Positions 1 through 64,000 of a stretch of DNA of 64,000 nucleotides are shown here, in pieces (position 1 is the first letter of the stretch; every line of letters begins with the position of its first letter). The stretch is taken from the NCBI RefSeq assembly GCF_016919385.1, contig NZ_CP070351.1:1674001-1738000 (forward strand), in the 5' to 3' direction. Position numbers and translations under genes: made by a program. Below the pieces are notes generated by a model. The model had not been told where the DNA came from. It saw only the letters and a list, made by a program, of their open reading frames with translations, and searched no databases. The stretch comes from Gordonia sp. PDNC005 (GTDB taxonomy: Bacteria > Actinomycetota > Actinomycetes > Mycobacteriales > Mycobacteriaceae).

Positions 1-519
1 GACGCGGTGCCGTTCCTCGAAGGACCGGGTCCCGATGTCTCGCGCGCCTTCGAGATCTCGGCGTGGAGTTACGCCTCCCTCGCGCGCGCGGCGCTGCCCG
101 TCATGAACGAGGGCGGTTCCATCGTCGGCATGGACTTCGACCCGCGCACGGCAATGCCCGACTACAACTGGATGGGCGTCGCCAAGGCCGCCCTGGAGTC
201 GGTCAACCGGTATGTGGCACGCGAGGTCGGCGAGGCGAAGCGCATCCGCTCCAACCTCGTGGCCGCCGGCCCGATCAAGACTCTCGCGGCCAAGGCGATC
301 TCGGGTACCGCGACCGACGATGCGAAGAAGCTCAACATGCTCAACGAGTACTGGGACGGCGCGTCGCCCATCGGCTGGAACGTCGACGATCCGGGTGTCG
401 TCGGCACCAGCGTGTGCGCACTGCTGTCGGACTTCCTGCCCGCCACCACCGGTTCGATCGTGTACGTCGACGGCGGCGCAAGCCACAACACGTGGTTCCC
501 GGACAACTTCCTCAGCTGA
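1..519 (+). CDS. inhA: Enoyl-[acyl-carrier-protein] reductase InhA, C-terminal part (5' truncated by window edge)
   Basis: NADH-dependent enoyl-ACP reductase of the FAS-II cycle that elongates mycolic acid precursors. The frame is open from base 1 and gives 172 residues covering the C-terminal two thirds. The family signature is visible as [15 protein letters not shown], the [10 protein letters not shown] strand, and a DYNWMGVAK stretch that holds the catalytic Tyr and Lys. It ends in the NAD-fold tail with [15 protein letters not shown]. The hemH start follows one base after the stop, so the two are co-transcribed, the same inhA-hemH pair as in Mycobacterium tuberculosis Rv1484-Rv1485. The start codon and the nucleotide-binding glycine motif lie outside the window. 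Confidence 0.96.
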
Positions 520-520
520 C

Positions 521-1582
521 GTGAGCGACTCGTCGAAGGACGACAGTGCGTTCGACGCGCTGCTGTTCCTCTCGTTCGGCGGCCCCGACAAGCCCGAGGA
601 CGTCCGCCCGTTCCTGGAGAACGTGACCCGCGGTCGTGGGGTGCCGCCCGAGCGGCTCGACGAAGTGGTCAAGCACTACCTCCACTTCGGTGGCGTGTCG
701 CCGATCAACCGGCTCAACCTGGACATGATCGATGCGCTCCGCACGGAACTCGACCGTCGCGGCCGCAGGGATCTACCGATCTACTTCGGCAACCGCAACT
801 GGCATCCGCTTGCCGGAGACACGCTGTCGGAGATGGTCGACGACGGTCACCGCCGCGTCCTGGTGTTCCCGACCTCCGCCTGGGGCGGCTACTCCGGGTG
901 CCGCCAGTATCACGAGGACATCGCCGCGGCACTCGCCGCGCTCCCCGAACCCGAATCCGATCTGCTCGTCCGCAAACTGCCGCACTTCGCGGAGGAGCCG
1001 GCATTCCGAGGCGCCGTCGCCGACGCGGTCCGGGCGGCGTTCACAGGTTTCGAGGACGGGCCGACACCACGTCTGGTGTTCACAGCTCACTCGATCCCGG
1101 AGTCGGCTGATCGAGCCGCGGGTCCGGCCTCCGACGGTGGACATCTCTACTCGCGCCAGGTCGCGGCCGCGTCGGCGGCTGTGGCGGACGCGGTCGGTGC
1201 CGACGAGTTCGACGTCGTCTGGCAGTCGAGGTCCGGTCCGCCGCAGGTTCCGTGGCTCGAGCCGGACATCTGCGATCACCTGCGCGCACTGTCCGACGAC
1301 GGTGTGACCCGAGTGGTGGTGTGCCCGATCGGCTTCATCTCCGATCACCTCGAAGTGGTGTGGGACCTCGACTCGGAAGCGGCGGACGTCGCGGCCGATC
1401 TGGGGATGGATTACGTCCGAGTCCCGACTGCCGGAGCTTCTTCGCGTTTCGTCGGCCTCATCGCCGATCTCGTCGAGCGATACATCGACGGCGGGGGAGA
1501 CCTCACCGCTCTCGGCTGTTCCGACAACGGCACCGCATGTCGTCCCGACTGCTGTGTCCCGGTCCGCCGACCCGGCAAGTGA
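521..1582 (+). CDS. hemH: Ferrochelatase (coproporphyrin ferrochelatase type)
   Basis: Inserts Fe2+ into a porphyrin; in Actinobacteria the family acts on coproporphyrin III (CpfC role) late in haem synthesis. The 353-residue protein opens with ALLFLSFGGPDKPEDVRPFL, has the catalytic TAHSIP histidine near residue 190, and has GFISDHLEVVWDLD with the conserved acidic residue. Cysteines cluster at the C-terminus (CSDNGTACRPDCC), as in the [2Fe-2S]-binding actinobacterial enzymes. GTG at 521 is chosen because it lies one base after the inhA stop and gives the normal N-terminus; the frame stays open further upstream but only inside inhA. Co-transcription with inhA is likely. Confidence 0.96.
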   Translation: MSDSSKDDSAFDALLFLSFGGPDKPEDVRPFLENVTRGRGVPPERLDEVVKHYLHFGGVSPINRLNLDMIDALRTELDRRGRRDLPIYFGNRNWHPLAGDTLSEMVDDGHRRVLVFPTSAWGGYSGCRQYHEDIAAALAALPEPESDLLVRKLPHFAEEPAFRGAVADAVRAAFTGFEDGPTPRLVFTAHSIPESADRAAGPASDGGHLYSRQVAAASAAVADAVGADEFDVVWQSRSGPPQVPWLEPDICDHLRALSDDGVTRVVVCPIGFISDHLEVVWDLDSEAADVAADLGMDYVRVPTAGASSRFVGLIADLVERYIDGGGDLTALGCSDNGTACRPDCCVPVRRPGK

Positions 1583-1597
1583 CGAGTGGAGTCGAGG

Positions 1598-2395
1598 TCA
1601 CCGTCGATAGTCGGTGATCAGCGTGTTGATCGCGGCTGTGCGTGCCGTGCGGGTGAGTGATGTGAGGCGCCGGAGTCGATCATCGGCGACGGTCGACTGA
1701 GCGCCGCTGACACCGAGTGTCCCGACACCCGCCAGTTGGATGATCGCGTCGACCTGAGCGGCTGCTGCGAGGACGCGGTCCACCCGTGGGTTGTCGTGGG
1801 GTGGGAGGTCGAGTCGGCGGGCCTCGGTCATGGCGGCGAGGGCGTCTCGCAGGTCAGCGGGGGAGGTCGGACGTGCGCCCGACAACCCGGCGATGATCTG
1901 GGCCGCCTCACCGACTGCCTCCAGGAGTTCGTATTCGAGTTCTCCGAGGGGCAGGTCGGACGACATCCGGTCGACTGCGACGGCCGTGCTGAACCTTCTC
2001 AGCTCCCACCTGCAGCGTTCGGGCGTCCCGCGTGCGATCAGGCCCAGCGCCAGGGCCGGGCCGTCGGATCCGGCCGGTCGGTCGTCGATGAGCAGGACCT
2101 CGCCCGATGACATCGCAGAGTTCGTCACGGCCCCCGGAGGAAGTCCCTGAGCATCGCCAGCGGCGGGCATCCTGACGGCGATATGAGCGTTCTCTGCGAC
2201 GACGTCGAGCAGTTCGAGGACGTCGCCCGTGTGGATCTCGTCGGGCGGCCCGTCGATCTCGTGGGTCTGCGAGTAGTCGTGGAGCGTGTGCAGGACGTCG
2301 TCGGGAGCACAGCGCCCTGCATCGCGCGCTGCAGCCCACACGGCCAGCGCCGAGACAGGCCATGCGCGCATGGTGGAGATGGAGGAAGTGGTCAT
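1598..2395 (-). CDS. Conserved hypothetical protein, Rv1486c-like
   Basis: No known function. The 265-residue protein has no signal peptide or membrane segment. Its position, convergent and directly downstream of inhA-hemH, matches Rv1486c of M. tuberculosis, and the length is similar. The N-terminal part (MRAWPVSALAVWAAARDAGRCAPDDVLHTLHDY) is predicted mainly helical. The middle holds a small sheet region (GEVLLIDDRP) and the C-terminal 100 residues are helical and rich in Ala, Arg and Leu. Assignment to the Rv1486c family rests on position and overall look, not on an alignment. Confidence 0.8.
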   Translation of the reverse strand: MTTSSISTMRAWPVSALAVWAAARDAGRCAPDDVLHTLHDYSQTHEIDGPPDEIHTGDVLELLDVVAENAHIAVRMPAAGDAQGLPPGAVTNSAMSSGEVLLIDDRPAGSDGPALALGLIARGTPERCRWELRRFSTAVAVDRMSSDLPLGELEYELLEAVGEAAQIIAGLSGARPTSPADLRDALAAMTEARRLDLPPHDNPRVDRVLAAAAQVDAIIQLAGVGTLGVSGAQSTVADDRLRRLTSLTRTARTAAINTLITDYRR

Positions 2396-2438
2396 CGCCC
2401 ATCCACGGTACTCGTCGGGTCGTGATGATCCGACAGAC

Positions 2439-2444
2439 TAATGT
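2439..2444 (+). promoter_or_regulatory. Candidate -10 box TAATGT of the DUF3097 gene
   Basis: TAATGT fits TANNNT and lies 8 nt before GTG 2453 and 11 nt before ATG 2456. It overlaps the in-frame ATG at 2441, which argues against that upstream ATG being the real start. Confidence 0.45.
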
Positions 2445-2455
2445 GGGCGAGCGTG

Positions 2456-3292
2456 ATGGACGATCGATACGGCCGCGACGTGTTGGCCTCTCCGCGAAAG
2501 ACCAAGCCGAAGGCGCCCGAGGTGGCTGCCGAGCGTGATCTGGTTGTCGAGGACGCCGGGACCGGGTTCTGCGGCGCCGTCGTCGGCATGGAGAAGAGCT
2601 ACGCGGGCGACATGGTCCGGCTCGAGGACCGTCATGGTCGTACGCGCGTGTTCCACATGTACCCGGCGGCGTTCCTGATCGACGGCAAGGCCGTCACGCT
2701 CGTACGTCCGAAGGGACGCGGGCCCAATGCGCCGGAGACGATTCAGACGGCCTCCGGATCGCGAGCGCTGCCGAAGCAACGGGCCAGGACCGCTCGCGCC
2801 AGCCGGATCTTCGTCGAAGGTGTGCACGACGCGACCCTCGTCGAGCGTGTGTGGGGCGACGACCTGCGAGCCGAGGGTGTTGTGGTGGTCAGCCTCGACG
2901 GGCTCGACAACCTGGACGACGCGTTGGCAGAGTTCCAGCCTGCGCCGCACCGCCGTGCGGGAGTGCTCGTCGATCACCTCGTGGCCGGATCGAAGGAGGC
3001 CAGGCTCACGAAGGAGGTCGGCGAGAACGTCCTCGTGTGCGGTCACCCGTACATCGACGTCTGGGAGGCGGTGAAGCCCGCATCGGTCGGCATCACCGCC
3101 TGGCCGACGATTCCACGCGGAATCGACTGGAAGACCGGCATCTGCGATGAGCTCGGGTGGGGCGAACCACGGGACGGTTGGCGACGTGTCCTCGCCGGCG
3201 TCAAGAACTTCCGCGATCTCGAGGTACCTCTGCTGCGCAGCGTCGAGGAGCTGATCGACTTCGTGACCGTCGGGCCCGACGCCACAAGCTAG
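2456..3292 (+). CDS. DUF3097 family protein
   Basis: Actinobacterial protein of unknown function, 278 residues. The N-terminus MDDRYGRDVLA is typical of the family as I recall it. The N-terminal 80 residues form a small beta-rich module (GFCGAVVGMEKSYAGDMVRLEDR). The centre contains IFVEGVHDATLVERVWGDDL followed by VVVVSLDGLDNL, which resembles the EGxxD and DxD motifs of Toprim domains; a nucleic-acid-related role is therefore possible but inferred. Start: ATG 2456 is preferred over ATG 2441 because a TANNNT box covers 2441; GTG 2453 is equally possible. The gene is transcribed away from the Rv1486c-like gene. Confidence 0.85.
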   Translation: MDDRYGRDVLASPRKTKPKAPEVAAERDLVVEDAGTGFCGAVVGMEKSYAGDMVRLEDRHGRTRVFHMYPAAFLIDGKAVTLVRPKGRGPNAPETIQTASGSRALPKQRARTARASRIFVEGVHDATLVERVWGDDLRAEGVVVVSLDGLDNLDDALAEFQPAPHRRAGVLVDHLVAGSKEARLTKEVGENVLVCGHPYIDVWEAVKPASVGITAWPTIPRGIDWKTGICDELGWGEPRDGWRRVLAGVKNFRDLEVPLLRSVEELIDFVTVGPDATS

Positions 3293-3374
3293 CAGCGGTT
3301 ATGTTCCCCGATCGGGGCGGATCCGTGAGCGGCGAGCCCGGTCCGGTGGATTCGGGAAACGTTGAACGGCGAGC

Positions 3375-3875
3375 CTACTTCTCGCCGTAAGCGCGGTCGC
3401 CGAGCATCGCGTCCAAGAAGTTGATGAACGCATCGGCCGCCGGCGCCGAGACGAACTCGGCGATGTCTCGGGGCTCCTCGTCCGGATTGAGGAGCCCGAA
3501 CACGTCACCGTCGGTGCTGGGGAGCACCCACAGCCGTCGAGTTCCCGGGCCGGTGAGCCGGACTGCCGGGTCGGGATCGTCCACGACTTCGGTCGGCGCG
3601 ATCCACTCGACTCCCGGATGGTCGGTGTCGGACGCGGACAGGATCGTGGCGCCGCCGATTCGCAGATGCTCGGGCATGGCGACAAGGTGCGCGATGAGCT
3701 TCGCGATGCGCCGTGCGGACGCCTCGTCGTAGGCGAAGGCCAATGCGTCCCAGTCGCCTGCGTCGTTGTAGATGAGCGCGTATTGGCCGTTGTTCGCCGC
3801 GACTGCGATGTGTGCGGTCACTTCGCCAGGCAGCGTTGTGGTCCACCGTCCGATGATCTCGGTCTTGTTGCTCAC
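3375..3875 (-). CDS. Hypothetical protein, last gene of the SatD-like operon
   Basis: I do not recognise this 166-residue soluble protein. The N-terminal half alternates strands (ALIYNDAGDWDALAFAYDEASARRIAKLIAHL), and the C-terminal half has a short acidic stretch and an alpha-helical end (ADAFINFLDAMLGDRAYGEK). GTG 3875 is taken as the start; the frame is open to 4142, but that extension runs through the upstream membrane-protein gene and has a low-complexity, shadow-like composition. The upstream gene stops 10 nt earlier, and the weak GTAGAG ribosome-binding site overlaps that stop, so translation is probably coupled. Confidence 0.75.
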   Translation of the reverse strand: MSNKTEIIGRWTTTLPGEVTAHIAVAANNGQYALIYNDAGDWDALAFAYDEASARRIAKLIAHLVAMPEHLRIGGATILSASDTDHPGVEWIAPTEVVDDPDPAVRLTGPGTRRLWVLPSTDGDVFGLLNPDEEPRDIAEFVSAPAADAFINFLDAMLGDRAYGEK

Positions 3876-3885
3876 GTCCGAGACT

Positions 3886-4452
3886 CTACGTTCCGAGCAG
3901 GTATCCGATTCCGGCGACCGCGCACGACCACAGCACAGAAGCGAACGTGCCGAGGATGAATTGTTCACTCGCGTGCGGTGCGCGGAGTTCGGAGAATCGG
4001 GCGAGGCTCTTGACCGCGAGGATGACCGGAATGCCTTCGGGCCAACCGAGCAGGAGGCACGCGGCGATTCCGGTGCGCTCGAGAACACCGATGATCCGCC
4101 CACCGCGCAGCGGCGGGACGTCTCCGGACGGTGCGTCGTCATCGTGATTGTCGGCGCGTGTCGGGATGCCGCCCGCGGCCAGGACGAGCCGAACGACGCT
4201 GCTGCCGGTCACGGCGGCTGCGATGACGGTGAGAACGGCGCCTGCGACGAGTTCGGCGCCGTCGACCTCGTCGACGACCGCGGCGTCGATCGCGCCGGCG
4301 ATCAGCAGAATCACGACGATCGCCGCGGAGGAGAAGTCGATCATCAGCACCGAGGTGTCCGACGCGGTCGGGTCGGCGGCTCTCCTCGACCTCAACGCGG
4401 AGCCTCCGACGGCGACGAGAATTGCGGCGGCGAGCAGAAGGATGGTGATCAC
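3886..4452 (-). CDS. Integral membrane protein partnered with the SatD-like protein
   Basis: A 188-residue hydrophobic protein with about four to five membrane segments: ITILLLAAAILVAVGG at the N-terminus, IVVILLIAGAIDAAVV, ELVAGAVLTVIAAAV, and a C-terminal pair ending in VLWSCAVAGIGYLLGT. The start GTG 4452 overlaps the stop of the SatD-like gene by four bases (GTGA), so the two are translationally coupled and probably act together. The pairing of a SatD-like soluble protein with a small membrane protein recurs in Actinobacteria; the molecular function is not known. The loop RGGRIIGVLERTGI before the last segments looks cytoplasmic. Confidence 0.85.
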   Translation of the reverse strand: MITILLLAAAILVAVGGSALRSRRAADPTASDTSVLMIDFSSAAIVVILLIAGAIDAAVVDEVDGAELVAGAVLTVIAAAVTGSSVVRLVLAAGGIPTRADNHDDDAPSGDVPPLRGGRIIGVLERTGIAACLLLGWPEGIPVILAVKSLARFSELRAPHASEQFILGTFASVLWSCAVAGIGYLLGT

Positions 4453-5033
4453 AGTCGGTCCTCCGCTGCGGTGAGTGCGGCGGCGACGAGCGCCTCGCCC
4501 GGCAACTGGGTGTCCCACGAGGCGGCTTGGAGCCGAGACGACATGGCCTGAGGGGTGATGTTCAAGGTGGTCGCGGCCTGCTGCTGGGTGAGACCGGTGC
4601 GCATCAACGCGACGGCCTCCCGGCCGGCCTCGGAGCGCGAGGTCATGGTGTCCAGGAGCAGGGCTGCCGCCGACTGTGCGTGCTGTGACCACGTCGAGCC
4701 GCCGACTACACGCAGACGGCGACGATCGCGCTTCGCGGCTTCAACGGCGTCGCGGGCGGCCTCGAAGGCTGGACCGCGACCCGCGCGCGTGGTGTCGGGC
4801 AGGGGCAGGTCGACGTCGCCGACGCCGATGCCCACCGTCCAGTGGCCGGAGGCGGCGAGGTCGAGCGCGATCGGAACGAGGGCGCTCGGGTCGTCGAACA
4901 CGGCCTGGACTTCATCGCCTGCCGTCCGGTCGAACGGCCGGACGGTGGACGCGTCCGCATAGTCGGCGAGCAGGTCCGGGACTCGGTCGCGATCGCTTCG
5001 GCTGCTGCGTTGGTCAATCGTCATGACGAACAT
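4449..5033 (-). CDS. SatD-like family protein with C-terminal helix-turn-helix
   Basis: The 194-residue protein shows the SatD-like pattern of an N-terminal strand (FVMTIDQRSSRSDRDRVPDLL), a GDEVQAVFDD motif, and GIGVGDVDLPLPDTTRAGRGPAF in the middle. The last 50 residues carry a sigma-like helix-turn-helix (LTQQQAATTLNITPQAMSSR), so it probably binds DNA. ATG 5033 is preceded by a TAGGCT -10 box 6 nt away, giving a leaderless transcript. It heads a three-gene reverse operon. A palindrome overlaps its -35 element, which suggests autoregulation (inference). SatD assignment is from motif recall. Confidence 0.8.
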   Translation of the reverse strand: MFVMTIDQRSSRSDRDRVPDLLADYADASTVRPFDRTAGDEVQAVFDDPSALVPIALDLAASGHWTVGIGVGDVDLPLPDTTRAGRGPAFEAARDAVEAAKRDRRRLRVVGGSTWSQHAQSAAALLLDTMTSRSEAGREAVALMRTGLTQQQAATTLNITPQAMSSRLQAASWDTQLPGEALVAAALTAAEDRL

Positions 5034-5039
5034 AAATCA

Positions 5040-5069
5040 AGCCTAGGGGATTGATTGATAAATGATCAA
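5040..5069 (-). promoter_or_regulatory. Promoter of the SatD-like operon
   Basis: On the reverse strand: -35 TTGATC (5064-5069), an 18-bp spacer, -10 TAGGCT (5040-5045), then 6 nt to ATG 5033. The predicted transcript starts at or next to the start codon. Confidence 0.65.
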
Positions 5070-5084
5070 GTAGTTTCACTTGAT
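5065..5084. promoter_or_regulatory. Palindromic operator ATCAAGT-N6-ACTTGAT
   Basis: A perfect 7-bp inverted repeat with a 6-bp spacer overlaps the -35 element of the SatD-like promoter. Further half sites (ATCAAGC at 5036-5042 and 5094-5100, TTGAT at 5051-5055 and 5055-5059) crowd the same AT-rich gap. The binding protein is unknown; the helix-turn-helix of the adjacent gene product is the natural candidate. Confidence 0.55.
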
Positions 5085-5124
5085 TCGATGTCGATCAAGC
5101 CTGTGGCCATTACTTGCTTCGGTG

Positions 5125-5826
5125 TCAGACCGGCAGGCGCGAATCCACGATCAGTCCGATCACCCCGACCGCGAACAGGCAGCCGGACAGCACAAGCATC
5201 ATCGGGTTCGTCTCGCCCGTGAGCGCGTCACCGAGGAACACCACGGCAGCGGTCCCCGGGGCGGAGCCGAGGACGGTGGCCGCCAGGTAGGGGACGGGCC
5301 TGATTGACGACAGCCCCGACAGGTAGTTGACGAGAGAGAACGGCACGGCCGGGATCAGCCGCAGCGAGCCCACTGCGAACCATCCGCGCCGTTGCAGACG
5401 AAATTCGACGGTCTCGACCACTGGCTTGGACAACAACGGCCGGACCCGTTCACGACCGAGGCGACGAGCCAGGTGGAATGCGACGACCGCCGCGACAGTG
5501 GCGGCGGCGAGAGATCCGATGAATCCGACTACGGGACCGAACAGCACGCCGGACATCACGGTGAACGTCGATCGGGGGATGGGTCCGATCGTCACGACTG
5601 CGTACACGACGAAGAACGCCGCCACGAACCACGGGCCGAGTGCGTCGGACCAGTCGCGGGCCTGGCCGATCGACGGCAGGGGCACAAAATACGCGCCGGC
5701 GAGGACACCGACAACGGCGACGAGCCCCAATGCGGCACGGCCGGTGACCCGACGTCGTTGGGCCATGACCTCGGGGGAAGCGGCTGGGGGCGCCGGTTGC
5801 GGCGAAGGTTGTGCATCAGGGCGCAT
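5125..5826 (-). CDS. VTT/DedA-type membrane protein (TVP38/TMEM64 family)
   Basis: A 233-residue polytopic membrane protein. After a Pro-rich cytoplasmic N-terminus comes a first helix (AALGLVAVVGVLAGAYFVPL), then the VTT-domain core: FVVYAVVTIGPIPRSTFTVMSG, FGPVVGFIGSLAAATVAAVVAF, and the family signature SLRLIPAVPFSLVNYLSGLS. Two C-terminal helices follow. The family is linked to lipid transbilayer movement or small-molecule export, but the substrate here is not known. ATG 5826 lies 8 nt after a TAGAAT box; the internal ATG at 5766 is an alternative. Confidence 0.88.
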   Translation of the reverse strand: MRPDAQPSPQPAPPAASPEVMAQRRRVTGRAALGLVAVVGVLAGAYFVPLPSIGQARDWSDALGPWFVAAFFVVYAVVTIGPIPRSTFTVMSGVLFGPVVGFIGSLAAATVAAVVAFHLARRLGRERVRPLLSKPVVETVEFRLQRRGWFAVGSLRLIPAVPFSLVNYLSGLSSIRPVPYLAATVLGSAPGTAAVVFLGDALTGETNPMMLVLSGCLFAVGVIGLIVDSRLPV

Positions 5827-5834
5827 CAGGTGAG

Positions 5835-5840
5835 ATTCTA
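5835..5840 (-). promoter_or_regulatory. -10 box TAGAAT of the VTT-family gene
   Basis: Reverse-strand TAGAAT ends 8 nt before ATG 5826, suggesting a leaderless or near-leaderless transcript. The region to mutA is shared by divergent promoters. Confidence 0.5.
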
Positions 5841-5935
5841 CGTCGTGGGTCACAGCCCGATTGACCGCCCGAGCGATCGATCGGTTACTGTGCCTGTGAC
5901 ACGTTCCAATTCCCGTCAAACGGAAGGCCCTGACC

Positions 5936-7822
5936 ATGACGGCAGGTGAGAAGCCGGTGGCCCCGGACCTCGACGACCAGTTGAGCCAGGCGTACGAGCG
6001 CTGGACGACGGCAGCCGCGGGAGTGCTGGCGAAGTCGGCCCGCGTGACGCCCGCCGAACTGCCCGACACTCCCGAGGCGATGCTCTCCACGGACACGCGC
6101 GATGGTGTCGCCGTCCGCCCGTTGTACACGCGGCGTGACGAGACTGCCGAGGTCGGCGCGCCGGGTGCGTTCCCGTTCGTCCGCGGCGCGGACCCCGCTC
6201 GCGACGTGACCCAGGGCTGGCGGGTCACCGAACGCTTCGGCGACGACGACGTCGACGCGGCCTCGGTGAACGAGTCGATCCTCGACGCCGCAGCCAACGG
6301 CACCAGCGGCCTGTGGCTGTCGGTCGCCGCCGACGACCTCGCCGCCGCCCTGCAGGGCGTCTACCTCGATCTGATGCCGGTGACGCTCGATGCGGGGGCC
6401 GACGGACTGGCCACGGCTCGCGCGTTCTTCGCCGCGCTCGACGCCGCTCCGCAGGCGCCGGAGACCGCGCCGACCACGGCCGCGACCACGCACAGTCTTG
6501 GACTCTCGCCCTACACCGCGCAGTTCTCCGGACGACCGACAGTCGGCGCGGCCGACGCAGCGGCTCTCGCCGCCCAGGCGCCGGTGGGCGTCCGCGCCTT
6601 CCGCGTCGACGGAACCGATTTCGCGCAGGCGGGCGCGTCGAACGCGCAGGAACTCGGGCTCCTCGTGGCCGCCGCGGTTGCCCACGTCCGTGACGCCGTG
6701 GCCGCGGGCCTCGACACGGCGGGGGCTCTCGAGCAGATCACCTTCGCCGTCTCCGTGGACGACGACCAGTTCGCAGGAATCGCCAAGCTCCGTGCGCTCC
6801 GCACCGTGTGGGCACGGGTCTCCGACGTCCTCGGCGCCCGTGAGTCCGGTGCCGCCATCACTCATGCGGTCACCGACCTGTCGATGTTCACTCAGCGTGA
6901 CCCGTGGGTGAACATGCTGCGCAGCACGATTGCGGCGTTCGGCGCCGGAGTCGGCGGCGCCGACCAAGTGACCGTCCATGCTTTCGACGCAGCGATTCCG
7001 CTCGACGCACGCACCTCGCGCACGTCGTTCACCCGTCGCATCGCACGAAACACTCAGCTTCTGCTGCTCGAAGAGTCGAACCTGGGTCGTGTCCTCGACC
7101 CGGCAGGCGGCTCCTGGTACGTCGAATCGCTGACGACAGACCTGGCCGCGGCCGCGTGGGACGTCTTCACCGCCGTCGAGAAGCAGGGCGGATACCTCGC
7201 AGCTCTCGAGTCCGGCGCGATCACCGACCAGGTACAGGCCGCCCTCGCCGCGCGTGAGAAGGCCGTCGCACACCGCAAGGCTCCGATCACCGGAGTCAGC
7301 GAGTTCCCGAATCTCGGTGAGCCGACGCTCGCTGAAGGATCTGCCCAGTCGGGTGACGTGCCGACGGCGTCGCCGCGTCTGGCGCGCGTCGCACGACACT
7401 TCGAGGCGCTCCGCGACCGCGCGGACGCCGAGTCGACCCGGCCGAGCGTGCTGCTGCTTCCGCTCGGCCCCGTCGCCGAGCACAACGGCCGGACCACGTT
7501 TGTCGCCAACCTGCTCGCCGCAGGCGGAATCGACGCCGTCAACCCTGGTCCACTGAACGCCGACACCGTCGGTGACGCCGTCGCCGCCCACCCGGCGTCG
7601 ATCGCGGTGCTGTGCGGAACCAAGGCGCGCTACGCCGACGAGGGCCCCGCGTCGGCCGAAGCCGCCCGAGCCGCCGGAGTCGAGCGTGTCCTGCTCGCCG
7701 GACCTGAGCGCGAATGGCCCGCCGATTACGGCATAGACGGCTCACTACGGGTCGGCATCGACGCCGTTGCGGTCCTCACCGAACTGCTCGACTCCCTCAC
7801 GACAGCCCGAGAAGGAGCGTGA
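5936..7822 (+). CDS. mutA: Methylmalonyl-CoA mutase small subunit
   Basis: The 628-residue non-catalytic subunit of B12-dependent methylmalonyl-CoA mutase, which interconverts (R)-methylmalonyl-CoA and succinyl-CoA and connects propionyl-CoA to the TCA cycle and to methyl-branched lipid precursors. It has the mutase barrel ([56 protein letters not shown]) and a degenerate C-terminal domain that lacks the cobalamin-binding DxHxxG histidine motif, as expected for the small subunit. ATG 5936 has a GGAAGG ribosome-binding site 8 nt upstream. mutB begins 5 bp after the stop; meaB completes the operon. Confidence 0.97.
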
Positions 7823-7827
7823 ACCCC

Positions 7828-10068
7828 ATGAGCGACAACACGATTCCGAGTTTCGCCGACGTTGAACTGACGCCGGCAGTCGCCGAAGTCGGCTCCGGCG
7901 ACGCGCTGACCGCTCCGTTGGCGTCTGCACACGGTTACACGGCTGAGCAGGTCACGTGGAGCACACCGGAGCAGATCGACGTCCAGCCGGTGTACACCCG
8001 CGCCGATCGCGACGCGATCGCACGCGACGGCGGCTACCCGCTCGACTCCATCCCCGGTGAGACGCCGTTCATCCGTGGTCCGTACCCGACGATGTACGTG
8101 AACCAGCCGTGGACGGTTCGTCAGTACGCAGGCTTCTCGACCGCCGCAGAGTCGAACGCGTTCTACCGCCGAAACCTGGCCGCGGGACAGAAGGGCCTCT
8201 CGGTCGCCTTCGATCTCGCGACCCACCGCGGCTACGACTCCGATCACCCGCGCGTTGCAGGCGACGTCGGCATGGCCGGTGTCGCAATCGACTCGATCCT
8301 GGACATGCGTCAGCTGTTCGACGGCATCGACCTGGGCAACGTCTCCGTCTCGATGACGATGAACGGCGCGGTGCTGCCGATCCTCGCGCTGTACGTCGTC
8401 GCAGCCGAAGAGCAGGGTGTGCCGCCGGAGAAGCTCGCCGGAACCATTCAGAACGACATTCTGAAGGAGTTCATGGTCCGCAACACCTACATCTATCCGC
8501 CGGCGCCGTCGATGCGGATCATCTCCGACATCTTCGCGTTCACCAGCGCGAAGATGCCGAAGTTCAACTCGATCTCAATCTCCGGCTACCACATCCAGGA
8601 GGCCGGAGCGACGGCCGATCTGGAGCTGGCGTACACCCTCGCCGACGGCGTCGACTACATCCGCGCCGGTCTGGCCGCGGGTCTGGACATCGACAAGTTC
8701 GCGCCGCGTCTCTCGTTCTTCTGGGGCATCGGCATGAACTTCTTCATGGAGGTCGCGAAGCTGCGCGCCGCGCGTCTGCTGTGGAGTGAGCTCGTCGCCG
8801 AGTTCAACCCCAAGAACGCGAAGTCGCTGTCGTTGCGCACGCACTCGCAGACCTCAGGCTGGTCGCTGACCGCGCAGGACGTCTACAACAACGTGGCCCG
8901 CACGTGCGTCGAGGCGATGGCGGCGACACAGGGTCACACCCAGTCGCTGCACACCAACGCGCTCGACGAGGCGATCGCCCTGCCGACCGACTTCTCGGCC
9001 CGCATCGCCCGCAACACCCAGCTGCTGCTGCAGCAGGAATCGGGAACCACCCGACCGATCGACCCGTGGGCCGGTTCGAACTACGTCGAGTGGCTCACCC
9101 ACCAGCTCGCTGAGAAGGCTCGTGCGCACATCGCCGAGGTCGAGGCCGCTGGCGGTATGACCAAGGCCATCGAAGAGGGTCTGCCGAAGCTTCGCATCGA
9201 AGAGGCCGCAGCTCGCACCCAGGCCCGTATCGACTCCGGTCGCCAGCCGCTGATCGGCGTCAACAAGTACAAGGTGGCCGACGACGAGGAGATCGAGGTC
9301 CTCAAGGTCGAGAACTCGAAGGTCCGCGCAGAGCAGCTAGCGAAGCTCGAGAAGCTGCGTGCCGAGCGCGACCAGTCGGCCGTCGACGCCGCCCTGGCCG
9401 AGCTGACCCGCGCGGCTGGCGAGTCGGGCGGCGGCATGGAGAACAACCTGATGGCCCTGGCCATCGACGCGGCGCGCCACGGTGCGACCGGCGGTGAGAT
9501 CTCCGATGCGATGGAGAAGGTCTACGGTCGTCACCAGGCCGAGATCAAGACGATCAGCGGCGTCTACCGGAACGAAGCAGGTGATGCGGTGTCGAACATC
9601 GACGATGCGTTGGCCGTGGTCGACGAGTTCGCCGAAGCCGAAGGCCGTCGTCCCCGGGTGCTCGTCGCGAAGATGGGCCAGGACGGTCATGACCGTGGCC
9701 AGAAGGTGATCGCCACGGCGTTCGCGGACCTGGGATTCGACGTCGACGTGGGCCCGCTCTTCGCGACGCCAGAAGAGGTGGCGGCGCAGGCCGCGGACAA
9801 CGACGTCCATGTGGTGGGTGTGTCGTCCCTGGCCGCCGGTCACCTCACGCTGGTGCCCGCTCTCCGCGAGGCGCTCGCTCAGGTCGGTCGCGAGGACATC
9901 ATGATCGTCGTCGGCGGCGTCATCCCGCCGGGTGATTTCGACGAACTGTACGAGGCGGGCGCCGCGGCGATCTTCCCGCCCGGAACGGTCATCGCCGATT
10001 CTGCGGTCGATCTGATCGGCAAGCTGGCCGACAACCTGGGCCTGGAACTCGCGTCCCGGTCGGCATGA
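7828..10068 (+). CDS. mutB: Methylmalonyl-CoA mutase large (catalytic) subunit
   Basis: Catalytic adenosylcobalamin-binding subunit, 746 residues. The N-terminal barrel includes [20 protein letters not shown] with substrate-binding residues. The C-terminal Rossmann-like domain has GQDGHDRG with the cobalt-ligand His621, followed by [10 protein letters not shown] and VVGGVIPP, the full DxHxxG/SxL/GG signature. ATG 7828 is chosen because GAAGGAG stands at 7811-7817 with ideal spacing; an in-frame GTG at 7819 is too close to that site. The stop overlaps the meaB start (ATGA), so the chaperone is co-translated. Confidence 0.98.
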
Positions 10069-11063
10069 GTTCAGCAGCTGCCGGCAGGCCAGTGGACGTC
10101 GAGGCTCTCGCCGACGGTGTCCTCGCGGGACGGCGTGCCGACCTCGCGCGGGCGATCACGCTGGTGGAGTCCACCCGCGCCGACCATCGTGAGGCCGCAC
10201 AGCGTCTCCTTCTGCAGCTGACGCCGCACGCGGGGAAGTCGTTCCGCGTCGGCATCACCGGTGTCCCCGGAGTCGGGAAGTCGACGACGATCGAAGCGCT
10301 CGGCATGCATCTGATCTCACTCGGTCACAAGGTGGCGGTGCTCGCTGTCGATCCGTCGTCGACCCGCACACGTGGGTCGATCCTCGGTGACAAGACTCGG
10401 ATGGGTCAGCTCTCGGCGGCACCCGAGGCGTATGTCCGTCCGTCGCCCACGTCGGGCACTCTCGGTGGTGTCACCAAGGCGACGCGCGAGACGATCGTGC
10501 TCGTCGAGGCCGCCGGCTACGACGTGGTCCTCGTGGAGACGGTCGGCGTCGGGCAGTCGGAGGTCAGCGTCGCCAACATGGTCGACACGTTCACCTTCTT
10601 GACGCTGGCCCGTACCGGCGATTCGCTGCAGGGCATCAAGAAGGGTGTGCTCGAGCTCGCAGAGATCGTCGTCGTCAACAAGGCGGACGGCAAGCACATC
10701 ACCGAAGCACGCGGGGCGGCCCGTGAACTGCGGAACGCACTGAGCTTCATCTACCCGCACGATGCTCTCTGGACACCACCTGTCCTCACGATGAGCGCTA
10801 TCGAGAAGACCGGCGTCGACGACTTCTGGAGCTCCATCCTCAAGCACCGTGACGTGCTGACTGAGGCCGGCCAGTTCGATCGTCGTCGCGCGACTCAGCA
10901 GGTGGACTGGATGTGGACGATGGTCCGTGAGTCGGTGCTCCACCGCATCGAGTCGGCTCCGGACGTTCGTGCCGCCCGCGCCGAGGTCGAAACCGGTGTC
11001 CTCGACGGCACTCTGACCCCGACTCTCGCCGCCGAACAGATCGTCCGCGCCGCCGGGTTCTGA
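10065..11063 (+). CDS. meaB: Methylmalonyl-CoA mutase-associated GTPase MeaB
   Basis: G3E-type GTPase that gates cofactor loading and protects methylmalonyl-CoA mutase from inactivation (MMAA homologue). The 332-residue protein has a P-loop GVPGVGKST at residues 66-74, [18 protein letters not shown] (switch region), [10 protein letters not shown] (Walker B/switch II), and VVNKADG for guanine recognition (NKxD). It overlaps mutB by four bases and ends the mutAB-meaB operon. The next gene is convergent, and a small hairpin spans both stops. Confidence 0.97.
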
Positions 11064-11076
11064 CAGAGCTTGTCAG
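11060..11076. terminator. Small hairpin across the convergent meaB and permease stops
   Basis: CTGACA-GAGCT-TGTCAG: a 6-bp stem with a 5-nt loop. Each arm contains the stop codon of one of the two convergent genes. It is short, with no T-run, so it is a weak terminator at best. Confidence 0.3.
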
Positions 11077-11870
11077 CGGACCTGGGCGCGAGAGCGGATC
11101 CGTCCGAGGACACCGAGGATCACCACGGTCACGAGCACCAACAGCAAAGTGTTCGCGGCGGCGGTGAACAGCTCACCACGGTCGGACTGCGTGAAGATCG
11201 TGACCGGAAGTGTGCGCCATGATCCCGGGTACACCATGATCGTCGCTCCCAGTTCGCCCATGCACAGCGCCAACGACAGCCCGGCCGCGGCGGCGATGGC
11301 CGGGGCGAGCAGTGGCAGGGTCACTTGGACCAGGATCCGGGTGCCGGACGCTCCGAGGGAGCCCGCGACCTGGTCGAGCGCCGGGTCGAGCGACTTCGCC
11401 GCCGCCGACACCATCGAGAACGCGAACGACAGCACCAGCAACGCCTGCACGAGAATCACGATCGATGCGGTGCCGTTGAGGACGATCGGCGGGCGAGAGA
11501 AGGCGATGAGGATCGCGAGGCCGATCACCACCGAGGGCACGGCGACGGGAACGTGATAGGCGGCGTCGAGCAGACTCCGCAGCCGAGGCGGGGCCTTGCG
11601 GACCGCCAGCGCCGCCCACGTGCCGACGGCGACGGCGATCGCGGACGCGATGATCGCCGTCTGCACCGACACGGCGACACTCTCGGCGTTCTCGGCCGAC
11701 AGAACATCGGACACGTGACCGGTCGTCCAGGCAGTCGGCAGAACAGATGTCCACGAATCGGCGAACGCGGTGATGGCGGTGACCGCGATCGGCGCGACGA
11801 TCAACGCGCCGACGACGAGGAGGAAGATCAGCCAGATGAGTGCTCTCGACGAGCGGCTTCGGACGAGCAT
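11073..11870 (-). CDS. ABC transporter permease, phosphonate (2-aminoethylphosphonate-type) uptake
   Basis: Inner-membrane permease of a binding-protein-dependent importer, 265 residues with six membrane segments (N-terminal ALIWLIFLLVVGALIVAPIAV; C-terminal TLLLVLVTVVILGVLGRI). The EAA-like cytoplasmic loop that contacts the ATPase reads AAAKSLDPALDQVAGSLGASG. ATG 11870 follows the stop of the other permease after 3 nt. It is the last gene of the five-gene reverse operon. The substrate is inferred from the neighbouring FAD enzyme and phosphonatase-like hydrolase; similar permeases also import iron, spermidine or sulfate. Confidence 0.88.
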   Translation of the reverse strand: MLVRSRSSRALIWLIFLLVVGALIVAPIAVTAITAFADSWTSVLPTAWTTGHVSDVLSAENAESVAVSVQTAIIASAIAVAVGTWAALAVRKAPPRLRSLLDAAYHVPVAVPSVVIGLAILIAFSRPPIVLNGTASIVILVQALLVLSFAFSMVSAAAKSLDPALDQVAGSLGASGTRILVQVTLPLLAPAIAAAAGLSLALCMGELGATIMVYPGSWRTLPVTIFTQSDRGELFTAAANTLLLVLVTVVILGVLGRIRSRAQVR

Positions 11871-11873
11871 GGG

Positions 11874-12755
11874 TCAGGCTCCCGTCGTGTCGAACCGGCG
11901 CACGACGGCCCGGTACAACAGGTAGGCGCTCAGTGAGAGCGCGAGCTGAATGGTCGCCAGCACCGCAGCGGTCGCGAAGTCGGAACCGACGATGGACGTC
12001 GTGTAGATCAGCATGGGCAGGGTCGTGACGTCTTTTGCACCGGTGAAGAGGACGATGCCGAACTCGTTGAGCGTGAGCAGGAACACGAGCGATGCGGCTG
12101 CAGCGAGAGCGGGCCACACCGCTGGAAGGATCACCCGGGCCGCGATCCGCAGGGGACCGGCGCCGAGCGACGACGCGACGTCGATCTGGGCGCTCGGGAA
12201 CTGACTGAACGCGGCGAGCAGCGGCCGCACGACAAACGGGGTGTAGAAGGCGATCATCGCCAGGACGACGCCGATCACCGAACTCATGAAGGTGAACCGG
12301 TGCCCGGTGCTCGACGACACGACGCCGACGGGCCCGAACAGGACACCGAGAGACAGGGGAATGAGAAAGGAGGGCAGGGAGACCACGGCCTCGACCACCC
12401 GCACCACGAACCGCGACCCGGCGAACGGGATGAAGGCGAGCACAAACGCTACGAAGGTTCCGACGATCACACAACCGGCGGTCGACAGCGCCGCGACCTC
12501 GAGGGTCCGCACGAACGCCTTCTGCACGGCGCCGTCCGAGAGGGCCTTCGACCAGGTCTGCGTGCTGACGTAGTTGTCGTCGCGGTCGGTGAACGATCGG
12601 GAGACCGCCAGCGCCAGCGGGTAGCCGAGGCTCGCGATCACCACCACGAGCGGTCCGACGAGCAGCACGATCCGCCCGACACGGGCGAGAGCGATGCGAG
12701 GCGCAGTGGTTCTGACCATCGTGCTCTTGGAGGGTGCGACAGCGGTGCTCATCAT
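11874..12755 (-). CDS. ABC transporter permease, phosphonate (2-aminoethylphosphonate-type) uptake
   Basis: Second permease of the importer, 293 residues, with six predicted helices (IVLLVGPLVVVIASLGYPLALAVSRSF first; AVLATIQLALSLSAYLLYRAVV last). The ATPase-contact loop is AAFSQFPSAQIDVASSLGAGPLR. It overlaps the ATPase gene by four bases (ATGA) upstream and precedes the second permease by 3 nt, so the three are stoichiometrically coupled. Having two separate permeases with one ATPase fits the PhnSTUV type of aminoethylphosphonate importer. Specificity is an inference from context. Confidence 0.88.
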   Translation of the reverse strand: MMSTAVAPSKSTMVRTTAPRIALARVGRIVLLVGPLVVVIASLGYPLALAVSRSFTDRDDNYVSTQTWSKALSDGAVQKAFVRTLEVAALSTAGCVIVGTFVAFVLAFIPFAGSRFVVRVVEAVVSLPSFLIPLSLGVLFGPVGVVSSSTGHRFTFMSSVIGVVLAMIAFYTPFVVRPLLAAFSQFPSAQIDVASSLGAGPLRIAARVILPAVWPALAAAASLVFLLTLNEFGIVLFTGAKDVTTLPMLIYTTSIVGSDFATAAVLATIQLALSLSAYLLYRAVVRRFDTTGA

Positions 12756-13906
12756 GCGCTCTTGTCCGCCGGGACCATGTGGACGTCGTGTGGCGCAACA
12801 TCGACGAACAGTCGTTCACCGGGTTCTGGAGCACGGTCGAGAACCGGCACGTCGACGCCGAGCCGCTGATCGGTCGCCACGATCCGGACACGGACGTGTC
12901 GGGTGGGTCCCCGCCACTGGACGTCGTCGACCTCGACTTCGAATCCGTTCTCCGGCGGCACACTGGTGAAGCGCCAGGCCCACGGGCGGACGGCGAGCGC
13001 GACGTGGCGGTCGGCGGACACGCCGTCGACACTGCGGGCGCGCACGGGCAGACCTCCGTGGTCGAGAACACCGATCTCGCCTGCGGCGATGTCCGTGGTC
13101 GCGCGCACCGGGAGGATGTCGGCGCCACCGAGGAACGTCGCCGCGAACTCGCTCGGCGGCCGATGGAAGAGACGGTCGGCGGTGTCGATCGACTCGAGCC
13201 GCGCATTGCGCATCAGGGCGATCCGGTCGGCGAGAGCGAGTGCCTCCGCCTGATCGTGGGTGACGTGCACGATCGCCACATCGGGCAGATCGCGTCGCAG
13301 TTGCTGCAACTCGATGAGCATGTCCTGGCGAAGACGGGTGTCCAGGGCCGACAGCGGCTCGTCGAGCAGAAGCAGGTCGGGCCGTCCGGCGAGGGCCCTC
13401 GCGATCGCGACGCGCTGCTGCTGACCGCCGGACAGTTCTCGGGGGAGACGGTCGACGTAGGAGAACATGCCGACCATGCGGAGGACTTCGTCCACCCGCG
13501 GTTTGATCTCGGCGCGCGGGGTGCGCCGAGCTTGGAGACCGAACGCGACGTTCTTCCGGACCGTCATGTGCGGGAACAGCGCGTACTGCTGGACGACGAA
13601 TCCCACACCGCGGGCCGACGGCGGGAGCGCTGTCACGTCCCTACCGTCGATCTCGACACGTCCGGATACGACGTTCTCGAACCCGGCGATCGCCTTGAGC
13701 GCCGTCGACTTCCCCGAACCCGATGGGCCGAGGAGAGCGAGCGTCTCGCCTCGCGCGACCTCGAACGAGCAGTCCTGCAGTGCGACCGTCTTCCCGTAGG
13801 CGACGGACACGGAACTCATTCGGACGGCGGGAACCACACCCGTCGCCGCATGACCCGGTTCGGTGCTCGCTGCGGTCCTGCGTGCGCGTCCGGTCTCCAT
13901 ACTCAC
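12752..13906 (-). CDS. ABC transporter ATP-binding protein, phosphonate (2-aminoethylphosphonate-type) uptake
   Basis: ATPase of the importer, 384 residues. Walker A GPSGSGKST is at residues 60-68, followed by a Q-loop (VVQQYALFPHMTV), the signature LSGGQQQR, Walker B LLLLDEPLSALD and the H-loop VTHDQAEAL. About 130 C-terminal residues form a TOBE-like regulatory domain, as in MalK/PotA-type subunits. GTG 13906 overlaps the stop of the binding-protein gene (GTGA). The 25 residues before the ABC domain are low-complexity, so a slightly later start is possible. Confidence 0.9.
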   Translation of the reverse strand: MSMETGRARRTAASTEPGHAATGVVPAVRMSSVSVAYGKTVALQDCSFEVARGETLALLGPSGSGKSTALKAIAGFENVVSGRVEIDGRDVTALPPSARGVGFVVQQYALFPHMTVRKNVAFGLQARRTPRAEIKPRVDEVLRMVGMFSYVDRLPRELSGGQQQRVAIARALAGRPDLLLLDEPLSALDTRLRQDMLIELQQLRRDLPDVAIVHVTHDQAEALALADRIALMRNARLESIDTADRLFHRPPSEFAATFLGGADILPVRATTDIAAGEIGVLDHGGLPVRARSVDGVSADRHVALAVRPWAWRFTSVPPENGFEVEVDDVQWRGPTRHVRVRIVATDQRLGVDVPVLDRAPEPGERLFVDVAPHDVHMVPADKSA

Positions 13907-14943
13907 TGCCCGGTCGCCTTGTTGTAGGCGTCGACCAGTGCGTCGAAGCGGTTGTTCACGTCGGTCCAGTCCGGGGACCAGACGTCGACGCCTGCGAGGG
14001 CCCTGGTGATGGCGTCGACGTTCGGGCCGGTGGCGTTGACGTCGGTGCGTGCCGAGATGCCGAACGCGTCGGTTGCGAGTGACTTCTGGGCGTCGACCGA
14101 CATCAGGAAGTCGATGAGCTTCTGTGCGTTGTCCGCGTGCGGCGCCTTCGCTGCCTTGCCCATGAAGTACGGGAGAGCGACTGTGGTGCGCTTGCCGTCC
14201 GGCCCCGTGGGTGCGAACGTCTCATAGGCCATCTTGTCGTTGGCGATCGCCGCGAGGGCCATCTGAACATCGCTGTTGGCGACCGAGAGCTCGCCTGTGC
14301 TCACCTTCGGGCCGAGTTTGCCGGTGGACGCCGACGGGCCGACGTTGTTGGCCTGGAGCTTCGCGAGGAAGTCCAAGCCCTGCTGCTCGCCGAACACGTG
14401 CTGGACGAGGAGGAGCAGGGCAGTGCCGTCGCCTGCCTGGCCGGGCGTCGAGTACTGGAGGCGCTGCTTGAAACGCGGATCGAGGAGGTCGTTCCACGAC
14501 TCGGGCTTCGGGTCGACGGCGGTGCCGCGGATCATGGTGAAGTAGTTGTTCGCCAGTGACACGTAGTGACCGTTGGCGGCCTTGGCCGTGGCGGGCAGCT
14601 TGTCCTCACCCGCGGGCCTGGTCTCGCCGATGACACCCTTCTTGTCAGCCTGCTGGATGAACGGGGGGAGTGTCACCAGGACATCCATCTGCGGATTCGA
14701 CTGCTCTTTGTCGGCGCGGGAGACCACCTCACCCGACCCGCCCTCGACGTAGTTGACCTTGATGCCGGTCTTTGCTTCGAACGCCTTGAACTGCGGGGTG
14801 TACCAGTCGGCGAGTCCATCGGCGCTGTACAGGGTGACGGTGTTCGGATCGTCCGAGCTGCCGCCGGTGCCGCCGCAGGCCGCGACAGATGCGAGGGAGA
14901 GTGTGGCGACCGCGATGGTCGAGGCCTTCAGGTATCGCTTCAT
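13903..14943 (-). CDS. Extracellular solute-binding lipoprotein, phosphonate (2-aminoethylphosphonate-type) uptake
   Basis: A 346-residue lipoprotein that captures substrate outside the membrane. The signal peptide is MKRYLKASTIAVATLSLASVAAC with lipobox SVAAC, so it is anchored at Cys23. The mature part has the bilobal pattern of the iron/AEP-type binding proteins (NTVTLYSADGLADWYTPQ, VNYVEGGSGEVVSR, GDGTALLLLVQHVFGEQ). ATG 14943 is preferred over the longer open frame because it starts the signal peptide and is preceded by GAAGGACT. It lies 50 nt downstream of the FAD oxidoreductase gene in the same operon. Confidence 0.9.
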   Translation of the reverse strand: MKRYLKASTIAVATLSLASVAACGGTGGSSDDPNTVTLYSADGLADWYTPQFKAFEAKTGIKVNYVEGGSGEVVSRADKEQSNPQMDVLVTLPPFIQQADKKGVIGETRPAGEDKLPATAKAANGHYVSLANNYFTMIRGTAVDPKPESWNDLLDPRFKQRLQYSTPGQAGDGTALLLLVQHVFGEQQGLDFLAKLQANNVGPSASTGKLGPKVSTGELSVANSDVQMALAAIANDKMAYETFAPTGPDGKRTTVALPYFMGKAAKAPHADNAQKLIDFLMSVDAQKSLATDAFGISARTDVNATGPNVDAITRALAGVDVWSPDWTDVNNRFDALVDAYNKATGQ

Positions 14944-14992
14944 GGGAGTCCTTCGTGAGTGCTGTGGAGTTGGTGGTGCGGGGGAATAGGGG

Positions 14993-16120
14993 TCAGACGA
15001 GGTCGCCTGCGACATGCCGCGCGGCCAGTTCGAGACCGACTGTCATGCCGACGCCGGTGGTGACCGAGCAGGCGCGAACGCCTGGCGCGAGTTCAGCCGT
15101 CAGGTACGGGCCGCCGGGGCGGGACGCGTATACGCCCTGCCAACGGCCGACGACCGTGAGGTCGACGCCGAGGATCGTCTCGACTTCGCGGACGATGAGG
15201 TCGGCGACCGTCTCGTCGAGAAACGGGTCGAGGGTGCGGTCGAGATGGTGAGAGTCGCCGATGAGGAGCGTGCCGTCGGGTCGCTGGGTGAACATGATGT
15301 TCGTGTCGGCAGCGCGTAGGTCGGGACGATCCTCGTCGATCCGTGTCGCGAGTGCGGCGACGGCCGTCGTCTCGGCGAACGCGCCGTAGCGCAGGAACGA
15401 CGTCGCAGTCAGGACGGCTGCGTTCACCCGGAAGCCGGGGTCGGCCACCTGCAGCATGGACAGGCCGCAGCGGTGCACATCGTGCTCGTCGGCGACCGCT
15501 GGTGCGGTGTAGTCGAGGTCGTGTCCCACACACACGAACACCCGTCCGGCGCGTATCGGGTCACGGGACGTGCGGATGCGGACGTCACCGTCGGACGCCT
15601 CTTCGACGCCGAGGTACGAAGTGTTCCAGCGGAACTCGACGTTGTCGCGGGCGTCGAGCCACGCCGCGATGGCAGGCGCCGTGGTGCGCGGGTCCACCCG
15701 GAGGTCGTCGAGGAGGAGGGCGCCGCCGACCACGTCGTCCGCACCCGCTCCGCCCAGGACTTCACGGGTCGAGCTCGCGTCGATCGGCGACACACTGTCG
15801 CGTGTGGACGCGAGCTCGGCGAGCACAGCCATCTCGTCCTCTGCGCGGGCCACGCCGAGACCGGCCTCCGTCCGGACGGGGACGCCCGCCCTGGTGGCCA
15901 GGTCCAGCCAGCGTGCCCGACTGCCGACGGCAAGATCGCGCAGTTCGCCTGCTTGCCCGGTCACGCAGATGTGCCCGAAGTTGCGGACCGAGGCGCCGAC
16001 CGGGCGTCGGTCGCGATCGATCACGATGACGCTGTTCCCGGCGTCGGCTGCGGCCAGTGCGTGGCCGAGGCCGATGATGCCCGCTCCGACGACGAGTACG
16101 TCGCATTCGTTGTTGCTCAC
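14993..16120 (-). CDS. FAD-dependent amine/phosphonate oxidoreductase (TIGR03364-like)
   Basis: A 375-residue DAO-type flavoenzyme. The dinucleotide motif VVGAGIIGLGHA begins at residue 10 and is followed by VIVIDRD; a RPVGASVRNFGHICVTGQ segment resembles the glycine-oxidase/sarcosine-oxidase fold. I recall TIGR03364, a clade defined by association with phosphonatase-like hydrolases and proposed to oxidise 2-aminoethylphosphonate or a relative. That fits here: the importer follows in the same operon and the phosphonatase-like gene is divergent. The proposed reaction is amine to phosphonoacetaldehyde, replacing the transaminase PhnW, which is absent nearby. GTG 16120 gives the normal N-terminus. 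Confidence 0.85.
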   Translation of the reverse strand: MSNNECDVLVVGAGIIGLGHALAAADAGNSVIVIDRDRRPVGASVRNFGHICVTGQAGELRDLAVGSRARWLDLATRAGVPVRTEAGLGVARAEDEMAVLAELASTRDSVSPIDASSTREVLGGAGADDVVGGALLLDDLRVDPRTTAPAIAAWLDARDNVEFRWNTSYLGVEEASDGDVRIRTSRDPIRAGRVFVCVGHDLDYTAPAVADEHDVHRCGLSMLQVADPGFRVNAAVLTATSFLRYGAFAETTAVAALATRIDEDRPDLRAADTNIMFTQRPDGTLLIGDSHHLDRTLDPFLDETVADLIVREVETILGVDLTVVGRWQGVYASRPGGPYLTAELAPGVRACSVTTGVGMTVGLELAARHVAGDLV

Positions 16121-16169
16121 GCCGAAGAGTTCACCGCGGGACGTACGTGCCCGCAACTGCTGGATCCAG

Positions 16170-16181
16170 TTGTATGTACAA
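16170..16181. promoter_or_regulatory. Candidate GntR operator TTGTA-N2-TACAA
   Basis: A perfect 5-bp inverted repeat with a 2-bp centre lies in the divergent region of the phosphonate locus, 50 bp before the FAD gene. A related half element (TTGTATAC) overlaps the GntR -10 box at 16268-16275. GntR/UTRA proteins bind such short palindromes. Confidence 0.5.
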
Positions 16182-16192
16182 GTTACGAATCA

Positions 16193-16244
16193 GTTCATCA
16201 GCTGTTTCCGATGGTCTTGATCGTTCATTCTTCGTTCATTCGCA
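16193..16244 (+). promoter_or_regulatory. Pho-box-like GTTCAT repeat array
   Basis: Three GTTCAT units on the same strand: GTTCATCA (16193-16200), GTTCATTC (16223-16230) and GTTCATTC (16234-16241). The last two are spaced 11 bp, one helical turn. This matches the direct-repeat units of Streptomyces PhoP boxes and the GTTCA repeats recognised by mycobacterial RegX3. It suggests phosphate-starvation control of both divergent transcripts. Confidence 0.55.
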
Positions 16245-16270
16245 AGATCAGACGATCGCAGTTTGACTTG

Positions 16271-16276
16271 TATACT
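16271..16276 (+). promoter_or_regulatory. -10 box TATACT of the GntR regulator gene
   Basis: TATACT ends 7 nt before ATG 16284, giving a predicted leaderless mRNA. It overlaps TTGTATAC (16268-16275), a half-site-like match to the palindrome at 16170-16181, consistent with autorepression. Confidence 0.6.
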
Positions 16277-16283
16277 CAGCAGC

Positions 16284-17027
16284 ATGTCGGCACCCATCCA
16301 TCAACGACTCGCGGACGAGTTCCGTGCGCGCATCGCCACAGGTCAGTGGCCCGAGGGCGTGCGCGCGCCGAGTGAGGCCGCATTGTGCGACGAGTTCGGA
16401 GTCTCCCGCGGGCCGGTTCGTCAAGCGTTGGCGACGCTCCGCGTCGAGGGGCTGCTCGTCGGCGGACAGGGACGCCCGCCGCTGGTTCGCACCGGCGTCC
16501 CGCTGCATGCCGCGAGTGCGCTCGGATCGCTGACCGCCTGGGCGGCGGATGTCGGACGGACCGCAGGGCAGCGGACGATCCTCCAGTCGAGGCATGGCGC
16601 CGACGCCGAACTGGCCCGACGTCTCGGTGTCGCAGCAGGCGACCCGGTGCTCACCATCGTCCGTGCGCGCGACCTGGACGACGAGCCCGCGGTCCTCGAA
16701 CGGATGTCGTTCATCTGGGAGGTGGGTCGAATCCTGATGGAGTTCGACCCCGACTCCGGGTCGATCAACCGTTTTATGCTCGACCGCGGCATCGACCTGT
16801 ACAGCTCCAGTCACGAGGTGGACGCGGTCGCTGCTGCCGGGGACGACGTCCAGTACCTCGGGATGACCGACGGTGCGCCGATGCTCCGAGTGCGCCGCAC
16901 CACCGAGGACTCGACCGGCCGGGTCATCGAATTCGCCGAGGACCGCTACGTGCCCGGGCAGTGCGCCATCAGCATCACCAACCGTCTGACCGCCGCCGGC
17001 GGCAGAAGTCACATCCGCCTGGCATGA
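16284..17027 (+). CDS. GntR-family (HutC/UTRA) transcriptional regulator of the phosphonate locus
   Basis: A 247-residue DNA-binding regulator. The winged helix-turn-helix covers residues 3-70 (IHQRLADEFRARIATGQWP, APSEAALCDEFGVSRGPVRQ, ALATLRVEGLLV). A UTRA ligand domain fills the rest (DDEPAVLERMSFIWE, MLRVRRTTEDSTGRVIEFAEDRY), as in PhnF. It most likely senses a phosphonate and controls the divergent operon and the downstream hydrolase. ATG 16284 is preferred over the TTG at 16263 because the -10 box stands just before it. The phosphonatase-like gene follows after 32 nt. Confidence 0.92.
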   Translation: MSAPIHQRLADEFRARIATGQWPEGVRAPSEAALCDEFGVSRGPVRQALATLRVEGLLVGGQGRPPLVRTGVPLHAASALGSLTAWAADVGRTAGQRTILQSRHGADAELARRLGVAAGDPVLTIVRARDLDDEPAVLERMSFIWEVGRILMEFDPDSGSINRFMLDRGIDLYSSSHEVDAVAAAGDDVQYLGMTDGAPMLRVRRTTEDSTGRVIEFAEDRYVPGQCAISITNRLTAAGGRSHIRLA

Positions 17028-17059
17028 CGCCGGGCGTTCGACGAGGAGACCCCCAACCA

Positions 17060-17746
17060 ATGATTGAACTCGCCGCATTCGACATCGCAGGCACGACGGT
17101 CGACGACGGCGGCGCCGTGTACGAAGCGCTGCGCACGTGTGTCACCGAGTTGGGCGCAACCGTGTCCGATACGAACCTCTCTCATTGGATGGGCACCGAC
17201 AAGGTGACCGCGATCGAGAACCTGGCCCGTCTGGGGGGCGTCACCATCGGACGCGACGAGGCGCTCGGTGCGTTCGCCCGCTTCCAGGAACTCCTTGCCG
17301 AGCGCTACCGCGCCGATCCGCCGCGGGCGATCGCGGGAGTTGAAGAACTCATCGCCCGACTGCGTGGTGCGGGCGTGAAAGTCGCTCTGACCACCGGTTT
17401 CGACCGTGCTGTTGTCAACCCGCTGTTGGCGTCGCTCGGCTGGTCACAGGGGCGCGGCGACGGTGTTGTGCTCGACGCCGTCATCACGACGGACGATGTG
17501 CCCGCCGGACGCCCGGCTCCGTACATGATCTTCCGCGCCATGGAGGCCACCGGCGTGGTCTCGGTGGCCTCGGTTCTCGCGGCGGGCGACACCGCAGTCG
17601 ACGTCCAGGCCGCCAATAACGCCGGGGCGATCTCCGTCGGAGTGCTGACCGGTCAGACGCCTGCCGAAGTGCTCGAGGGGAACGGCGCCGACCACGTGGT
17701 GGAAAGCGTCGTGCGAGTTGCCACTCTGCCCGGCGTCCTCGACTGA
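17060..17746 (+). CDS. Phosphonatase-like HAD hydrolase (PhnX-like, TIGR03351 type)
   Basis: A 228-residue HAD enzyme expected to cleave the C-P bond of phosphonoacetaldehyde or a close relative. The nucleophile motif is DIAGTTVDDG (Asp8) with the AGT pattern of phosphonatases instead of DxDxT. The cap holds WMGTDK, and Lys48 aligns with the Schiff-base lysine of PhnX (MGxxK). TTGFDR supplies motif II, and DVPAGRPAP has Arg where most HAD enzymes have Lys. AAGDTAVDVQAANNAG gives the acidic motif. ATG 17060 has GAGGAGAC upstream. It belongs to the close relatives of PhnX rather than PhnX proper, so the exact substrate is open. Confidence 0.88.
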   Translation: MIELAAFDIAGTTVDDGGAVYEALRTCVTELGATVSDTNLSHWMGTDKVTAIENLARLGGVTIGRDEALGAFARFQELLAERYRADPPRAIAGVEELIARLRGAGVKVALTTGFDRAVVNPLLASLGWSQGRGDGVVLDAVITTDDVPAGRPAPYMIFRAMEATGVVSVASVLAAGDTAVDVQAANNAGAISVGVLTGQTPAEVLEGNGADHVVESVVRVATLPGVLD

Positions 17747-17787
17747 CGGCCGCCTCCGCCTGGGCGGTCGCGGTCTCGTGAAGCCTC

Positions 17788-17864
17788 GCGAGACGATCAG
17801 TGTTGACACTGCTTACATTGAGCCCTACTCTCTGTGTTAGCAGTGTAAACATAGATCGTCTCGC
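17788..17864. repeat. 77-bp imperfect inverted repeat enclosing a promoter
   Basis: Arms 17788-17817 and 17835-17864 match at about 26 of 30 positions around a 17-bp centre. The outer 11 bp (GCGAGACGATC) are perfect. The inner 17-mers TGTTGACACTGCTTACA and the complement of 17835-17851 agree at 15 of 17 positions, and each is itself a pseudo-palindrome of form TGTTNNCA-N-TGNNAACA. This looks like two operator copies bracketing a promoter; the arms could also fold as RNA. Confidence 0.75.
17803..17831 (+). promoter_or_regulatory. Promoter of the acetoacetate decarboxylase-like operon
   Basis: -35 TTGACA (17803-17808), a 17-bp spacer and -10 TACTCT (17826-17831): a near-consensus housekeeping promoter. 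The predicted start, near 17838, falls inside the second operator copy, so a bound repressor would block both the -35 and the start site. Confidence 0.65.
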
Positions 17865-17876
17865 AAGGAGCTCACC

Positions 17877-18791
17877 ATGCCGTCCACCGCCCAGAAGACC
17901 GTTGACGTTGAACTCGGACAGCGTGTCGTGTCCGTCCCGGAGGGCGGTCTGTTCGACCGCTTCCGCATGCAGACCGACCTCGACGAGGTGTCGAAGGACC
18001 CACGCGTGCAGTCCGTCGAATTCTTCCGTCGGCTTCGCAAGACGCGAGTCGAGTCGCCGATCGGCGAGACGCACACCCCGAACTTCTACTACGCGATGTC
18101 GTCGGCGCGGCTGACGATGCTCGCCCCGACGTCGGCCATCCGCAAGCGCATTCCCGCGGAACTCGAGCCGCTCGAAGTACTTCCCGGACTCGGCATCGCC
18201 TCGGTCATGTTCTTCCGCTACGACGTCTGCGACATCGACTTCTACACCGAGGCCGCCGTCGGAGTCGCCGTCCGCCCCGCACGCCACGGCGGGCCCGGCG
18301 TGCTCGACCTCACCACCGCTCTCGTCGACGACCATCTGCACTCCTACGTTCTGTCGCTGCCTGTCAACACCGACATCGCGCAGGTTCGAGGCCATGACGG
18401 TTACGGATTCCCGAAGTGGGTCACCGACCTCGACGTCGACATCGACGCGACGCGCACCACAGCACGGATCGCGAACGCCGACGGGGGAGTCGACCTCGCA
18501 TTCACCGCGCCGACACCGCGCCAGAAGGTTTTCCCTACCGGTGACAACGTCTCCAGCCTCACCTCGTACACCCGCCTCGAGGGTGTGTGGCAGTCGACGC
18601 TCAATCAGACGAACGTCCTCGCGACCGGATCGTCGTTGTTCCCGCGCGGCACCGACCTGACTCTCGGCGACGGACGCATGTCCGACGACCTCCGTTCGCT
18701 CAAGCCGATCCGCACCATCCGGCTCGACGTCACCACCAAGGCGCAGGCGGCGCTGCACATGCCCGTTCCGGTCTCCGTTCCGACAATCTGA
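17877..18791 (+). CDS. Acetoacetate decarboxylase (ADC) family protein
   Basis: A 304-residue protein with the ADC fold. The family hallmark is DGYGFPKWVTDLDV around residue 175, where the Lys corresponds to the Schiff-base lysine region of ADC; upstream strands include VLPGLGIASVMFFRYDVCDIDFYTE. Many ADC-like proteins are not decarboxylases but aldolase-dehydratases or of unknown activity, so the substrate is open. ATG 17877 has AAGGAG six bases upstream. It is the first gene of a four-gene operon with an aldehyde dehydrogenase, a quinone oxidoreductase and a saccharopine dehydrogenase-like protein, under the 77-bp inverted repeat. Confidence 0.82.
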   Translation: MPSTAQKTVDVELGQRVVSVPEGGLFDRFRMQTDLDEVSKDPRVQSVEFFRRLRKTRVESPIGETHTPNFYYAMSSARLTMLAPTSAIRKRIPAELEPLEVLPGLGIASVMFFRYDVCDIDFYTEAAVGVAVRPARHGGPGVLDLTTALVDDHLHSYVLSLPVNTDIAQVRGHDGYGFPKWVTDLDVDIDATRTTARIANADGGVDLAFTAPTPRQKVFPTGDNVSSLTSYTRLEGVWQSTLNQTNVLATGSSLFPRGTDLTLGDGRMSDDLRSLKPIRTIRLDVTTKAQAALHMPVPVSVPTI

Positions 18792-18809
18792 CAAGCGAAG
18801 AAGCACACA

Positions 18810-20399
18810 ATGACAATCACCGCACAACATGAGTCCGTCGACACCCGTCTCCCGGCGTCGATCAGCGCCGATCTGGTGACCAGGCTCGCTTCCCTGATAG
18901 CGGCGTCTGCCGACGCCGACCGGGTCGTCACCAGTGCTCCGTACACAGGAGAAAGGCTCGCCGACCTCCCGGTGTCCACACCTGCGGACGTCGAGGCCGC
19001 GTACAGGACCGCGCGCGACGCCCAACGCGCGTGGTCTCAGACGCCGATCCGCGAGCGAGCCGCCGTCCTGCTGCGTTTCCACGACCTCGTCCTTCGCCGC
19101 CAGAACCAAGGTCTCGACCTGATGCAGGCGGAGAATGGCAAGACCCGGCGCGACGCCTTCCTCGAGATCAGCGACACCGCGATCACTTCTCGCTACTACG
19201 CGCGGACCGCAGCCAAGGCACTGGCGCCGCAACGCCGGGGCGGTGCGATCCCGTTCCTGACCCACACCACCGAACTCCACCATCCCAAAGGCGTCGTCGC
19301 GATCGTCTCGCCGTGGAACTATCCGTTGTCGATGGCGGCGGGCGACGCGATCGCCGCGCTGATGGCGGGCAACGCAGTCGTCCAGAAACCCGACACCCAG
19401 ACCGCGTTGACCGCCCTGTGGGCACTCGACCTCATGCGCGAAGCAGGGCTGCCCGACGGAGTCTGGCAGATGGTCGTCGGACGCGGCAGTTCGATCGGCG
19501 ACCAATTGATGGCGGGCGCCGACTACATGATGTTCACCGGATCCACGGCCACCGGTCGACAGATCGCCGCAGACGCGGGACGACGCCTCATCGGTGCGTC
19601 TCTTGAGCTCGGCGGCAAGAACCCGATGCTCGTCCTCGACGACGCGGACCTGGACAAGGCGGCCGCCGGAGCGATCAACGCCGCGTTCCCGTCGACCGGG
19701 CAGCTCTGCGTCTCCATTGAGCGGATCTATGTGGCGGAATCGGTGCGCGATGAATTCGTCGAGAAGTTCGTCGCCAAGACTCGAGCGCTCACCATCGGCG
19801 CGGCGTACGACTACAGCATCGACGTCGGCAGCCTGACCAGCGCATCACAACTCGCCACAGTGACCGAGCACGTCGACGACGCTGTCGCCAAGGGCGCAAC
19901 CGTTCTCGCCGGCGGACGCGCCCGACCCGACCTCGGGCCGCTCTTCTACGAGCCGACGATCCTGACCGACGTCACCGAGGACATGACGCTGTTCGCGCAC
20001 GAGACGTTCGGCCCCGTTGTCGCCGTCCACACCTTCAGCGACCTCGACGACGCTGTGGCCGAGGCGAACGACTCCCAGTACGGCCTCAACTCGAGCGTCT
20101 GGACACGCGACGGCGCAAAGGGCCGCGCCGTCGCGGCCAGGCTCCACACCGGGACAGTCAACGTGAACGAGGCGTTCGCCGCTGCGTGGGGCAGCATCGA
20201 CGCGCCGATGGGCGGCATGGGCGAATCCGGCGTAGGGCGTCGACACGGACGCGACGGAATCCTCAAATACACCGAGGCGCAGACCGTCGCCCATCAGCGC
20301 GGCGTCGGATTCACTCCGCCCTCGTTCATCCCGTGGCGGGTATGGGCTCCGACGCTCGGGGCCGCTCTGCGCGCCTGGCGCCTGACCGGCCTCCGCTGA
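18810..20399 (+). CDS. Succinate-semialdehyde dehydrogenase-like aldehyde dehydrogenase (GabD2 type)
   Basis: A 529-residue NAD(P)-dependent aldehyde dehydrogenase. Landmarks are the cofactor-binding VSPWNYPLSM, FTGSTATGR, the general base Glu266 in LELGGKN, and catalytic Cys300 in STGQLCVS. Length and N-terminal extension resemble mycobacterial GabD2 (Rv1731). The C-terminal 30 residues (FTPPSFIPWRVWAPTLGAALRAW) are hydrophobic and extend past the usual ALDH end. It sits 18 nt after the ADC-like gene, so it probably oxidises an aldehyde made in this pathway; succinate semialdehyde is only the nearest family label. Confidence 0.88.
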   Translation: MTITAQHESVDTRLPASISADLVTRLASLIAASADADRVVTSAPYTGERLADLPVSTPADVEAAYRTARDAQRAWSQTPIRERAAVLLRFHDLVLRRQNQGLDLMQAENGKTRRDAFLEISDTAITSRYYARTAAKALAPQRRGGAIPFLTHTTELHHPKGVVAIVSPWNYPLSMAAGDAIAALMAGNAVVQKPDTQTALTALWALDLMREAGLPDGVWQMVVGRGSSIGDQLMAGADYMMFTGSTATGRQIAADAGRRLIGASLELGGKNPMLVLDDADLDKAAAGAINAAFPSTGQLCVSIERIYVAESVRDEFVEKFVAKTRALTIGAAYDYSIDVGSLTSASQLATVTEHVDDAVAKGATVLAGGRARPDLGPLFYEPTILTDVTEDMTLFAHETFGPVVAVHTFSDLDDAVAEANDSQYGLNSSVWTRDGAKGRAVAARLHTGTVNVNEAFAAAWGSIDAPMGGMGESGVGRRHGRDGILKYTEAQTVAHQRGVGFTPPSFIPWRVWAPTLGAALRAWRLTGLR

Positions 20400-20428
20400 A
20401 CACCGACACGAAATCGAAAGGAACTGAC

Positions 20429-21424
20429 ATGATCGTCCCCGACACCATGGACGCGATCGTCGTCGACGACGACAAGAACCTTGTCGTCGACGTAGTACCC
20501 ACACCCACTCCGGCGGCCGGCGAGGTGCTCGTCCGGGTCGCTGCGGCAGGCGTGAACCGGGCCGACCTCATGCAACGCCAGGGGCTGTACCCGCCGCCTC
20601 CCGGCATCACCGACATCATGGGCATGGAGGTGTCCGGCATCGTCGTCGCGCTCGGCGACGGCGTGGACGGTCCCGCGGTGGGCGCGCAGGTCTGTGCACT
20701 CATCGCGGGCGGTGGGTACGCCGAGTACGTGGTGGTTCCGGCTGGACAGCTGCTCCCGGTGCCGACCGGTGTGTCGCTGATCGATGCGGCGGCACTGCCC
20801 GAGGTCGCCAGCACCGTGTGGTCGACGATCGTGATGGATGCGGGGCTCACCGCAGGGGAGACCGTCCTGATCCACGGCGGCGGCAGCGGCATCGGAACCC
20901 ACGCCATCCAGGTCGCGAAGGCACTCGGCGCCACCGTCGCCGTGACAGTCGGATCAGCGGACAAGGGGGAGCGCTGCCGCGAACTCGGCGCCGACATCGT
21001 GATCAACTACCGAGAGCAGGACTTCGCCGCCGAACTCGCCGGTCGTGCCGACGTCATTCTCGACATCATGGGCGGCAGCTATCTCTCGCGCAACGTCGAG
21101 GCACTCGCCGTCGGTGGCCGACTGGTGGTCATCGGCATGCAGGGCGGCTTCGTCGGTGAAGTGAACGTCGGGGCCCTCATCGGCAAACGCGCGCGCATCA
21201 TCGGACTCAACGTCCGCAACCGCCCGCTCGACGGACCCGGGTCGAAGGCGGAGATCGTCGCCGCCGTGACAGCAGACGAGTGGCCGATCGTCGAACAAGG
21301 ACTGATCCGACCGATTGTGTCGGCGAGACTTCCGCTGGCCGAGGCCGAACGTGCTCACGGGCTTCTCGACTCGCCCGACTCCGTCGGCAAGGTCCTTCTG
21401 CTTCCGAACCGGGACCTCACGTGA
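20429..21424 (+). CDS. Zinc-type or quinone oxidoreductase, MDR superfamily
   Basis: A 331-residue NADPH-dependent medium-chain reductase. It has the quinone-oxidoreductase signature (VAAAGVNRADLMQRQGLYPPPPG, MGMEVSGIVVALGDG) and a Rossmann motif ILIHGGGSGIGTHAIQVAK-like stretch near residue 145. It lacks the structural-zinc cysteine cluster of alcohol dehydrogenases, so it is a zinc-independent quinone oxidoreductase/enoyl reductase type. ATG 20429 has GAAAGGAA upstream. It is third in the operon and overlaps the next gene by four bases. Confidence 0.9.
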   Translation: MIVPDTMDAIVVDDDKNLVVDVVPTPTPAAGEVLVRVAAAGVNRADLMQRQGLYPPPPGITDIMGMEVSGIVVALGDGVDGPAVGAQVCALIAGGGYAEYVVVPAGQLLPVPTGVSLIDAAALPEVASTVWSTIVMDAGLTAGETVLIHGGGSGIGTHAIQVAKALGATVAVTVGSADKGERCRELGADIVINYREQDFAAELAGRADVILDIMGGSYLSRNVEALAVGGRLVVIGMQGGFVGEVNVGALIGKRARIIGLNVRNRPLDGPGSKAEIVAAVTADEWPIVEQGLIRPIVSARLPLAEAERAHGLLDSPDSVGKVLLLPNRDLT

Positions 21425-22521
21425 CCGGCCGCATAGTCGTCTTCGGTGCAACGGGCTACGCGGGTGGACTCGCAGTCGAATCACTGGTCCGGCGTGGGGA
21501 GCGTCCAGTCCTCGCCGGGCGGTCGTCGGACAAACTGGCCACGTTCGCGGAACGGCTCGGCGGTCTCGAGTATCGCGTCGCCGACGTCGCGCAGCCGGCG
21601 AGTGTCCGTGCGCTTGTGGAAGCCGGCGACGTGATGGTGACTGGAGTCGGGCCGTTCGAACGAGTCGGCTGGGTGGCGGCCGAGGCCGCCGTCGACGCGG
21701 GGGCGCATTACGTCGACTCGACGGGTGAGATCGGCTTCGTCCGTCAACTCGTCAGCAGTCACGACACGATCGCCCGCGACAGAGGTGCCGTCATGCTGCC
21801 CGCGTTCGGCTACGACTACGTCCCGGGTGTCCTGGCCGGCCACCTGGCCGCGCGTGAGGCGGGCGACCAGGCGACATCGATCGACGTCGGCTACTTCGCG
21901 ACCGGACCGCTCCGGCGCGGCCTGAGTCAGGGAACGCGTAAAACGCTCGCGGACGGCCTCACGCTCCCGGTGACGGTGTTCGCCGACGGTCGGCACGCCG
22001 ACCGCAGAGCGGCGTCCGACGTCGTCGTGTTCCCCGTACAGGGCGCCAGGCGCCGCGCGATACTCGCGTCCGGGACAGAAGTGCTTCAACTTCCCGAGGC
22101 TCACCCGCACCTGCGGAACGTCCGGGTCTTCAACGGCTGGTTCCCGAGTCTCGCTCGTCCGATGCAGGCCGCGTCGTTCGCTGCAGCGATGTCCGCCCGG
22201 TCGGCTGCCGGGCGTCGCGTGCTGTCCGGCGTCCTGTCGCGCACGTCTGGTCCCGCAGGCGGACCAGACGAGACCGAACGCGCCAAGGTGAGGGGACTCG
22301 CCGTAGCGGTGGCCCGCGACGACACGGGACGCGTCCTCAGCGAAGTGGAGGTCGACGGACCGTCGCCGTACAGCGTCACCGCGGAACTGATGGCCGTCGC
22401 CGCGCAGCGTCTCGCGCGCGGACTGGGGCGGAGTCCGGGAGTCGTCGGTCCGGTCGACGGTCTCGGTGAGGACGGCTTCACGTCCCTCTGCGACGAGGTC
22501 GGACTCCGCCGCGTTCGGTGA
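21421..22521 (+). CDS. Saccharopine dehydrogenase-like NAD(P)-binding protein (trans-acting enoyl reductase family)
   Basis: A 366-residue protein with an N-terminal Rossmann fold (RIVVFGATGYAGGLAVESL, VLAGRSSDKL). The DSTGEIGFVRQL and MLPAFGYDYVPGVLAG segments are typical of the family that includes the mycobacterial trans-acting enoyl reductase Rv2953; other members are simple lyases or dehydrogenases. GTG 21421 overlaps the previous stop (GTGA), placing it last in the operon. A strong palindrome follows. Together with the enoyl-reductase-like third gene it suggests reduction of an unsaturated or keto substrate (inference). Confidence 0.85.
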   Translation: MTGRIVVFGATGYAGGLAVESLVRRGERPVLAGRSSDKLATFAERLGGLEYRVADVAQPASVRALVEAGDVMVTGVGPFERVGWVAAEAAVDAGAHYVDSTGEIGFVRQLVSSHDTIARDRGAVMLPAFGYDYVPGVLAGHLAAREAGDQATSIDVGYFATGPLRRGLSQGTRKTLADGLTLPVTVFADGRHADRRAASDVVVFPVQGARRRAILASGTEVLQLPEAHPHLRNVRVFNGWFPSLARPMQAASFAAAMSARSAAGRRVLSGVLSRTSGPAGGPDETERAKVRGLAVAVARDDTGRVLSEVEVDGPSPYSVTAELMAVAAQRLARGLGRSPGVVGPVDGLGEDGFTSLCDEVGLRRVR

Positions 22522-22529
22522 GGTGACAC

Positions 22530-22575
22530 CAACGACTCAGGCCCTTCATCAATTGATGAAGGGCCTGAGTCGTTG
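22530..22575. terminator. 46-bp perfect palindrome, bidirectional terminator
   Basis: Two 23-bp arms (22530-22552 and 22553-22575) are exact complements and begin CAACGACTCAGGCCC. As RNA this folds into a stem of about 21 bp with a 4-nt loop. It separates the forward operon from the reverse tRNA-Leu gene and can serve both. No T-run follows on the forward strand. Confidence 0.85.
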
Positions 22576-22580
22576 AAGAG

Positions 22581-22666
22581 TGTCCGAGGGGGGACTTGAA
22601 CCCCCACGTCCGTTAATAGGACACTAGCACCTCAAGCTAGCGCGTCTGCCATTCCGCCACTCGGAC
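22581..22666 (-). tRNA. tRNA-Leu(GAG)
   Basis: Read on the reverse strand: a 7-bp acceptor stem GTCCGAG/CTCGGAC, anticodon arm CTAGC-TTGAGGT-GCTAG with anticodon GAG (codons CUC/CUU), a long variable arm typical of tRNA-Leu, and T-arm GGGGGTTCAAGTCCCCC. Total 86 nt with discriminator A; CCA is not encoded. The 46-bp palindrome lies just beyond the 3' end. Confidence 0.96.
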
Positions 22667-22762
22667 TCGTTCAGGTATGAAATTGTCGCGCTCGCTTTCG
22701 CTTGCGCCGCATAACCATAACCAAGGTTGCCGTGAGATCCCAAATCCCCTAGTAATGGGGGT

Positions 22763-24094
22763 GTGACGACCCCTCAAGCAACTGAAGAAGTAGTCGATCT
22801 CGTCAGCCGCCTCATCCAGTTCGACACATCGAACACAGGAGTGCCGGAGACGACCGTCGGCGAAGCCGAATGCGCCCGCTGGGTGGAGCAGCAACTCCAG
22901 GAGGTGGGCTACGAGACGGAGTACATCGAGTCGGGCATGCCCGGTCGCGGAAACGTCTTCGCTCGGCTCGCAGGCTCCGACTCGAGTCGCGGAGCGCTGC
23001 TCGTCCACGTCCACCTCGATGTGGTTCCGGCCCAGGCCGAGGACTGGAGCGTCCACCCGTTCTCCGGCGCGATCCGCGACGGCTACGTCTGGGGACGCGG
23101 CGCCGTCGACATGAAGGACATGGCCGGCATGGTGCTGGCCCTGGCCCGTCAATTCAAACGAGACGGCACGGTGCCGCCGCGTGACATCGTGTTCGCTTTC
23201 CTCGCCGATGAGGAGGCAGGCGGCACCTGGGGCTCGCACTGGCTCGTCGAGAACCGACCCGACCTGTTCGACGGAATCACCGAAGCAGTGGGCGAGGTCG
23301 GTGGCTTCTCACTCACCGTCGATCGCCCAGACGGAACCGTGCGTCGGCTGTACCTCGTCGAAACGGCCGAGAAAGGCCTGTCATGGATGCGGCTCACCTG
23401 TGATGCGACTGCCGGCCACGGATCGTTCCTTCACTCGGACAACGCCGTCACGGAGATCGCGTCCGCCGTGGCGCGCATCGGCGCCCACCGATTCCCCCTC
23501 GTGATGACCGAGTCGGTGTCGGAGTTCCTGAAAGCCCTGTCGGAGGAGACGGGCCTCGACTTCAGTCCGGAGACCCCCGATCTGGAGACAGCGCTTTTCA
23601 AGATCGGCAATATCGCGCGCATCATCGGCGCCACACTGCGCGACACCGCGAACCCCACCATGCTGTCGGCGGGCTACAAGGCCAACGTGATCCCGCAGCA
23701 GGCGGAGGCCGTCATCGACTGCCGTGTGCTCCCGGGCAGGCAGAAGGAGTTCGAGGCGACCATCGACGAGCTCATCGGCCCGAACGTCAAGCGGGAGTGG
23801 ATCACGCATCTCGACGCGTACGAGACCACGTTCGACGGGCATCTCGTCGACGCGATGAACGACGCCGTCGTGGCGCACGACGCAGACGGTCGCACCGTGC
23901 CCTACATGCTGTCCGGCGGCACCGACGCCAAGGCGTTCGCCAAGCTGGGCATCCGGTGCTTCGGATTCGCGCCGTTGCAGCTTCCACCGGACCTCGACTT
24001 CGCCGCCCTGTTCCACGGAGTCGACGAACGCGTCCCGGTAGACTCGATCCTGTTCGGCACCAAGGTTCTTGAGCACTTCCTGCGTCACAGCTGA
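22763..24094 (+). CDS. M20/M25/M40 family metallopeptidase
   Basis: A 443-residue zinc-dependent aminoacylase/dipeptidase-like hydrolase. Metal ligands are visible in [13 protein letters not shown] (His, catalytic Asp), [10 protein letters not shown] (bridging Asp) and FLADEEAGG (catalytic Glu pair), with a later His in GHGSFLHSD and one in [12 protein letters not shown] dimerisation domain lies between. It is collinear with Rv2141c and points toward the YbhB gene as in M. tuberculosis, inverted as a block. GTG 22763 is chosen because it starts directly before the conserved helix [15 protein letters not shown]. The natural substrate is unknown. Confidence 0.92.
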
Positions 24095-24116
24095 CGTGGG
24101 TGAGAAGGAGACGCTA

Positions 24117-24659
24117 GTGACCGCATTCGACCCGTATTCGGTGCTTCCGACGCTGCCGGAGATCTCCGTGACGTCAACGGACTTCGCCGACGGCGACACA
24201 CTTCCGACACCACAGGCGTCCGCGATCTTCGGCGCCGGGGGCGAGGACGTGTCCCCGCAACTGAGCTGGTCCGGATTTCCCGCGGAGACCAAGAGTTTTG
24301 TCGTGACCTGCTTCGATCCAGACGCACCCACCGCGTCCGGATTCTGGCACTGGGCGGTCGCCGACATTCCGGCAACGGTGACGTCGTTGCCGACCAATGC
24401 GGGGGCTCCGGGCTCCGCCGACCTGCCGTCGGCGGCGGTCACACTGCGCAACGACGCGGGTCTGGCACAGTTCGTCGGGGCGGGGCCGCCTCCCGGACAC
24501 GGACCGCATCGCTACTTCTTCGTGGTGCACGCCGTCGACGTGGAGTCGCTGGGCCTTCCGGACGGCGCATCGCCCGCGTTCCTCGGCTTCAACCTGTTCT
24601 CGCGCGCGATCGCCCGCGGACCCCTCACCGGCGTGTTTGAACTGCCCAGCGAGGAGTGA
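24117..24659 (+). CDS. YbhB/YbcL family (PEBP, Raf-kinase-inhibitor-like) protein
   Basis: A 180-residue PEBP-fold protein. The ligand-binding motifs are [23 protein letters not shown] and [21 protein letters not shown], the classic DPDAP...HW and GHGxHRY patterns. Homologue by position of Rv2140c. Function in bacteria is not firmly established. GTG 24117 has GAAGGAG seven bases upstream, which outranks the earlier in-frame start at 24069 inside the peptidase gene. It follows the M20 peptidase by 22 nt. Confidence 0.93.
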
Positions 24660-24677
24660 TTGACTCGCCGCAGCCCT

Positions 24678-24836
24678 CTGCTCGTTGCAGCGAACGAGGA
24701 CGTCCTACTGCTCGTTGAGCGAACGAAGTGAGTCGAAGCGTCTGGTCGATCACGCATTCGTGGGTCGGCGAGGGAACTTTCGACTCACTTCGTTCGCTCA
24801 AGGAGCAGGGGAAGCGTTCGCTGCTCAACGAGCGGG
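24678..24836. repeat. Nested palindromic repeat cluster between convergent genes
   Basis: Main arms 24715-24737 and 24779-24801 are exact 23-bp complements, extendable to 30 bp (24708-24737/24779-24808) with one mismatch. A shorter related pair flanks them: CTGCTCGTTGCAGCGAACG (24678-24696) and the complement of 24816-24836, which carries a 2-nt insertion. The unit TTCGACTCACTTCGTTCGCT resembles dispersed palindromic repeats found between genes in Gordonia-like genomes. It lies between convergent YbhB and pyrD genes and may also terminate transcription. Confidence 0.75.
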
Positions 24837-24846
24837 ATGCGGTCGG

Positions 24847-25950
24847 TCAGGGCGTAGAGCGTGAGCCGACGGCGTCGGAGAGGGTCGCGAACCCGCCTGC
24901 GCGGAGTCGGGCGGCGATGCCGTCATTCAGTTCCTTGAGCCACACTGGGCCGCCGTAGATGAACCCGGTGTACGCCTGCAGTAGATCGGCGCCCGCGGTG
25001 ATTCGGTCCCACGCCTGGTCGACGGTCTCGATTCCGCCGACGCTGATCAACGACACCCTGCCTCCGACGCGGCCGTACAGGCGACGCAGCACCTCCAGCG
25101 ACCGGTCGGCGACCGGTGGCCCGGAGAGACCGCCTGCGCCGATCGTGTCGACATCCGAGGTCGGGGTCGCGAGGCCGGACCGACCGATGGTCGTATTGGT
25201 CGCGACGATCCCGGCCAACCCCAGTTCCACTGCGAGATCGGCCACGGCGTCGACGTCGTCGTCGGACAGATCCGGAGCGATCTTCACCAGCACCGGAACC
25301 GTCGCCTCGTCGAGGACGGCCGCCAGAACAGGCCGAAGGGACTCGACGGCCTGCAGATCACGCAAGCCCGGGGTGTTCGGCGAGCTCACGTTCACGACCA
25401 CAAAATCGGCGAGCGGTGCGAGCAGACGGGCGGACACCCGGTAGTCGTCGACGGCCCCGTCGAGGGGAACCACCTTGGTCTTCCCGATGTTGGCGCCGAT
25501 CGGAGCGCGGACCGGGCCCGGTCGAGGTTCGCGGAGCTTCTCGGCCGCCGCTTCGGCTCCCGGATTGTTGAAGCCCATCCGATTGATCAGTGCGCGGTCG
25601 GCAGGCAGCCGGAACAGACGCGGAGCCGGGTTTCCCGGCTGGGCCTGCCCGGTGATGGTGCCGATCTCGGCGTAGCCGAAACCGAGCTGGCCCCAGGCGT
25701 TGACACACGACGCGGTCTTGTCGAAACCTGCTGCAAGTCCGATCGGAGCGGGGAAGTCGACGCCGAAGACGGTGCTCCGCAGAATCGGATCCTTCGGCGC
25801 GAACACCGTCGCCAGAAGAGAACGGATGCCCGGTGCGCGGCCGGCGACGCTGATCGCGTGGTGGATCAGGGTATGAATCCGCTCGGGTTGAACAAGGAAC
25901 ATCACCTTCAGCAAAACGGGGTAGATCAGTCGGTTGACGGTGCTCAGCAT
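24847..25950 (-). CDS. pyrD: Dihydroorotate dehydrogenase (quinone), class 2
   Basis: Membrane-associated FMN enzyme that oxidises dihydroorotate to orotate with quinone in pyrimidine synthesis. The 367-residue protein has an N-terminal membrane-binding helix pair ([20 protein letters not shown]). It also has [20 protein letters not shown] for flavin binding, [16 protein letters not shown] containing the catalytic Ser of class 2, and [17 protein letters not shown] plus [11 protein letters not shown] for FMN phosphate. ATG 25950 is preceded by GGAGAAGG. In M. tuberculosis the same neighbour order is lppL-pyrD (Rv2138-Rv2139), here 59 nt apart. Confidence 0.97.
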
Positions 25951-26009
25951 GATGTCGCCTTCTCCTGGCTGGTTCTGCGGGACAGTGAAGCGCTGCAGCG
26001 CGCGTGGTG

Positions 26010-27050
26010 TTAGGGGGTCGTCGCGGTGGCCGGCACGAACTGGAGGCCGTCACCACGGGCCGAGACCAGCAGGAGGCCCCCGTTCGCCGGGTCGACAGTC
26101 ATCGCCGATACCTGGCCGACGGTCGCGATGCGCGCGCGTTCCTTGCCGTCACCTCGCGAGAGGTCGTAGGCGACGGCCTCATTGACGCCGGTGGACGAGA
26201 CCCACAGCAGATCACGCTTCTCGTCGTAGGCGAGGGCGTACGGGCTCGGAGAGACCGGTCGGCGCAGGCGCATGACGATCGGCGCGCCGTAGTAGGCGTA
26301 GACCTCGTTGTCGCGAGTTCCGGTGGCCATGATCCGACCGAACCGGTCGACGACGGCGTTGGTCGCGCCGTTGCCCGCGCGCAACGCCGCCTTGTGGTCA
26401 CCGGATTCGATGTCGACGGGCAGGACCGCCGATTGTGCCCGATCGAGGACGGACACCTGACCGTCGACGCCGTCTGCGGTGTCGGGTGCGACGAGGATGC
26501 GGTCGACACGGACGAATCCGCCGATCGTCTTCTCCGGTGCGCGCTTGTCTGCGGGGTAGACCAGCAGCTTGCCTGTCGCCGTGCCGACCAGGGTCTTGTC
26601 GCCGGCGACGGCGACGGACAGCGGTGAGTCGATCGCCTCGCGCCATTGTTCGAACGTCCCGTCGGGCTCGATCCGGATCAACCCGTCTGGTCCGACCGCG
26701 AGGAAGGCGCCGTCCGCGGCGATCAGATCGACGAGACCCGTCACCGGCAGTGCCACCGTCCTGGGCGGCGGGGTGTCCATCGCACCCGGATGGACGTGCA
26801 GCGTGACTGATCGGCCGTCGGCGTTCAGCACCGCCGTGGTCGAACCGATCTGTGCGATTGTGATGCCCGCGCCCTGCGGGACGATCACACCCGCGGGTGA
26901 CGCCGGTGTCGCGGGTGATTCGGCCGCCACCGCCGGCGCGACGGTCTGCGCGTTATCGGCGTTCTCCGACGCGTTGTCGCCGCAGGCCGCGAGCGTCACC
27001 GCCATCGTCGTCGCCAACAGGACAACCGCCACCTTGGTTCGCACATGCAT
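26010..27050 (-). CDS. LppL-like lipoprotein with beta-propeller-type repeats
   Basis: A 346-residue secreted lipoprotein. The signal peptide [21 protein letters not shown] carries lipobox TLAAC. After an Ala/Pro-rich linker come repeated strand pairs ([64 protein letters not shown]), suggesting a YncE-like propeller. Position between uppP and pyrD equals Rv2138 (lppL). Start choice: ATG 27050 is given, but the GGAGG at 27052-27056 is only about 2 nt from it and 8 nt from the in-frame GTG 27044, so GTG 27044 may be the real start. Function unknown. Confidence 0.85.
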
Positions 27051-27093
27051 GTCCTCCATCTTGCGCGACCGCCGCCTGCCGCCTCGTGATGGG

Positions 27094-27099
27094 TAGCAT
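27094..27099 (+). promoter_or_regulatory. -10 box TAGCAT of uppP
   Basis: TAGCAT is followed by 8 nt and GTG 27108, with no ribosome-binding site, so a leaderless transcript is likely. Confidence 0.5.
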
Positions 27100-27107
27100 C
27101 TACGCCC

Positions 27108-27953
27108 GTGACTGAAACGATGAGCTGGCTTCAGACGGTGGTCCTGGGGGCCCTGCAGGGTTTGACCGAATTCCTTCCGATCTCCTCGTCCGGACACTTG
27201 CGGATCGTCTCGCAGATCTGGTTCGGGCAGGACGCCGGCGCCGCATTCACCGCGGTCACGCAGTTGGGAACCGAACTCGCCGTCCTGATCTTTTTCGCCA
27301 AGGACATCTGGCGGATCGTCCTGGCGTGGTTCGGCGGCCTGCGGAACCCGGAGCGACGGGGCGTCGACTACCGGATCGGCTGGTACGTGATTCTCGCCAC
27401 CATCCCGATCGGTGTCCTCGGCTTCGTGTTCCGGCACCAGATCAGCACCGCGGCGCGAAATCTGTGGGTGGTCGCGATCATGCTGATTCTGTTCTCGTTC
27501 GTGTTCATCGCCGCCGAACGCGTCGGCTCACGGTCGAAGTCGATCGAGACGATGACTCGCCGCGACGCGATCGCCATGGGTCTGGCGCAGTGCCTTGCGT
27601 TGATTCCGGGGGTCTCCCGTTCGGGTGCGACAGCGTCGGCCGGTCTCTTCGTCGGCATGGAGCGTGCCGCGGCGTTCCGCTTCTCATTCCTCATCGCAAT
27701 CCCCGCGGTGGTCGCGTCCGGCCTGTTCAGCCTGAAGGACGCCTTCGAGCCGGCCGCCGAAGGTCAGGTGACAGCGTCCGGGCCGCAGATCGTCGTCGCG
27801 ACGGGCATCGCGTTTGTGCTCGGCTACGTGTCGATCGCGTGGCTGCTCAAGTTCGTCTCACACCACTCGCTCGCATGGTTCGCCGGCTATCGCATTGCTC
27901 TCGGCCTCGTCGTGATCGGTCTGCTCGCCGGTGGCGTCGTCTCGGCGACATAG
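27108..27953 (+). CDS. uppP: Undecaprenyl-diphosphatase (BacA/UppP)
   Basis: Integral membrane phosphatase that recycles the polyprenyl-diphosphate carrier for peptidoglycan and arabinogalactan synthesis and gives bacitracin tolerance. The 281-residue protein has the two catalytic motifs [10 protein letters not shown] (residues 21-30) and PGVSRSG (residues 167-173), with about eight membrane segments. GTG 27108 is supported by the TAGCAT box 8 nt before it; ATG 27120 is a poorer alternative. Gene order uppP-phosphatase-DUF3090-SCO1664-mshC equals Rv2136c-Rv2130c. Confidence 0.96.
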
Positions 27954-27956
27954 GGT
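27951..27956 (+). promoter_or_regulatory. Candidate internal -10 box TAGGGT
   Basis: TAGGGT overlaps the uppP stop codon and is followed by 6 nt and ATG 27963. It may give the phosphatase-DUF3090-SCO1664 group its own leaderless transcript. Confidence 0.35.
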
Positions 27957-27962
27957 CGGCAC

Positions 27963-28637
27963 ATGACAGTGATACTGGTCCGCCACGGACGGTCGACGGC
28001 CAATACTTCGGGTGTTCTCGCCGGCCGGACGCCCGGAGTGGCTCTGGACGATGTCGGGCGCGCGCAGGCGGCCGCGCTGATCGAACGCCTCGACGGGGTG
28101 TCGGGCCGCCTGAACGCAGTGGTGCGGTCTCCGCTGCAACGCTGCGCGGAGACCGTCGCACCGCTCGTCGATCACCTCGACGGTGTGAGTGAGGTTGAGG
28201 ACGGGCGGCTCGCCGAAGTCGACTACGGCGAATGGAGCGGCCGCAAGCTGTCCGACCTCGTCGACGAACCGTTGTGGCGGACAGTGCAGCGACATCCGTC
28301 GGCGGCGGTGTTTCCCGGCGGTGAGGGACTGGCAGACGTTTCTCGGCGGGCGTCGGCTGCGGTCCGCGAACTCGACCGAGTGCATGGCGGTGACGACGGA
28401 AACGGCGTCTGGCTCGCCTGTTCGCACGGTGACGTGATCAAGAGTGTCGTCGCCGACGCCTACGGGATGCATCTGGACTCGTTCCAACGGATCGTCGTCG
28501 ACCCGGCGTCGATCACCGTGATCCGGTACACGCGTGACCGGCCCTACGTGCTCACCGTGAACAATCCGGGGGCACTTGTGCTCCCTGCGCCGCGTCACCA
28601 CACCGACGCCGATGTCGGCGGAGGCAAGGGCGCGTAG
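27963..28637 (+). CDS. Histidine phosphatase (phosphoglycerate mutase-like), Rv2135c-type
   Basis: A 224-residue histidine phosphatase. The catalytic RHG is at residues 7-9 (VILVRHGRSTAN), LRRC-equivalent Arg/Glu contacts lie in VRSPLQRCAETV and EVDYGEWSG, and the second His is in LACSHGDVIKSVV. The MSMEG_4193-type length and the neighbours match Rv2135c, for which acid phosphatase activity has been discussed; the physiological substrate is unknown. It starts 9 nt after uppP and is followed by DUF3090 and SCO1664-like genes, a trio conserved across Actinobacteria. Confidence 0.92.
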   Translation: MTVILVRHGRSTANTSGVLAGRTPGVALDDVGRAQAAALIERLDGVSGRLNAVVRSPLQRCAETVAPLVDHLDGVSEVEDGRLAEVDYGEWSGRKLSDLVDEPLWRTVQRHPSAAVFPGGEGLADVSRRASAAVRELDRVHGGDDGNGVWLACSHGDVIKSVVADAYGMHLDSFQRIVVDPASITVIRYTRDRPYVLTVNNPGALVLPAPRHHTDADVGGGKGA

Positions 28638-28686
28638 CCTTGCGACCAAAGGGCGTCGCAGTCATCAGCAGGAAGGTGGAGTAGCA

Positions 28687-29385
28687 GTGTCGCGCACCAT
28701 TCATGAATTCCGCAGTCCGGCCCGTTTTGTCGCCGGCACGGTCGGCGTGCCGGGGGACCGCACGTTCTTCCTTCAGGTGTCACAGGACCAGCGGGTGATG
28801 AGCGTCGAGCTGGAGAAGCAGCAGGTCCTGATCCTCGCGGACCGCCTCGGATACCTCCTCGACGAGGTGGCCCGTCGGTTCGGCGCGAGTGTTCCGCCGG
28901 AGACCGAACAGGTCGCCGACACCGAGCCGCTCGCCAATCCGATCGACGCCGAGTTCCGGGTCGGCTCGATGGGGCTGGGTTGGGACGCCGAAGCGTCGTC
29001 CGTGGTGGTGGAACTGCTCGCCATCACTGAACAGCCGCTCGACGAGAGCGTGATCCTCGACGACACGGAGGAGGGGCCCGACACGGTCAGGGTGTTCCTG
29101 TCCGCCGACGCCGCCCGCCAGTTCAGCGCACGGTCGATGCGGGTCATCGCGGCGGGCCGGCCGCTGTGCCCGCTCTGCACCATGCCGCTCGACGCCTCCG
29201 GGCACATCTGCGCCCGCAGCAACGGCTACAAGCGGGACGTCGAGTTCTCGCGGTCCGACGAGTTCATCGATCCAGACGTGCTCGCCGCGCTCGGGCGAGT
29301 GATGCCGGGATTCGACGCATCCTTCCAGGTGGACGACGATTCGACCGCCATCGACGACGACTCAGACGACGACCGCCCGGAGTGA
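28687..29385 (+). CDS. DUF3090 family protein
   Basis: Conserved actinobacterial protein of unknown function, 232 residues. The N-terminus RTIHEFRSPARFVAGTVGVPGDRTFFLQV is diagnostic. A putative zinc site near residue 160 reads CPLCTMPLDASGHICARSNGY (CxxC...HxC). The C-terminal tail is very acidic (DDDSTAIDDDSDDDRPE). GTG 28687 has GGAAGGTGGAG just upstream. The last four bases overlap the start of the SCO1664-like gene, and the two families are almost always paired, suggesting a joint function. Confidence 0.93.
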   Translation: MSRTIHEFRSPARFVAGTVGVPGDRTFFLQVSQDQRVMSVELEKQQVLILADRLGYLLDEVARRFGASVPPETEQVADTEPLANPIDAEFRVGSMGLGWDAEASSVVVELLAITEQPLDESVILDDTEEGPDTVRVFLSADAARQFSARSMRVIAAGRPLCPLCTMPLDASGHICARSNGYKRDVEFSRSDEFIDPDVLAALGRVMPGFDASFQVDDDSTAIDDDSDDDRPE

Positions 29386-30191
29386 GTCGGAACATCCTCA
29401 AGGTCCTCACCGACGGGGACCTGACATTGTTGGGTCGCATCCCCACGGCGAGCAATCTCACACTCGCGTGCCGTGTGGGAGCCGATGAGCTGTTGTGCGT
29501 CTACAAACCGGTCCGAGGCGAAGCGCCCCTTTGGGACTTCCCCGACGGCACGCTCGCCGGGCGCGAGGTCGCGGCATATCTCCTCAGTGACGCCCTCGGG
29601 TGGGGCATCGTGCCGGAGACGGTGCTCCGCGAGAGCGGACCGGCAGACGCCGATCTCGGGCCGGGAATGCTGCAGCGGTGGATTCACGTGCCGGACGAAA
29701 CGGTCGGTCGTGATCCGGTCGATCTCGTACCGATCGGCGATGTCGGCGACGATGTGATCCCGATACTGCGTGCATATGACGAGGACGGATCGTTGGTCGC
29801 GCTCGTTCACTCGGACACACCGGAGCTCAAGCGGCTCGCTGTCTTCGATGTGGTCGTGAACAACGCGGATCGCAAGGGCGGTCACATCCTCGTCGATGAG
29901 AGCGGCGAGCTGTTCGGCATCGACCACGGCATCTGCCTGCACACCGACGACAAGCTGCGCACCGTCCTGTGGGGGTGGGCGGGACAGGCAGTCCCGTCCG
30001 ACCTGCTCGACGACCTCACTCGGGTGGCCGCGCACCTCTCGGACGACGACCACGCGTTGACTGTGCGACTCGGTGCATTGATCACCGCCGACGAGATCCG
30101 CGCTCTGCGGGAGCGCGTCTCGCACCTCGTCGACGGCGGCACGATGCCGTTGCCGCCCGGAGAGCGCGCGATACCGTGGCCGCCGTTCTGA
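29382..30191 (+). CDS. SCO1664 family protein (phosphatidylinositol/HipA kinase-like fold)
   Basis: A 269-residue protein of the SCO1664 family. Kinase-like landmarks are LLCVYKPVRGEAPLWDFPDG with a nucleotide-contacting Lys, VFDVVVNNADRKGGHIL (catalytic-loop-like Asn/Asp) and FGIDHGICLH (metal-binding Asp). These resemble PI3/4-kinase-type folds; enzymatic activity is inferred, not known. GTG 29382 overlaps the DUF3090 stop (GTGA). The same trio with the histidine phosphatase lies beside mshC in mycobacteria (Rv2133c-Rv2135c). Confidence 0.88.
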   Translation: MSRNILKVLTDGDLTLLGRIPTASNLTLACRVGADELLCVYKPVRGEAPLWDFPDGTLAGREVAAYLLSDALGWGIVPETVLRESGPADADLGPGMLQRWIHVPDETVGRDPVDLVPIGDVGDDVIPILRAYDEDGSLVALVHSDTPELKRLAVFDVVVNNADRKGGHILVDESGELFGIDHGICLHTDDKLRTVLWGWAGQAVPSDLLDDLTRVAAHLSDDDHALTVRLGALITADEIRALRERVSHLVDGGTMPLPPGERAIPWPPF

Positions 30192-30240
30192 CACGTGCAC
30201 CAGAAGACGGCCCGTTCGACGCCTGATCGACCGCTCGTCA

Positions 30241-30246
30241 TACAGT
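30241..30246 (+). promoter_or_regulatory. -10 box TACAGT of mshC
   Basis: TACAGT is followed by 7 nt and ATG 30254. This leaderless arrangement favours ATG 30254 over the in-frame GTG 30248. Confidence 0.55.
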
Positions 30247-30253
30247 TGTGGTC

Positions 30254-31504
30254 ATGCAGTCGTGGCCGTCGCCCCAGATCCCGTCCGTACCCGGCGTCTC
30301 ACCGGCTCTGCGTCTGTTCGACACGTCGTCGAAGCAGGTGGCACCACTCGCACCCGGACCAGTCGCCGGAATGTACGTCTGCGGCATCACTCCGTACGAC
30401 GCCACACACCTCGGCCACGCTGCCACCTACGTGACGTTCGACCTGATCAATCGGGTCCTTCGCGATCAGGGGCATGACGTCCACTATGTGCAGAACATCA
30501 CCGACGTCGACGATCCGCTGTTCGAGCGCGCCGAACGCGACGGAGTGGACTGGCGAGATCTCGGCACCCGGGAGATCGACCTGTTCCGCGAGGACATGGC
30601 AGCGCTGCGTGTTCTGCCGCCTCGCGACTACATCGGTGCGATGGAGTCGGTCGACGAGGTCATCGCGGCCGTCGGACGCCTCCTCGAGAACGGTTCCGCC
30701 TACGTCGTCGACGACGCCGACTATCCCGACGTGTACTTCAGCATCGACGCGACCGAGCAGTTCGGTTACGAGTCGGGCTATGACGCAGAGACGATGGCGA
30801 AGTACTTCGCCGAGCGAGGCGGCGACCCGGACCGCGTGGGCAAGCGCAACCCGCTCGACGCGCTCCTGTGGCGCATCCGACGGCCCGGAGAGCCGTCATG
30901 GGAGTCGCCGTTCGGCGCGGGGCGTCCAGGCTGGCACATCGAGTGCTCGGCCATCGCCCTCAACCGACTCGGCATGGCGTTCGACGTGCAGGGCGGTGGC
31001 AGCGACCTGATCTTCCCGCATCACGAGTTCTCCGCGGCTCATGCCGAAGCCGAGACGGGGGAGCGCCGCTTCGCACGCCACTACGTCCACACCGGAATGA
31101 TCGGCCTGGACGGCGAGAAGATGTCGAAGAGCCTCGGCAACCTCGTCAAGGTGTCGGTGTTGAGGCGCAACGGAGTCGACGTCGGCGCCGTCCGACTCGG
31201 TCTGATCAGCGGGCACTACCGCGACGACCGCATGTGGACCGATCTAGTCCTGTCCGACGGCGAGCGTCGTCTCGCCACCTGGCGTCGTGCCACCGCCCTC
31301 GCGACCGGCCCCGACGCGACTGACACCGTCGCACGCCTCCGCCAGCACCTCGCGAACGACCTGGACACCCCGAAGGCACTCGCGGCCGTCGACGCGTGGG
31401 CCGCCGACGCCATCCTGGGCATCGGTTCGTCGACCGAGGCGCCAGGACTGATCGCCGCCGCCGTCGACGCCCTCCTCGGCGTCGACATCAACCCGAGTGC
31501 GTAG
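30254..31504 (+). CDS. mshC: Cysteine:GlcN-Ins ligase of mycothiol synthesis
   Basis: ATP-dependent ligase that joins L-cysteine to 1-D-myo-inosityl-2-amino-2-deoxyglucopyranoside in the third enzymatic step of mycothiol synthesis. The 416-residue protein is a cysteinyl-tRNA-synthetase relative: zinc Cys43 in [13 protein letters not shown] at residues 52-55, further zinc ligands in [10 protein letters not shown] and [10 protein letters not shown], and KMSKS at 289-293. It lacks the tRNA-binding C-terminal region, and its length is right for MshC rather than CysS. ATG 30254 lies 7 nt after a TACAGT box. Order matches Rv2130c. Confidence 0.96.
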
Positions 31505-31510
31505 GAAGCC

Positions 31511-31819
31511 ATGACCCGCGTCAGCGAGATCCCGCCCGGCACCTCCGACGGTGTCTGGACGGTGATGACCCACACGTCGACCTACGTGCTCGACTTCGAG
31601 GAGATGACCCTGCTCCGCGCTCCAGGTGTCGGGCGCAACGAGGACCAGCGCTGGGAGGTCAGCGAACTGCGTCGCGACTCCGAGGACATCCCGCTGATCG
31701 GCGTCAAGCAGTGCGTCATCGGAGAGCCCGCGCAGTTCTGGGTGACCGCCGCCGACGACCCTGACGTCCGTACCTGGCGCATCACGACGCCGGTCGTCGA
31801 CATCGAACGCATCGGTTAG
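31511..31819 (+). CDS. Small hypothetical protein downstream of mshC
   Basis: A 102-residue protein I do not recognise. It looks beta-rich (DGVWTVMTHTSTYVLDFEEMTLLR, PAQFWVTAADDPDVRTWRITTPV) with no signal peptide or membrane segment. Codon use is strongly GC3-biased like its neighbours, supporting a real gene. ATG 31511 follows the mshC stop by 6 nt with a weak GGAAG site, so it is co-transcribed with mshC. The stop codon sits in a 12-bp palindrome shared with the convergent PAC2 gene. Confidence 0.72.
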   Translation: MTRVSEIPPGTSDGVWTVMTHTSTYVLDFEEMTLLRAPGVGRNEDQRWEVSELRRDSEDIPLIGVKQCVIGEPAQFWVTAADDPDVRTWRITTPVVDIERIG

Positions 31820-31828
31820 ACCGGTCTA
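31817..31828. repeat. 12-bp palindrome TAGACCGGTCTA containing both convergent stop codons
   Basis: The forward TAG of the small hypothetical gene and the reverse TAG of the PAC2 gene form the two ends of one perfect 12-bp palindrome. It has no loop, so it is unlikely to act as a terminator alone. Confidence 0.6.
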
Positions 31829-32698
31829 GTCCGAGCCCTCGTTCCTCCTGCGGAGGTATTTCTCGAACTCTGCGGCGAGGGCGTCGCCGTCGACTTCGAC
31901 CATCGGGTTCTCGTCGCCTGCCTCGTCGTCCTCTCGTTCCTCGAGATCGCGGACGTAGGCGGCCATGTCGTCGTCGTCGGACATCATCTCGTCGACGTCC
32001 TCCTGCCAGTCTCGCGCCTGTTGATCGAGGCGACCGAGATCGATCGGGAGCTCGACGATGGGTTCCAGGCGCCGGAGGAGGGCGACACTGGCCTTCGGGT
32101 TCGGCGGGTGTGCGATGTAGTGGGGGACCGCCGCCCACAACGAGATCGACGGCACTCCGGCCTGGACGAACGCATCTTGAAGGACTCCGGTGATGCCGGT
32201 AGGACCTTCGTACTTGCTCGGCGAAAGTCCAAAACGGGTTGCCGCGGCGCTCGTCTCCGCCGATCCGGACACCGGGACGGGACGGGTGTGCGGAGTGTCG
32301 GCGAGCAGGGCGCCCATCATGACCACGAGTTCGACGTCCAGCGCCTCGGCGAGTTCGACGAGTTGGGAGCAGAACGCCCGCCACCGCAGATTCGGCTCGG
32401 GTCCGAGCACGAACACCACGTCTCGATCGGCGTCGGGAAGGCGCGCATACGAGACAGACGTTGACGGCCAGGCTATGCGACGCGTCACACCGTCGACAGT
32501 GGTGATCGTCGGCCGGTTCGACTGGTAGTCGTAGAAGTCGTCGCCGTCGATCTCGCGCAGATCCGTTGCGTCCCAGGTCAGGGCCAGATGTTCGACGGCG
32601 GACGTCGCCGCGTCTCCGGCGTCGTTCCATCCGCCGAACGCAGCGATCATCACGGGACGGCGCAGTTCGGGCAGACCGGTCGGGCGTGGGGAGTTCAT
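31826..32698 (-). CDS. PAC2 family protein
   Basis: A 290-residue protein of the proteasome-assembly-chaperone-2-like (DUF75) family. The N-terminus MIAAFGGWNDAGDAATSAVEHL and the LVVMMGALLADTPHTRPVPV and GPTGITGVLQDAFVQAGVPSISLWAAVPHYI segments are characteristic. The C-terminus is acidic and helical. In bacteria the family is linked to purine-nucleoside-phosphorylase-like folds and its role is unproven; a link to the nearby proteasome is only suggestive. It equals Rv2125 by position next to metH. ATG 32698 lies 7 nt after a TAGGCT box and is divergent from metH. Confidence 0.92.
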   Translation of the reverse strand: MNSPRPTGLPELRRPVMIAAFGGWNDAGDAATSAVEHLALTWDATDLREIDGDDFYDYQSNRPTITTVDGVTRRIAWPSTSVSYARLPDADRDVVFVLGPEPNLRWRAFCSQLVELAEALDVELVVMMGALLADTPHTRPVPVSGSAETSAAATRFGLSPSKYEGPTGITGVLQDAFVQAGVPSISLWAAVPHYIAHPPNPKASVALLRRLEPIVELPIDLGRLDQQARDWQEDVDEMMSDDDDMAAYVRDLEEREDDEAGDENPMVEVDGDALAAEFEKYLRRRNEGSD

Positions 32699-32705
32699 CG
32701 AGAAG

Positions 32706-32711
32706 AGCCTA
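32706..32711 (-). promoter_or_regulatory. -10 box TAGGCT of the PAC2 gene
   Basis: Reverse-strand TAGGCT ends 7 nt before ATG 32698, predicting a leaderless mRNA; back to back with the metH box 25 bp away. Confidence 0.55.
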
Positions 32712-32736
32712 CGGCGGACCGCGTTCGACGGCGAAC

Positions 32737-32742
32737 TACGCT
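32737..32742 (+). promoter_or_regulatory. -10 box TACGCT of metH
   Basis: TACGCT is followed by GGAGGG and ATG 32749. The purine run is too close to the start to act as a normal ribosome-binding site, so leaderless initiation is more likely. No cobalamin riboswitch fits in the 50-bp gap. Confidence 0.55.
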
Positions 32743-32748
32743 GGAGGG

Positions 32749-35700
32749 ATGCCATACTCCGTTTCGCGCCAGGATTCGTACGACTCGACATTGCTTCAGG
32801 CGATGTCGCGTCGTGTACTGATCGGTGACGGGGCCATGGGCACGATGCTTCAGGCCGCCGACCTCACGGTCGACGGCGACTTCCTCGGGCTCGAGGGTTG
32901 CAACGAGATCCTCAACGACACTCGCCCGGACGTCCTCGCCGGCATCCACCGCAGCTACTTCGAAGCCGGGGCCGACGTCGTCGAGACGAACACCTTCGGC
33001 TGCAACCTGTCGAACCTCGGCGACTACGACATCGCCGACCGCATCCGCGAACTCGCCTACAAGGGGACATCGATCGCTCGCGGAGTCGCCGATGAGATGG
33101 GCCCGTCGGCCGACGGGACCGACCGCTACGTCCTGGGCTCCATCGGGCCCGGCACAAAACTCCCCAGTCTTGGCCACACCACGTTCGCAGTGATCCGCGA
33201 CGCGTACCAGGAGTGTGTGCTCGGCATGCTCGAAGGCGGTGCCGACGGCATCCTGATCGAGACGTCCCAGGATCTGCTGCAGCTCAAGGCGGCCGTCATC
33301 GCGGCGCGTCGTGCGATGGACGAGATGGGCCGCCATCTCCCCATCATCGCGCACATCACCGTCGAGACCACCGGAACGATGCTTGTCGGATCCGAGATCG
33401 GTGCCGCGCTCGCGGCGATCGAGCCGCTCGGCGTCGACGTCATCGGCCTCAACTGCGCCACCGGCCCCGCCGAGATGAGCGAGCACCTGCGTTACCTGTC
33501 GAAGCATGCGCGAGTGCCGGTGTCGGTGATGCCGAACGCCGGGCTCCCGGTCCTCGGAGCAAACGGCGCCGAATATCCGCTCACCGCGCCCGAGATGGCC
33601 GAAGCGCTCGCCGGGTTCGTGCGCGACTACGGTCTGCGGTTCGTCGGCGGTTGCTGTGGAAGCACCCCCGAGCACATTCGCCAGGTTGCCGCGGCGGTCG
33701 CAGGCGTGGAGCCCAAGGGCCGCACCCCGGAGCACGTGTCGGAGACGTCGTCCCTGTACACCGCTGTGCCGTTCGATCAGGACGCGAGCTTCCTGGTGAT
33801 CGCCGAACGGACCAACTCGAACGGTTCCAAGGCGTTCCGCGAGGCGATGCTCGCAGGCGACTACCAGAAGTGCCTGGAGATCGCGAAGGACCAGACACGC
33901 GACGGCGCACACATGCTCGATCTCAACATCGACTACGTGGGCCGGGACGGCGCCGCGGACATGACCGAACTCGCGTCGCGCTTCGCCACCGCGTCGACGT
34001 TGCCGATCATGATCGACTCCACTGAACCGGATGTCATCCGGGCAGGTCTGGAACATCTGGGCGGTCGATGCGCCGTGAACTCGGTCAACTACGAGGACGG
34101 CGACGGCCCGGACTCGCGTTTTGCGCGCATCATGCGGCACGCGGTGGAGCACGGGGCCGCGGTGGTCGCGCTGACGATCGACGAGGAGGGCCAGGCCCGA
34201 ACCGCCGACCACAAGGTCGCCATCGCCGAGCGGCTCATCACGGACATCACCGAGAACTGGGGCCTCGCCGAAGAGGACATCATCATCGACGCCCTCACGT
34301 TCCCCATCTCCACGGGCCAGGAGGAGGTCCGGCGCGACGGCATCGAGACGATCGAGGCGATCCGCCGTCTCAAGCAGGCTCACCCCACCATCCACTTCAC
34401 GCTCGGCATCTCGAACATCTCGTTCGGACTCAATGCGGCGGCCCGCCAGGTGCTCAACTCGGTGTTCCTGCACGAGTGCGTGCAGGTGGGACTCGACACG
34501 GCCATCGTGCACGCTTCCAAGATCCTGCCCATGGCTCGGATCCCGGACGAGCAGCGGGAGACCGCGCTCGACCTCGTCTACAACCGCAGACGTGAGCAGG
34601 GGACCGACGGACCCGACGACAAGGGCTACGACCCTCTCCAGAAGCTCATGGAGTTGTTCGAGGGCGTGTCGGCGGCGTCGGCCCGCGAGTCGCGGGCCGC
34701 TGAGCTCGCGAAGATGCCGCTCTTCGAGCGGCTGGAACGCCGCATCGTCGACGGGGAGCGCAACGGCCTCATCGACGACCTCGACGAGGCCCGTGAGACG
34801 GTGCCGCCGCTGTCGATCATCAACGACACCCTGCTCTCCGGTATGAAGACCGTCGGCGAGCTGTTCGGCTCCGGTCAGATGCAGCTGCCGTTCGTCCTGC
34901 AGTCCGCCGAGGTGATGAAGGCCGCTGTCGCCCACCTCGAGCAATTCATGGAGGCCTCGGACGAGGACGGCAAGGGCCGGATCGTGCTCGCCACCGTGAA
35001 GGGCGACGTCCACGACATCGGCAAGAACCTGGTCGACATCATCCTGTCGAACAACGGCTACGACGTCGTCAACATCGGCATCAAGCAGCCCATCGCCACG
35101 ATTCTGTCGGTCGCGGAGGATCAGCGTGCCGACGTCATCGGTATGTCGGGGCTGTTGGTGAAGTCGACGGTCGTGATGAAGGAGAACCTCGAGGAGATGA
35201 ACTCGCGCGGCAAGAGCGAGTTCCCCGTTCTCCTCGGCGGCGCGGCGTTGACCCGCACGTATGTCGAGGGTGATCTGGCTGACATCTACGAGGGCGACGT
35301 GCGCTACGCCCGTGACGCGTTCGAGGGCCTGACCCTGATGGACGAGATCATGGCGATCAAGCGCGGGGAGGGACCCGATCCGGACAGCCCGGAGGCCAAG
35401 GCGGCCGCGGCGAAGGTCGCCGAACGCAAGGCGCGTCGGGAGCGGTCGCAACGGATCGCCGCGAAGCGCAAGGCGGCTGAGGTTCCCGTCGAGATACCTG
35501 CACGGTCGGATGTCGCCGTGGACAACGAGATCCCGGAGCCGCCGTTCTGGGGCACCCGGATCGTCAAGGGCATCCCGGTCGCCGAGTATTTGACGTTGCT
35601 CGACGAGCGCGCGTTGTTCCTCGGTCAGTGGGGACTGCGCGGCACACGGGGCGACTCCGGTCCCGACTACGAGGAACTCGTCGAGACCGAGGGGCGACCG

Positions 35701-36360
35701 CGCCTGCGCGAATGGATCTCGCGCCTGGCCACCGAAGGGATCCTCGCCCACGCGGCCGTCGTGTACGGATACTTCCCGGCCGTCAGCGAGGGCGATGTGG
35801 TGCACGTTCTCGAGTCGCCCGATCCGTCGTCACCGGTCGTGCACAGTTTCGAGTTCCCCCGGCAGCAGCGGACTCGCTTCCTGTGCATCGCGGACTTCAT
35901 CCGCTCCCGCGAGGACGCGATCGCCGCCGGCCGTGTCGACGTTCTGCCGTTCCAGCTCGTGACCATGGGCCAGCCGATCGCCGACTTCGCGAACAAGCTG
36001 TTCGCCGGCGACGAGTACCGCGACTACCTCGAGGTGCACGGTATCGGCGTGCAACTGACCGAGGCGCTCGCCGAGTACTGGCACCAGCGAGTGCGGAGCG
36101 AACTGACGTTCGACGGCGGTTCGATGGCCGACGGCGACCCGGACAGGCCGCAGGGGTTCTTCGACCTCGAGTATCGCGGTGCACGCTACTCGTTCGGCTA
36201 CGGCGCATGCCCGAACCTCGAGGACCGTGCGAAGATGGTCGATCTCCTCCAGCCGGAGCGCATCGGCGTGGAACTCTCGGAGGAACTCCAGCTGCATCCC
36301 GAACAGTCGACCGACGCGTTTGTGCTCCATCACCCGGAAGCGAAGTACTTCAACACTTAG
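32749..36360 (+). CDS. metH: Cobalamin-dependent methionine synthase
   Basis: Transfers methyl from 5-methyltetrahydrofolate via cobalamin to homocysteine. All four modules are present in 1203 residues. The homocysteine domain has zinc ligands Cys236 in NCATG and Cys302/Cys303 in GGCCGS. The pterin-binding domain begins VIAERTNSNGSKAFREAMLAGDY. The cobalamin domain has GDVHDIGKN with cobalt-ligand His755. The reactivation domain has YFPAVSEGDVV and GYGACPNLEDR. ATG 32749 follows a TACGCT box. An Ala/Lys-rich linker (KAAAAKVAERKARRERSQRIAAKRK) joins the last two domains. Equivalent to Rv2124c. Confidence 0.97.
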   Translation: MPYSVSRQDSYDSTLLQAMSRRVLIGDGAMGTMLQAADLTVDGDFLGLEGCNEILNDTRPDVLAGIHRSYFEAGADVVETNTFGCNLSNLGDYDIADRIRELAYKGTSIARGVADEMGPSADGTDRYVLGSIGPGTKLPSLGHTTFAVIRDAYQECVLGMLEGGADGILIETSQDLLQLKAAVIAARRAMDEMGRHLPIIAHITVETTGTMLVGSEIGAALAAIEPLGVDVIGLNCATGPAEMSEHLRYLSKHARVPVSVMPNAGLPVLGANGAEYPLTAPEMAEALAGFVRDYGLRFVGGCCGSTPEHIRQVAAAVAGVEPKGRTPEHVSETSSLYTAVPFDQDASFLVIAERTNSNGSKAFREAMLAGDYQKCLEIAKDQTRDGAHMLDLNIDYVGRDGAADMTELASRFATASTLPIMIDSTEPDVIRAGLEHLGGRCAVNSVNYEDGDGPDSRFARIMRHAVEHGAAVVALTIDEEGQARTADHKVAIAERLITDITENWGLAEEDIIIDALTFPISTGQEEVRRDGIETIEAIRRLKQAHPTIHFTLGISNISFGLNAAARQVLNSVFLHECVQVGLDTAIVHASKILPMARIPDEQRETALDLVYNRRREQGTDGPDDKGYDPLQKLMELFEGVSAASARESRAAELAKMPLFERLERRIVDGERNGLIDDLDEARETVPPLSIINDTLLSGMKTVGELFGSGQMQLPFVLQSAEVMKAAVAHLEQFMEASDEDGKGRIVLATVKGDVHDIGKNLVDIILSNNGYDVVNIGIKQPIATILSVAEDQRADVIGMSGLLVKSTVVMKENLEEMNSRGKSEFPVLLGGAALTRTYVEGDLADIYEGDVRYARDAFEGLTLMDEIMAIKRGEGPDPDSPEAKAAAAKVAERKARRERSQRIAAKRKAAEVPVEIPARSDVAVDNEIPEPPFWGTRIVKGIPVAEYLTLLDERALFLGQWGLRGTRGDSGPDYEELVETEGRPRLREWISRLATEGILAHAAVVYGYFPAVSEGDVVHVLESPDPSSPVVHSFEFPRQQRTRFLCIADFIRSREDAIAAGRVDVLPFQLVTMGQPIADFANKLFAGDEYRDYLEVHGIGVQLTEALAEYWHQRVRSELTFDGGSMADGDPDRPQGFFDLEYRGARYSFGYGACPNLEDRAKMVDLLQPERIGVELSEELQLHPEQSTDAFVLHHPEAKYFNT

Positions 36361-36422
36361 AGTCGACCCGGAACCGATCGGGACGGAATCCGGTCGTCAT
36401 GCAGGAAGTGTGCGGAAGCACC

Positions 36423-36428
36423 TAGGGT
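36423..36428 (+). promoter_or_regulatory. Candidate -10 box TAGGGT upstream of the HAD gene
   Basis: TAGGGT in the 112-bp metH-HAD gap, followed by a leader of about 37 nt with GGAGGA before GTG 36473. Confidence 0.35.
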
Positions 36429-36472
36429 GGAGCGTGGAACGTCATTCGCCCCCACCTACAGGAGGACCACAC

Positions 36473-37144
36473 GTGATCGAGGACGCAGGCCAACCGGGAG
36501 CTGTCTTCTGGGACATGGACGGCACGCTGCTCGACACCGAACCACTGTGGGAGCGAGTCCTCGTCGAGTTCGCAGACAAGGTGGGTACTGAGATGACGCA
36601 GTCATTGCGGGATTCGACGATGGGCAACAGTTCACCCGACGCGATGACCAAGGTGTACGACGCGGCACTCGTACCCGAGTCCGGCCGCGACTTCGAAGCC
36701 GACGAGGCCTGGATGGTGCAGCGCGTCATCGATCTCTTCGCGTCGGGGACGCCGTGGCGACCGGGGGCCGTCGATGCACTCGACATGATCGCGGCTGCCG
36801 AGATCCCGATGGTGTTGGTCACGAACACGATGCGGGAGGTCACCGACGTCCTGCTCGACACGATCGGCCGGGAGCGTTTCGTCGCGACGGTCTGCGGCGA
36901 CGAGGTGGAGGCGGGTAAGCCCGAACCGCACATCTATCGCAGAGCCGCCGAACTGGTCGGCCTGCCGGTGAGCCGTTGCCTCGCCGTGGAAGACTCACCG
37001 ACCGGTGCGGCCGCGACGTTCGCCGCAGGCGTTCGGGCGATCATCGTGCCGTCCGCCATCGCAGTCCCGCCTCGGGCCACGTACACATTCCGCGACACCC
37101 TCGTCGGCCTTACCGTCGACGACCTCGCCGCGGCCCTCCGCTGA
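36473..37144 (+). CDS. HAD-superfamily phosphatase (beta-phosphoglucomutase/GpH-like)
   Basis: A 223-residue HAD hydrolase of subfamily IA. It has motif I FWDMDGTLLDTEPLWERVL (nucleophile Asp), motif II VLVTNTMREV, the motif III Lys in EAGKPEPHIYRRA, and motif IV VEDSPTGAAATFAAG, with a helical cap between I and II. Substrate unknown; the family covers sugar phosphates and phosphoglycolate. GTG 36473 has GGAGGA six bases upstream. It stands between metH and a DUF1345 membrane gene, an insertion relative to the M. tuberculosis metH-hisE interval. Confidence 0.92.
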   Translation: MIEDAGQPGAVFWDMDGTLLDTEPLWERVLVEFADKVGTEMTQSLRDSTMGNSSPDAMTKVYDAALVPESGRDFEADEAWMVQRVIDLFASGTPWRPGAVDALDMIAAAEIPMVLVTNTMREVTDVLLDTIGRERFVATVCGDEVEAGKPEPHIYRRAAELVGLPVSRCLAVEDSPTGAAATFAAGVRAIIVPSAIAVPPRATYTFRDTLVGLTVDDLAAALR

Positions 37145-37161
37145 TCGACACGGGGCCATCG

Positions 37162-37788
37162 GTGCGCGAGGCGACGGGTACGACGCGGTACCTCTCCGGA
37201 CTGGCGGTCGGCATCGCGGTGGGTGCGGTCATCGGGTTCGCCGCGCACCGGTGGGCGCTCGCCGCGCTGTCGGTGCTCCTGGTCAGCGCGGTCGTCTATC
37301 TCGTGTGGTCGATCAGCCTGCGCTGGCCTGCTAGTGCCGCCGCCACGCGAGACCACGCGACCCAAGCGTCCGAAGACGAGGAGATCGGCGACATCGCCGT
37401 TCTCTCGGTGCTGGCCGCGACCCTGGCGACGGTCGGGGTGCTCCTGCTCGCGGCGAACGGGCCCGACGAAGTCGTGTACGCGAGCATCGCGGTGGTGGCG
37501 GTCGTCGCCGCCTGGGGAATGCTGCACATGCTGTACACGGAGAAGTACGCCCGCATGTACTACCAGGGCGGAGTCGGCGGCATCGATTTCAACTCCGATG
37601 ATCCGCCGCGCTACGTCGACTTCTTCTACTTCTCCTTCAACCTCGGGATGACGTACCAGGTGTCTGACACATCGATCACCGACACGGCGTTCCGGGCCGT
37701 CAGCCTCAAGCACTGCCTGGTCAGCTACGTGTACGGGACGGTCATCATCGCGTGCACCATCAACCTGGTGATGAATCTCGTCGGCTGA
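37162..37788 (+). CDS. DUF1345 family integral membrane protein
   Basis: A 208-residue membrane protein with about five helices: YLSGLAVGIAVGAVIGF, LAALSVLLVSAVVYLVW, DIAVLSVLAATLATVGVLLLA, VVYASIAVVAVVAAWGMLHMLYT and the C-terminal VYGTVIIACTINLVMNLV. The family motif near residue 145 reads DDPPRYVDFFYFSFNLGMTYQVSDT. Function unknown. GTG 37162 is the first plausible start 17 nt after the HAD stop, so the two are likely co-transcribed. Confidence 0.85.
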   Translation: MREATGTTRYLSGLAVGIAVGAVIGFAAHRWALAALSVLLVSAVVYLVWSISLRWPASAAATRDHATQASEDEEIGDIAVLSVLAATLATVGVLLLAANGPDEVVYASIAVVAVVAAWGMLHMLYTEKYARMYYQGGVGGIDFNSDDPPRYVDFFYFSFNLGMTYQVSDTSITDTAFRAVSLKHCLVSYVYGTVIIACTINLVMNLVG

Positions 37789-37923
37789 GCGGGGCCAGCA
37801 GCGCCGAAGACCGGCGGCGATCCCTCGTGTGCCGACCCGTCGAACTTCTTCAGGGGGCGCGTCACCGCAGCACGTGACAACCCGACCGGGCGTCGTCACG
37901 CGCGGCGTGCGAAAATACGGGAC

Positions 37924-38187
37924 GTGAAAACCTTCGACGAACTCTTCGCTGAGCTGGCAGACAAGGCCCAGTCCCGCCCCGAAGGCAGCGGCACGGTCGC
38001 CGCACTGGACTCGGGGATCCATACCCTCGGCAAGAAGATCATCGAAGAGGCCGGCGAAGTGTGGCTGGCGGCCGAGCATGAGTCCGACGACTCGCTCTCC
38101 GAAGAGATCTCGCAGCTCGTCTACTGGCTCCAGGTGATGATGATCAAACGCGGCTTGACCCCGGCCGACGTGTACAAGTACCTCTGA
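37924..38187 (+). CDS. hisE: Phosphoribosyl-ATP pyrophosphatase
   Basis: Second step of histidine synthesis: hydrolyses PR-ATP to PR-AMP. The 87-residue all-helical protein has the metal-binding [30 protein letters not shown] pattern (EExxE...ExxD). It is a stand-alone HisE, as in other Mycobacteriales, rather than a HisIE fusion. GTG 37924 fits the family N-terminus [14 protein letters not shown]. hisG follows after 30 nt. The preceding 135 bp hold only short GC-rich inverted repeats and no clear promoter box. Confidence 0.96.
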
Positions 38188-38217
38188 GCCGACCCAGCTA
38201 CCTCTAGGAACACCCTC

Positions 38218-39066
38218 ATGTTGCGTGTTGCAGTCCCCAACAAAGGCGCGCTCTCCGAAGCCGCCGCCACGATCCTCTCCGAGGCGGGTTACCGCAAGCG
38301 GTCCGACCCGAAGGACTTGTCCGTCATCGACGTCAACAACGACGTCGAGTTCTACTTCCTGCGCCCGAAGGATGTCGCGATCTACGTCGGCGCGGGCACA
38401 CTCGACCTCGGGATCACCGGTCGCGACCTGGCTGCCGACTCCGGCGCCGAGGTGATCGAAGAAGTCGCGCTGGGTTTCGGTTCGTCGACCTTCCGGTACG
38501 CGGCTCCGAGCGACCAGACGTGGACCGTCGACGACCTCGCAGGAAAGCGGATCGCGACGTCGTACCCGAACCTGGTGCGCCGGGACCTCGCCACCCGCGG
38601 CATCGACGCCGAGATCATCCGTCTCGACGGCGCCGTTGAGATCTCCATTCAGCTCGGAGTCGCCGACGCCATCGCCGACGTGGTGGGTTCAGGACGAACC
38701 CTGCGCCTCCACGACCTCGCCGCATTCGGCGAATCGCTCTGCGACTCCGAAGCGGTCCTCATCCGGAACCCGGAGTCGGCGGAGCCGTCGAAGGCGGCCA
38801 AGCAGTTCATCGCGCGCGTGCAGGGCGTCGTGTTCGGCCAGCAGTACGTGATGATCGACTACGACTGCCCGAAGCCGCTGCTCGACGCCGCCGTCGCGAT
38901 GACGCCCGGACTCGAATCGCCCACGGTGTCGCCGATGCTCGACCCGGAGTGGCTCGCGGTCCGCGCGATGGTTCCGCGCAGGTCGCACCAGTCGTTGATG
39001 GACGATCTGTCGGAGCTCGGCGTGCGCGCCATCCTCGCTTCCGACATTCGGTCCTGCCGGTTCTGA
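38218..39066 (+). CDS. hisG: ATP phosphoribosyltransferase, long form
   Basis: First, feedback-controlled step of histidine synthesis: condenses ATP and PRPP. The 282-residue protein has two periplasmic-binding-like catalytic domains ([36 protein letters not shown] for PRPP) and a C-terminal ACT-like regulatory domain of about 75 residues ([25 protein letters not shown]) that binds histidine. ATG 38218 is preceded by TAGGAA. The hisE-hisG order equals Rv2122c-Rv2121c. A hairpin after the stop ends the unit. Confidence 0.97.
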
Positions 39067-39072
39067 CGCTCG

Positions 39073-39094
39073 GCGGCTGATGATCGTCAGCCGC
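39073..39094. terminator. Hairpin terminator between hisG and the thioesterase gene
   Basis: GCGGCTGA-TGATCG-TCAGCCGC: an 8-bp perfect stem with a 6-nt loop. It overlaps the reverse gene's stop and ends both convergent units; no T-run. Confidence 0.55.
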
Positions 39095-39947
39095 TAACGT
39101 CGACGATCATGTCGGTCTGGGCCGATCGCCCGAGGAAACCTGTGACGTCGTAGAGGTCGGCGAAACTGGCGCCGTAACCGCCGCGGCCGACTGCGAGGTC
39201 GGAGTCGATGCCGAGCCACGGACTGGTGGGCTGCCCGACGAGGTGGACGGTCGTGTCCATGTTCATCCACGACCACTGAGTCGGGTCAAGGCGGGTTCCG
39301 ACACCGTTCGCGACGTCGAGGACGGTGAAGACGGCGACCAGGTTCGTCGACACCTCACCCTCGACGAGGGGCAGCATCGATTTGATCCACGTGGCGGGTG
39401 TCTGCCCGTTGCGGCCCTCTTGTCGGGCTGTGACCGCGGTGCCGATGAACCCGATGCGACCCCACGGGACGGGAGCGTCGCCGTCGTCCGGGAAGCCGAC
39501 CACCTGAGGCAGTTCGTCCGGTGTGGCGGTGAGAGGTTCGACGGGACTGTGCGCGGCAGCGGACGAGTCTGTCGCCAGTATTCGCCAGGCGACGGTCCGG
39601 CCCGCGAGTCGGTACTCGCCGTCGGGCAGTTGCACTTCGAGCTCGGCGGTGACCTGCGAGATACGGCGGCCCGGGCGCGAGACCCAGGCCTTGACGCGGT
39701 TCACGCCGAGCCCCATAGCTCCCAGGATCTCCGTGGTCACGCGACTGAACTGCTGGCCGTCGTCATCGACGGCGCGAGTCATCGACCGCATCATCAGTCC
39801 GGCGGGCGGGCCACCGTGCTGCAGATCAGCCGACCAGACGCTGATCGTCGCCTCCGTGGGCTGGAAGTACTCGAACTCGGGGTCGGCGCCGGCGGGCGCC
39901 GACAGCGGCACGTAATAGCTCGTCGCCGTCGATTCACGATCTGCCAT
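39087..39947 (-). CDS. Acyl-CoA thioesterase-like (double hot-dog) protein
   Basis: A 286-residue TesB-type protein. The N-terminal hot-dog half has STEATISVWSADLQHGGPPAGLMMRSM-like signature (WSADLQHGGPPAGL, residues about 40-53) and RVTTEILGAMGLG. The C-terminal half carries TPATWIKSMLPLVEGE and MNMDTTVHLVGQPTSPWLG, with the conserved HxxG and acidic residues of mycobacterial thioesterase-family proteins. The likely role is hydrolysis or binding of acyl-CoA; substrate unknown. ATG 39947 is chosen because TAGAGT stands 7 nt before it; GTG 39956 overlaps that box. Confidence 0.82.
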   Translation of the reverse strand: MADRESTATSYYVPLSAPAGADPEFEYFQPTEATISVWSADLQHGGPPAGLMMRSMTRAVDDDGQQFSRVTTEILGAMGLGVNRVKAWVSRPGRRISQVTAELEVQLPDGEYRLAGRTVAWRILATDSSAAAHSPVEPLTATPDELPQVVGFPDDGDAPVPWGRIGFIGTAVTARQEGRNGQTPATWIKSMLPLVEGEVSTNLVAVFTVLDVANGVGTRLDPTQWSWMNMDTTVHLVGQPTSPWLGIDSDLAVGRGGYGASFADLYDVTGFLGRSAQTDMIVDVSG

Positions 39948-39954
39948 GGGCGTC

Positions 39955-39960
39955 ACTCTA
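39955..39960 (-). promoter_or_regulatory. -10 box TAGAGT of the thioesterase gene
   Basis: Reverse-strand TAGAGT ends 7 nt before ATG 39947. A forward TATACT-like box, TATGCT, for trmI overlaps it at 39959-39964. Confidence 0.55.
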
Positions 39961-39964
39961 TGCT
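39959..39964 (+). promoter_or_regulatory. Candidate -10 box TATGCT of trmI
   Basis: TATGCT overlaps the divergent thioesterase box, so the two promoters are face to face on two DNA strands and may exclude each other. The leader to ATG 40012 is about 41 nt with AGGA. Confidence 0.35.
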
Positions 39965-39969
39965 GATAG

Positions 39970-40842
<873 letters not shown>

Positions 40843-40872
40843 CGTGGAAGGCGTAGCGATGAAGGAGGCCCG

Positions 40873-42552
40873 ATGACCCCGACTGTGCAGTCAGGCGCGG
40901 AGTCCGGTGCGAGTGGAGACAGTCCGCAGGAGCGGATCGAGAAGCTCACCACCCGGAACACGAAGCTGACCGAACTCCTCAAGGAGGCGCGTCAGCAATT
41001 GATCGCCCTTCGCGAAGAGGTGGACAATCTCGGTCAGCCGCCGAGTGGCTACGGCGTCCTCCTCGGGGTGACCGACGGCGACACCGTCGACGTCTTCACC
41101 TCGGGCCGCAAGATGCGTCTCACCGTCTCGCCCAACATCGACACCGAGGCTCTCCGACGCGGTCAGTCGTTGCGTCTCAACGAAGCACTGACAGTCGTCG
41201 AAGCACTCGGGTACGACGAGGTCGGCGAGATCTCCACACTCCGCGAGATCCTGGCCGGTGGGCGCCGCGCGCTCGTCGTCGGACACACCGACGAAGAGCG
41301 AGTGGTGCAGCTGGCCGACACCCTGGTTCACCAGGGTGACGGCGGTGAGAACGAACGCAAACTGCGCCCCGGCGACTCGCTGCTCGTCGACGGCAAGGCG
41401 GGGTACGCGCTTGAACGAATCCCCAAGGCCGAGGTGGAAGACCTCGTTCTCGAAGAGGTCCCCGACGTCGACTACGAAGACATCGGCGGTCTCCGGCGTC
41501 AGATCGAGCAGATCCGTGATGCGGTGGAGCTCCCGTTCCTGCACAGTGATCTCTTCGCCGAGTACTCGCTGCGGCCGCCGAAGGGTGTGCTGCTCTACGG
41601 TCCGCCCGGCAACGGCAAGACTCTCATCGCCAAGGCCGTCGCCAATTCGCTCGCCCGTCAGATCGCTCAAGTCCGGGGCGACGACTCCAGCGAGGCGAAG
41701 AGCTACTTCCTCAACATCAAGGGCCCTGAGCTCCTCAACAAGTTCGTCGGCGAGACCGAGCGGCACATCCGCCTGATCTTCCAACGCGCCCGCGAGAAGG
41801 CGTCCGAGGGCACCCCGGTCATCGTCTTCTTCGATGAGATGGATTCGATCTTCCGCACCCGCGGCTCGGGTGTCTCATCCGACGTCGAGACGACCGTCGT
41901 GCCGCAGCTCCTGAGTGAGATCGACGGCGTCGAGGGCCTCGAGAACGTGATCGTGATCGGCGCGTCCAACCGCGAGGACATGATCGACCCCGCTATTCTC
42001 CGGCCCGGTCGCCTGGACGTGAAGATCAAGATCGAGCGCCCCGACGCCGAGTCTGCCGTGGACATCTTCACGAAGTACCTGACGACTGACGTGCCGCTGC
42101 ATGCGGACGAGGTCGCCGAGTTCGGCGGAGATCCTCAGGCCTGCGTCGACGCGATGATCCAGCGGGTTGTCGAGCGGATGTACGCGGAGACCGACGACAA
42201 CCGGTTCCTCGAGGTCACCTATGCCAACGGTGACAAGGAGATCATGTACTTCAAGGACTTCAATTCTGGCGCGATGATCCAGAACATCGTCGACCGTGCG
42301 AAGAAGTACGCGATCAAAGCGCACCTGGACAGTGGACAACGCGGTCTGCGGATCGGTCACCTTCTCGATTCGATCCTCGACGAGTTCGCCGAGAACGAGG
42401 ATCTGCCGAACACCACCAACCCCGACGACTGGGCGCGGATCTCGGGCAAGAAGGGCGAGCGGATCGTGTACATCCGGACGCTCGTCACCGGCAAGGGGAC
42501 AGGCGCGAGTCGCGCTATCGACACCGAGTCGAACACCGGCCAGTACCTCTGA
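40873..42552 (+). CDS. mpa: Proteasome-associated AAA+ ATPase Mpa/ARC
   Basis: Hexameric unfoldase that recognises Pup and feeds pupylated proteins to the 20S core. The 559-residue protein starts with a coiled coil ([34 protein letters not shown]) that binds Pup, followed by two OB domains. The AAA+ module has Walker A GPPGNGKT near residues 243-250 and Walker [11 protein letters not shown]. The C-terminal residues GQYL form the tail that docks into the proteasome alpha ring. ATG 40873 has GAAGGAGG upstream. It is 30 nt after trmI, as in Rv2118c-Rv2115c. Confidence 0.97.
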
Positions 42553-42617
42553 CTCGTTCCGGGCCGGGACACGCCGCGTCGTCATTCCGGTGAACGGGGC
42601 GCTCGCCATTGACCGGC

Positions 42618-42623
42618 TAGTCT
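42618..42623 (+). promoter_or_regulatory. -10 box TAGTCT of the FHA-ABC gene
   Basis: TAGTCT is followed by 6 nt and GTG 42630, predicting a leaderless mRNA separate from mpa. Confidence 0.55.
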
Positions 42624-42629
42624 GATTCG

Positions 42630-45257
42630 GTGACGAGCACTCCAGGTATCACTCCGCTGCAAGTTCGGGTCGGACAGGGCAAGGCCCAGGTCGTTCGGAC
42701 GTCGCCTGCCTCGCTCGGTCGGACGCCCGACAACGAGATCGTGGTCAACCATCCGCTCGTGTCGCGCAGGCACCTGTCAGTCGAGTGGTCGGCGTCGGAG
42801 GGCTGGCAGGTCATCGACGCGGGCAGCACCAACGGCATGTACTCGAACGGTGTGCGACAGAACGTCGTGACCGTCGGAACCGGCACCCGTGTGCAGCTCG
42901 GTGACGGCCAGACCGGACCGACCCTTGAACTGACCCCGCAGGCGCCCGCGCCGAAGACGCTCGTTCCGGAGCAGCGGACCACACCGATCCAGTCCGGGCC
43001 ACAACGGGCTCAGCAGCCCCCGCAGGCGTCGACCCCTCCGCCGAAGCCGCCGACCCGGCCTCTCGGCGGTCCGGCTTCTGCACCGTTCAGCGGCCAGCAT
43101 CCCCAGGCATCCCAACATGCCCGGCCATCCCCGTATCCCCAGTCGGCTCCTTTCCAGGCCCAGCCGGGCGAGCGGGGTTGGCGTCCGGCACCGCGTTTCG
43201 GTGAGCTCCAGAACGCACCTCACCTTGCTGCGCTTCACCAGAACGCCTCTGCCGTGTTCCAGGTGCCGGGGGAGCTCCGCAACAACGGCCGGGAGACGAT
43301 CTCGTTGTCCGGCGTCCAGTCGATCGGCCGCACCCCGGACAACGACATCGTGGTCAGCGACGTCCTCGCGTCGCGGCATCACGCGCGGCTCTCGTCCAGT
43401 CCGCAGGGGCTGCTCCTCGAAGATCTGGGAAGCGTCAACGGCACCTTCGTCAACGGTCACCGGGTCATGGCTCACCGGCTGAGCGAGAACGACGTCGTCA
43501 CGATCGGCAACTCCGACTTCGTCATGTCCGGCGGGGCACTCGTCCGCGGTCGGCCGCAGGTCGAGGTCGCCGGCGGTGTCCAGGTCGACTCGGTGAGTCT
43601 CACCATCGACGGCAAGACCCTCCTCAACGACATCTCGTTCAACGCCGCGCCGGGCACGCTGACGGCCATCATCGGTCCGTCGGGTGCGGGCAAGTCGACG
43701 GTCTCGAAGATCGTCGCCGGACTCGGAAATCCAAGCGTAGGCCTTGTCACGTTCGAGGGGCGCGGCGTGCACACCGAGTACGAGGCGCTCCGCACCCGTA
43801 TCGGCATGGTCCCGCAGGACGACGTCCTGCACCGCAAGCTCACCCTCCGCCAGGCCCTCCGGTACGCGGCTGAACTACGCCTGCCCGCCGACTTGAGCAC
43901 GGCCGATCGCGACCAGGTGATCGACGGTGTGCTCAGCGAGCTCCAGCTCACCGAGCACGTGGACACCCGGGTCGACAAGCTCTCCGGCGGTCAGCGCAAG
44001 CGTGCGTCTGTCGCGATGGAACTCCTGACCGGCCCGTCACTGCTGATCCTCGACGAGCCGACGTCGGGACTCGACCCCGCGCTCGACCGTCAGGTGATGC
44101 AGACACTGCGCCGTCTCGCCGACGCAGGCCGTGTGGTCCTTGTTGTCACTCACTCGCTCACGTACTTGAATTTGTGCGACCAGGTGCTCCTTCTCGCACC
44201 GGGCGGCAAGACCGCCTACTGCGGGGCCCCGAAGGAGGTCGGAGCAGAACTCGGCACCACCGACTGGGCGGAGATCTTCGCGTTCACCGCCGATCAGCCC
44301 GACGCAGCGTGGGCGCGCTACCGGCAGCGACATCCGCATACGTCGAAGCCGCCTGCAGCGCCACCGAGCGGCCCGCCGATCACTGTGCCGCAGGCCTCCG
44401 GTGGACGTCAGGCGAGCACGGTGTTCCGCAGACAGCTCCGTTTGATCCTCGCCGACCGCGGCTATCTGGTGTTCTTGCTGCTGCTGCCGATCGTGCTCGG
44501 TCTGCTCACGAAGGTGATCCCGGGCGACCTCGGCTTCGGCAAAGCCGAGGTAGGGCTGCCCGGGCCCGGTGAACTGCCGAAGGTCTCGGTGGAAGCAGTT
44601 CAACTTCTTGTCGTCTTGGTGATCGGCGCCGCCTTCATGGGTGCCGCCCTGACTGTTCGCGATCTGGTCGGCGAACGTCCGATCTTCGAACGGGAGCGAG
44701 CGGTCGGCCTGCGTCCCGGCGCCTATCTCTTGGCCAAGGTCGTCGTGTTCTTCCTTCTCACCGCCGTGCAGAGTGCAATCATGCTGGGCATCTGCTTCGC
44801 CCTCAAAGGCGTTCCGGAGGAAGGCGGAGTGTTCCTCCCTCCGGCGGTGGCGCTGTTCGCGGCGATCACCGCACTCGCATGTGTCAGCACGCTCGTCGGC
44901 CTCGCGATCTCGTCGATGGTGAAGTCGAACGAACAGACGATGCCGCCGTTGGTCATCGTCGTGATGGTTCAACTCGTGTTCTGCGGCGGTCTGTTCCCGA
45001 TCACTGCGGCCGGCGCAGCTCAGCTGGGGTGGGTCTTCCCGGCCTATTGGGGATACACGGCGGCGGCTCAGGCAGTTGACATCCCGGTGATCAATCCTGA
45101 TGCGGCGCAGGTGAAGACGACCCAGACCGAGAGCATGAAGTACCCGTTGTGGGAGCCGACGGCCGCGCACATGTTGATCTCCTACGGTGTGCTCGCACTG
45201 ATGGCTACGCTGCTCATCGGGCTGGTGTACTCGCGCCTGCGACTGCATCGACGCTGA
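42630..45257 (+). CDS. FHA-domain ABC exporter (Rv1747-like)
   Basis: An 875-residue fused transporter. It has two FHA phosphothreonine-binding domains, at about residues 12-80 ([21 protein letters not shown]) and 215-290 ([21 protein letters not shown]). A Pro/Gln-rich linker lies between them. The ABC ATPase follows ([37 protein letters not shown]), then a six-helix ABC-2 membrane domain. In M. tuberculosis Rv1747 is controlled by PknF phosphorylation and linked to export of cell-wall glycolipids. Here it lies between mpa and dop, where M. tuberculosis has no such gene. GTG 42630 is supported by its own -10 box. Confidence 0.93.
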
Positions 45258-45261
45258 CCGT

Positions 45262-45267
45262 TACGCT
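45262..45267 (+). promoter_or_regulatory. -10 box TACGCT of dop
   Basis: TACGCT is followed by 7 nt and ATG 45275; no ribosome-binding site is present, so a leaderless mRNA is likely. Confidence 0.55.
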
Positions 45268-45274
45268 GAACCCC

Positions 45275-46780
45275 ATGGAGCGCATCATCGGCACGGAGGT
45301 CGAGTACGGCATCTCGGCTCCCGGAGATCCCTCGGCGAACCCGATCATGACCTCGACGCAGGCGGTTCTCGCGTATGCGGCGGCGGCGTCGGTCCCGCGA
45401 CGTGACCGTCGCACGAGGTGGGACTACGAAGAGGAGTCGCCGATGCGCGACGCCCGCGGGTTCGACCTCGGCCGCCATTCGGGCCCCGCGCCGATAATCG
45501 ACGCCGACGAGATCGGTGCGGCGAACATGATCCTCACCAACGGTGCGCGTCTCTACGTCGACCACGCGCACCCGGAGTACTCCGCGCCCGAGGTGACCGA
45601 TCCGCTCGACGCTGTGATCTGGGACAAGGCGGGGGAGCGCGTCATGGAGGAGGCCGCGCGATTCGTCGCCAGCGTGCCAGGGGCTCCGCGCCTGCAGTTG
45701 TACAAGAACAACATCGACGGCAAGGGTGCCTCGTACGGCACTCACGAGAACTACCTCATGCGACGCGATACGCCGTTCGAAGCCGTCATCACCGGGCTGA
45801 TGCCGTTCTTCGCGTCACGCCAGGTGATCACCGGCTCGGGCCGTGTCGGTATCGGGCAGCGCGGGGAGGAGCCCGGCTACCAGTTGTCGCAGCGGGCCGA
45901 CTACATCGAGGTGGAAGTCGGGCTGGAGACGACACTCAAGCGCGGCATCATCAATACGCGGGACGAGCCGCACGCGGATCCGGAGAAGTATCGTCGTCTG
46001 CACGTCATCATCGGCGACGCGAACCTCGCCGAGACCGCGACGTACCTCAAGGTCGGCACCACCTCTCTGGTCCTCGACTTGATCGAGGCGGGCGTCGACC
46101 TGTCCGATTTGGCACTCGCCTGGCCGGTGGACGCCGTGCACCAGATCAGTCACGATCCGACGCTGCGAGCGACGGTGGCCCTCGCCGACGGTCGTGAACT
46201 GACCGGTCTGGCACTACAGCGCGAATACCTCGCGCGGGTGACGGCGTTCCACAACGACCGGAACTCCAGCGACGAACGTGCCGCGCACGTGATCGCGACC
46301 TGGGCTGACGTGCTCGACAAGCTCGAACGCGACCCGATGGAATGCGCCGACGTCCTCGACTGGCCTGCGAAGCTCCGCCTGCTGGAGGGATTCCGCCAGC
46401 GTGAAGGACTCTCCTGGTCGGCGTCGCGCCTACAGCTCATCGATCTGCAGTACTCGGACGTCCGGCTCGACAAGGGGCTCTACAACCGGCTGGTGGCGCG
46501 GGGCTCGATGAAGCGTCTCGTCACCGAAGAGCAGGTGCTGGCCGCGGTCGCGAACCCGCCCGAGTCGACCCGGGCGTACTTCCGCGGTGAGTCCGTCCGG
46601 CGATTCGGCGCCGATATCGCGGCCGCGAGCTGGGACTCGGTGATCTTCGACGTCGGGTCGGACAACCTGGTCCGTATCCCGATGCCGGAACCGTTGCGCG
46701 GCACCAGAAAGCACGTTGGTGAGCTCCTGGAGTCCGCGACGTCGGCAGCTGCTCTCGTCGAGGAGCTCACAGCGGGCTGA
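45275..46780 (+). CDS. dop: Deamidase/depupylase of Pup
   Basis: Converts the C-terminal Gln of Pup to Glu and removes Pup from substrates. The 501-residue glutamine-synthetase-like enzyme has the ATP/Mg motif [11 protein letters not shown] and the nucleophile-region Asp96 in [17 protein letters not shown] (Asp95 in M. tuberculosis). An insert near residues 40-75 ([21 protein letters not shown]) is the Dop loop absent from Paf[20 protein letters not shown] is shared with PafA. ATG 45275 lies 7 nt after a TACGCT box. It precedes pup as in Rv2112c-Rv2111c. Confidence 0.97.
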
Positions 46781-46819
46781 AACCGGCGGTTCGCGGCCTC
46801 CGGCCCGGTGCGGCACCGG

Positions 46820-46825
46820 TAGGGT
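46820..46825 (+). promoter_or_regulatory. Candidate -10 box TAGGGT of pup-prcBA
   Basis: TAGGGT lies 33 nt before ATG 46859, leaving a leader of about 27 nt that contains AGGAGG. This may supply abundant Pup separately from dop. Confidence 0.4.
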
Positions 46826-46858
46826 TGATCACACGACGATCCTTTCCAGGAGGCGAAG

Positions 46859-47050
46859 ATGGCGCAGGAGCAGACCAACCGCGGTGGCGGCGCAGGTGAC
46901 GACGATGTGATCGGTGGCGGAGCCGCCGGTCAGGAACGCCGCGAGAAGCTCACCGAGGAGACCGACGATCTGCTGGACGAGATCGACGACGTCCTCGAAG
47001 AGAATGCCGAAGACTTCGTGAAGGCCTACGTCCAGAAGGGCGGGCAGTGA
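46859..47050 (+). CDS. pup: Prokaryotic ubiquitin-like protein Pup
   Basis: A 63-residue disordered tagging protein attached through its C-terminal glutamate to lysines of substrates. The C-terminus is GGQ, so it must be deamidated by Dop before PafA can use it. Residues 27-58 ([27 protein letters not shown]) form the helix that pairs with the Mpa coiled coil. ATG 46859 has AGGAGG 5 nt upstream, one of the strongest ribosome-binding sites in the window. Its stop overlaps the prcB start (GTGA). Confidence 0.98.
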
Positions 47051-47877
47051 TCGCCGGTCGCGGCGGCCGCCCAGCACACGACATCTCGTCGTTCACCGAG
47101 TACTTGCGGGTGACCGCCCCGGATCAGTTGCCGGGCGGCGCGTCCCTCACGGGTGCGCCGATCAATCTCGACCAAGTGCCCCACGGCACGACGATCGTGG
47201 CGATCGCCTATCGCGGCGGTGTGATCCTGGCGGGTGACCGCCGCGCGACGATGGGCAATCTGATCGCGACGCGCGACGTTGAGAAGGTGTACGTCACCGA
47301 CGAGTACTCGGCGGCGGGCATCGCAGGCACTGCCGGTATCGCCATCGAGATGGTGCGTCTGTTCGCCGTTGAACTCGAACACTACGAGAAGATCGAAGGT
47401 GTTCCACTCACTCTCGACGGCAAGGCGTCTCGTCTGGCGTCGATGGTGCGAGGCAACCTCGGCGCCGCCCTTCAGGGCCTCGCGGCGATTCCGCTACTCG
47501 TCGGTTACGAGCCGTCCGGCGACGATCAACGACGCGGACGGATCTTCTCGTTCGACGTGGCCGGTTCTCGACATGAGGAGCGCGGCGGTTACGAGGCGAT
47601 TGGCTCGGGAGCGGTGTTCGCCCGCTCGTCGCTGAAGAAGTTGTATCGGTCGGACCTCACGGCCGCCGAGGCGCTCTCCGCGGCAGTCGAGGCTCTCTAC
47701 GACGCTGCGGACGACGATTCCGCCACGGGTGGACCCGACCTCGTGCGCCGCATCTTCCCGACCGCGGTTCGCATCGACGACGACGGTGCGCTCGCAGTGG
47801 ACGAGGCGGAGATAGCGACTGCCGCCCAAGCCGTCGTCGACCGACGGTTCCAGCGCAGCCGAGAGGATGACGCATGA
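47047..47877 (+). CDS. prcB: 20S proteasome beta subunit
   Basis: Catalytic subunit. The propeptide is 47 residues, cleaved before Thr48 in [11 protein letters not shown]. In mature numbering Thr1, Asp17 (AGDRRAT) and Lys33 (DVEKVYV) form the active site. The 276-residue length is normal. GTG 47047 overlaps the pup stop and the 3' end overlaps prcA (ATGA), so pup, prcB and prcA are translationally coupled. Confidence 0.98.
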
Positions 47878-48587
47878 CGTTTCCGTACTATGCGAGCGCC
47901 GAGCAGATCATGCGCGACCGTTCGGAGCTCGCGCGCAAGGGAATCGCACGCGGCCGGAGCGTGATCGCCGTGACGTATGCCGACGGCGTGCTGTTCGTCG
48001 CGCACAATCCGTCCAACACCCTGCGCAAGATCAGCGAGATCTACGACCGGATCGGGTTCGCGGCCGTCGGCAAGTACAACGAGTTCGAGAGTCTCCGCAA
48101 GGCCGGGATCCAGCTGGCGGATCTGCGTGGGTACTCGTACGACCGTGCCGACGTGACCGGACTATCGCTCGCGAGCGCGTATGCGAACACTCTCGGCACG
48201 GTCTTCACCGAACAGGCGAAGCCGTTCGAAGTCGAACTGTGCGTCGCTGAAGTCGCTCGTGCCGGGAGCGCAACTCCCTCGCAGCTGTACCGCATCGGTT
48301 ACGACGGCTCGATCGTCGACGAACGGTCGTTCCTGGTGATGGGCGGATCCACCGAGCCCGTTGTCGCCGCGATGAAGGACGCCTACCGCACCGACATGCC
48401 CCTCGCCGAAGCGTTACGGGTCTCCGCTCTCGCGCTCGCACCCGTGAACGCCGACGGCGAGGGCGCGGCGGCGGCGCCATTGACCGCCGACGACATCGAG
48501 GCCGCCGTCCTCGACCGCACCCGACCGAGGAGAGCGTTCCGACGTCTCACCGACGACCGGGTGACTGCACTGCTTCGAGAGGACTGA
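47874..48587 (+). CDS. prcA: 20S proteasome alpha subunit
   Basis: Non-catalytic outer-ring subunit, 237 residues. The N-terminal gate peptide [23 protein letters not shown] is characteristic, followed by the proteasome fold ([51 protein letters not shown]). The Lys in VGKYNEF-adjacent pocket region receives the Mpa C-terminal tail. ATG 47874 overlaps the prcB stop. pafA begins directly after the stop codon. Confidence 0.97.
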
Positions 48588-48588
48588 C

Positions 48589-49947
48589 GTGGAACGCCGC
48601 ATCATGGGCATCGAGACCGAGTTCGGTGTCACCTGCACCTTTGAGGGGCAGCGTCGACTGAGCCCGGACGAAGTCGCTCGGTACCTGTTCCGTCGTGTCG
48701 TCGCGTGGGGCCGGTCGTCGAACGTCTTCTTGGAGAACGGCGCGCGACTCTACCTCGACGTCGGGTCGCATCCCGAGTACGCGACGGCCGAATGCGATTC
48801 GGTGGCGCAACTGATCGCTCACGACCGCTCCGGCGAACGGATCCTCGAGGAGTTGATCGTCGACGCCGAGCAGCGGTTGGCCGATGAAGGGATCGGCGGC
48901 GACATCTATCTCTTCAAGAACAACACCGACTCGGCGGGCAACTCGTACGGCTGCCACGAGAACTACCTGGTCAATCGGATGGGCGAGTTCGGTCGAGTGT
49001 CGGACGTGCTGCTGCCCTTCCTCGTGACGCGCCAGTTGATCTGCGGCGCAGGGAAGGTTCAGACGGTCGGTCAAGAGACCCGGCTGTGCCTCTCGCAGCG
49101 CGCGGACCACATCTGGGAGGGCGTGTCGTCGGCCACTACACGTTCGCGTCCCATCATCAACACGCGCGACGAACCGCACGCGGACGCGGAGAAGTACCGG
49201 CGGATGCACGTGATCGTCGGCGACTCGAACATGTCCGAGACCACAACGATGCTCAAGGTCGGCTCGGCCCTGCTCGTATTGGAGATGATCGAGTCGGGAA
49301 TCTCGTTCCACGACTTCGCGCTCGACAACCCGATCCGGGCGATCCGCGACATCAGCCACGACACCACCGGCCGACGGGAGGTGCGCCTGGCAGGGGGACG
49401 CACGGCGACCGCCTTGTCGATCCAGCGTGAATACCACGCACGTGCTGTGATCCATCTGGAGAACCGCACCCCTGATCCGGTGATGGACCGGGTCGTCGAC
49501 CTCTGGGGTCGCACGCTCGATGCCGTGGAGTCGGGAGATTTCAGCGGTGTCGACACCGAGATCGACTGGGTCATCAAGCAGAAGCTGTTCCGTCGCTACC
49601 AAGACCGGTACTCGATGGACCTCGGCGACCCGAAGATCGCCCAATTGGACCTCGCCTACCACGACATCCGTCGGGGTCGTGGCGTATTCGACCTTCTGCA
49701 GCGCAAAGGGCTCGCCGCACGGGTGGTCACCGACGAGGAGATCGACGCCGCCGTCACGACGCCACCGCAGACCACGCGCGCAAAACTGCGTGGCGACTTC
49801 ATTGCGGCGGCGACCAAGGCGCAGCGTGACTTCACTGTCGACTGGGTTCACCTCAAACTGAACGATCAGGCACAGCGCACTGTTCTGTGCAAGGATCCGT
49901 TCCGAAATGTGGACGAGCGCGTCGATCGGCTCATCTCGTCGCTCTAG
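48589..49947 (+). CDS. pafA: Pup-protein ligase
   Basis: ATP-dependent ligase that forms the isopeptide bond between Pup-Glu and substrate lysines. The 452-residue glutamine-synthetase-like enzyme has Glu9 in MGIETEFG and catalytic Asp57 in [18 protein letters not shown], numbered as in M. tuberculosis. [19 protein letters not shown] is shared with Dop, while the Dop loop is missing. The GTG start is one base after the prcA stop with GAGAGGA upstream. In M. tuberculosis prcA and pafA are separated by about eleven genes; here they adjoin, the common arrangement in other actinobacteria. Confidence 0.98.
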
Positions 49948-49951
49948 CCTC

Positions 49952-49957
49952 TACGAT
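49952..49957 (+). promoter_or_regulatory. -10 box TACGAT of pafBC
   Basis: TACGAT lies in the 16-bp pafA-pafB gap, followed by 6 nt and GTG 49964, so pafBC can be transcribed independently of the proteasome genes as a leaderless mRNA. Confidence 0.5.
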
Positions 49958-49963
49958 GGCCGC

Positions 49964-50956
49964 GTGGCCACCGGAAAGAACGAGCGCCTGCTCAACCTCG
50001 TCATCTGCTTGATGTCGGCACGTCAGTACGTGACCGCCGACTATCTGCGGAAGAACGTGATCGGGTACAAGGACGCACCCGACAAGACCGACGACACCTT
50101 CAAGCGGATGCTCGAACGGGACAAGAACGAGCTCCGTGAGATGGGGATTCCCGTCGAGACGGGACGCAATCCGTTGTCCGCGGACGACGGTTACCGCATC
50201 AAGCCAGCCGACTACGCGCTGCCCGCCGTGTCGTTGGAAGCAGACGAAGCCGCTGCCGTCGCGGCCGCCGCCGCTGTCTGGCGCGATCCGGACGTCAGCG
50301 TCGTGTCGCAGACCGCGGTACTGAAACTACGTGCCGCGGGCGTCGAAGTCGCGTCGCCGGACGAGTTGGCTGTCATGTCGGGTGGAGCTACGAAGTCGAT
50401 GGGGTCGGAGGCGACCATCCGTGGTCTGCTGGGCGCGATCGAGGCGCGACAGTCGGTCACCTTCACACACCGGACCTCGAAGGGACGAGCTGAGCGCAGG
50501 CTGGAGCCGTGGGGTGTGGTCGGCAATCGTGGCCGCTGGTACGTCGTCGGGCACGACCTCGACCGCGACGCCACTCGAACCTTCCGGCTCTCCCGAGTGG
50601 AGAACGTCGCGTCCGCGTCCGATCGGGGTTCCGTGCACGTGCCGACGGACGTCGATTTGAACGCGCTCGTCGAGGCGGCCGTCTCGGGAGCGAACGGCGC
50701 GTCCGGTGCGACGGCGTCGATATGGTTGGCAGCCGACCGCGGCCACGCGCTCCGCCGACTCGCGACCACCACGACTCCTCGCTCGCTGTCCGGCGACGAA
50801 GGCGACGTCGTCGATATCGAGTTGCGTTCACCGTCCGCCGTGATCCGCGCTGTGCTCGACGCAGGCGCCGACGCCGTCGTCCTCGAACCCGCGGACCTGC
50901 GCGCCGAGGTGATCGCCGAACTCGATCGACTCGTCGCGATGGAGGTGGCCCGATGA
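49964..50956 (+). CDS. pafB: DNA-damage transcription factor subunit PafB
   Basis: WYL-domain regulator that with PafC activates the LexA-independent mycobacterial DNA-damage response. The 330-residue protein has an N-terminal winged helix (ERLLNLVICLMSARQYVTADYLRKNV), a WYL domain (VTFTHRTSKGRAERRLEPWGVVGNRGRWYVVGHD with the R-W-Y triad), and a C-terminal WCX domain (RGHALRRLATT onward). GTG 49964 follows a TACGAT box after 6 nt; the upstream extension would overlap pafA. It overlaps pafC by four bases. Confidence 0.95.
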   Translation: MATGKNERLLNLVICLMSARQYVTADYLRKNVIGYKDAPDKTDDTFKRMLERDKNELREMGIPVETGRNPLSADDGYRIKPADYALPAVSLEADEAAAVAAAAAVWRDPDVSVVSQTAVLKLRAAGVEVASPDELAVMSGGATKSMGSEATIRGLLGAIEARQSVTFTHRTSKGRAERRLEPWGVVGNRGRWYVVGHDLDRDATRTFRLSRVENVASASDRGSVHVPTDVDLNALVEAAVSGANGASGATASIWLAADRGHALRRLATTTTPRSLSGDEGDVVDIELRSPSAVIRAVLDAGADAVVLEPADLRAEVIAELDRLVAMEVAR

Positions 50957-51918
50957 ACCCTGCAGCAGCACCCACCCGACTGTCCCGGCTCTTGGCAATG
51001 GTCCCGTACTTCCTGGCCAGGCCGGGCATCAAACTGTCGGTCGCGGCGGCCGATCTCGGTCTCACCGAACGCCAGCTCACGAAGGACCTCGAGCAGTTGT
51101 TCGTGTGCGGACTCCCCGGCTACATGCCCGACGACTTGATCGACATCGAGTTCTCGAGTGGCTGGGTGCATGTCGGTTTCACCGCAGGCATGGACCGTCC
51201 GTTGCGCCTGACCGGTGCCGAGGCCAACGTCCTGCTCATCGCCCTGCGCATGCTTCTCGACGCCGGTGCGGTCGACGCGGACGCGGTCCGCCGTGCGATG
51301 GCCAAGATCGAAGCCGCCGTCGGGGAGACGCTGCGTCCTTTCGCGGCAGCAGGCGATCCGGGTCCGGTCACCGATGATCCCGTCCACAGGACGATCCGGG
51401 CCGCGGTCGCCGCCGGTCGGGCGCTAGCGATCCGGTACTACACGCCGAGCCGCGATGAGGTGTCCGATCGAGTCGTGGATCCCATCATGATCCAGGCGAT
51501 CGACGGGCAGAGCTACCTCGAGGCATGGTGCCGGACGTCCGGCGGCGTGCGCCTGTTCCGCTTCGATCGCGTGTACTCGGCAGAACAGCTCGACGAGCCG
51601 GCCGCACCTCCCGAACGTGCGGCCAATCTCGAACCGATCGGCGGAACGTCGTCGTTGACCGATGATCTGCCGACCGTGCGTGTCGAGATCGAACCGGATG
51701 CGCTCTGGCTGCTGGAGTACTACGCCGCAGAGGCCGAGACTGAGCTGAACGGTGAACCCGACGGCCCGATCGTCGCCGTCCTCCATTACGGCTCGGCCCA
51801 GTGGCTGGAACGCTTCCTCCGCAGTTTCGGCGGCCGAGTCCGGCTCCTCGCGGGCGAAGCCGATGACGTGGCTGCGGCGGTTCACAAGACGGCGGTCTCG
51901 GCTCGCGCCCGATACTGA
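50953..51918 (+). CDS. pafC: DNA-damage transcription factor subunit PafC
   Basis: Partner of PafB, 321 residues with the same winged-helix/WYL/WCX order. The N-terminal helix-turn-helix reads [30 protein letters not shown], the WYL domain [24 protein letters not shown], and [17 protein letters not shown] completes it. In the response the WYL domain is thought to sense single-stranded DNA. ATG 50953 overlaps the pafB stop (ATGA), enforcing 1:1 synthesis. tatA follows after 140 nt. Confidence 0.95.
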
Positions 51919-52014
51919 CCGAACAACCCGGTCGGTGCACGTCGGTCCGCGGGAGGTGGAGGACCTTCACGCGTCGACTCGTGACACACATCCGGCGAAA
52001 TCTCGCGCGGCGGG

Positions 52015-52020
52015 TAGAGT
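52015..52020 (+). promoter_or_regulatory. Candidate -10 box TAGAGT of tatAC-helY
   Basis: TAGAGT lies 38 nt before ATG 52059. The remaining leader carries GTGGAGG 8 nt from the start, a conventional initiation region. Confidence 0.4.
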
Positions 52021-52058
52021 CGGAGGGGACATCTGTTTATCGTGTGGAGGTTTTGGTC

Positions 52059-52307
52059 ATGGGCGCCCTTTCCTGGTGGCACTGGGCAATCGTTCTGGTG
52101 GTTCTCGTTGTGCTCTTCGGCTCGAAGAAGCTGCCGGAGGCTGCACGTGGACTCGGTCGTTCGATGCGCATCTTCAAGTCCGAGATGGCCGAGATGGCCA
52201 ATGACGGATCAGACAAGAAGCCTGCCGATGACGCTCCTCGTGAGCTGCCCGCGGTGGAGCCGACTGTCGAGGTGAACGTGGACGTCGAGAAGAAGAAGTC
52301 GGCCTAG
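52059..52307 (+). CDS. tatA: Twin-arginine translocase subunit TatA
   Basis: Pore-forming subunit of the Tat system that exports folded proteins. The 82-residue protein has one N-terminal membrane helix ([27 protein letters not shown] with the FG hinge), an amphipathic helix ([13 protein letters not shown]) and an acidic/Lys C-terminal tail. ATG 52059 has GTGGAGG 8 nt upstream. tatC follows after 18 nt; the pair matches Rv2094c-Rv2093c. Confidence 0.97.
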
Positions 52308-52325
52308 CCGCCATCTGTCACTCGC

Positions 52326-53315
52326 GTGGGAATCAACCTCCGTCGACTCGATCCGCGCAAGCGGCGCAGTAAGACCAATCCGAACGGCTCGATGCCGCTG
52401 GCCGAGCATCTGTACGAGCTCAGGTACCGGCTGCTGCTGTCACTCGCTGCGATCGTGTTGACCACGATCTTCGGGTTCATCTGGTACACGCACGGCCCCG
52501 GTCCTATCTCTTCGCTCGGTGAGTTGCTGCGCGGCCCCTACTGCGAACTCGATCCGTCCGTCCGCGCAACGCTTACCCCGGACGGGTCGTGCCGCCTTCT
52601 CGCAACCGGTCCGTTCGACCAGTTCATGCTTCGGCTGCAGGTAGCACTGACCGCCGGCATTGTCATCGCCTGTCCGATCTGGTTCTACCAACTGTGGCGT
52701 TTCATCACACCCGGCCTGCATTCCAACGAACGCAAGTACGCGGTCAGCTTCGTCTCCGCTGCCGCGGTGCTGTTCGTCGCAGGCGCAGTGCTCGCCTACA
52801 TCGTCGTCGCGAAGGCGTTCGAGTTCCTCCTGACCGTCGGGCAGGATGTCCAGGTGACGGCCCTGTCCGGCGACCAGTACTTCAGCTTCATGCTGCATCT
52901 GCTAATCATCTTCGGCATCAGTTTTGAGCTGCCTCTGCTGATCGTCGCGTTGAACATGGTGGGCATCGTCAGTTACAAGCGGCTCAAAGCGTGGCGGCGC
53001 GGCCTGATCTTCACGATGTTCGTCTTCGCCGCGATCGTGACCCCGGGCCAGGACCCGTTCACGATGCTCGCACTCGCGTGCGCGCTCACGGTGCTGCTCG
53101 AGTTCGCAATCCAGGTCGCGCGCATCCACGACAAGCGCAAAGCGAAACGGAATCCCGACTGGGCCGACCTCTCCGACGATGAGGCGTCTCCGCTCGACCG
53201 TGAGACCGCGTCCGCGGTCCCCGCTCCGACGCAGGTCGCATCATCCGGCCCGATCGGCGCCACGCGGAGTCGGAATTCCGTTCGCGCGGATTCGGCTTTC
53301 GATGAGATCCTGTAG
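52326..53315 (+). CDS. tatC: Sec-independent translocase subunit TatC
   Basis: Receptor of twin-arginine signal peptides, 329 residues with six membrane helices. Conserved features are [18 protein letters not shown] (signal-binding Glu), the [17 protein letters not shown] segment, [19 protein letters not shown], and a glutamate in [15 protein letters not shown]. The C-terminus adds about 70 hydrophilic residues. GTG 52326 starts the [14 protein letters not shown] basic leader. helY starts 3 nt after the stop, extending the operon. Confidence 0.97.
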
Positions 53316-53318
53316 GGG

Positions 53319-56081
53319 ATGAGCACCGACGCACCGGCCTCCGGACCAGAACTGATCGCATTCACCTCCCGACTCGACTTCGGGATCGACGACTTCCAGC
53401 GTCGGGCGTGCCAGTCCCTCGAAGACGGCCGCGGCGTTCTCGTCTGTGCTCCCACCGGCGCGGGCAAGACGATCGTCGGAGAATTCGCCGTCCATCTGGC
53501 GCTCGCCGAGGGTGGCAAGTGTTTCTACACCACACCGATCAAAGCGCTGAGCAATCAGAAGTACCACGATCTCGTCGCGGTGCACGGCGATGAGAACGTC
53601 GGCCTGCTGACCGGCGACAACTCGATCAACTCGTCGGCGCCGGTGGTCGTGATGACGACCGAGGTGCTGCGCAACATGATCTATGCCGACTCCACGGCGC
53701 TGGGGGGCCTCTCCCACGTCGTGATGGACGAGGTGCACTTCCTGGCGGACCGCTTCCGCGGTGCGGTGTGGGAGGAGGTGATCCTGGGACTCGACCAGAA
53801 CGTGAGGGTCGTCAGCCTGTCGGCGACGGTCAGCAACGCCGAGGAGTTCGGCGATTGGATCACCACGGTCCGCGGCGACACCGCCGTCATCGTTGATGAG
53901 CACCGCCCGGTGCCTCTGCATCAGCACATGCTTGTCGGGAACCGGATGTTCGAACTCTTCGACAGGCGCAGGCGTGGAGCCGACGACAAGGGGAAGAGGC
54001 AGGTCAACTCGGAACTGTCGCGATACATCAAACACCGCATGCTCAGTCCGGACGCGGTCGGCGGGTACGAGGATCGCCTGTCTCGGGAACGCAGGCGACG
54101 TGGCAACAGGACCGGGGGAGTCAACCGGCCCCGCATGATCGCGAACCTCGAAGCCGAAGGTCTGCTTCCGGCAATCGACTTCATCTTCTCCAGAGCCGGT
54201 TGTGAGGGCGCACTTGCGCAGTGTCTGCGCTCGGATCTGCACCTGCTCGAACCAGAAGAGGTAGCGAAAGTCGATGCGGTAGTCGATGCGCATCTGGCCG
54301 AACTGGCACCGGGTGACTCCGAGGTGCTCGGCGTAGACGACTGGCGATGGGCACTGAGGCGCGGCTTCGCAGCGCACCACGCGGGTATGCTCCCCACCTT
54401 CCGGCAAGCCGTCGAAGAGCTCTTCTCGCTCGGCTTGATCAAGGTGGTGTTCGCGACCGAGACGCTTGCTCTCGGCATCAACATGCCCGCACGCAGTGTG
54501 GTCCTCGAGCGCTTGGTGAAGTACAACGGCGAATCGCACGTCGACCTGACGCCAGGGGAGTACACCCAGCTGACCGGACGTGCCGGCCGACGCGGCATCG
54601 ATGTCGAGGGGCACGCGGTCGTGGTCTGGACGCCCGAGGTGCAGCCCGAACGTGTCGCCGGGCTTGCGGGAGCCCGGACTTTCCCCCTGCGGAGCTCGTT
54701 CACTCCCGAATACAACATGGCGATGAATCTGATCGATCGCCTCGGTGTGGACGGCTCACGGGCCCTCCTGCGTCGCTCGTTCGCTCAGTTCCAGACGGAC
54801 CGGTCGGTGGTGGGCCAGGCGCGTCAGCTCGACAACGCCGACCGGACACTCCGCAAGCTCGACAACGAGATCGATGCTGCGGCGGGACGCAACGGGATCG
54901 ACCCGGAACGATTCACCGAGTACGTGGGTCTACGTGAAGAGATCCGCCGAAAAGAACGCGCCCAGAAGTTCGTGCGCCGCGTCGACGGTGCACACGCGAT
55001 CTCCGAGGATCTCTCGGCGTTGACTCGCGGTCAGGTGATCTCGGTCGAGACCGGCCGCCACCGGGGTCTCGCGGTGGTCCTCGAAAGTGCGTGGAAGGGC
55101 GCCGACCCGAAGCCGCTCGTCCTGTCCGAAGACGGTTGGGTCGGACGTATCGGGACGTCGGACTTCGTCAACCCGCCGATTGTCCTCGGCGGCATCCGCA
55201 TTCCGAAGAACGCCGACACCCGCTCACGGCACGCCAGACGCGAGATCGCGGCCACGCTGCAGAAGTCCGGGATCGAGCGGCCCCGCGGCAAGGTCAAGAA
55301 GAAGGCCGCCGAGCCCGACTACGAACTGGACGAACTCCGCCGCAGACTGCGAACACATCCCATGCACAAGGCATCCGGCCTCGACGCGCTGTACCGGATG
55401 TCCGAGCGACGAGCCCGAGTGCAACGTGAAGTCGCGGCACTTGAGAAAGCCGTCCACGAGCGGACGTCCCAACTGGAGACCGACTTCGACGCTGTTGTCG
55501 GTGTACTGGTTGAACTCGACTATCTCGAGGACGACGGCGCGGGTTCGTTGCGGGTGACGCCGACCGGCGCAGTGCTGCGGCGCATCTACAGCGAGAGCGA
55601 TCTGCTTGTCGCCGAGTGCATCCGGGCCGGCGTGTGGAACGGTCTGTCGCCATCAGACCTCGCCGCCGTCGTGTCGTCGGTTCTGTTCGTCTCAAGACGC
55701 GAGTCGTACGGTGCGGGCGTCGATTCGATGCCGGGCAACCCCGCGATGCGGGACGCCCTCACCGGGACGATTCAGGTGTGGGAGGCCACCAATCGGGTCC
55801 AGGATCGACACGGAGTCGTTCAAACACGTGAACCGGATACCGGGTTCTGCGCCGCAGTGTCGGCGTGGGCGTCTGGCCGTTCGCTGCGCGAGGCTCTGGG
55901 CGCGGCCGGATCGCAAGGGAACCTGTTGTCACCCGGCGACTTCGTCCGGTGGAACCGCCAGGTCATCGACCTGTTAGAACAGATCCGGCTCGGCGTGGAT
56001 CCCGCAGACCCGCTTGCGGCCACGGCGAAGCGAGCAGTTGCCGGAGTACGCCGCGGGGTGGTCGCGTCGGAGCTCAGCTGA
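53319..56081 (+). CDS. helY: Ski2-like DEAD/DEAH-box helicase HelY
   Basis: A 920-residue superfamily-2 RNA helicase. RecA domain 1 has APTGAGKT near residues 45-52, TTPIKALSNQK (Ia), DEVH at 137-140 and LSATVSN (III). Domain 2 has FATETLALGINMPARSVV and QLTGRAGRRGID (VI). A long C-terminal winged-helix/DSHCT region follows (YLEDDGAGSLRVTPTGAVLRRIYSESDLLVAECI). Its role in actinobacteria is presumed RNA processing or decay. ATG 53319 comes 3 nt after tatC. Equals Rv2092c. Confidence 0.96.
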   Translation: MSTDAPASGPELIAFTSRLDFGIDDFQRRACQSLEDGRGVLVCAPTGAGKTIVGEFAVHLALAEGGKCFYTTPIKALSNQKYHDLVAVHGDENVGLLTGDNSINSSAPVVVMTTEVLRNMIYADSTALGGLSHVVMDEVHFLADRFRGAVWEEVILGLDQNVRVVSLSATVSNAEEFGDWITTVRGDTAVIVDEHRPVPLHQHMLVGNRMFELFDRRRRGADDKGKRQVNSELSRYIKHRMLSPDAVGGYEDRLSRERRRRGNRTGGVNRPRMIANLEAEGLLPAIDFIFSRAGCEGALAQCLRSDLHLLEPEEVAKVDAVVDAHLAELAPGDSEVLGVDDWRWALRRGFAAHHAGMLPTFRQAVEELFSLGLIKVVFATETLALGINMPARSVVLERLVKYNGESHVDLTPGEYTQLTGRAGRRGIDVEGHAVVVWTPEVQPERVAGLAGARTFPLRSSFTPEYNMAMNLIDRLGVDGSRALLRRSFAQFQTDRSVVGQARQLDNADRTLRKLDNEIDAAAGRNGIDPERFTEYVGLREEIRRKERAQKFVRRVDGAHAISEDLSALTRGQVISVETGRHRGLAVVLESAWKGADPKPLVLSEDGWVGRIGTSDFVNPPIVLGGIRIPKNADTRSRHARREIAATLQKSGIERPRGKVKKKAAEPDYELDELRRRLRTHPMHKASGLDALYRMSERRARVQREVAALEKAVHERTSQLETDFDAVVGVLVELDYLEDDGAGSLRVTPTGAVLRRIYSESDLLVAECIRAGVWNGLSPSDLAAVVSSVLFVSRRESYGAGVDSMPGNPAMRDALTGTIQVWEATNRVQDRHGVVQTREPDTGFCAAVSAWASGRSLREALGAAGSQGNLLSPGDFVRWNRQVIDLLEQIRLGVDPADPLAATAKRAVAGVRRGVVASELS

Positions 56082-56128
56082 CCTGCGCGACACCGTCGTT
56101 CGTCCCCGGTGTGGAGTACGCGCTGGGG

Positions 56129-56134
56129 TAGCCT
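56129..56134 (+). promoter_or_regulatory. Candidate -10 box TAGCCT of the DUF4333 gene
   Basis: TAGCCT in the 103-bp gap after helY; leader of about 44 nt with AGGAGAGG before ATG 56185. Confidence 0.4.
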
Positions 56135-56184
56135 GACACCCGATAGAGAAACGGGCATTCCCCATCGATGAGGAGAGGTCTGCG

Positions 56185-57216
56185 ATGACCACTGGTAACG
56201 AGCCGACCGACGCGGGCGCGAACGCGCCTGAGCCCGACGCGAACAACGACGCGACATCGATCGTCGAGCGCCCCGACACGTCGACGAACGATGAGCATGC
56301 AGACGCTACGACGATCTCGCAGCTTCCTGCGACGCCTGCGCCGGCTCAACCGACTGAGCTCAACAAGCCGCTGCCCGCGACCGAGATCAATCAGCCATTG
56401 CCGCAGCAGAGCGCACCGACGACCCAGTACACGGCTCCTGGCGCACCCCAGGCACCTGCTCCCGGCTACCAACAGCCGGCCGCGGGACAGGCCCAATACG
56501 GTCAGCCTCAATATGGTCAGGCCCAGTACGGTCAGCCGCCGGCGTACGGCCAGGCTCCCGGTTACGCCCAGGCTCCGCAGTACGGAAACCCGGCGCAGCC
56601 CCAGTATGGAGCGCCGACTGCTTCGCAGTACGGTGCGCCGGGGCAGACGCCGCAGCCGGCCGCACCCGGGCAGCCGGGATTCGGCCAGCCACAGTACGGA
56701 GCGTCCGGGCAGCCCCAGAACAGTGCGCCCCAATACGGTGCTCCGCAATATGGTGCTCCCGCGCACGGTGCACCAGGCCAGCCGCAGTACGGAGCGCCCG
56801 CCTACCCCGGTGGCGTCGATCTGAACGCGACTCTGGATCCGAATGCCTCGAACCTCGCCGCGCCCGGCGCACCGGGATCGAAGGGCGGCAAGGGCAAGCT
56901 CATCGCCATCATCGGCGGCGGCCTGGTCGTGGTGGCGGCGATCGTTCTGCTGACAGCATTCGTCTGGCCGAAGTGGGCGCAGGGTGGGCTGTCACAGAGT
57001 GCCGTCCAAGACGGTGTGCAGAAGATCCTCACGCAGCCCGAACCCGACGGCTACGGGATCTCCGATGTCAAGGACGTCAGCTGCCCGGATGGTCAGAAGG
57101 TGGAGTCGGGCACGACGTTCACCTGCTCAGTCAAGGTCAACGGCGAGAACAAGCATGTGACCGTCACGGTCAAGGACTCCGATGGAACATACGAGGTGTC
57201 CCGTCCCGTCAACTGA
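56185..57216 (+). CDS. DUF4333 membrane-anchored protein with Gln/Tyr/Gly/Pro-rich cytoplasmic region (Rv2091c-like)
   Basis: A 343-residue protein. Residues 1-220 are disordered and low-complexity, with some fifteen QYG-type units (AQYGQPQYG, QYGAPQYGAP). One membrane helix follows (LIAIIGGGLVVVAAIVLLTAFVWP, about residues 235-258). The extracellular DUF4333 domain has a conserved disulfide pair (DVSCPDGQKVESGTTFTCSVKV). Function unknown; position after helY equals Rv2091c. The aromatic/Gln repeat composition resembles phase-separating domains, an inference only. AGGAGAGG stands 7 nt before ATG 56185. Confidence 0.9.
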   Translation: MTTGNEPTDAGANAPEPDANNDATSIVERPDTSTNDEHADATTISQLPATPAPAQPTELNKPLPATEINQPLPQQSAPTTQYTAPGAPQAPAPGYQQPAAGQAQYGQPQYGQAQYGQPPAYGQAPGYAQAPQYGNPAQPQYGAPTASQYGAPGQTPQPAAPGQPGFGQPQYGASGQPQNSAPQYGAPQYGAPAHGAPGQPQYGAPAYPGGVDLNATLDPNASNLAAPGAPGSKGGKGKLIAIIGGGLVVVAAIVLLTAFVWPKWAQGGLSQSAVQDGVQKILTQPEPDGYGISDVKDVSCPDGQKVESGTTFTCSVKVNGENKHVTVTVKDSDGTYEVSRPVN

Positions 57217-57227
57217 CCGGTGACAGA

Positions 57228-57266
57228 CGAATCGGCCCGAACCCGACGTGGGTTCGGGCCGATTCG
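57228..57266. terminator. 17-bp hairpin, bidirectional terminator
   Basis: Arms 57228-57244 and 57250-57266 are exact complements (start CGAATCGGCCC) with loop GACGT. It lies between the convergent DUF4333 and pepE genes; a very stable GC-rich stem without a T-run. Confidence 0.85.
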
Positions 57267-57289
57267 CGTCTTCGGCACGGGCTGGGAGA

Positions 57290-58414
57290 TCAGCCGAGCT
57301 GGACGAGTCCGTGTGGTCGCTTGTTGAGCGGTTCGCAGCCGTCGGCGGTGACGACCACGATGTCTTCGATACGGGCGCCCCAGTCACCGGTCACGTACAC
57401 GCCGGGCTCCACACTGAACGCCATCCCTTCGCGGAGGACGTCGCTGTTGCCCTCGACGATGTACGGCTCCTCATGCACGGAGAGACCGATCCCATGTCCG
57501 GTCCGGTGGATGAAGTGGTCTCCGAGACCGGCGTCGACAAGAACCCGACGGGCGGCAGCGTCGATGGTCTCGGCGGTCACGCCGGGGCGGACCGCCGCGA
57601 CGGCCGCCGCCTGCGCCCGTTCCAACGCGGCGTACGCGTCGGCGATGTCGGGTCGTGGGGGAGCGAAGCAGTAGGTGCGCGTCGAATCGGAGTTGTAACC
57701 CGGTGGCACGGGCCCACCGATGTCGATGACGACGATGTCGTCGACGCTGATCACGCGGTCGGACTGCTCGTGGTGCGGGTCGGCGCCGTTCGGTCCGGAT
57801 CCGACGATGATGAACTCCGCCTCGGTGTGCCCCTCGGCTCGGATCGCCGCGTCGATGTCGGCGGCGACAGCGGCCTCGGTCCTACCGGGCCGAAGAAACT
57901 CGCCCATTCGAGCGTGGACTCGGTCGATCGCGGCACCTGCGCGACGAAGTGCGTCGAGTTCGGCGTCGTCCTTGATCATCCGCAGTTCGCGGAGGATTTC
58001 GGTTGCCAGCTCGGGCGGGGTCGACGTCCGCGCAGCTAGCGGGACCAGGTGGAGTGCGGGCAGCGAGTCGGAGACCGCGATTCGCGCGTCGCCCGGAAGG
58101 CCGGCCATCGCCAGCTGGTATGGATCCTGGCCGTCGACCCAGTCCACGACCGACAATTCGAGGTCGCCTATGGCGGACTCCCGGAGTGCGGCGAGTTCGA
58201 GCCTCGCGGTGACCACGCGCGGATCGCCACCCGCGGGGACGATGAGCGCGGTGAGTCGTTCGAACGTGTCGGCAGTCGATCCGGTGAGGTAGCGGAAGTC
58301 GGGTCCGGTGCCGACGATCAACGCGTCGACGTCGGCTTCCGCGGTGAGGTCGGTGGCGCGCCGCAGTCTCTGCCGGTACACGTCCGAGGGGAATCGGTCT
58401 GCGGTCTCTGCCAT
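57290..58414 (-). CDS. pepE: M24 family Xaa-Pro dipeptidase/aminopeptidase (PepE-like)
   Basis: A 374-residue pita-bread metallopeptidase. The five metal ligands are visible: Asp in [11 protein letters not shown], Asp in YNSDSTRTY, His in [20 protein letters not shown], Glu in FSVEPGVYV and Glu in [11 protein letters not shown]. The N-terminal creatinase-like domain ([17 protein letters not shown]) is typical of prolidases. It presumably cleaves Xaa-Pro dipeptides in the cytosol. ATG 58414 lies 6 nt after a TAGCCT box. Equals Rv2089c, divergent from the exonuclease gene as in M. tuberculosis. Confidence 0.93.
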
Positions 58415-58420
58415 GCCGCC

Positions 58421-58426
58421 AGGCTA
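58421..58426 (-). promoter_or_regulatory. -10 box TAGCCT of pepE
   Basis: Reverse-strand TAGCCT ends 6 nt before ATG 58414; leaderless mRNA predicted. Confidence 0.55.
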
Positions 58427-58492
58427 CGCGGGTCGACCGAGGGACAGGTTCGGGCGGTCGGATGTCGGCGGAGTGTGGAACAGTTGTCTCCC

Positions 58493-59446
58493 ATGACCGG
58501 ATCAGTGATGCTGCTCGATGGTGCCAGCCTGTGGTTTCGTTCGTTCTTCGCTCTCCCGGAGAAGATGACGTCGCCGGATGGGAGACCCGTCAACGCCGTC
58601 CGCGGGTTCGTGGACACAATCGCCGCGCTGGTCACCGATCATCGTCCCGACAGGCTGGTCGTGTGCCTCGACCTCGACTGGCGCCCGTCGTTCCGTACCG
58701 AGTTGATCCCCTCGTACAAAGAACACCGAGTCGCGACCGCCGGCTCCGGGGGCGCGCCGGATGTCGAAGAAGTGCCCGACACGTTGACGCCGCAGGTCGA
58801 CATGATCATGGACGTTCTCCGGTGTGCGGGCATCACGACGTCGGGAGCGGTCGGGTGTGAGGCCGACGATGTGATCGGAACTCTTGCGTTCGCCGAGGCC
58901 GACGACGCCGTGCTCGTCGTGAGCGGCGACCGTGACCTGCTGCAGGTGGTGGCCGACGACCCGGTTCCGGTGCGTGTCCTCTACGTTGGACGCGGATTGC
59001 GCAATGCCGAGCTGATGGGTCCGATGGAGGTGGCCGCCAAGTACGCAGTGCCCGCCGAACGCGCAGGTACGGCATACGCTGAGATGTCGATACTGCGTGG
59101 CGACCCGTCCGACGGGTTGCCTGGAGTCCCGGGAATCGGGGAGAAGACCGCAGCCAAGCTCATCACGGCGTTCGGCGACCTGGACACCCTTGAGGCGGCT
59201 GCATACCAGCCGGAGTCGACGATGGCGGCCCGAGCCCGCAATTCGATCCAGGACTCGAAGGACTATCTGCGAGCGGCGCGCACAGTGGTGGCGGTCCGAA
59301 CCGATGCCGACACCGTGGAGAGCAGGCCCGACGATCGCCTGCCCACGCAGCCTGATGACGCGGACGGCTTGCGAGCCCTCGTCGAGGAGCTCGGGATCGA
59401 CGCGAGCATCGGGCGTCTCGCCAAAGCGTTGGAGTGGGACTTCTAG
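58493..59446 (+). CDS. 5'-3' exonuclease (PolA N-terminal domain-like)
   Basis: A 317-residue stand-alone FEN-type nuclease. Acidic metal ligands lie in [53 protein letters not shown] and [12 protein letters not shown]; the H3TH DNA-binding motif is [20 protein letters not shown]. It is separate from DNA polymerase I and probably has a repair or primer-removal role. ATG 58493 gives the family N-terminus. Equals Rv2090. Confidence 0.94.
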
Positions 59447-59447
59447 C

Positions 59448-59460
59448 CGAGTACTACTCG
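59448..59460. repeat. Palindrome CGAGTA-C-TACTCG at a convergent gene junction
   Basis: 6-bp arms with one central base between the exonuclease stop and the reverse PPOX stop, which it contains. Confidence 0.3.
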
Positions 59461-59861
59461 CCGGCGAACATCGACGCCGCACCCATCACTCGTGTCACGG
59501 TCACCTCGATGACCACGCGGCGGGGATTGGGGCGTGGCTTGCGGTAGCGCGCCTCGTAGCTGGCCTCTGCGTCGCGCACAGACGTCGGGTCGCGGAGCAC
59601 GCGGGCGGGTCCCTCGACAGTGAGCCACCGTGCACCGTCGACGTGTGTCAGGGCTGCGTACTCGCCGCGTTCTGCGTTCTTCACCTTCTGGTTGTCGTCG
59701 GACGTGATGACCCGGGCGACGCCTGCGTCGCGGTCGATGGTGAATCCGACCGGGCACACGTGCGGAGTGCCGTCCGCGCGGCTCGTCGCAAGGGTGGCGA
59801 GGTGATACGCGGCCAGCAACTCATCGGCGGCGGGACTCAGATCGGCGAGAGTACGAGGCAT
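59454..59861 (-). CDS. PPOX-class F420-dependent oxidoreductase (Rv2074-like)
   Basis: A 135-residue split-barrel flavin/deazaflavin protein. The pattern LATLATSRADGTPHVCPVGFTID...VITSDDNQKVKNAERGEYAALTHVDGARWLTVEGPARVL is that of the F420-binding PPOX branch. Rv2074, its positional equivalent, has been described as an F420H2-dependent biliverdin reductase; activity here is inferred. ATG 59861 lies 6 nt after a TAGTCT box. It is divergent from the SDR-cobL operon. Confidence 0.9.
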   Translation of the reverse strand: MPRTLADLSPAADELLAAYHLATLATSRADGTPHVCPVGFTIDRDAGVARVITSDDNQKVKNAERGEYAALTHVDGARWLTVEGPARVLRDPTSVRDAEASYEARYRKPRPNPRRVVIEVTVTRVMGAASMFAGE

Positions 59862-59867
59862 GGATCG

Positions 59868-59873
59868 AGACTA
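59868..59873 (-). promoter_or_regulatory. -10 box TAGTCT of the PPOX gene
   Basis: Reverse-strand TAGTCT ends 6 nt before ATG 59861; leaderless mRNA predicted. Confidence 0.55.
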
Positions 59874-59989
59874 GTGGCTCTCTCCACCCCACCAGTCCTC
59901 GAGCAGGGGGAGGGTGCACTCAAGCGAAGTTCTCCGACCAGACGCCGCCCGATCGTCGAGCAGGGCAGAGACGCTGGAATACTGCAGGA

Positions 59990-60739
59990 GTGGGAACCAT
60001 CGTGCTCTTCGGCGGACGCAGTGAGATCGGCGTCGCCACCGCTGCCAGGCTCGCCTCCGGCAAACGTGTGGTCCTCGCGGCCAGACGCCCCGACGACCTG
60101 ACCGTCGAGAGTCGAATCTTGCTCGCGGCGGGTGCCGACGACGTGCACACGATCGACTTCGACGCCGACGACGTGGCCGGCCATTCCATGCTCGTCGACC
60201 GGATCGTTGCTGATCACGGTCCGATTGAAGCAGCGATCATCGCGTTCGGCATCCTCGGTGACGCGGCGCGCGCCGAGACGGACGTCGAACACGCACTGCA
60301 GATCGCCCACACCGACTACTACGCGCAGATCAGCGTCATCACACCGTTGGCGGTGGCGCTTCGCCGACAGAAGTCCGGGACGATCATCGTCTACTCGTCG
60401 ATCGCCGGCGTGCGGGTCCGCAAGGGCAACTACGTCTACGGCTCCACCAAGGCGGGCCTCGACGGGTTCGCGAGTGGACTGTCCGACGCCCTGCACGGGA
60501 GTGGTGTGCGAGTGCTGCTCGCCCGTCCGGGGTTTGTGATCGGTGCGATGACAAAGGACCTGATGGAGTCCGGCGTGAAGCCGGCACCGATGTCATTGAC
60601 GCCCGACGACGTCGCCGACGCGGTGGCAGTCGCATACCGCAGAGGGCGCCGCGAAGTGTGGATTCCACGTAGGCTCAGTCTTGTCGGCTTCGCCACTCGT
60701 TTTGTGCCACGCGCGATCTGGCGGCGGATGCCGCGGTGA
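59990..60739 (+). CDS. Short-chain dehydrogenase, DprE2-like (Rv2073c-like)
   Basis: A 249-residue SDR closely resembling decaprenylphosphoryl-2-keto-ribose reductase DprE2: IVLFGGRSEIGVATAARL (cofactor loop), VHTIDFDADD, AAIIAFGILGDAA, Ser in VYSSIAGVRVRKGNYVYGSTKAGLDGF (catalytic S-Y-K), and the C-terminal PRAIWRRMPR basic end. It is a paralogue next to cob genes, as Rv2073c is, not the dprE1-dprE2 locus copy. GTG 59990 partly overlaps its GCAGGAG; GTG 60002 is an alternative. The end overlaps cobL (GTGA). Confidence 0.88.
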   Translation: MGTIVLFGGRSEIGVATAARLASGKRVVLAARRPDDLTVESRILLAAGADDVHTIDFDADDVAGHSMLVDRIVADHGPIEAAIIAFGILGDAARAETDVEHALQIAHTDYYAQISVITPLAVALRRQKSGTIIVYSSIAGVRVRKGNYVYGSTKAGLDGFASGLSDALHGSGVRVLLARPGFVIGAMTKDLMESGVKPAPMSLTPDDVADAVAVAYRRGRREVWIPRRLSLVGFATRFVPRAIWRRMPR

Positions 60740-61950
60740 CCGGTCGGTTCGTCGTCGTCGGCATGGGCGCCGACGGCTGGGAGTCGTTGTCGCCGACCGC
60801 CCGGCACTCGTTGGAGGCGGCCACTGACGTGTACGGCTCGGCTCGGCAGCTCGACCTGCTGCCGGCCGACCTCCCCGCTGCGCGGACGCCCTGGCGCAGT
60901 CCGATGTCCGAGCATCTCGCCTCGCTGGCCGCGTCGATCGGCGGCGCCGACGTCGTCCACGTCCTGGCCAGCGGTGATCCGATGTTCCACGGCGTCGGGG
61001 CGTCGCTCGTACGGCTTGTCGGACCCGACCGGGTGACTGTGCATTCGTCGCCGTCGAGCGTGTCACTCGCTGCAGCCAGACTGAGTTGGGACCTCGCATC
61101 GACGGTTGTCGTCAGCCTGGTGACGGCGCCCGTCGAGACGCTTGCGCTCCACCTCGCCGACGGTGCCCGTCTGTTCGTCCTCTCACGCGACGGGTCCACG
61201 CCTGCGCAGGTCGCCGAACTGCTCCGGTCACTCGGTTTCGGCTCGTCCACGATCACCGTCCTCGGCGATCTCGGCGGGGTCGACGAACAAGTCGTCACCG
61301 GCCGCGCCGATGTCTGGAACGACGGGGCGCCTGCGCTCAACGTCGTCGCCGTCGATTGTATCGGTCCGGCGGTCTCCCGGGCACCGGGACTGCCCGACAG
61401 CCACTTCGTGAACGATGGACAACTCACGAAGCAACCTGTCCGAGCTCTCACGGTCAGTGCTCTCGCGCCGGCGGAGGGATGCCTCCTGTGGGATGTCGGC
61501 GCGGGATCGGGGAGTGTCGGCATCGAATGGCTGCGGCAACTACGCACGGGACGAGTCGTCGCCTTCGAATCGGATGCCGACCGCGCCGACGTCGCCACGT
61601 CCAATGCGCGCAGGCACGGGGTCGGTGACCGCTACGAGATTCGCGGCGGCGCCCCCGCCGCTCTCGCCGGCGCTCCAACCCCCGATGCCGTTTTCATCGG
61701 CGGGGGGATGACCGCGGAAGTCCTCGACACCGCCTGGTCGGCCCTGCGAACCGGCGGCCGCATCGTCGCCAACGCGGTCACCCTCGAGACCGAACGACTC
61801 CTCGTGGAGGCGGTCGGCAAACACGGTGGGGACCTGATCAGGGTCAGCGTCGAACGGGCCGCACCGCTGGGACGGTCGACGGCATGGCGTCCCGCACTCC
61901 CGATCGTCCAATGGTCGGCCGTCAAGGAATCAGGAGCCGAACCCTCGTGA
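60736..61950 (+). CDS. cobL: Precorrin-6B C5,15-methyltransferase (decarboxylating), CbiE-CbiT fusion
   Basis: Bifunctional enzyme of aerobic cobalamin synthesis that methylates C5 and C15 and decarboxylates the C12 acetate. The 404-residue protein has an N-terminal tetrapyrrole methylase (CbiE; FVVVGMGADGWESLSPTARHSL, VLASGDPMFHGVGASLVR). The C-terminal Rossmann methyltransferase (CbiT) has CLLWDVGAGSGSVGIEWL. GTG 60736 overlaps the SDR stop and the 3' end overlaps cobM (GTGA), making a tightly coupled operon, as in Rv2073c-Rv2070c. Confidence 0.96.
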   Translation: MTGRFVVVGMGADGWESLSPTARHSLEAATDVYGSARQLDLLPADLPAARTPWRSPMSEHLASLAASIGGADVVHVLASGDPMFHGVGASLVRLVGPDRVTVHSSPSSVSLAAARLSWDLASTVVVSLVTAPVETLALHLADGARLFVLSRDGSTPAQVAELLRSLGFGSSTITVLGDLGGVDEQVVTGRADVWNDGAPALNVVAVDCIGPAVSRAPGLPDSHFVNDGQLTKQPVRALTVSALAPAEGCLLWDVGAGSGSVGIEWLRQLRTGRVVAFESDADRADVATSNARRHGVGDRYEIRGGAPAALAGAPTPDAVFIGGGMTAEVLDTAWSALRTGGRIVANAVTLETERLLVEAVGKHGGDLIRVSVERAAPLGRSTAWRPALPIVQWSAVKESGAEPS

Positions 61951-62714
61951 CCGTCTACTTCATCGGTGCCGGCCCCGGCGCGGCCGACCTGATCACGGTC
62001 CGCGGTGCGCAGCGCCTCGCCGAGTGCCAGACCTGCCTCTACGCTGGTTCCCTCGTGCCGAGAGAACTGTTGGATCGCCTGCCCGACGGTGCCGCCACGA
62101 TCGACACGGCGACGATGCCGTTGGAGCGGATCGTCGCCGAGATCGCGAAGGCTCACGCCGCGGGACACGACGTCGCACGTCTCCATTCGGGCGACCTTTC
62201 GCTGTACTCGGCTTTGACTGAACAGCTCAGCCGTCTCCGCGCGCTCGACATCCCGTACGAACTCGTGCCGGGTGTGCCAGCGTTCGCAGCAGCAGCGGCC
62301 GCGATCGACGCCGAGTTGACTGTGCCCGGCGTCGGCCAGAGCCTTCTGATCACGCGAGTCTCGACCCTGTCGACCGACATGCCTCCGGGCGAGGACCTGG
62401 CGACCCTCGGACGCAGCGGCGTGACGCTCGCCCTCCACCTGGCGGCTCATCGCACCGAGCAGATCGTGGAGGACCTCACCGAGCCCTACGGGGCGGACTG
62501 TCCGACGGCGACCGTCGCGTTCGCATCGCGAAACGATCAGAGGGTGGTCCGCGCACCGCTCAACGAGCTCCCCACGGCGCTCGCAGCAGCCGGCATCACC
62601 AAGACGGCGGTGATCTTCATCGGACGTGCACTCGACGGCGCCGCACATCCAGACCTCGTGGACAGCTACCTGTACTCGCAGGCACGCATGACCAAGCTGC
62701 GCACCGATGGCTGA
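61947..62714 (+). CDS. cobM: Precorrin-4 C11-methyltransferase
   Basis: SAM-dependent tetrapyrrole methylase, 255 residues. It has the family opening VYFIGAGPGAADLITVRGAQRL, VARLHSGDLSLYSALTEQL (glycine-rich SAM loop) and YELVPGVPAFAAAAAAI. It acts after ring contraction in cobalamin synthesis. GTG 61947 overlaps the cobL stop by four bases; cobK starts 8 bases before the cobM stop. Confidence 0.96.
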   Translation: MTVYFIGAGPGAADLITVRGAQRLAECQTCLYAGSLVPRELLDRLPDGAATIDTATMPLERIVAEIAKAHAAGHDVARLHSGDLSLYSALTEQLSRLRALDIPYELVPGVPAFAAAAAAIDAELTVPGVGQSLLITRVSTLSTDMPPGEDLATLGRSGVTLALHLAAHRTEQIVEDLTEPYGADCPTATVAFASRNDQRVVRAPLNELPTALAAAGITKTAVIFIGRALDGAAHPDLVDSYLYSQARMTKLRTDG

Positions 62715-63438
62715 TGTGCTGATCCTCGGCGGAACCGGTGAGGCTCGAGCTCTCGCGAAGGCTCTCGTCGACGACGGTGTCGACGTCCTGAGTTCACTCG
62801 CAGGACGCGTCGCATCGCCGCGGCTGCCCGTCGGCGCGGTACGCATCGGCGGCTTCGGTGGGCGGCGTGGCCTCGCGGAGTTCATGCGGGACAACGGCGT
62901 TCGTGCCGTGGTCGACGCGACGCACCCGTTCGCTGCGCGGATCACGCCTAACGCGCACGCGGCCGCGGCCGACGAGGGTGTACCCCACCTTCGACTCACC
63001 CGACCCGAATGGGTCGAACGGCCGGGCGACGACTGGACGAGGGTCCCGACAATCGACGCCGCCGCCGCTGTCGTGGGCGGGCGCCGCGTCTTCCTCACCA
63101 CCGGCCGTCAGGACGTGTCGGCGTTCGCCGACGTCGCGGATTCGTGGTTTCTGATTCGGGTGGTCGATCCCCCCGAGCGCACACTGCCGCCACACCATGA
63201 GGTGCTGCGCTCGCGCGGGCCTTACTCGCTGGACGGCGAACTCGACCTGATGCGTCGGCATCGGATCGAGGTCGTGGTCACGAAGAACAGCGGCGGATCG
63301 TTGACCTCGGCGAAGCTGGCCGCCGCCCGCGAACTCGGATTGCCGGTGATCGTCGTCGATCGCCCCGGAGAATCTGACGGCATCCAGCGCGTCTGTACAG
63401 TCGACGAGGCTGTGGAATGGCTGCAGGCTCAGCTGTAG
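62707..63438 (+). CDS. cobK: Precorrin-6A reductase
   Basis: NADPH-dependent reductase of the corrin ring, 243 residues. It has the N-terminal VLILGGTGEARALAKAL, VVDATHPFAARITPNAHAA and HLRLTRPEW motifs, then VFLTTGRQDVSAFAD and VVTKNSGGSLTSAKLAAARELG. ATG 62707 overlaps cobM by 8 bases. Its 3' end overlaps the convergent cobJ gene by 10 bases, so the two transcripts are antisense at their ends. Confidence 0.96.
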   Translation: MADVLILGGTGEARALAKALVDDGVDVLSSLAGRVASPRLPVGAVRIGGFGGRRGLAEFMRDNGVRAVVDATHPFAARITPNAHAAAADEGVPHLRLTRPEWVERPGDDWTRVPTIDAAAAVVGGRRVFLTTGRQDVSAFADVADSWFLIRVVDPPERTLPPHHEVLRSRGPYSLDGELDLMRRHRIEVVVTKNSGGSLTSAKLAAARELGLPVIVVDRPGESDGIQRVCTVDEAVEWLQAQL

Positions 63439-64000
63439 TGACGCGGTGTGAACACCAAGTCGCCGGCTGTTCGAGAGACCGCGGTGGTCGTTGACGAACC
63501 GATGATCAACAGAGTGCGCATGTCGACGGTTGACGGGTCGAAACCGGCGGCCGTGGTGACGGTGACCTTCTCGCCGGGTCCGCCGACGTCGCGCCCTTGG
63601 ATGATCACCCGATCGGCCGGGACTGATTCCGTCAGAAGTTCCTTCAGGCGAAGGATCTGCTCGGTCCGCTTCGACGACGCCGGGTTGTAGATCGCGACCG
63701 CGAGATCCGCCGCAATCGCATGCCGCAGCCGGTCTTCGATGACGGCATCCGGTTTGAGTAGGTTCGACAACGAGATCACCGCGAAGTCGTGACCGAGTGG
63801 AGCACCGGCGGCGGCGGCGACTGCATGAGCTGCGCTCACTCCCGGCACGACCCGTACTGCGACGTTGTGCCACCGCGGTTCGGCCGCCACTTCGCTGACG
63901 GCCGAGGCCATCGCGAACACCCCGGGGTCACCGGACGACACGACGGCCACCCGTGCCCCTCGGGCGGCGAGGTCCAGAGCGAACTCGGCCCGCTCGGCCT
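63429..64000 (-). CDS. cobJ: Precorrin-3B C17-methyltransferase (CobJ or CobIJ), 5' truncated by window edge
   Basis: About 190 C-terminal residues, open to the window end; the coding frame continues past GTG 63950 with codons for an AEFALDLAARGARV stretch, so that GTG is not the start. It has VAVVSSGDPGVFAMASAVSE (SAM loop), VRVVPGVSAAHAVAAAAGAPLGHDF, and YNPASSKRTEQILRLKELL, typical of CobJ, which methylates C17 with ring contraction. In mycobacteria it is fused to CobI; that cannot be judged here. It converges on and overlaps cobK by 10 bp. Confidence 0.94.
   Translation of the reverse strand, partial: AERAEFALDLAARGARVAVVSSGDPGVFAMASAVSEVAAEPRWHNVAVRVVPGVSAAHAVAAAAGAPLGHDFAVISLSNLLKPDAVIEDRLRHAIAADLAVAIYNPASSKRTEQILRLKELLTESVPADRVIIQGRDVGGPGEKVTVTTAAGFDPSTVDMRTLLIIGSSTTTAVSRTAGDLVFTPRHYS

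Follow-up and report, generated by a model that had tools for sequence, protein, structure and literature searches.

A probable phosphonate-scavenging locus of Gordonia without PhnW, combining a TIGR03364 flavin oxidase with a phosphonatase-like TIGR03351 hydrolase

Known systems and how the locus compares

The PhnWX pathway served by a PhnSTUV importer is the arrangement of the Salmonella/Bacillus type. A compact locus of the soil-type bacterium Gordonia sp. PDNC005, found in a 64,000-nucleotide stretch of contig NZ_CP070351.1 (the window), resembles this arrangement in having an importer of the 2-aminoethylphosphonate (AEP) type and a HAD hydrolase with an Asp nucleophile and a Schiff-base Lys. 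It differs in that an oxidase is present and a transaminase is not, and in that the hydrolase falls under the cut-off of the TIGR01422 phosphonatase model for PhnX (116.6 vs. 220 bits).

The PbfD2–PhnX cluster of Mariniblastus fucicola is similar to the Gordonia locus (PMC10590968). It pairs a DAO-family FAD oxidase with a HAD hydrolase, and PhnW is missing from the cluster and, according to that report, apparently from the genome too. In contrast, the window hydrolase belongs to TIGR03351, separate from PhnX, and is without equivalents of PhnX residues His56, Tyr128, and Cys22; the host is actinobacterial; and the oxidase is placed by the TIGR03364 model only, whereas that of Mariniblastus is PbfD2. 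A study of Achromobacter describes hpnW-phnX operons in which, as here, a TIGR03364 oxidase replaces PhnW and adjoins importer and hydrolase, but where PhnX has kept its His56 equivalent and the regulator is of the LysR type (PMC11203657). Judged by these comparisons, the overall route is largely known, the unusual part being a hydrolase branch that lacks several residues of classic PhnX. The phosphonate use of bacteria is often judged by marker genes, and surveys keyed to PhnW and PhnX would miss a PhnW-free route whose hydrolase lies below the PhnX model.

Organization of the locus

We hold, with a probability of about 0.7, that the locus serves phosphonate scavenging, i.e., import of AEP and/or N-methyl-AEP, oxidation to phosphonoacetaldehyde, and C–P cleavage. 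This import-oxidize-cleave logic, put forward in a preliminary description, is supported by family membership and gene context. The features are as follows.

11073..11870, minus strand: second ABC permease, PhnV-like (best NCBIfam match TIGR03255 PhnV, 189.9 bits, below the cut-off of 358.7)
11874..12755, minus strand: first ABC permease, PhnU-type AEP permease (NF011624, 316.5 bits; cut-off 247)
12752..13906, minus strand: ABC ATPase, PhnT-like (best match TIGR03258 PhnT, 336.5 bits, below the cut-off of 499.15)
13903..15015, minus strand: AEP-type binding lipoprotein, PhnS-like (NF011620, 460.3 bits; cut-off 310); probable start 14943
14993..16156, minus strand: FAD amine oxidase, TIGR03364/PbfD family (TIGR03364, 364.7 bits; cut-off 285.1); probable start GTG 16120
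16170..16181, no strand: weak candidate operator TTGTATGTACAA, located where the two transcription units diverge
16263..17027, plus strand: GntR/UTRA regulator, PhnF/HutC-like (Pfam GntR and UTRA); probable start ATG 16284
17060..17746, plus strand: phosphonatase-like HAD hydrolase, 228 aa (TIGR03351, 232.5 bits; cut-off 218.9); start ATG 17060

The oxidase, binding lipoprotein, ATPase, and two permeases thus form a reverse operon divergent from the regulator and hydrolase, and the ATPase frame overlaps each neighboring frame by 4 bases. The coordinates and strands of all seven genes agree with the preliminary description, and the probable starts were read from the sequence. The hydrolase is 96% identical to a Gordonia malaquae protein. 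Membership of the two enzymes in TIGR03364 and TIGR03351, which the preliminary description had named as a pair, is confirmed by scores above both cut-offs.

The rest of the genome was scanned computationally as well. The best PhnW match in the whole genome reaches 32.1 bits (cut-off 400.8), so that the lack of this transaminase, first noted for the locus, is borne out genome-wide. Neither PhnJ/C–P lyase nor PhnX is found at its curated cut-off anywhere in the genome, and the best match to the alcohol dehydrogenase HpnZ is 142.3 bits (cut-off 328.1). A PhnW or C–P lyase elsewhere in the genome is ruled out at these cut-offs.

The importer

Phosphonate import by the operon's transporter, as proposed earlier, is upheld by the AEP models that exceed their cut-offs and by the nearest solved structure. 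The binding protein passes the AEP-binding model NF011620 and misses the TIGR03227 PhnS model (340.2 of 395.3 bits); the first permease passes NF011624 and misses the TIGR03226 PhnU model (226.3 of 283.45). For the ATPase and the second permease, the PhnT and PhnV models are the top matches, both below cut-off. By eye, the binding protein has a lipobox, SVAAC. Its nearest PDB chain is 4r6y, a putative AEP-binding protein, at 259.8 bits, versus at most 50.8 bits for the other 13 chains listed, which are mostly iron binders. On this difference an iron or polyamine binder is ruled out; the grouping with iron or spermidine binders that the preliminary description had set against its own proposal is not seen.

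The oxidase

The match of the oxidase to TIGR03364 spans model positions 2–364 of 365. Its AlphaFold model (pLDDT 92.3) has a fold matching L-amino acid deaminase and glycine oxidase. The A. baumannii enzyme PbfD1 carries the TIGR03364 annotation, and PbfD1 and PbfD2 convert N-methyl-AEP and AEP to phosphonoacetaldehyde, the characterized PbfD enzymes preferring N-methyl-AEP (PMC10590968). According to the same report, PbfD oxidation is also known from clusters without PhnW, the commonest partner of pbfD genes outside the PbfD1 subgroup is phnX alone, and sarcosine, taurine, and β-alanine were not turned over by the PbfC and PbfD enzymes tested. The earlier remark that the substrate of this family is not firmly established is therefore outdated, being settled for other PbfD/TIGR03364 enzymes. 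By analogy, the role of the oxidase is largely known. Because PbfD enzymes make phosphonoacetaldehyde, also where PhnW is lacking, the locus represents a known pathway in variant form.

The hydrolase

By alignment, the hydrolase is the unusual part of the locus, belonging to a branch that lacks residues used by classic PhnX. In a 50-row tree, the TIGR03351 clade separates from PhnX with a support of 100/100. The hydrolase keeps Asp8, Lys48, Arg151, Asp177, and Asp181, corresponding to PhnX Asp12, Lys53, Arg160, Asp186, and Asp190; Asp8 lies in a DIAGT motif and Lys48 in MGTDK. Where PhnX has His56, Tyr128, and Cys22, the alignment gives Ala51, Phe114, and Gly18. Among 207 TIGR03351-clade rows tallied, His56 and Cys/Ser22 are missing in all, Phe takes the place of Tyr128 in 204, and Lys48 is kept in 206; the 120 PhnX rows have His in 120, Tyr in 119, and Cys or Ser in 120. 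Thus, of the phosphonatase hallmarks claimed in the preliminary description, Asp8, Lys48, and Arg151 stand, but the full set does not, three active-site positions being replaced clade-wide. No conserved polar substitute for the lost residues stood out among positions at least 85% conserved in 46 hydrolase representatives. When the hydrolase model was compared by VIA-align, the best Z score, 27.9, went to 3s6j, another HAD hydrolase, and PhnX (1swv) scored 26.8.

Because the His56, Cys/Ser22, and Tyr128 equivalents are lost across TIGR03351 rows, it cannot be taken for granted that the hydrolase acts on phosphonoacetaldehyde. The loss also raises the question of how a Schiff-base C–P hydrolase works without them. 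In the literature searched, which was open-access only, no mention of TIGR03351 or TIGR03366 was found.

Gene neighborhoods in relatives

Across 59 genomes of the genus, the oxidase family occurs in 22 and the hydrolase family in 23, and all 22 are among the 23. This co-occurrence is more than chance, with genome relatedness uncorrected. In all 22 oxidase-bearing genomes the two genes are 64 to 4554 bases apart. Among 80 hydrolase loci, 64 have the oxidase within 4 kb, 6 have HpnZ beside the hydrolase, and 12 have neither; by coordinates, the hydrolase lies 0.2–3.6 kb from HpnZ in each of the six HpnZ-bearing genomes of the genus. By BLAST similarity, a PhnSTUV-like importer is found at 4 of the 64 oxidase loci and a PhnCDE-like one at 34, and none is recognized at 18.

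In a single case (L133), the hydrolase stands with a class III aminotransferase and an alanine dehydrogenase. In Rubrobacter tropicus, identified through a 100% identical protein, a true PhnX (TIGR01422, 325.5 bits) has a TIGR03364 oxidase (460.2 bits) as its neighbor, at a distance of about 60 bases. The Rubrobacter pair, the HpnZ neighbors, and the L133 aminotransferase make it likely that the hydrolase substrate is an aldehyde. When the distances among hydrolases were compared with those among oxidases by the mirror-tree approach (68 rows, made up of the window plus 67 loci), the correlation was r = 0.922, with 0 of 1000 shuffles as high, a value that carries little weight because species history is uncorrected and the Rubrobacter true PhnX is included.

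A tentative proposal, to which we give somewhat less than even odds, is that TIGR03351 forms a C–P hydrolase class with a mechanism of its own, having the two covalent residues of phosphonatase and no His/Tyr/Cys set, and that exchangeable upstream steps converge on it as in a funnel. In such a funnel, amines (through the FAD oxidase, or through class III aminotransferase and alanine dehydrogenase) and alcohols (through HpnZ) would yield the same 2-oxoethylphosphonate.

Proposed route and alternatives

From these observations we infer substrates, products, and electron acceptor as follows. The PhnSTUV-type importer would take up AEP and/or N-methyl-AEP, which the PbfD-type oxidase would deaminate oxidatively to phosphonoacetaldehyde, probably using O2 and releasing H2O2 along with ammonia or methylamine. 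No PhnW would be needed, because the oxidase itself would yield the aldehyde. The hydrolase may then form a Schiff base on Lys48, with Asp8 attacking phosphorus to give phosphate and acetaldehyde, in a pocket predicted to differ from that of PhnX at the water-organizing residues.

The same logic could serve a different aldehyde, if 1-hydroxy-2-aminoethylphosphonate or another substituted aminophosphonate is imported and the altered hydrolase pocket fits its product. The first of these substrates was suggested in the description of TIGR03364 that PMC10590968 quotes; the hydrolase clade shows a concerted change from PhnX at three active-site positions and also at hydrophobic ones; and Phn-HD oxygenase near-matches (207.8 and 212.8 of 214.6 bits) occur near relatives L060 and L028. 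We nevertheless regard this as unlikely: characterized PbfD enzymes work toward phosphonoacetaldehyde, favoring N-methyl-AEP over AEP (PMC10590968), the Rubrobacter oxidase pairs with a true PhnX, and none of nine window proteins scanned (11073–20399) matches Phn-HD.

Much less probable is a reading in which the hydrolase is a HAD phosphatase like any other, the substrate of the oxidase is an amine but not a phosphonate, and the importer is an incidental neighbor. The hydrolase fold alone fails to single out PhnX, and the 12 loci without oxidase or HpnZ fit such a reading, but Lys48 is almost invariant. To our knowledge, a Schiff-base Lys is not required for HAD phosphatase chemistry. Also against this reading, two phosphonate importer types recur at oxidase loci, and the PbfC and PbfD enzymes tested are inert on the three non-phosphonate amines (PMC10590968). 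Hardly any credence is given to a route for man-made N-substituted phosphonates such as glyphosate in place of natural AEP derivatives. In glyphosate-degrading Achromobacter, phosphonatase operons do carry the flavin oxidase HpnW in place of PhnW, and the ligands of HpnW, by in silico prediction only, are glycine derivatives resembling glyphosate (PMC11203657). The importer models and the nearest solved binder are, however, of the AEP type. As a phosphonomethyl compound, glyphosate would not yield a 2-oxoethylphosphonate.

The regulator and a candidate operator

In the scavenging route preferred here, the GntR/UTRA regulator, encoded between the two transcription units, would control both. Its best NCBIfam match is TIGR02325 PhnF (88.7 bits), which does not reach the cut-off of 156.8. 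The candidate operator sequence TGTANNTACA has a single match within the window, and the case for TTGTATGTACAA as an operator shared among relatives is weak. Absent from 49 of the 52 relatives scanned, TGTANNTACA is present in three, namely the two closest Gordonia and an Arthrobacter (L041), the latter as TGTATATACA.

Gene Content and Proposed Route

Seven genes lie within 11073–17746 of the window, as follows.

minus strand, TIGR03364 FAD oxidase
minus strand, PhnS-type binding lipoprotein
minus strand, PhnT-like ATPase
minus strand, PhnU-type permease
minus strand, PhnV-like permease
plus strand, GntR/UTRA regulator
start 17060, plus strand, HAD hydrolase

Most likely, the locus serves to import, oxidise, and cleave a phosphonate without PhnW, in a variant of the published PbfD-PhnX pathway. 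A probability of 0.72 is attached to this reading in full, in which the intermediate is phosphonoacetaldehyde. The oxidase family is the same in both (TIGR03364/PbfD), whereas the window hydrolase belongs to a PhnX-like clade (TIGR03351) rather than to PhnX, and it is this clade that is the unusual part of the locus.

Minus-strand neighbors overlap by 4 bases or are separated by 3 to ~50 bases, which suggests that the five genes form a single transcript. The oxidase, hydrolase, binding protein, and first permease pass curated NCBIfam cut-offs; for the ATPase, second permease, and regulator, the top NCBIfam match is a phosphonate model, with a score below its cut-off. The closest named hydrolase, among records that may omit those of the window's own genome, is from Gordonia malaquae (96% identity).

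The whole 4.26 Mb genome, a single contig, was searched with models of PhnW, PhnJ, and PhnX. The preliminary description saw no PhnW transaminase, and this holds genome-wide, the best profile match reaching 32.1 bits where 400.8 are required. PhnJ, the model for C-P lyase, had no match in the genome. The top genomic match to the PhnX model was the window hydrolase itself, at 113.5 bits against a cut-off of 220, and the second-best reached 30.3 bits.

The Oxidase

Zangelmi et al. (2023, PMC10590968) describe Acinetobacter baumannii PbfD1, which carries the TIGR03364 annotation, and report that PbfD1 and PbfD2 convert N-methyl-AEP and AEP (2-aminoethylphosphonate) to phosphonoacetaldehyde. In the same study, the commonest partner of pbfD genes outside the PbfD1 subgroup is phnX alone. 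By family assignment, the window oxidase is thus of a characterised kind. The earlier view that the substrate of the TIGR03364/TIGR03351 pair was not firmly established is, given these PbfD1 and PbfD2 activities, outdated for the oxidase family. In its AlphaFold model (pLDDT 92.3), the window oxidase resembles L-amino acid deaminase and glycine oxidase in fold.

The Hydrolase Clade

In a 50-row tree, 28 PhnX-like and 22 PhnX sequences fall on opposite sides of one branch (support 100/100). Judged by its sequence, the window hydrolase is not a PhnX. Residues were tallied, with a bias in both sets toward relatives of the query, in 207 PhnX-like rows (86 loci, 120 database relatives, and the window; 199 distinct; L071, in a wrong frame, and L035, a true PhnX, were left out) and in 120 PhnX rows (118 distinct) gathered via the Rubrobacter PhnX and not scored singly against TIGR01422. 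Asp8 and Lys48 are each present in 206/207 PhnX-like rows. One row, L030 from genome G008, has neither the nucleophilic Asp nor the Schiff-base Lys; it is a degenerate copy, and its function is probably changed or dead. PhnX position 56 is Ala in 199 rows, Val in 7, and Gly in 1, with His in 0/207; position 128 is Phe in 204 and Tyr in 3; and Cys or Ser occupies position 22 in 0/207. The PhnX rows have Lys in 120, His in 120, Tyr in 119, and Cys or Ser in 120. Among 46 PhnX-like representatives below 70% identity, the frequency of Ala51 is 0.89 and that of Phe114 is 0.96; His and Tyr are found in 39/39 PhnX representatives. Where the PhnX-like clade conserves a position that PhnX does not, the residue is hydrophobic or small.

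According to a review (PMC7916636), the PhnX Schiff base is attacked by water that Tyr128, Met49, and His56 activate, and Cys22 holds water at the metal. With the equivalents of His56, Tyr128, and Cys22 replaced, the window hydrolase must, on this comparison, either carry out these water-dependent steps another way or act on another aldehyde. The fold of the AlphaFold model of the hydrolase (pLDDT 94.6; top Foldseek match PhnX 1swv) does not decide its function, since in VIA-align other HAD hydrolases score as well as 1swv or better. A hydrolase match in another genome, G297:C1:3192192-3192842, contains one internal TGA, possibly reflecting a pseudogene or a sequencing error.

Conservation of the Pairing

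Across 59 Gordonia genomes, in counts uncorrected for relatedness, the hydrolase family is found in 23, the oxidase family in 22 (one, G337, by a partial match below cut-off), and the alcohol dehydrogenase HpnZ in 6. All oxidase and HpnZ genomes fall within the 23. Oxidase and hydrolase lie 64–4554 bases apart, and coordinates place HpnZ 0.2–3.6 kb from a hydrolase copy in 6/6 genomes.

In a phylum sample of 198 genomes, TIGR03351 (E 1e-40) and TIGR03364 (E 1e-30) are each found in 8, and both in 5. The two genes are ~50–125 bases apart in four of these; the fifth is the window's own genome, where the regulator lies between them. Three genomes have the hydrolase without the oxidase: G096, where by eye an HpnZ-resembling dehydrogenase adjoins it, G050, and G008, with the degenerate L030. 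Three have the oxidase without TIGR03351; two score below cut-off, and in the third (G195, Rubrobacter tropicus via a 100% identical protein) the TIGR03364 oxidase adjoins a true PhnX.

Among the best 80 of 105 hydrolase relatives, picked by similarity to the window hydrolase, a TIGR03364-like oxidase lies no more than 4 kb away at 64 loci, two of which have HpnZ in addition; four, all mycobacterial, have HpnZ without oxidase; and 12 have neither, three of them being actinobacterial and the other nine proteobacterial, acidobacterial, or uncultured. At 52/64 oxidase loci, a similar GntR regulator is nearby. Importers there, called by BLAST similarity to examples, are PhnCDE at 34, PhnSTUV at 4 (all Gordonia), a further ABC binding protein that fits no named family at 6, and a GlpT-like MFS carrier at 2; none is recognisable at 18. 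In family checks of the examples, PhnE exceeded its cut-off, the binding protein exceeded that of TIGR01098 and fell below that of TIGR03431 (PhnD), and 2/3 HpnZ were above cut-off.

The nine proteobacterial, acidobacterial, or uncultured loci (L106–L109, L111–L115) have no oxidase, HpnZ, or recognised phosphonate importer, and at least three (L106–L108), by eye, have an MmgE/PrpD-like gene nearby; their TIGR03351-like hydrolases may have a different role. Near two relatives of the hydrolase, genes that resemble Phn-HD oxygenase and score slightly under the TIGR03276 cut-off (L060:7978-8667, L028:1643-2269) hint at more phosphonate enzymes in these neighborhoods.

Possible Exchangeable First Steps

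Six Gordonia loci (L133–L138) were read. L138 has the window's gene set in a different order, as diverged copies (oxidase 32%, hydrolase 35% identical). L137 combines the oxidase-hydrolase pair with a GlpT-like carrier; in L136, this pair occurs together with PhnDCE-like genes and HpnZ; and L134 and L135 are additional copies of the hydrolase, accompanied by PhnDCE-like genes and HpnZ, without oxidase. L133 comes from the single Gordonia genome with hydrolase but no oxidase. There (L133:6885-11818), the TIGR03351 hydrolase is accompanied by a MocR-type regulator, an alanine dehydrogenase scoring 509.9 bits (cut-off 391.85), and an aminotransferase, presumably of class III, that scores 625 bits with NF005102 (cut-off 574), in an arrangement resembling taurine catabolism. 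This gene content makes a transaminase version of the route possible, although the aminotransferase, seen in one genome, may act on another amine.

Amine oxidase, alcohol dehydrogenase, and transaminase share a carbonyl compound as product class, and from this gene context together with the conserved Lys, the inferred substrate of the hydrolase is a 2-oxoethylphosphonate. Oxidation of 2-hydroxyethylphosphonate would give phosphonoacetaldehyde directly (PMC12366243), and PMC10590968 reports no oxidation of this compound by PbfC or PbfD enzymes; HpnZ would therefore have a separate role of its own.

Flanking Genes

Two genes at 7714–11063 directly adjoin the importer operon at its 3′ end and are presumably a methylmalonyl-CoA mutase (mutB) and its chaperone (meaB); homologues occupy the same place at four named Gordonia loci (L036–L039). 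On the 3′ side of the hydrolase, 17877–20399 holds an acetoacetate-decarboxylase-like gene (Pfam ADC), retained in 2/4 named Gordonia loci, and a succinic semialdehyde dehydrogenase (NF006916, 801.9 bits).
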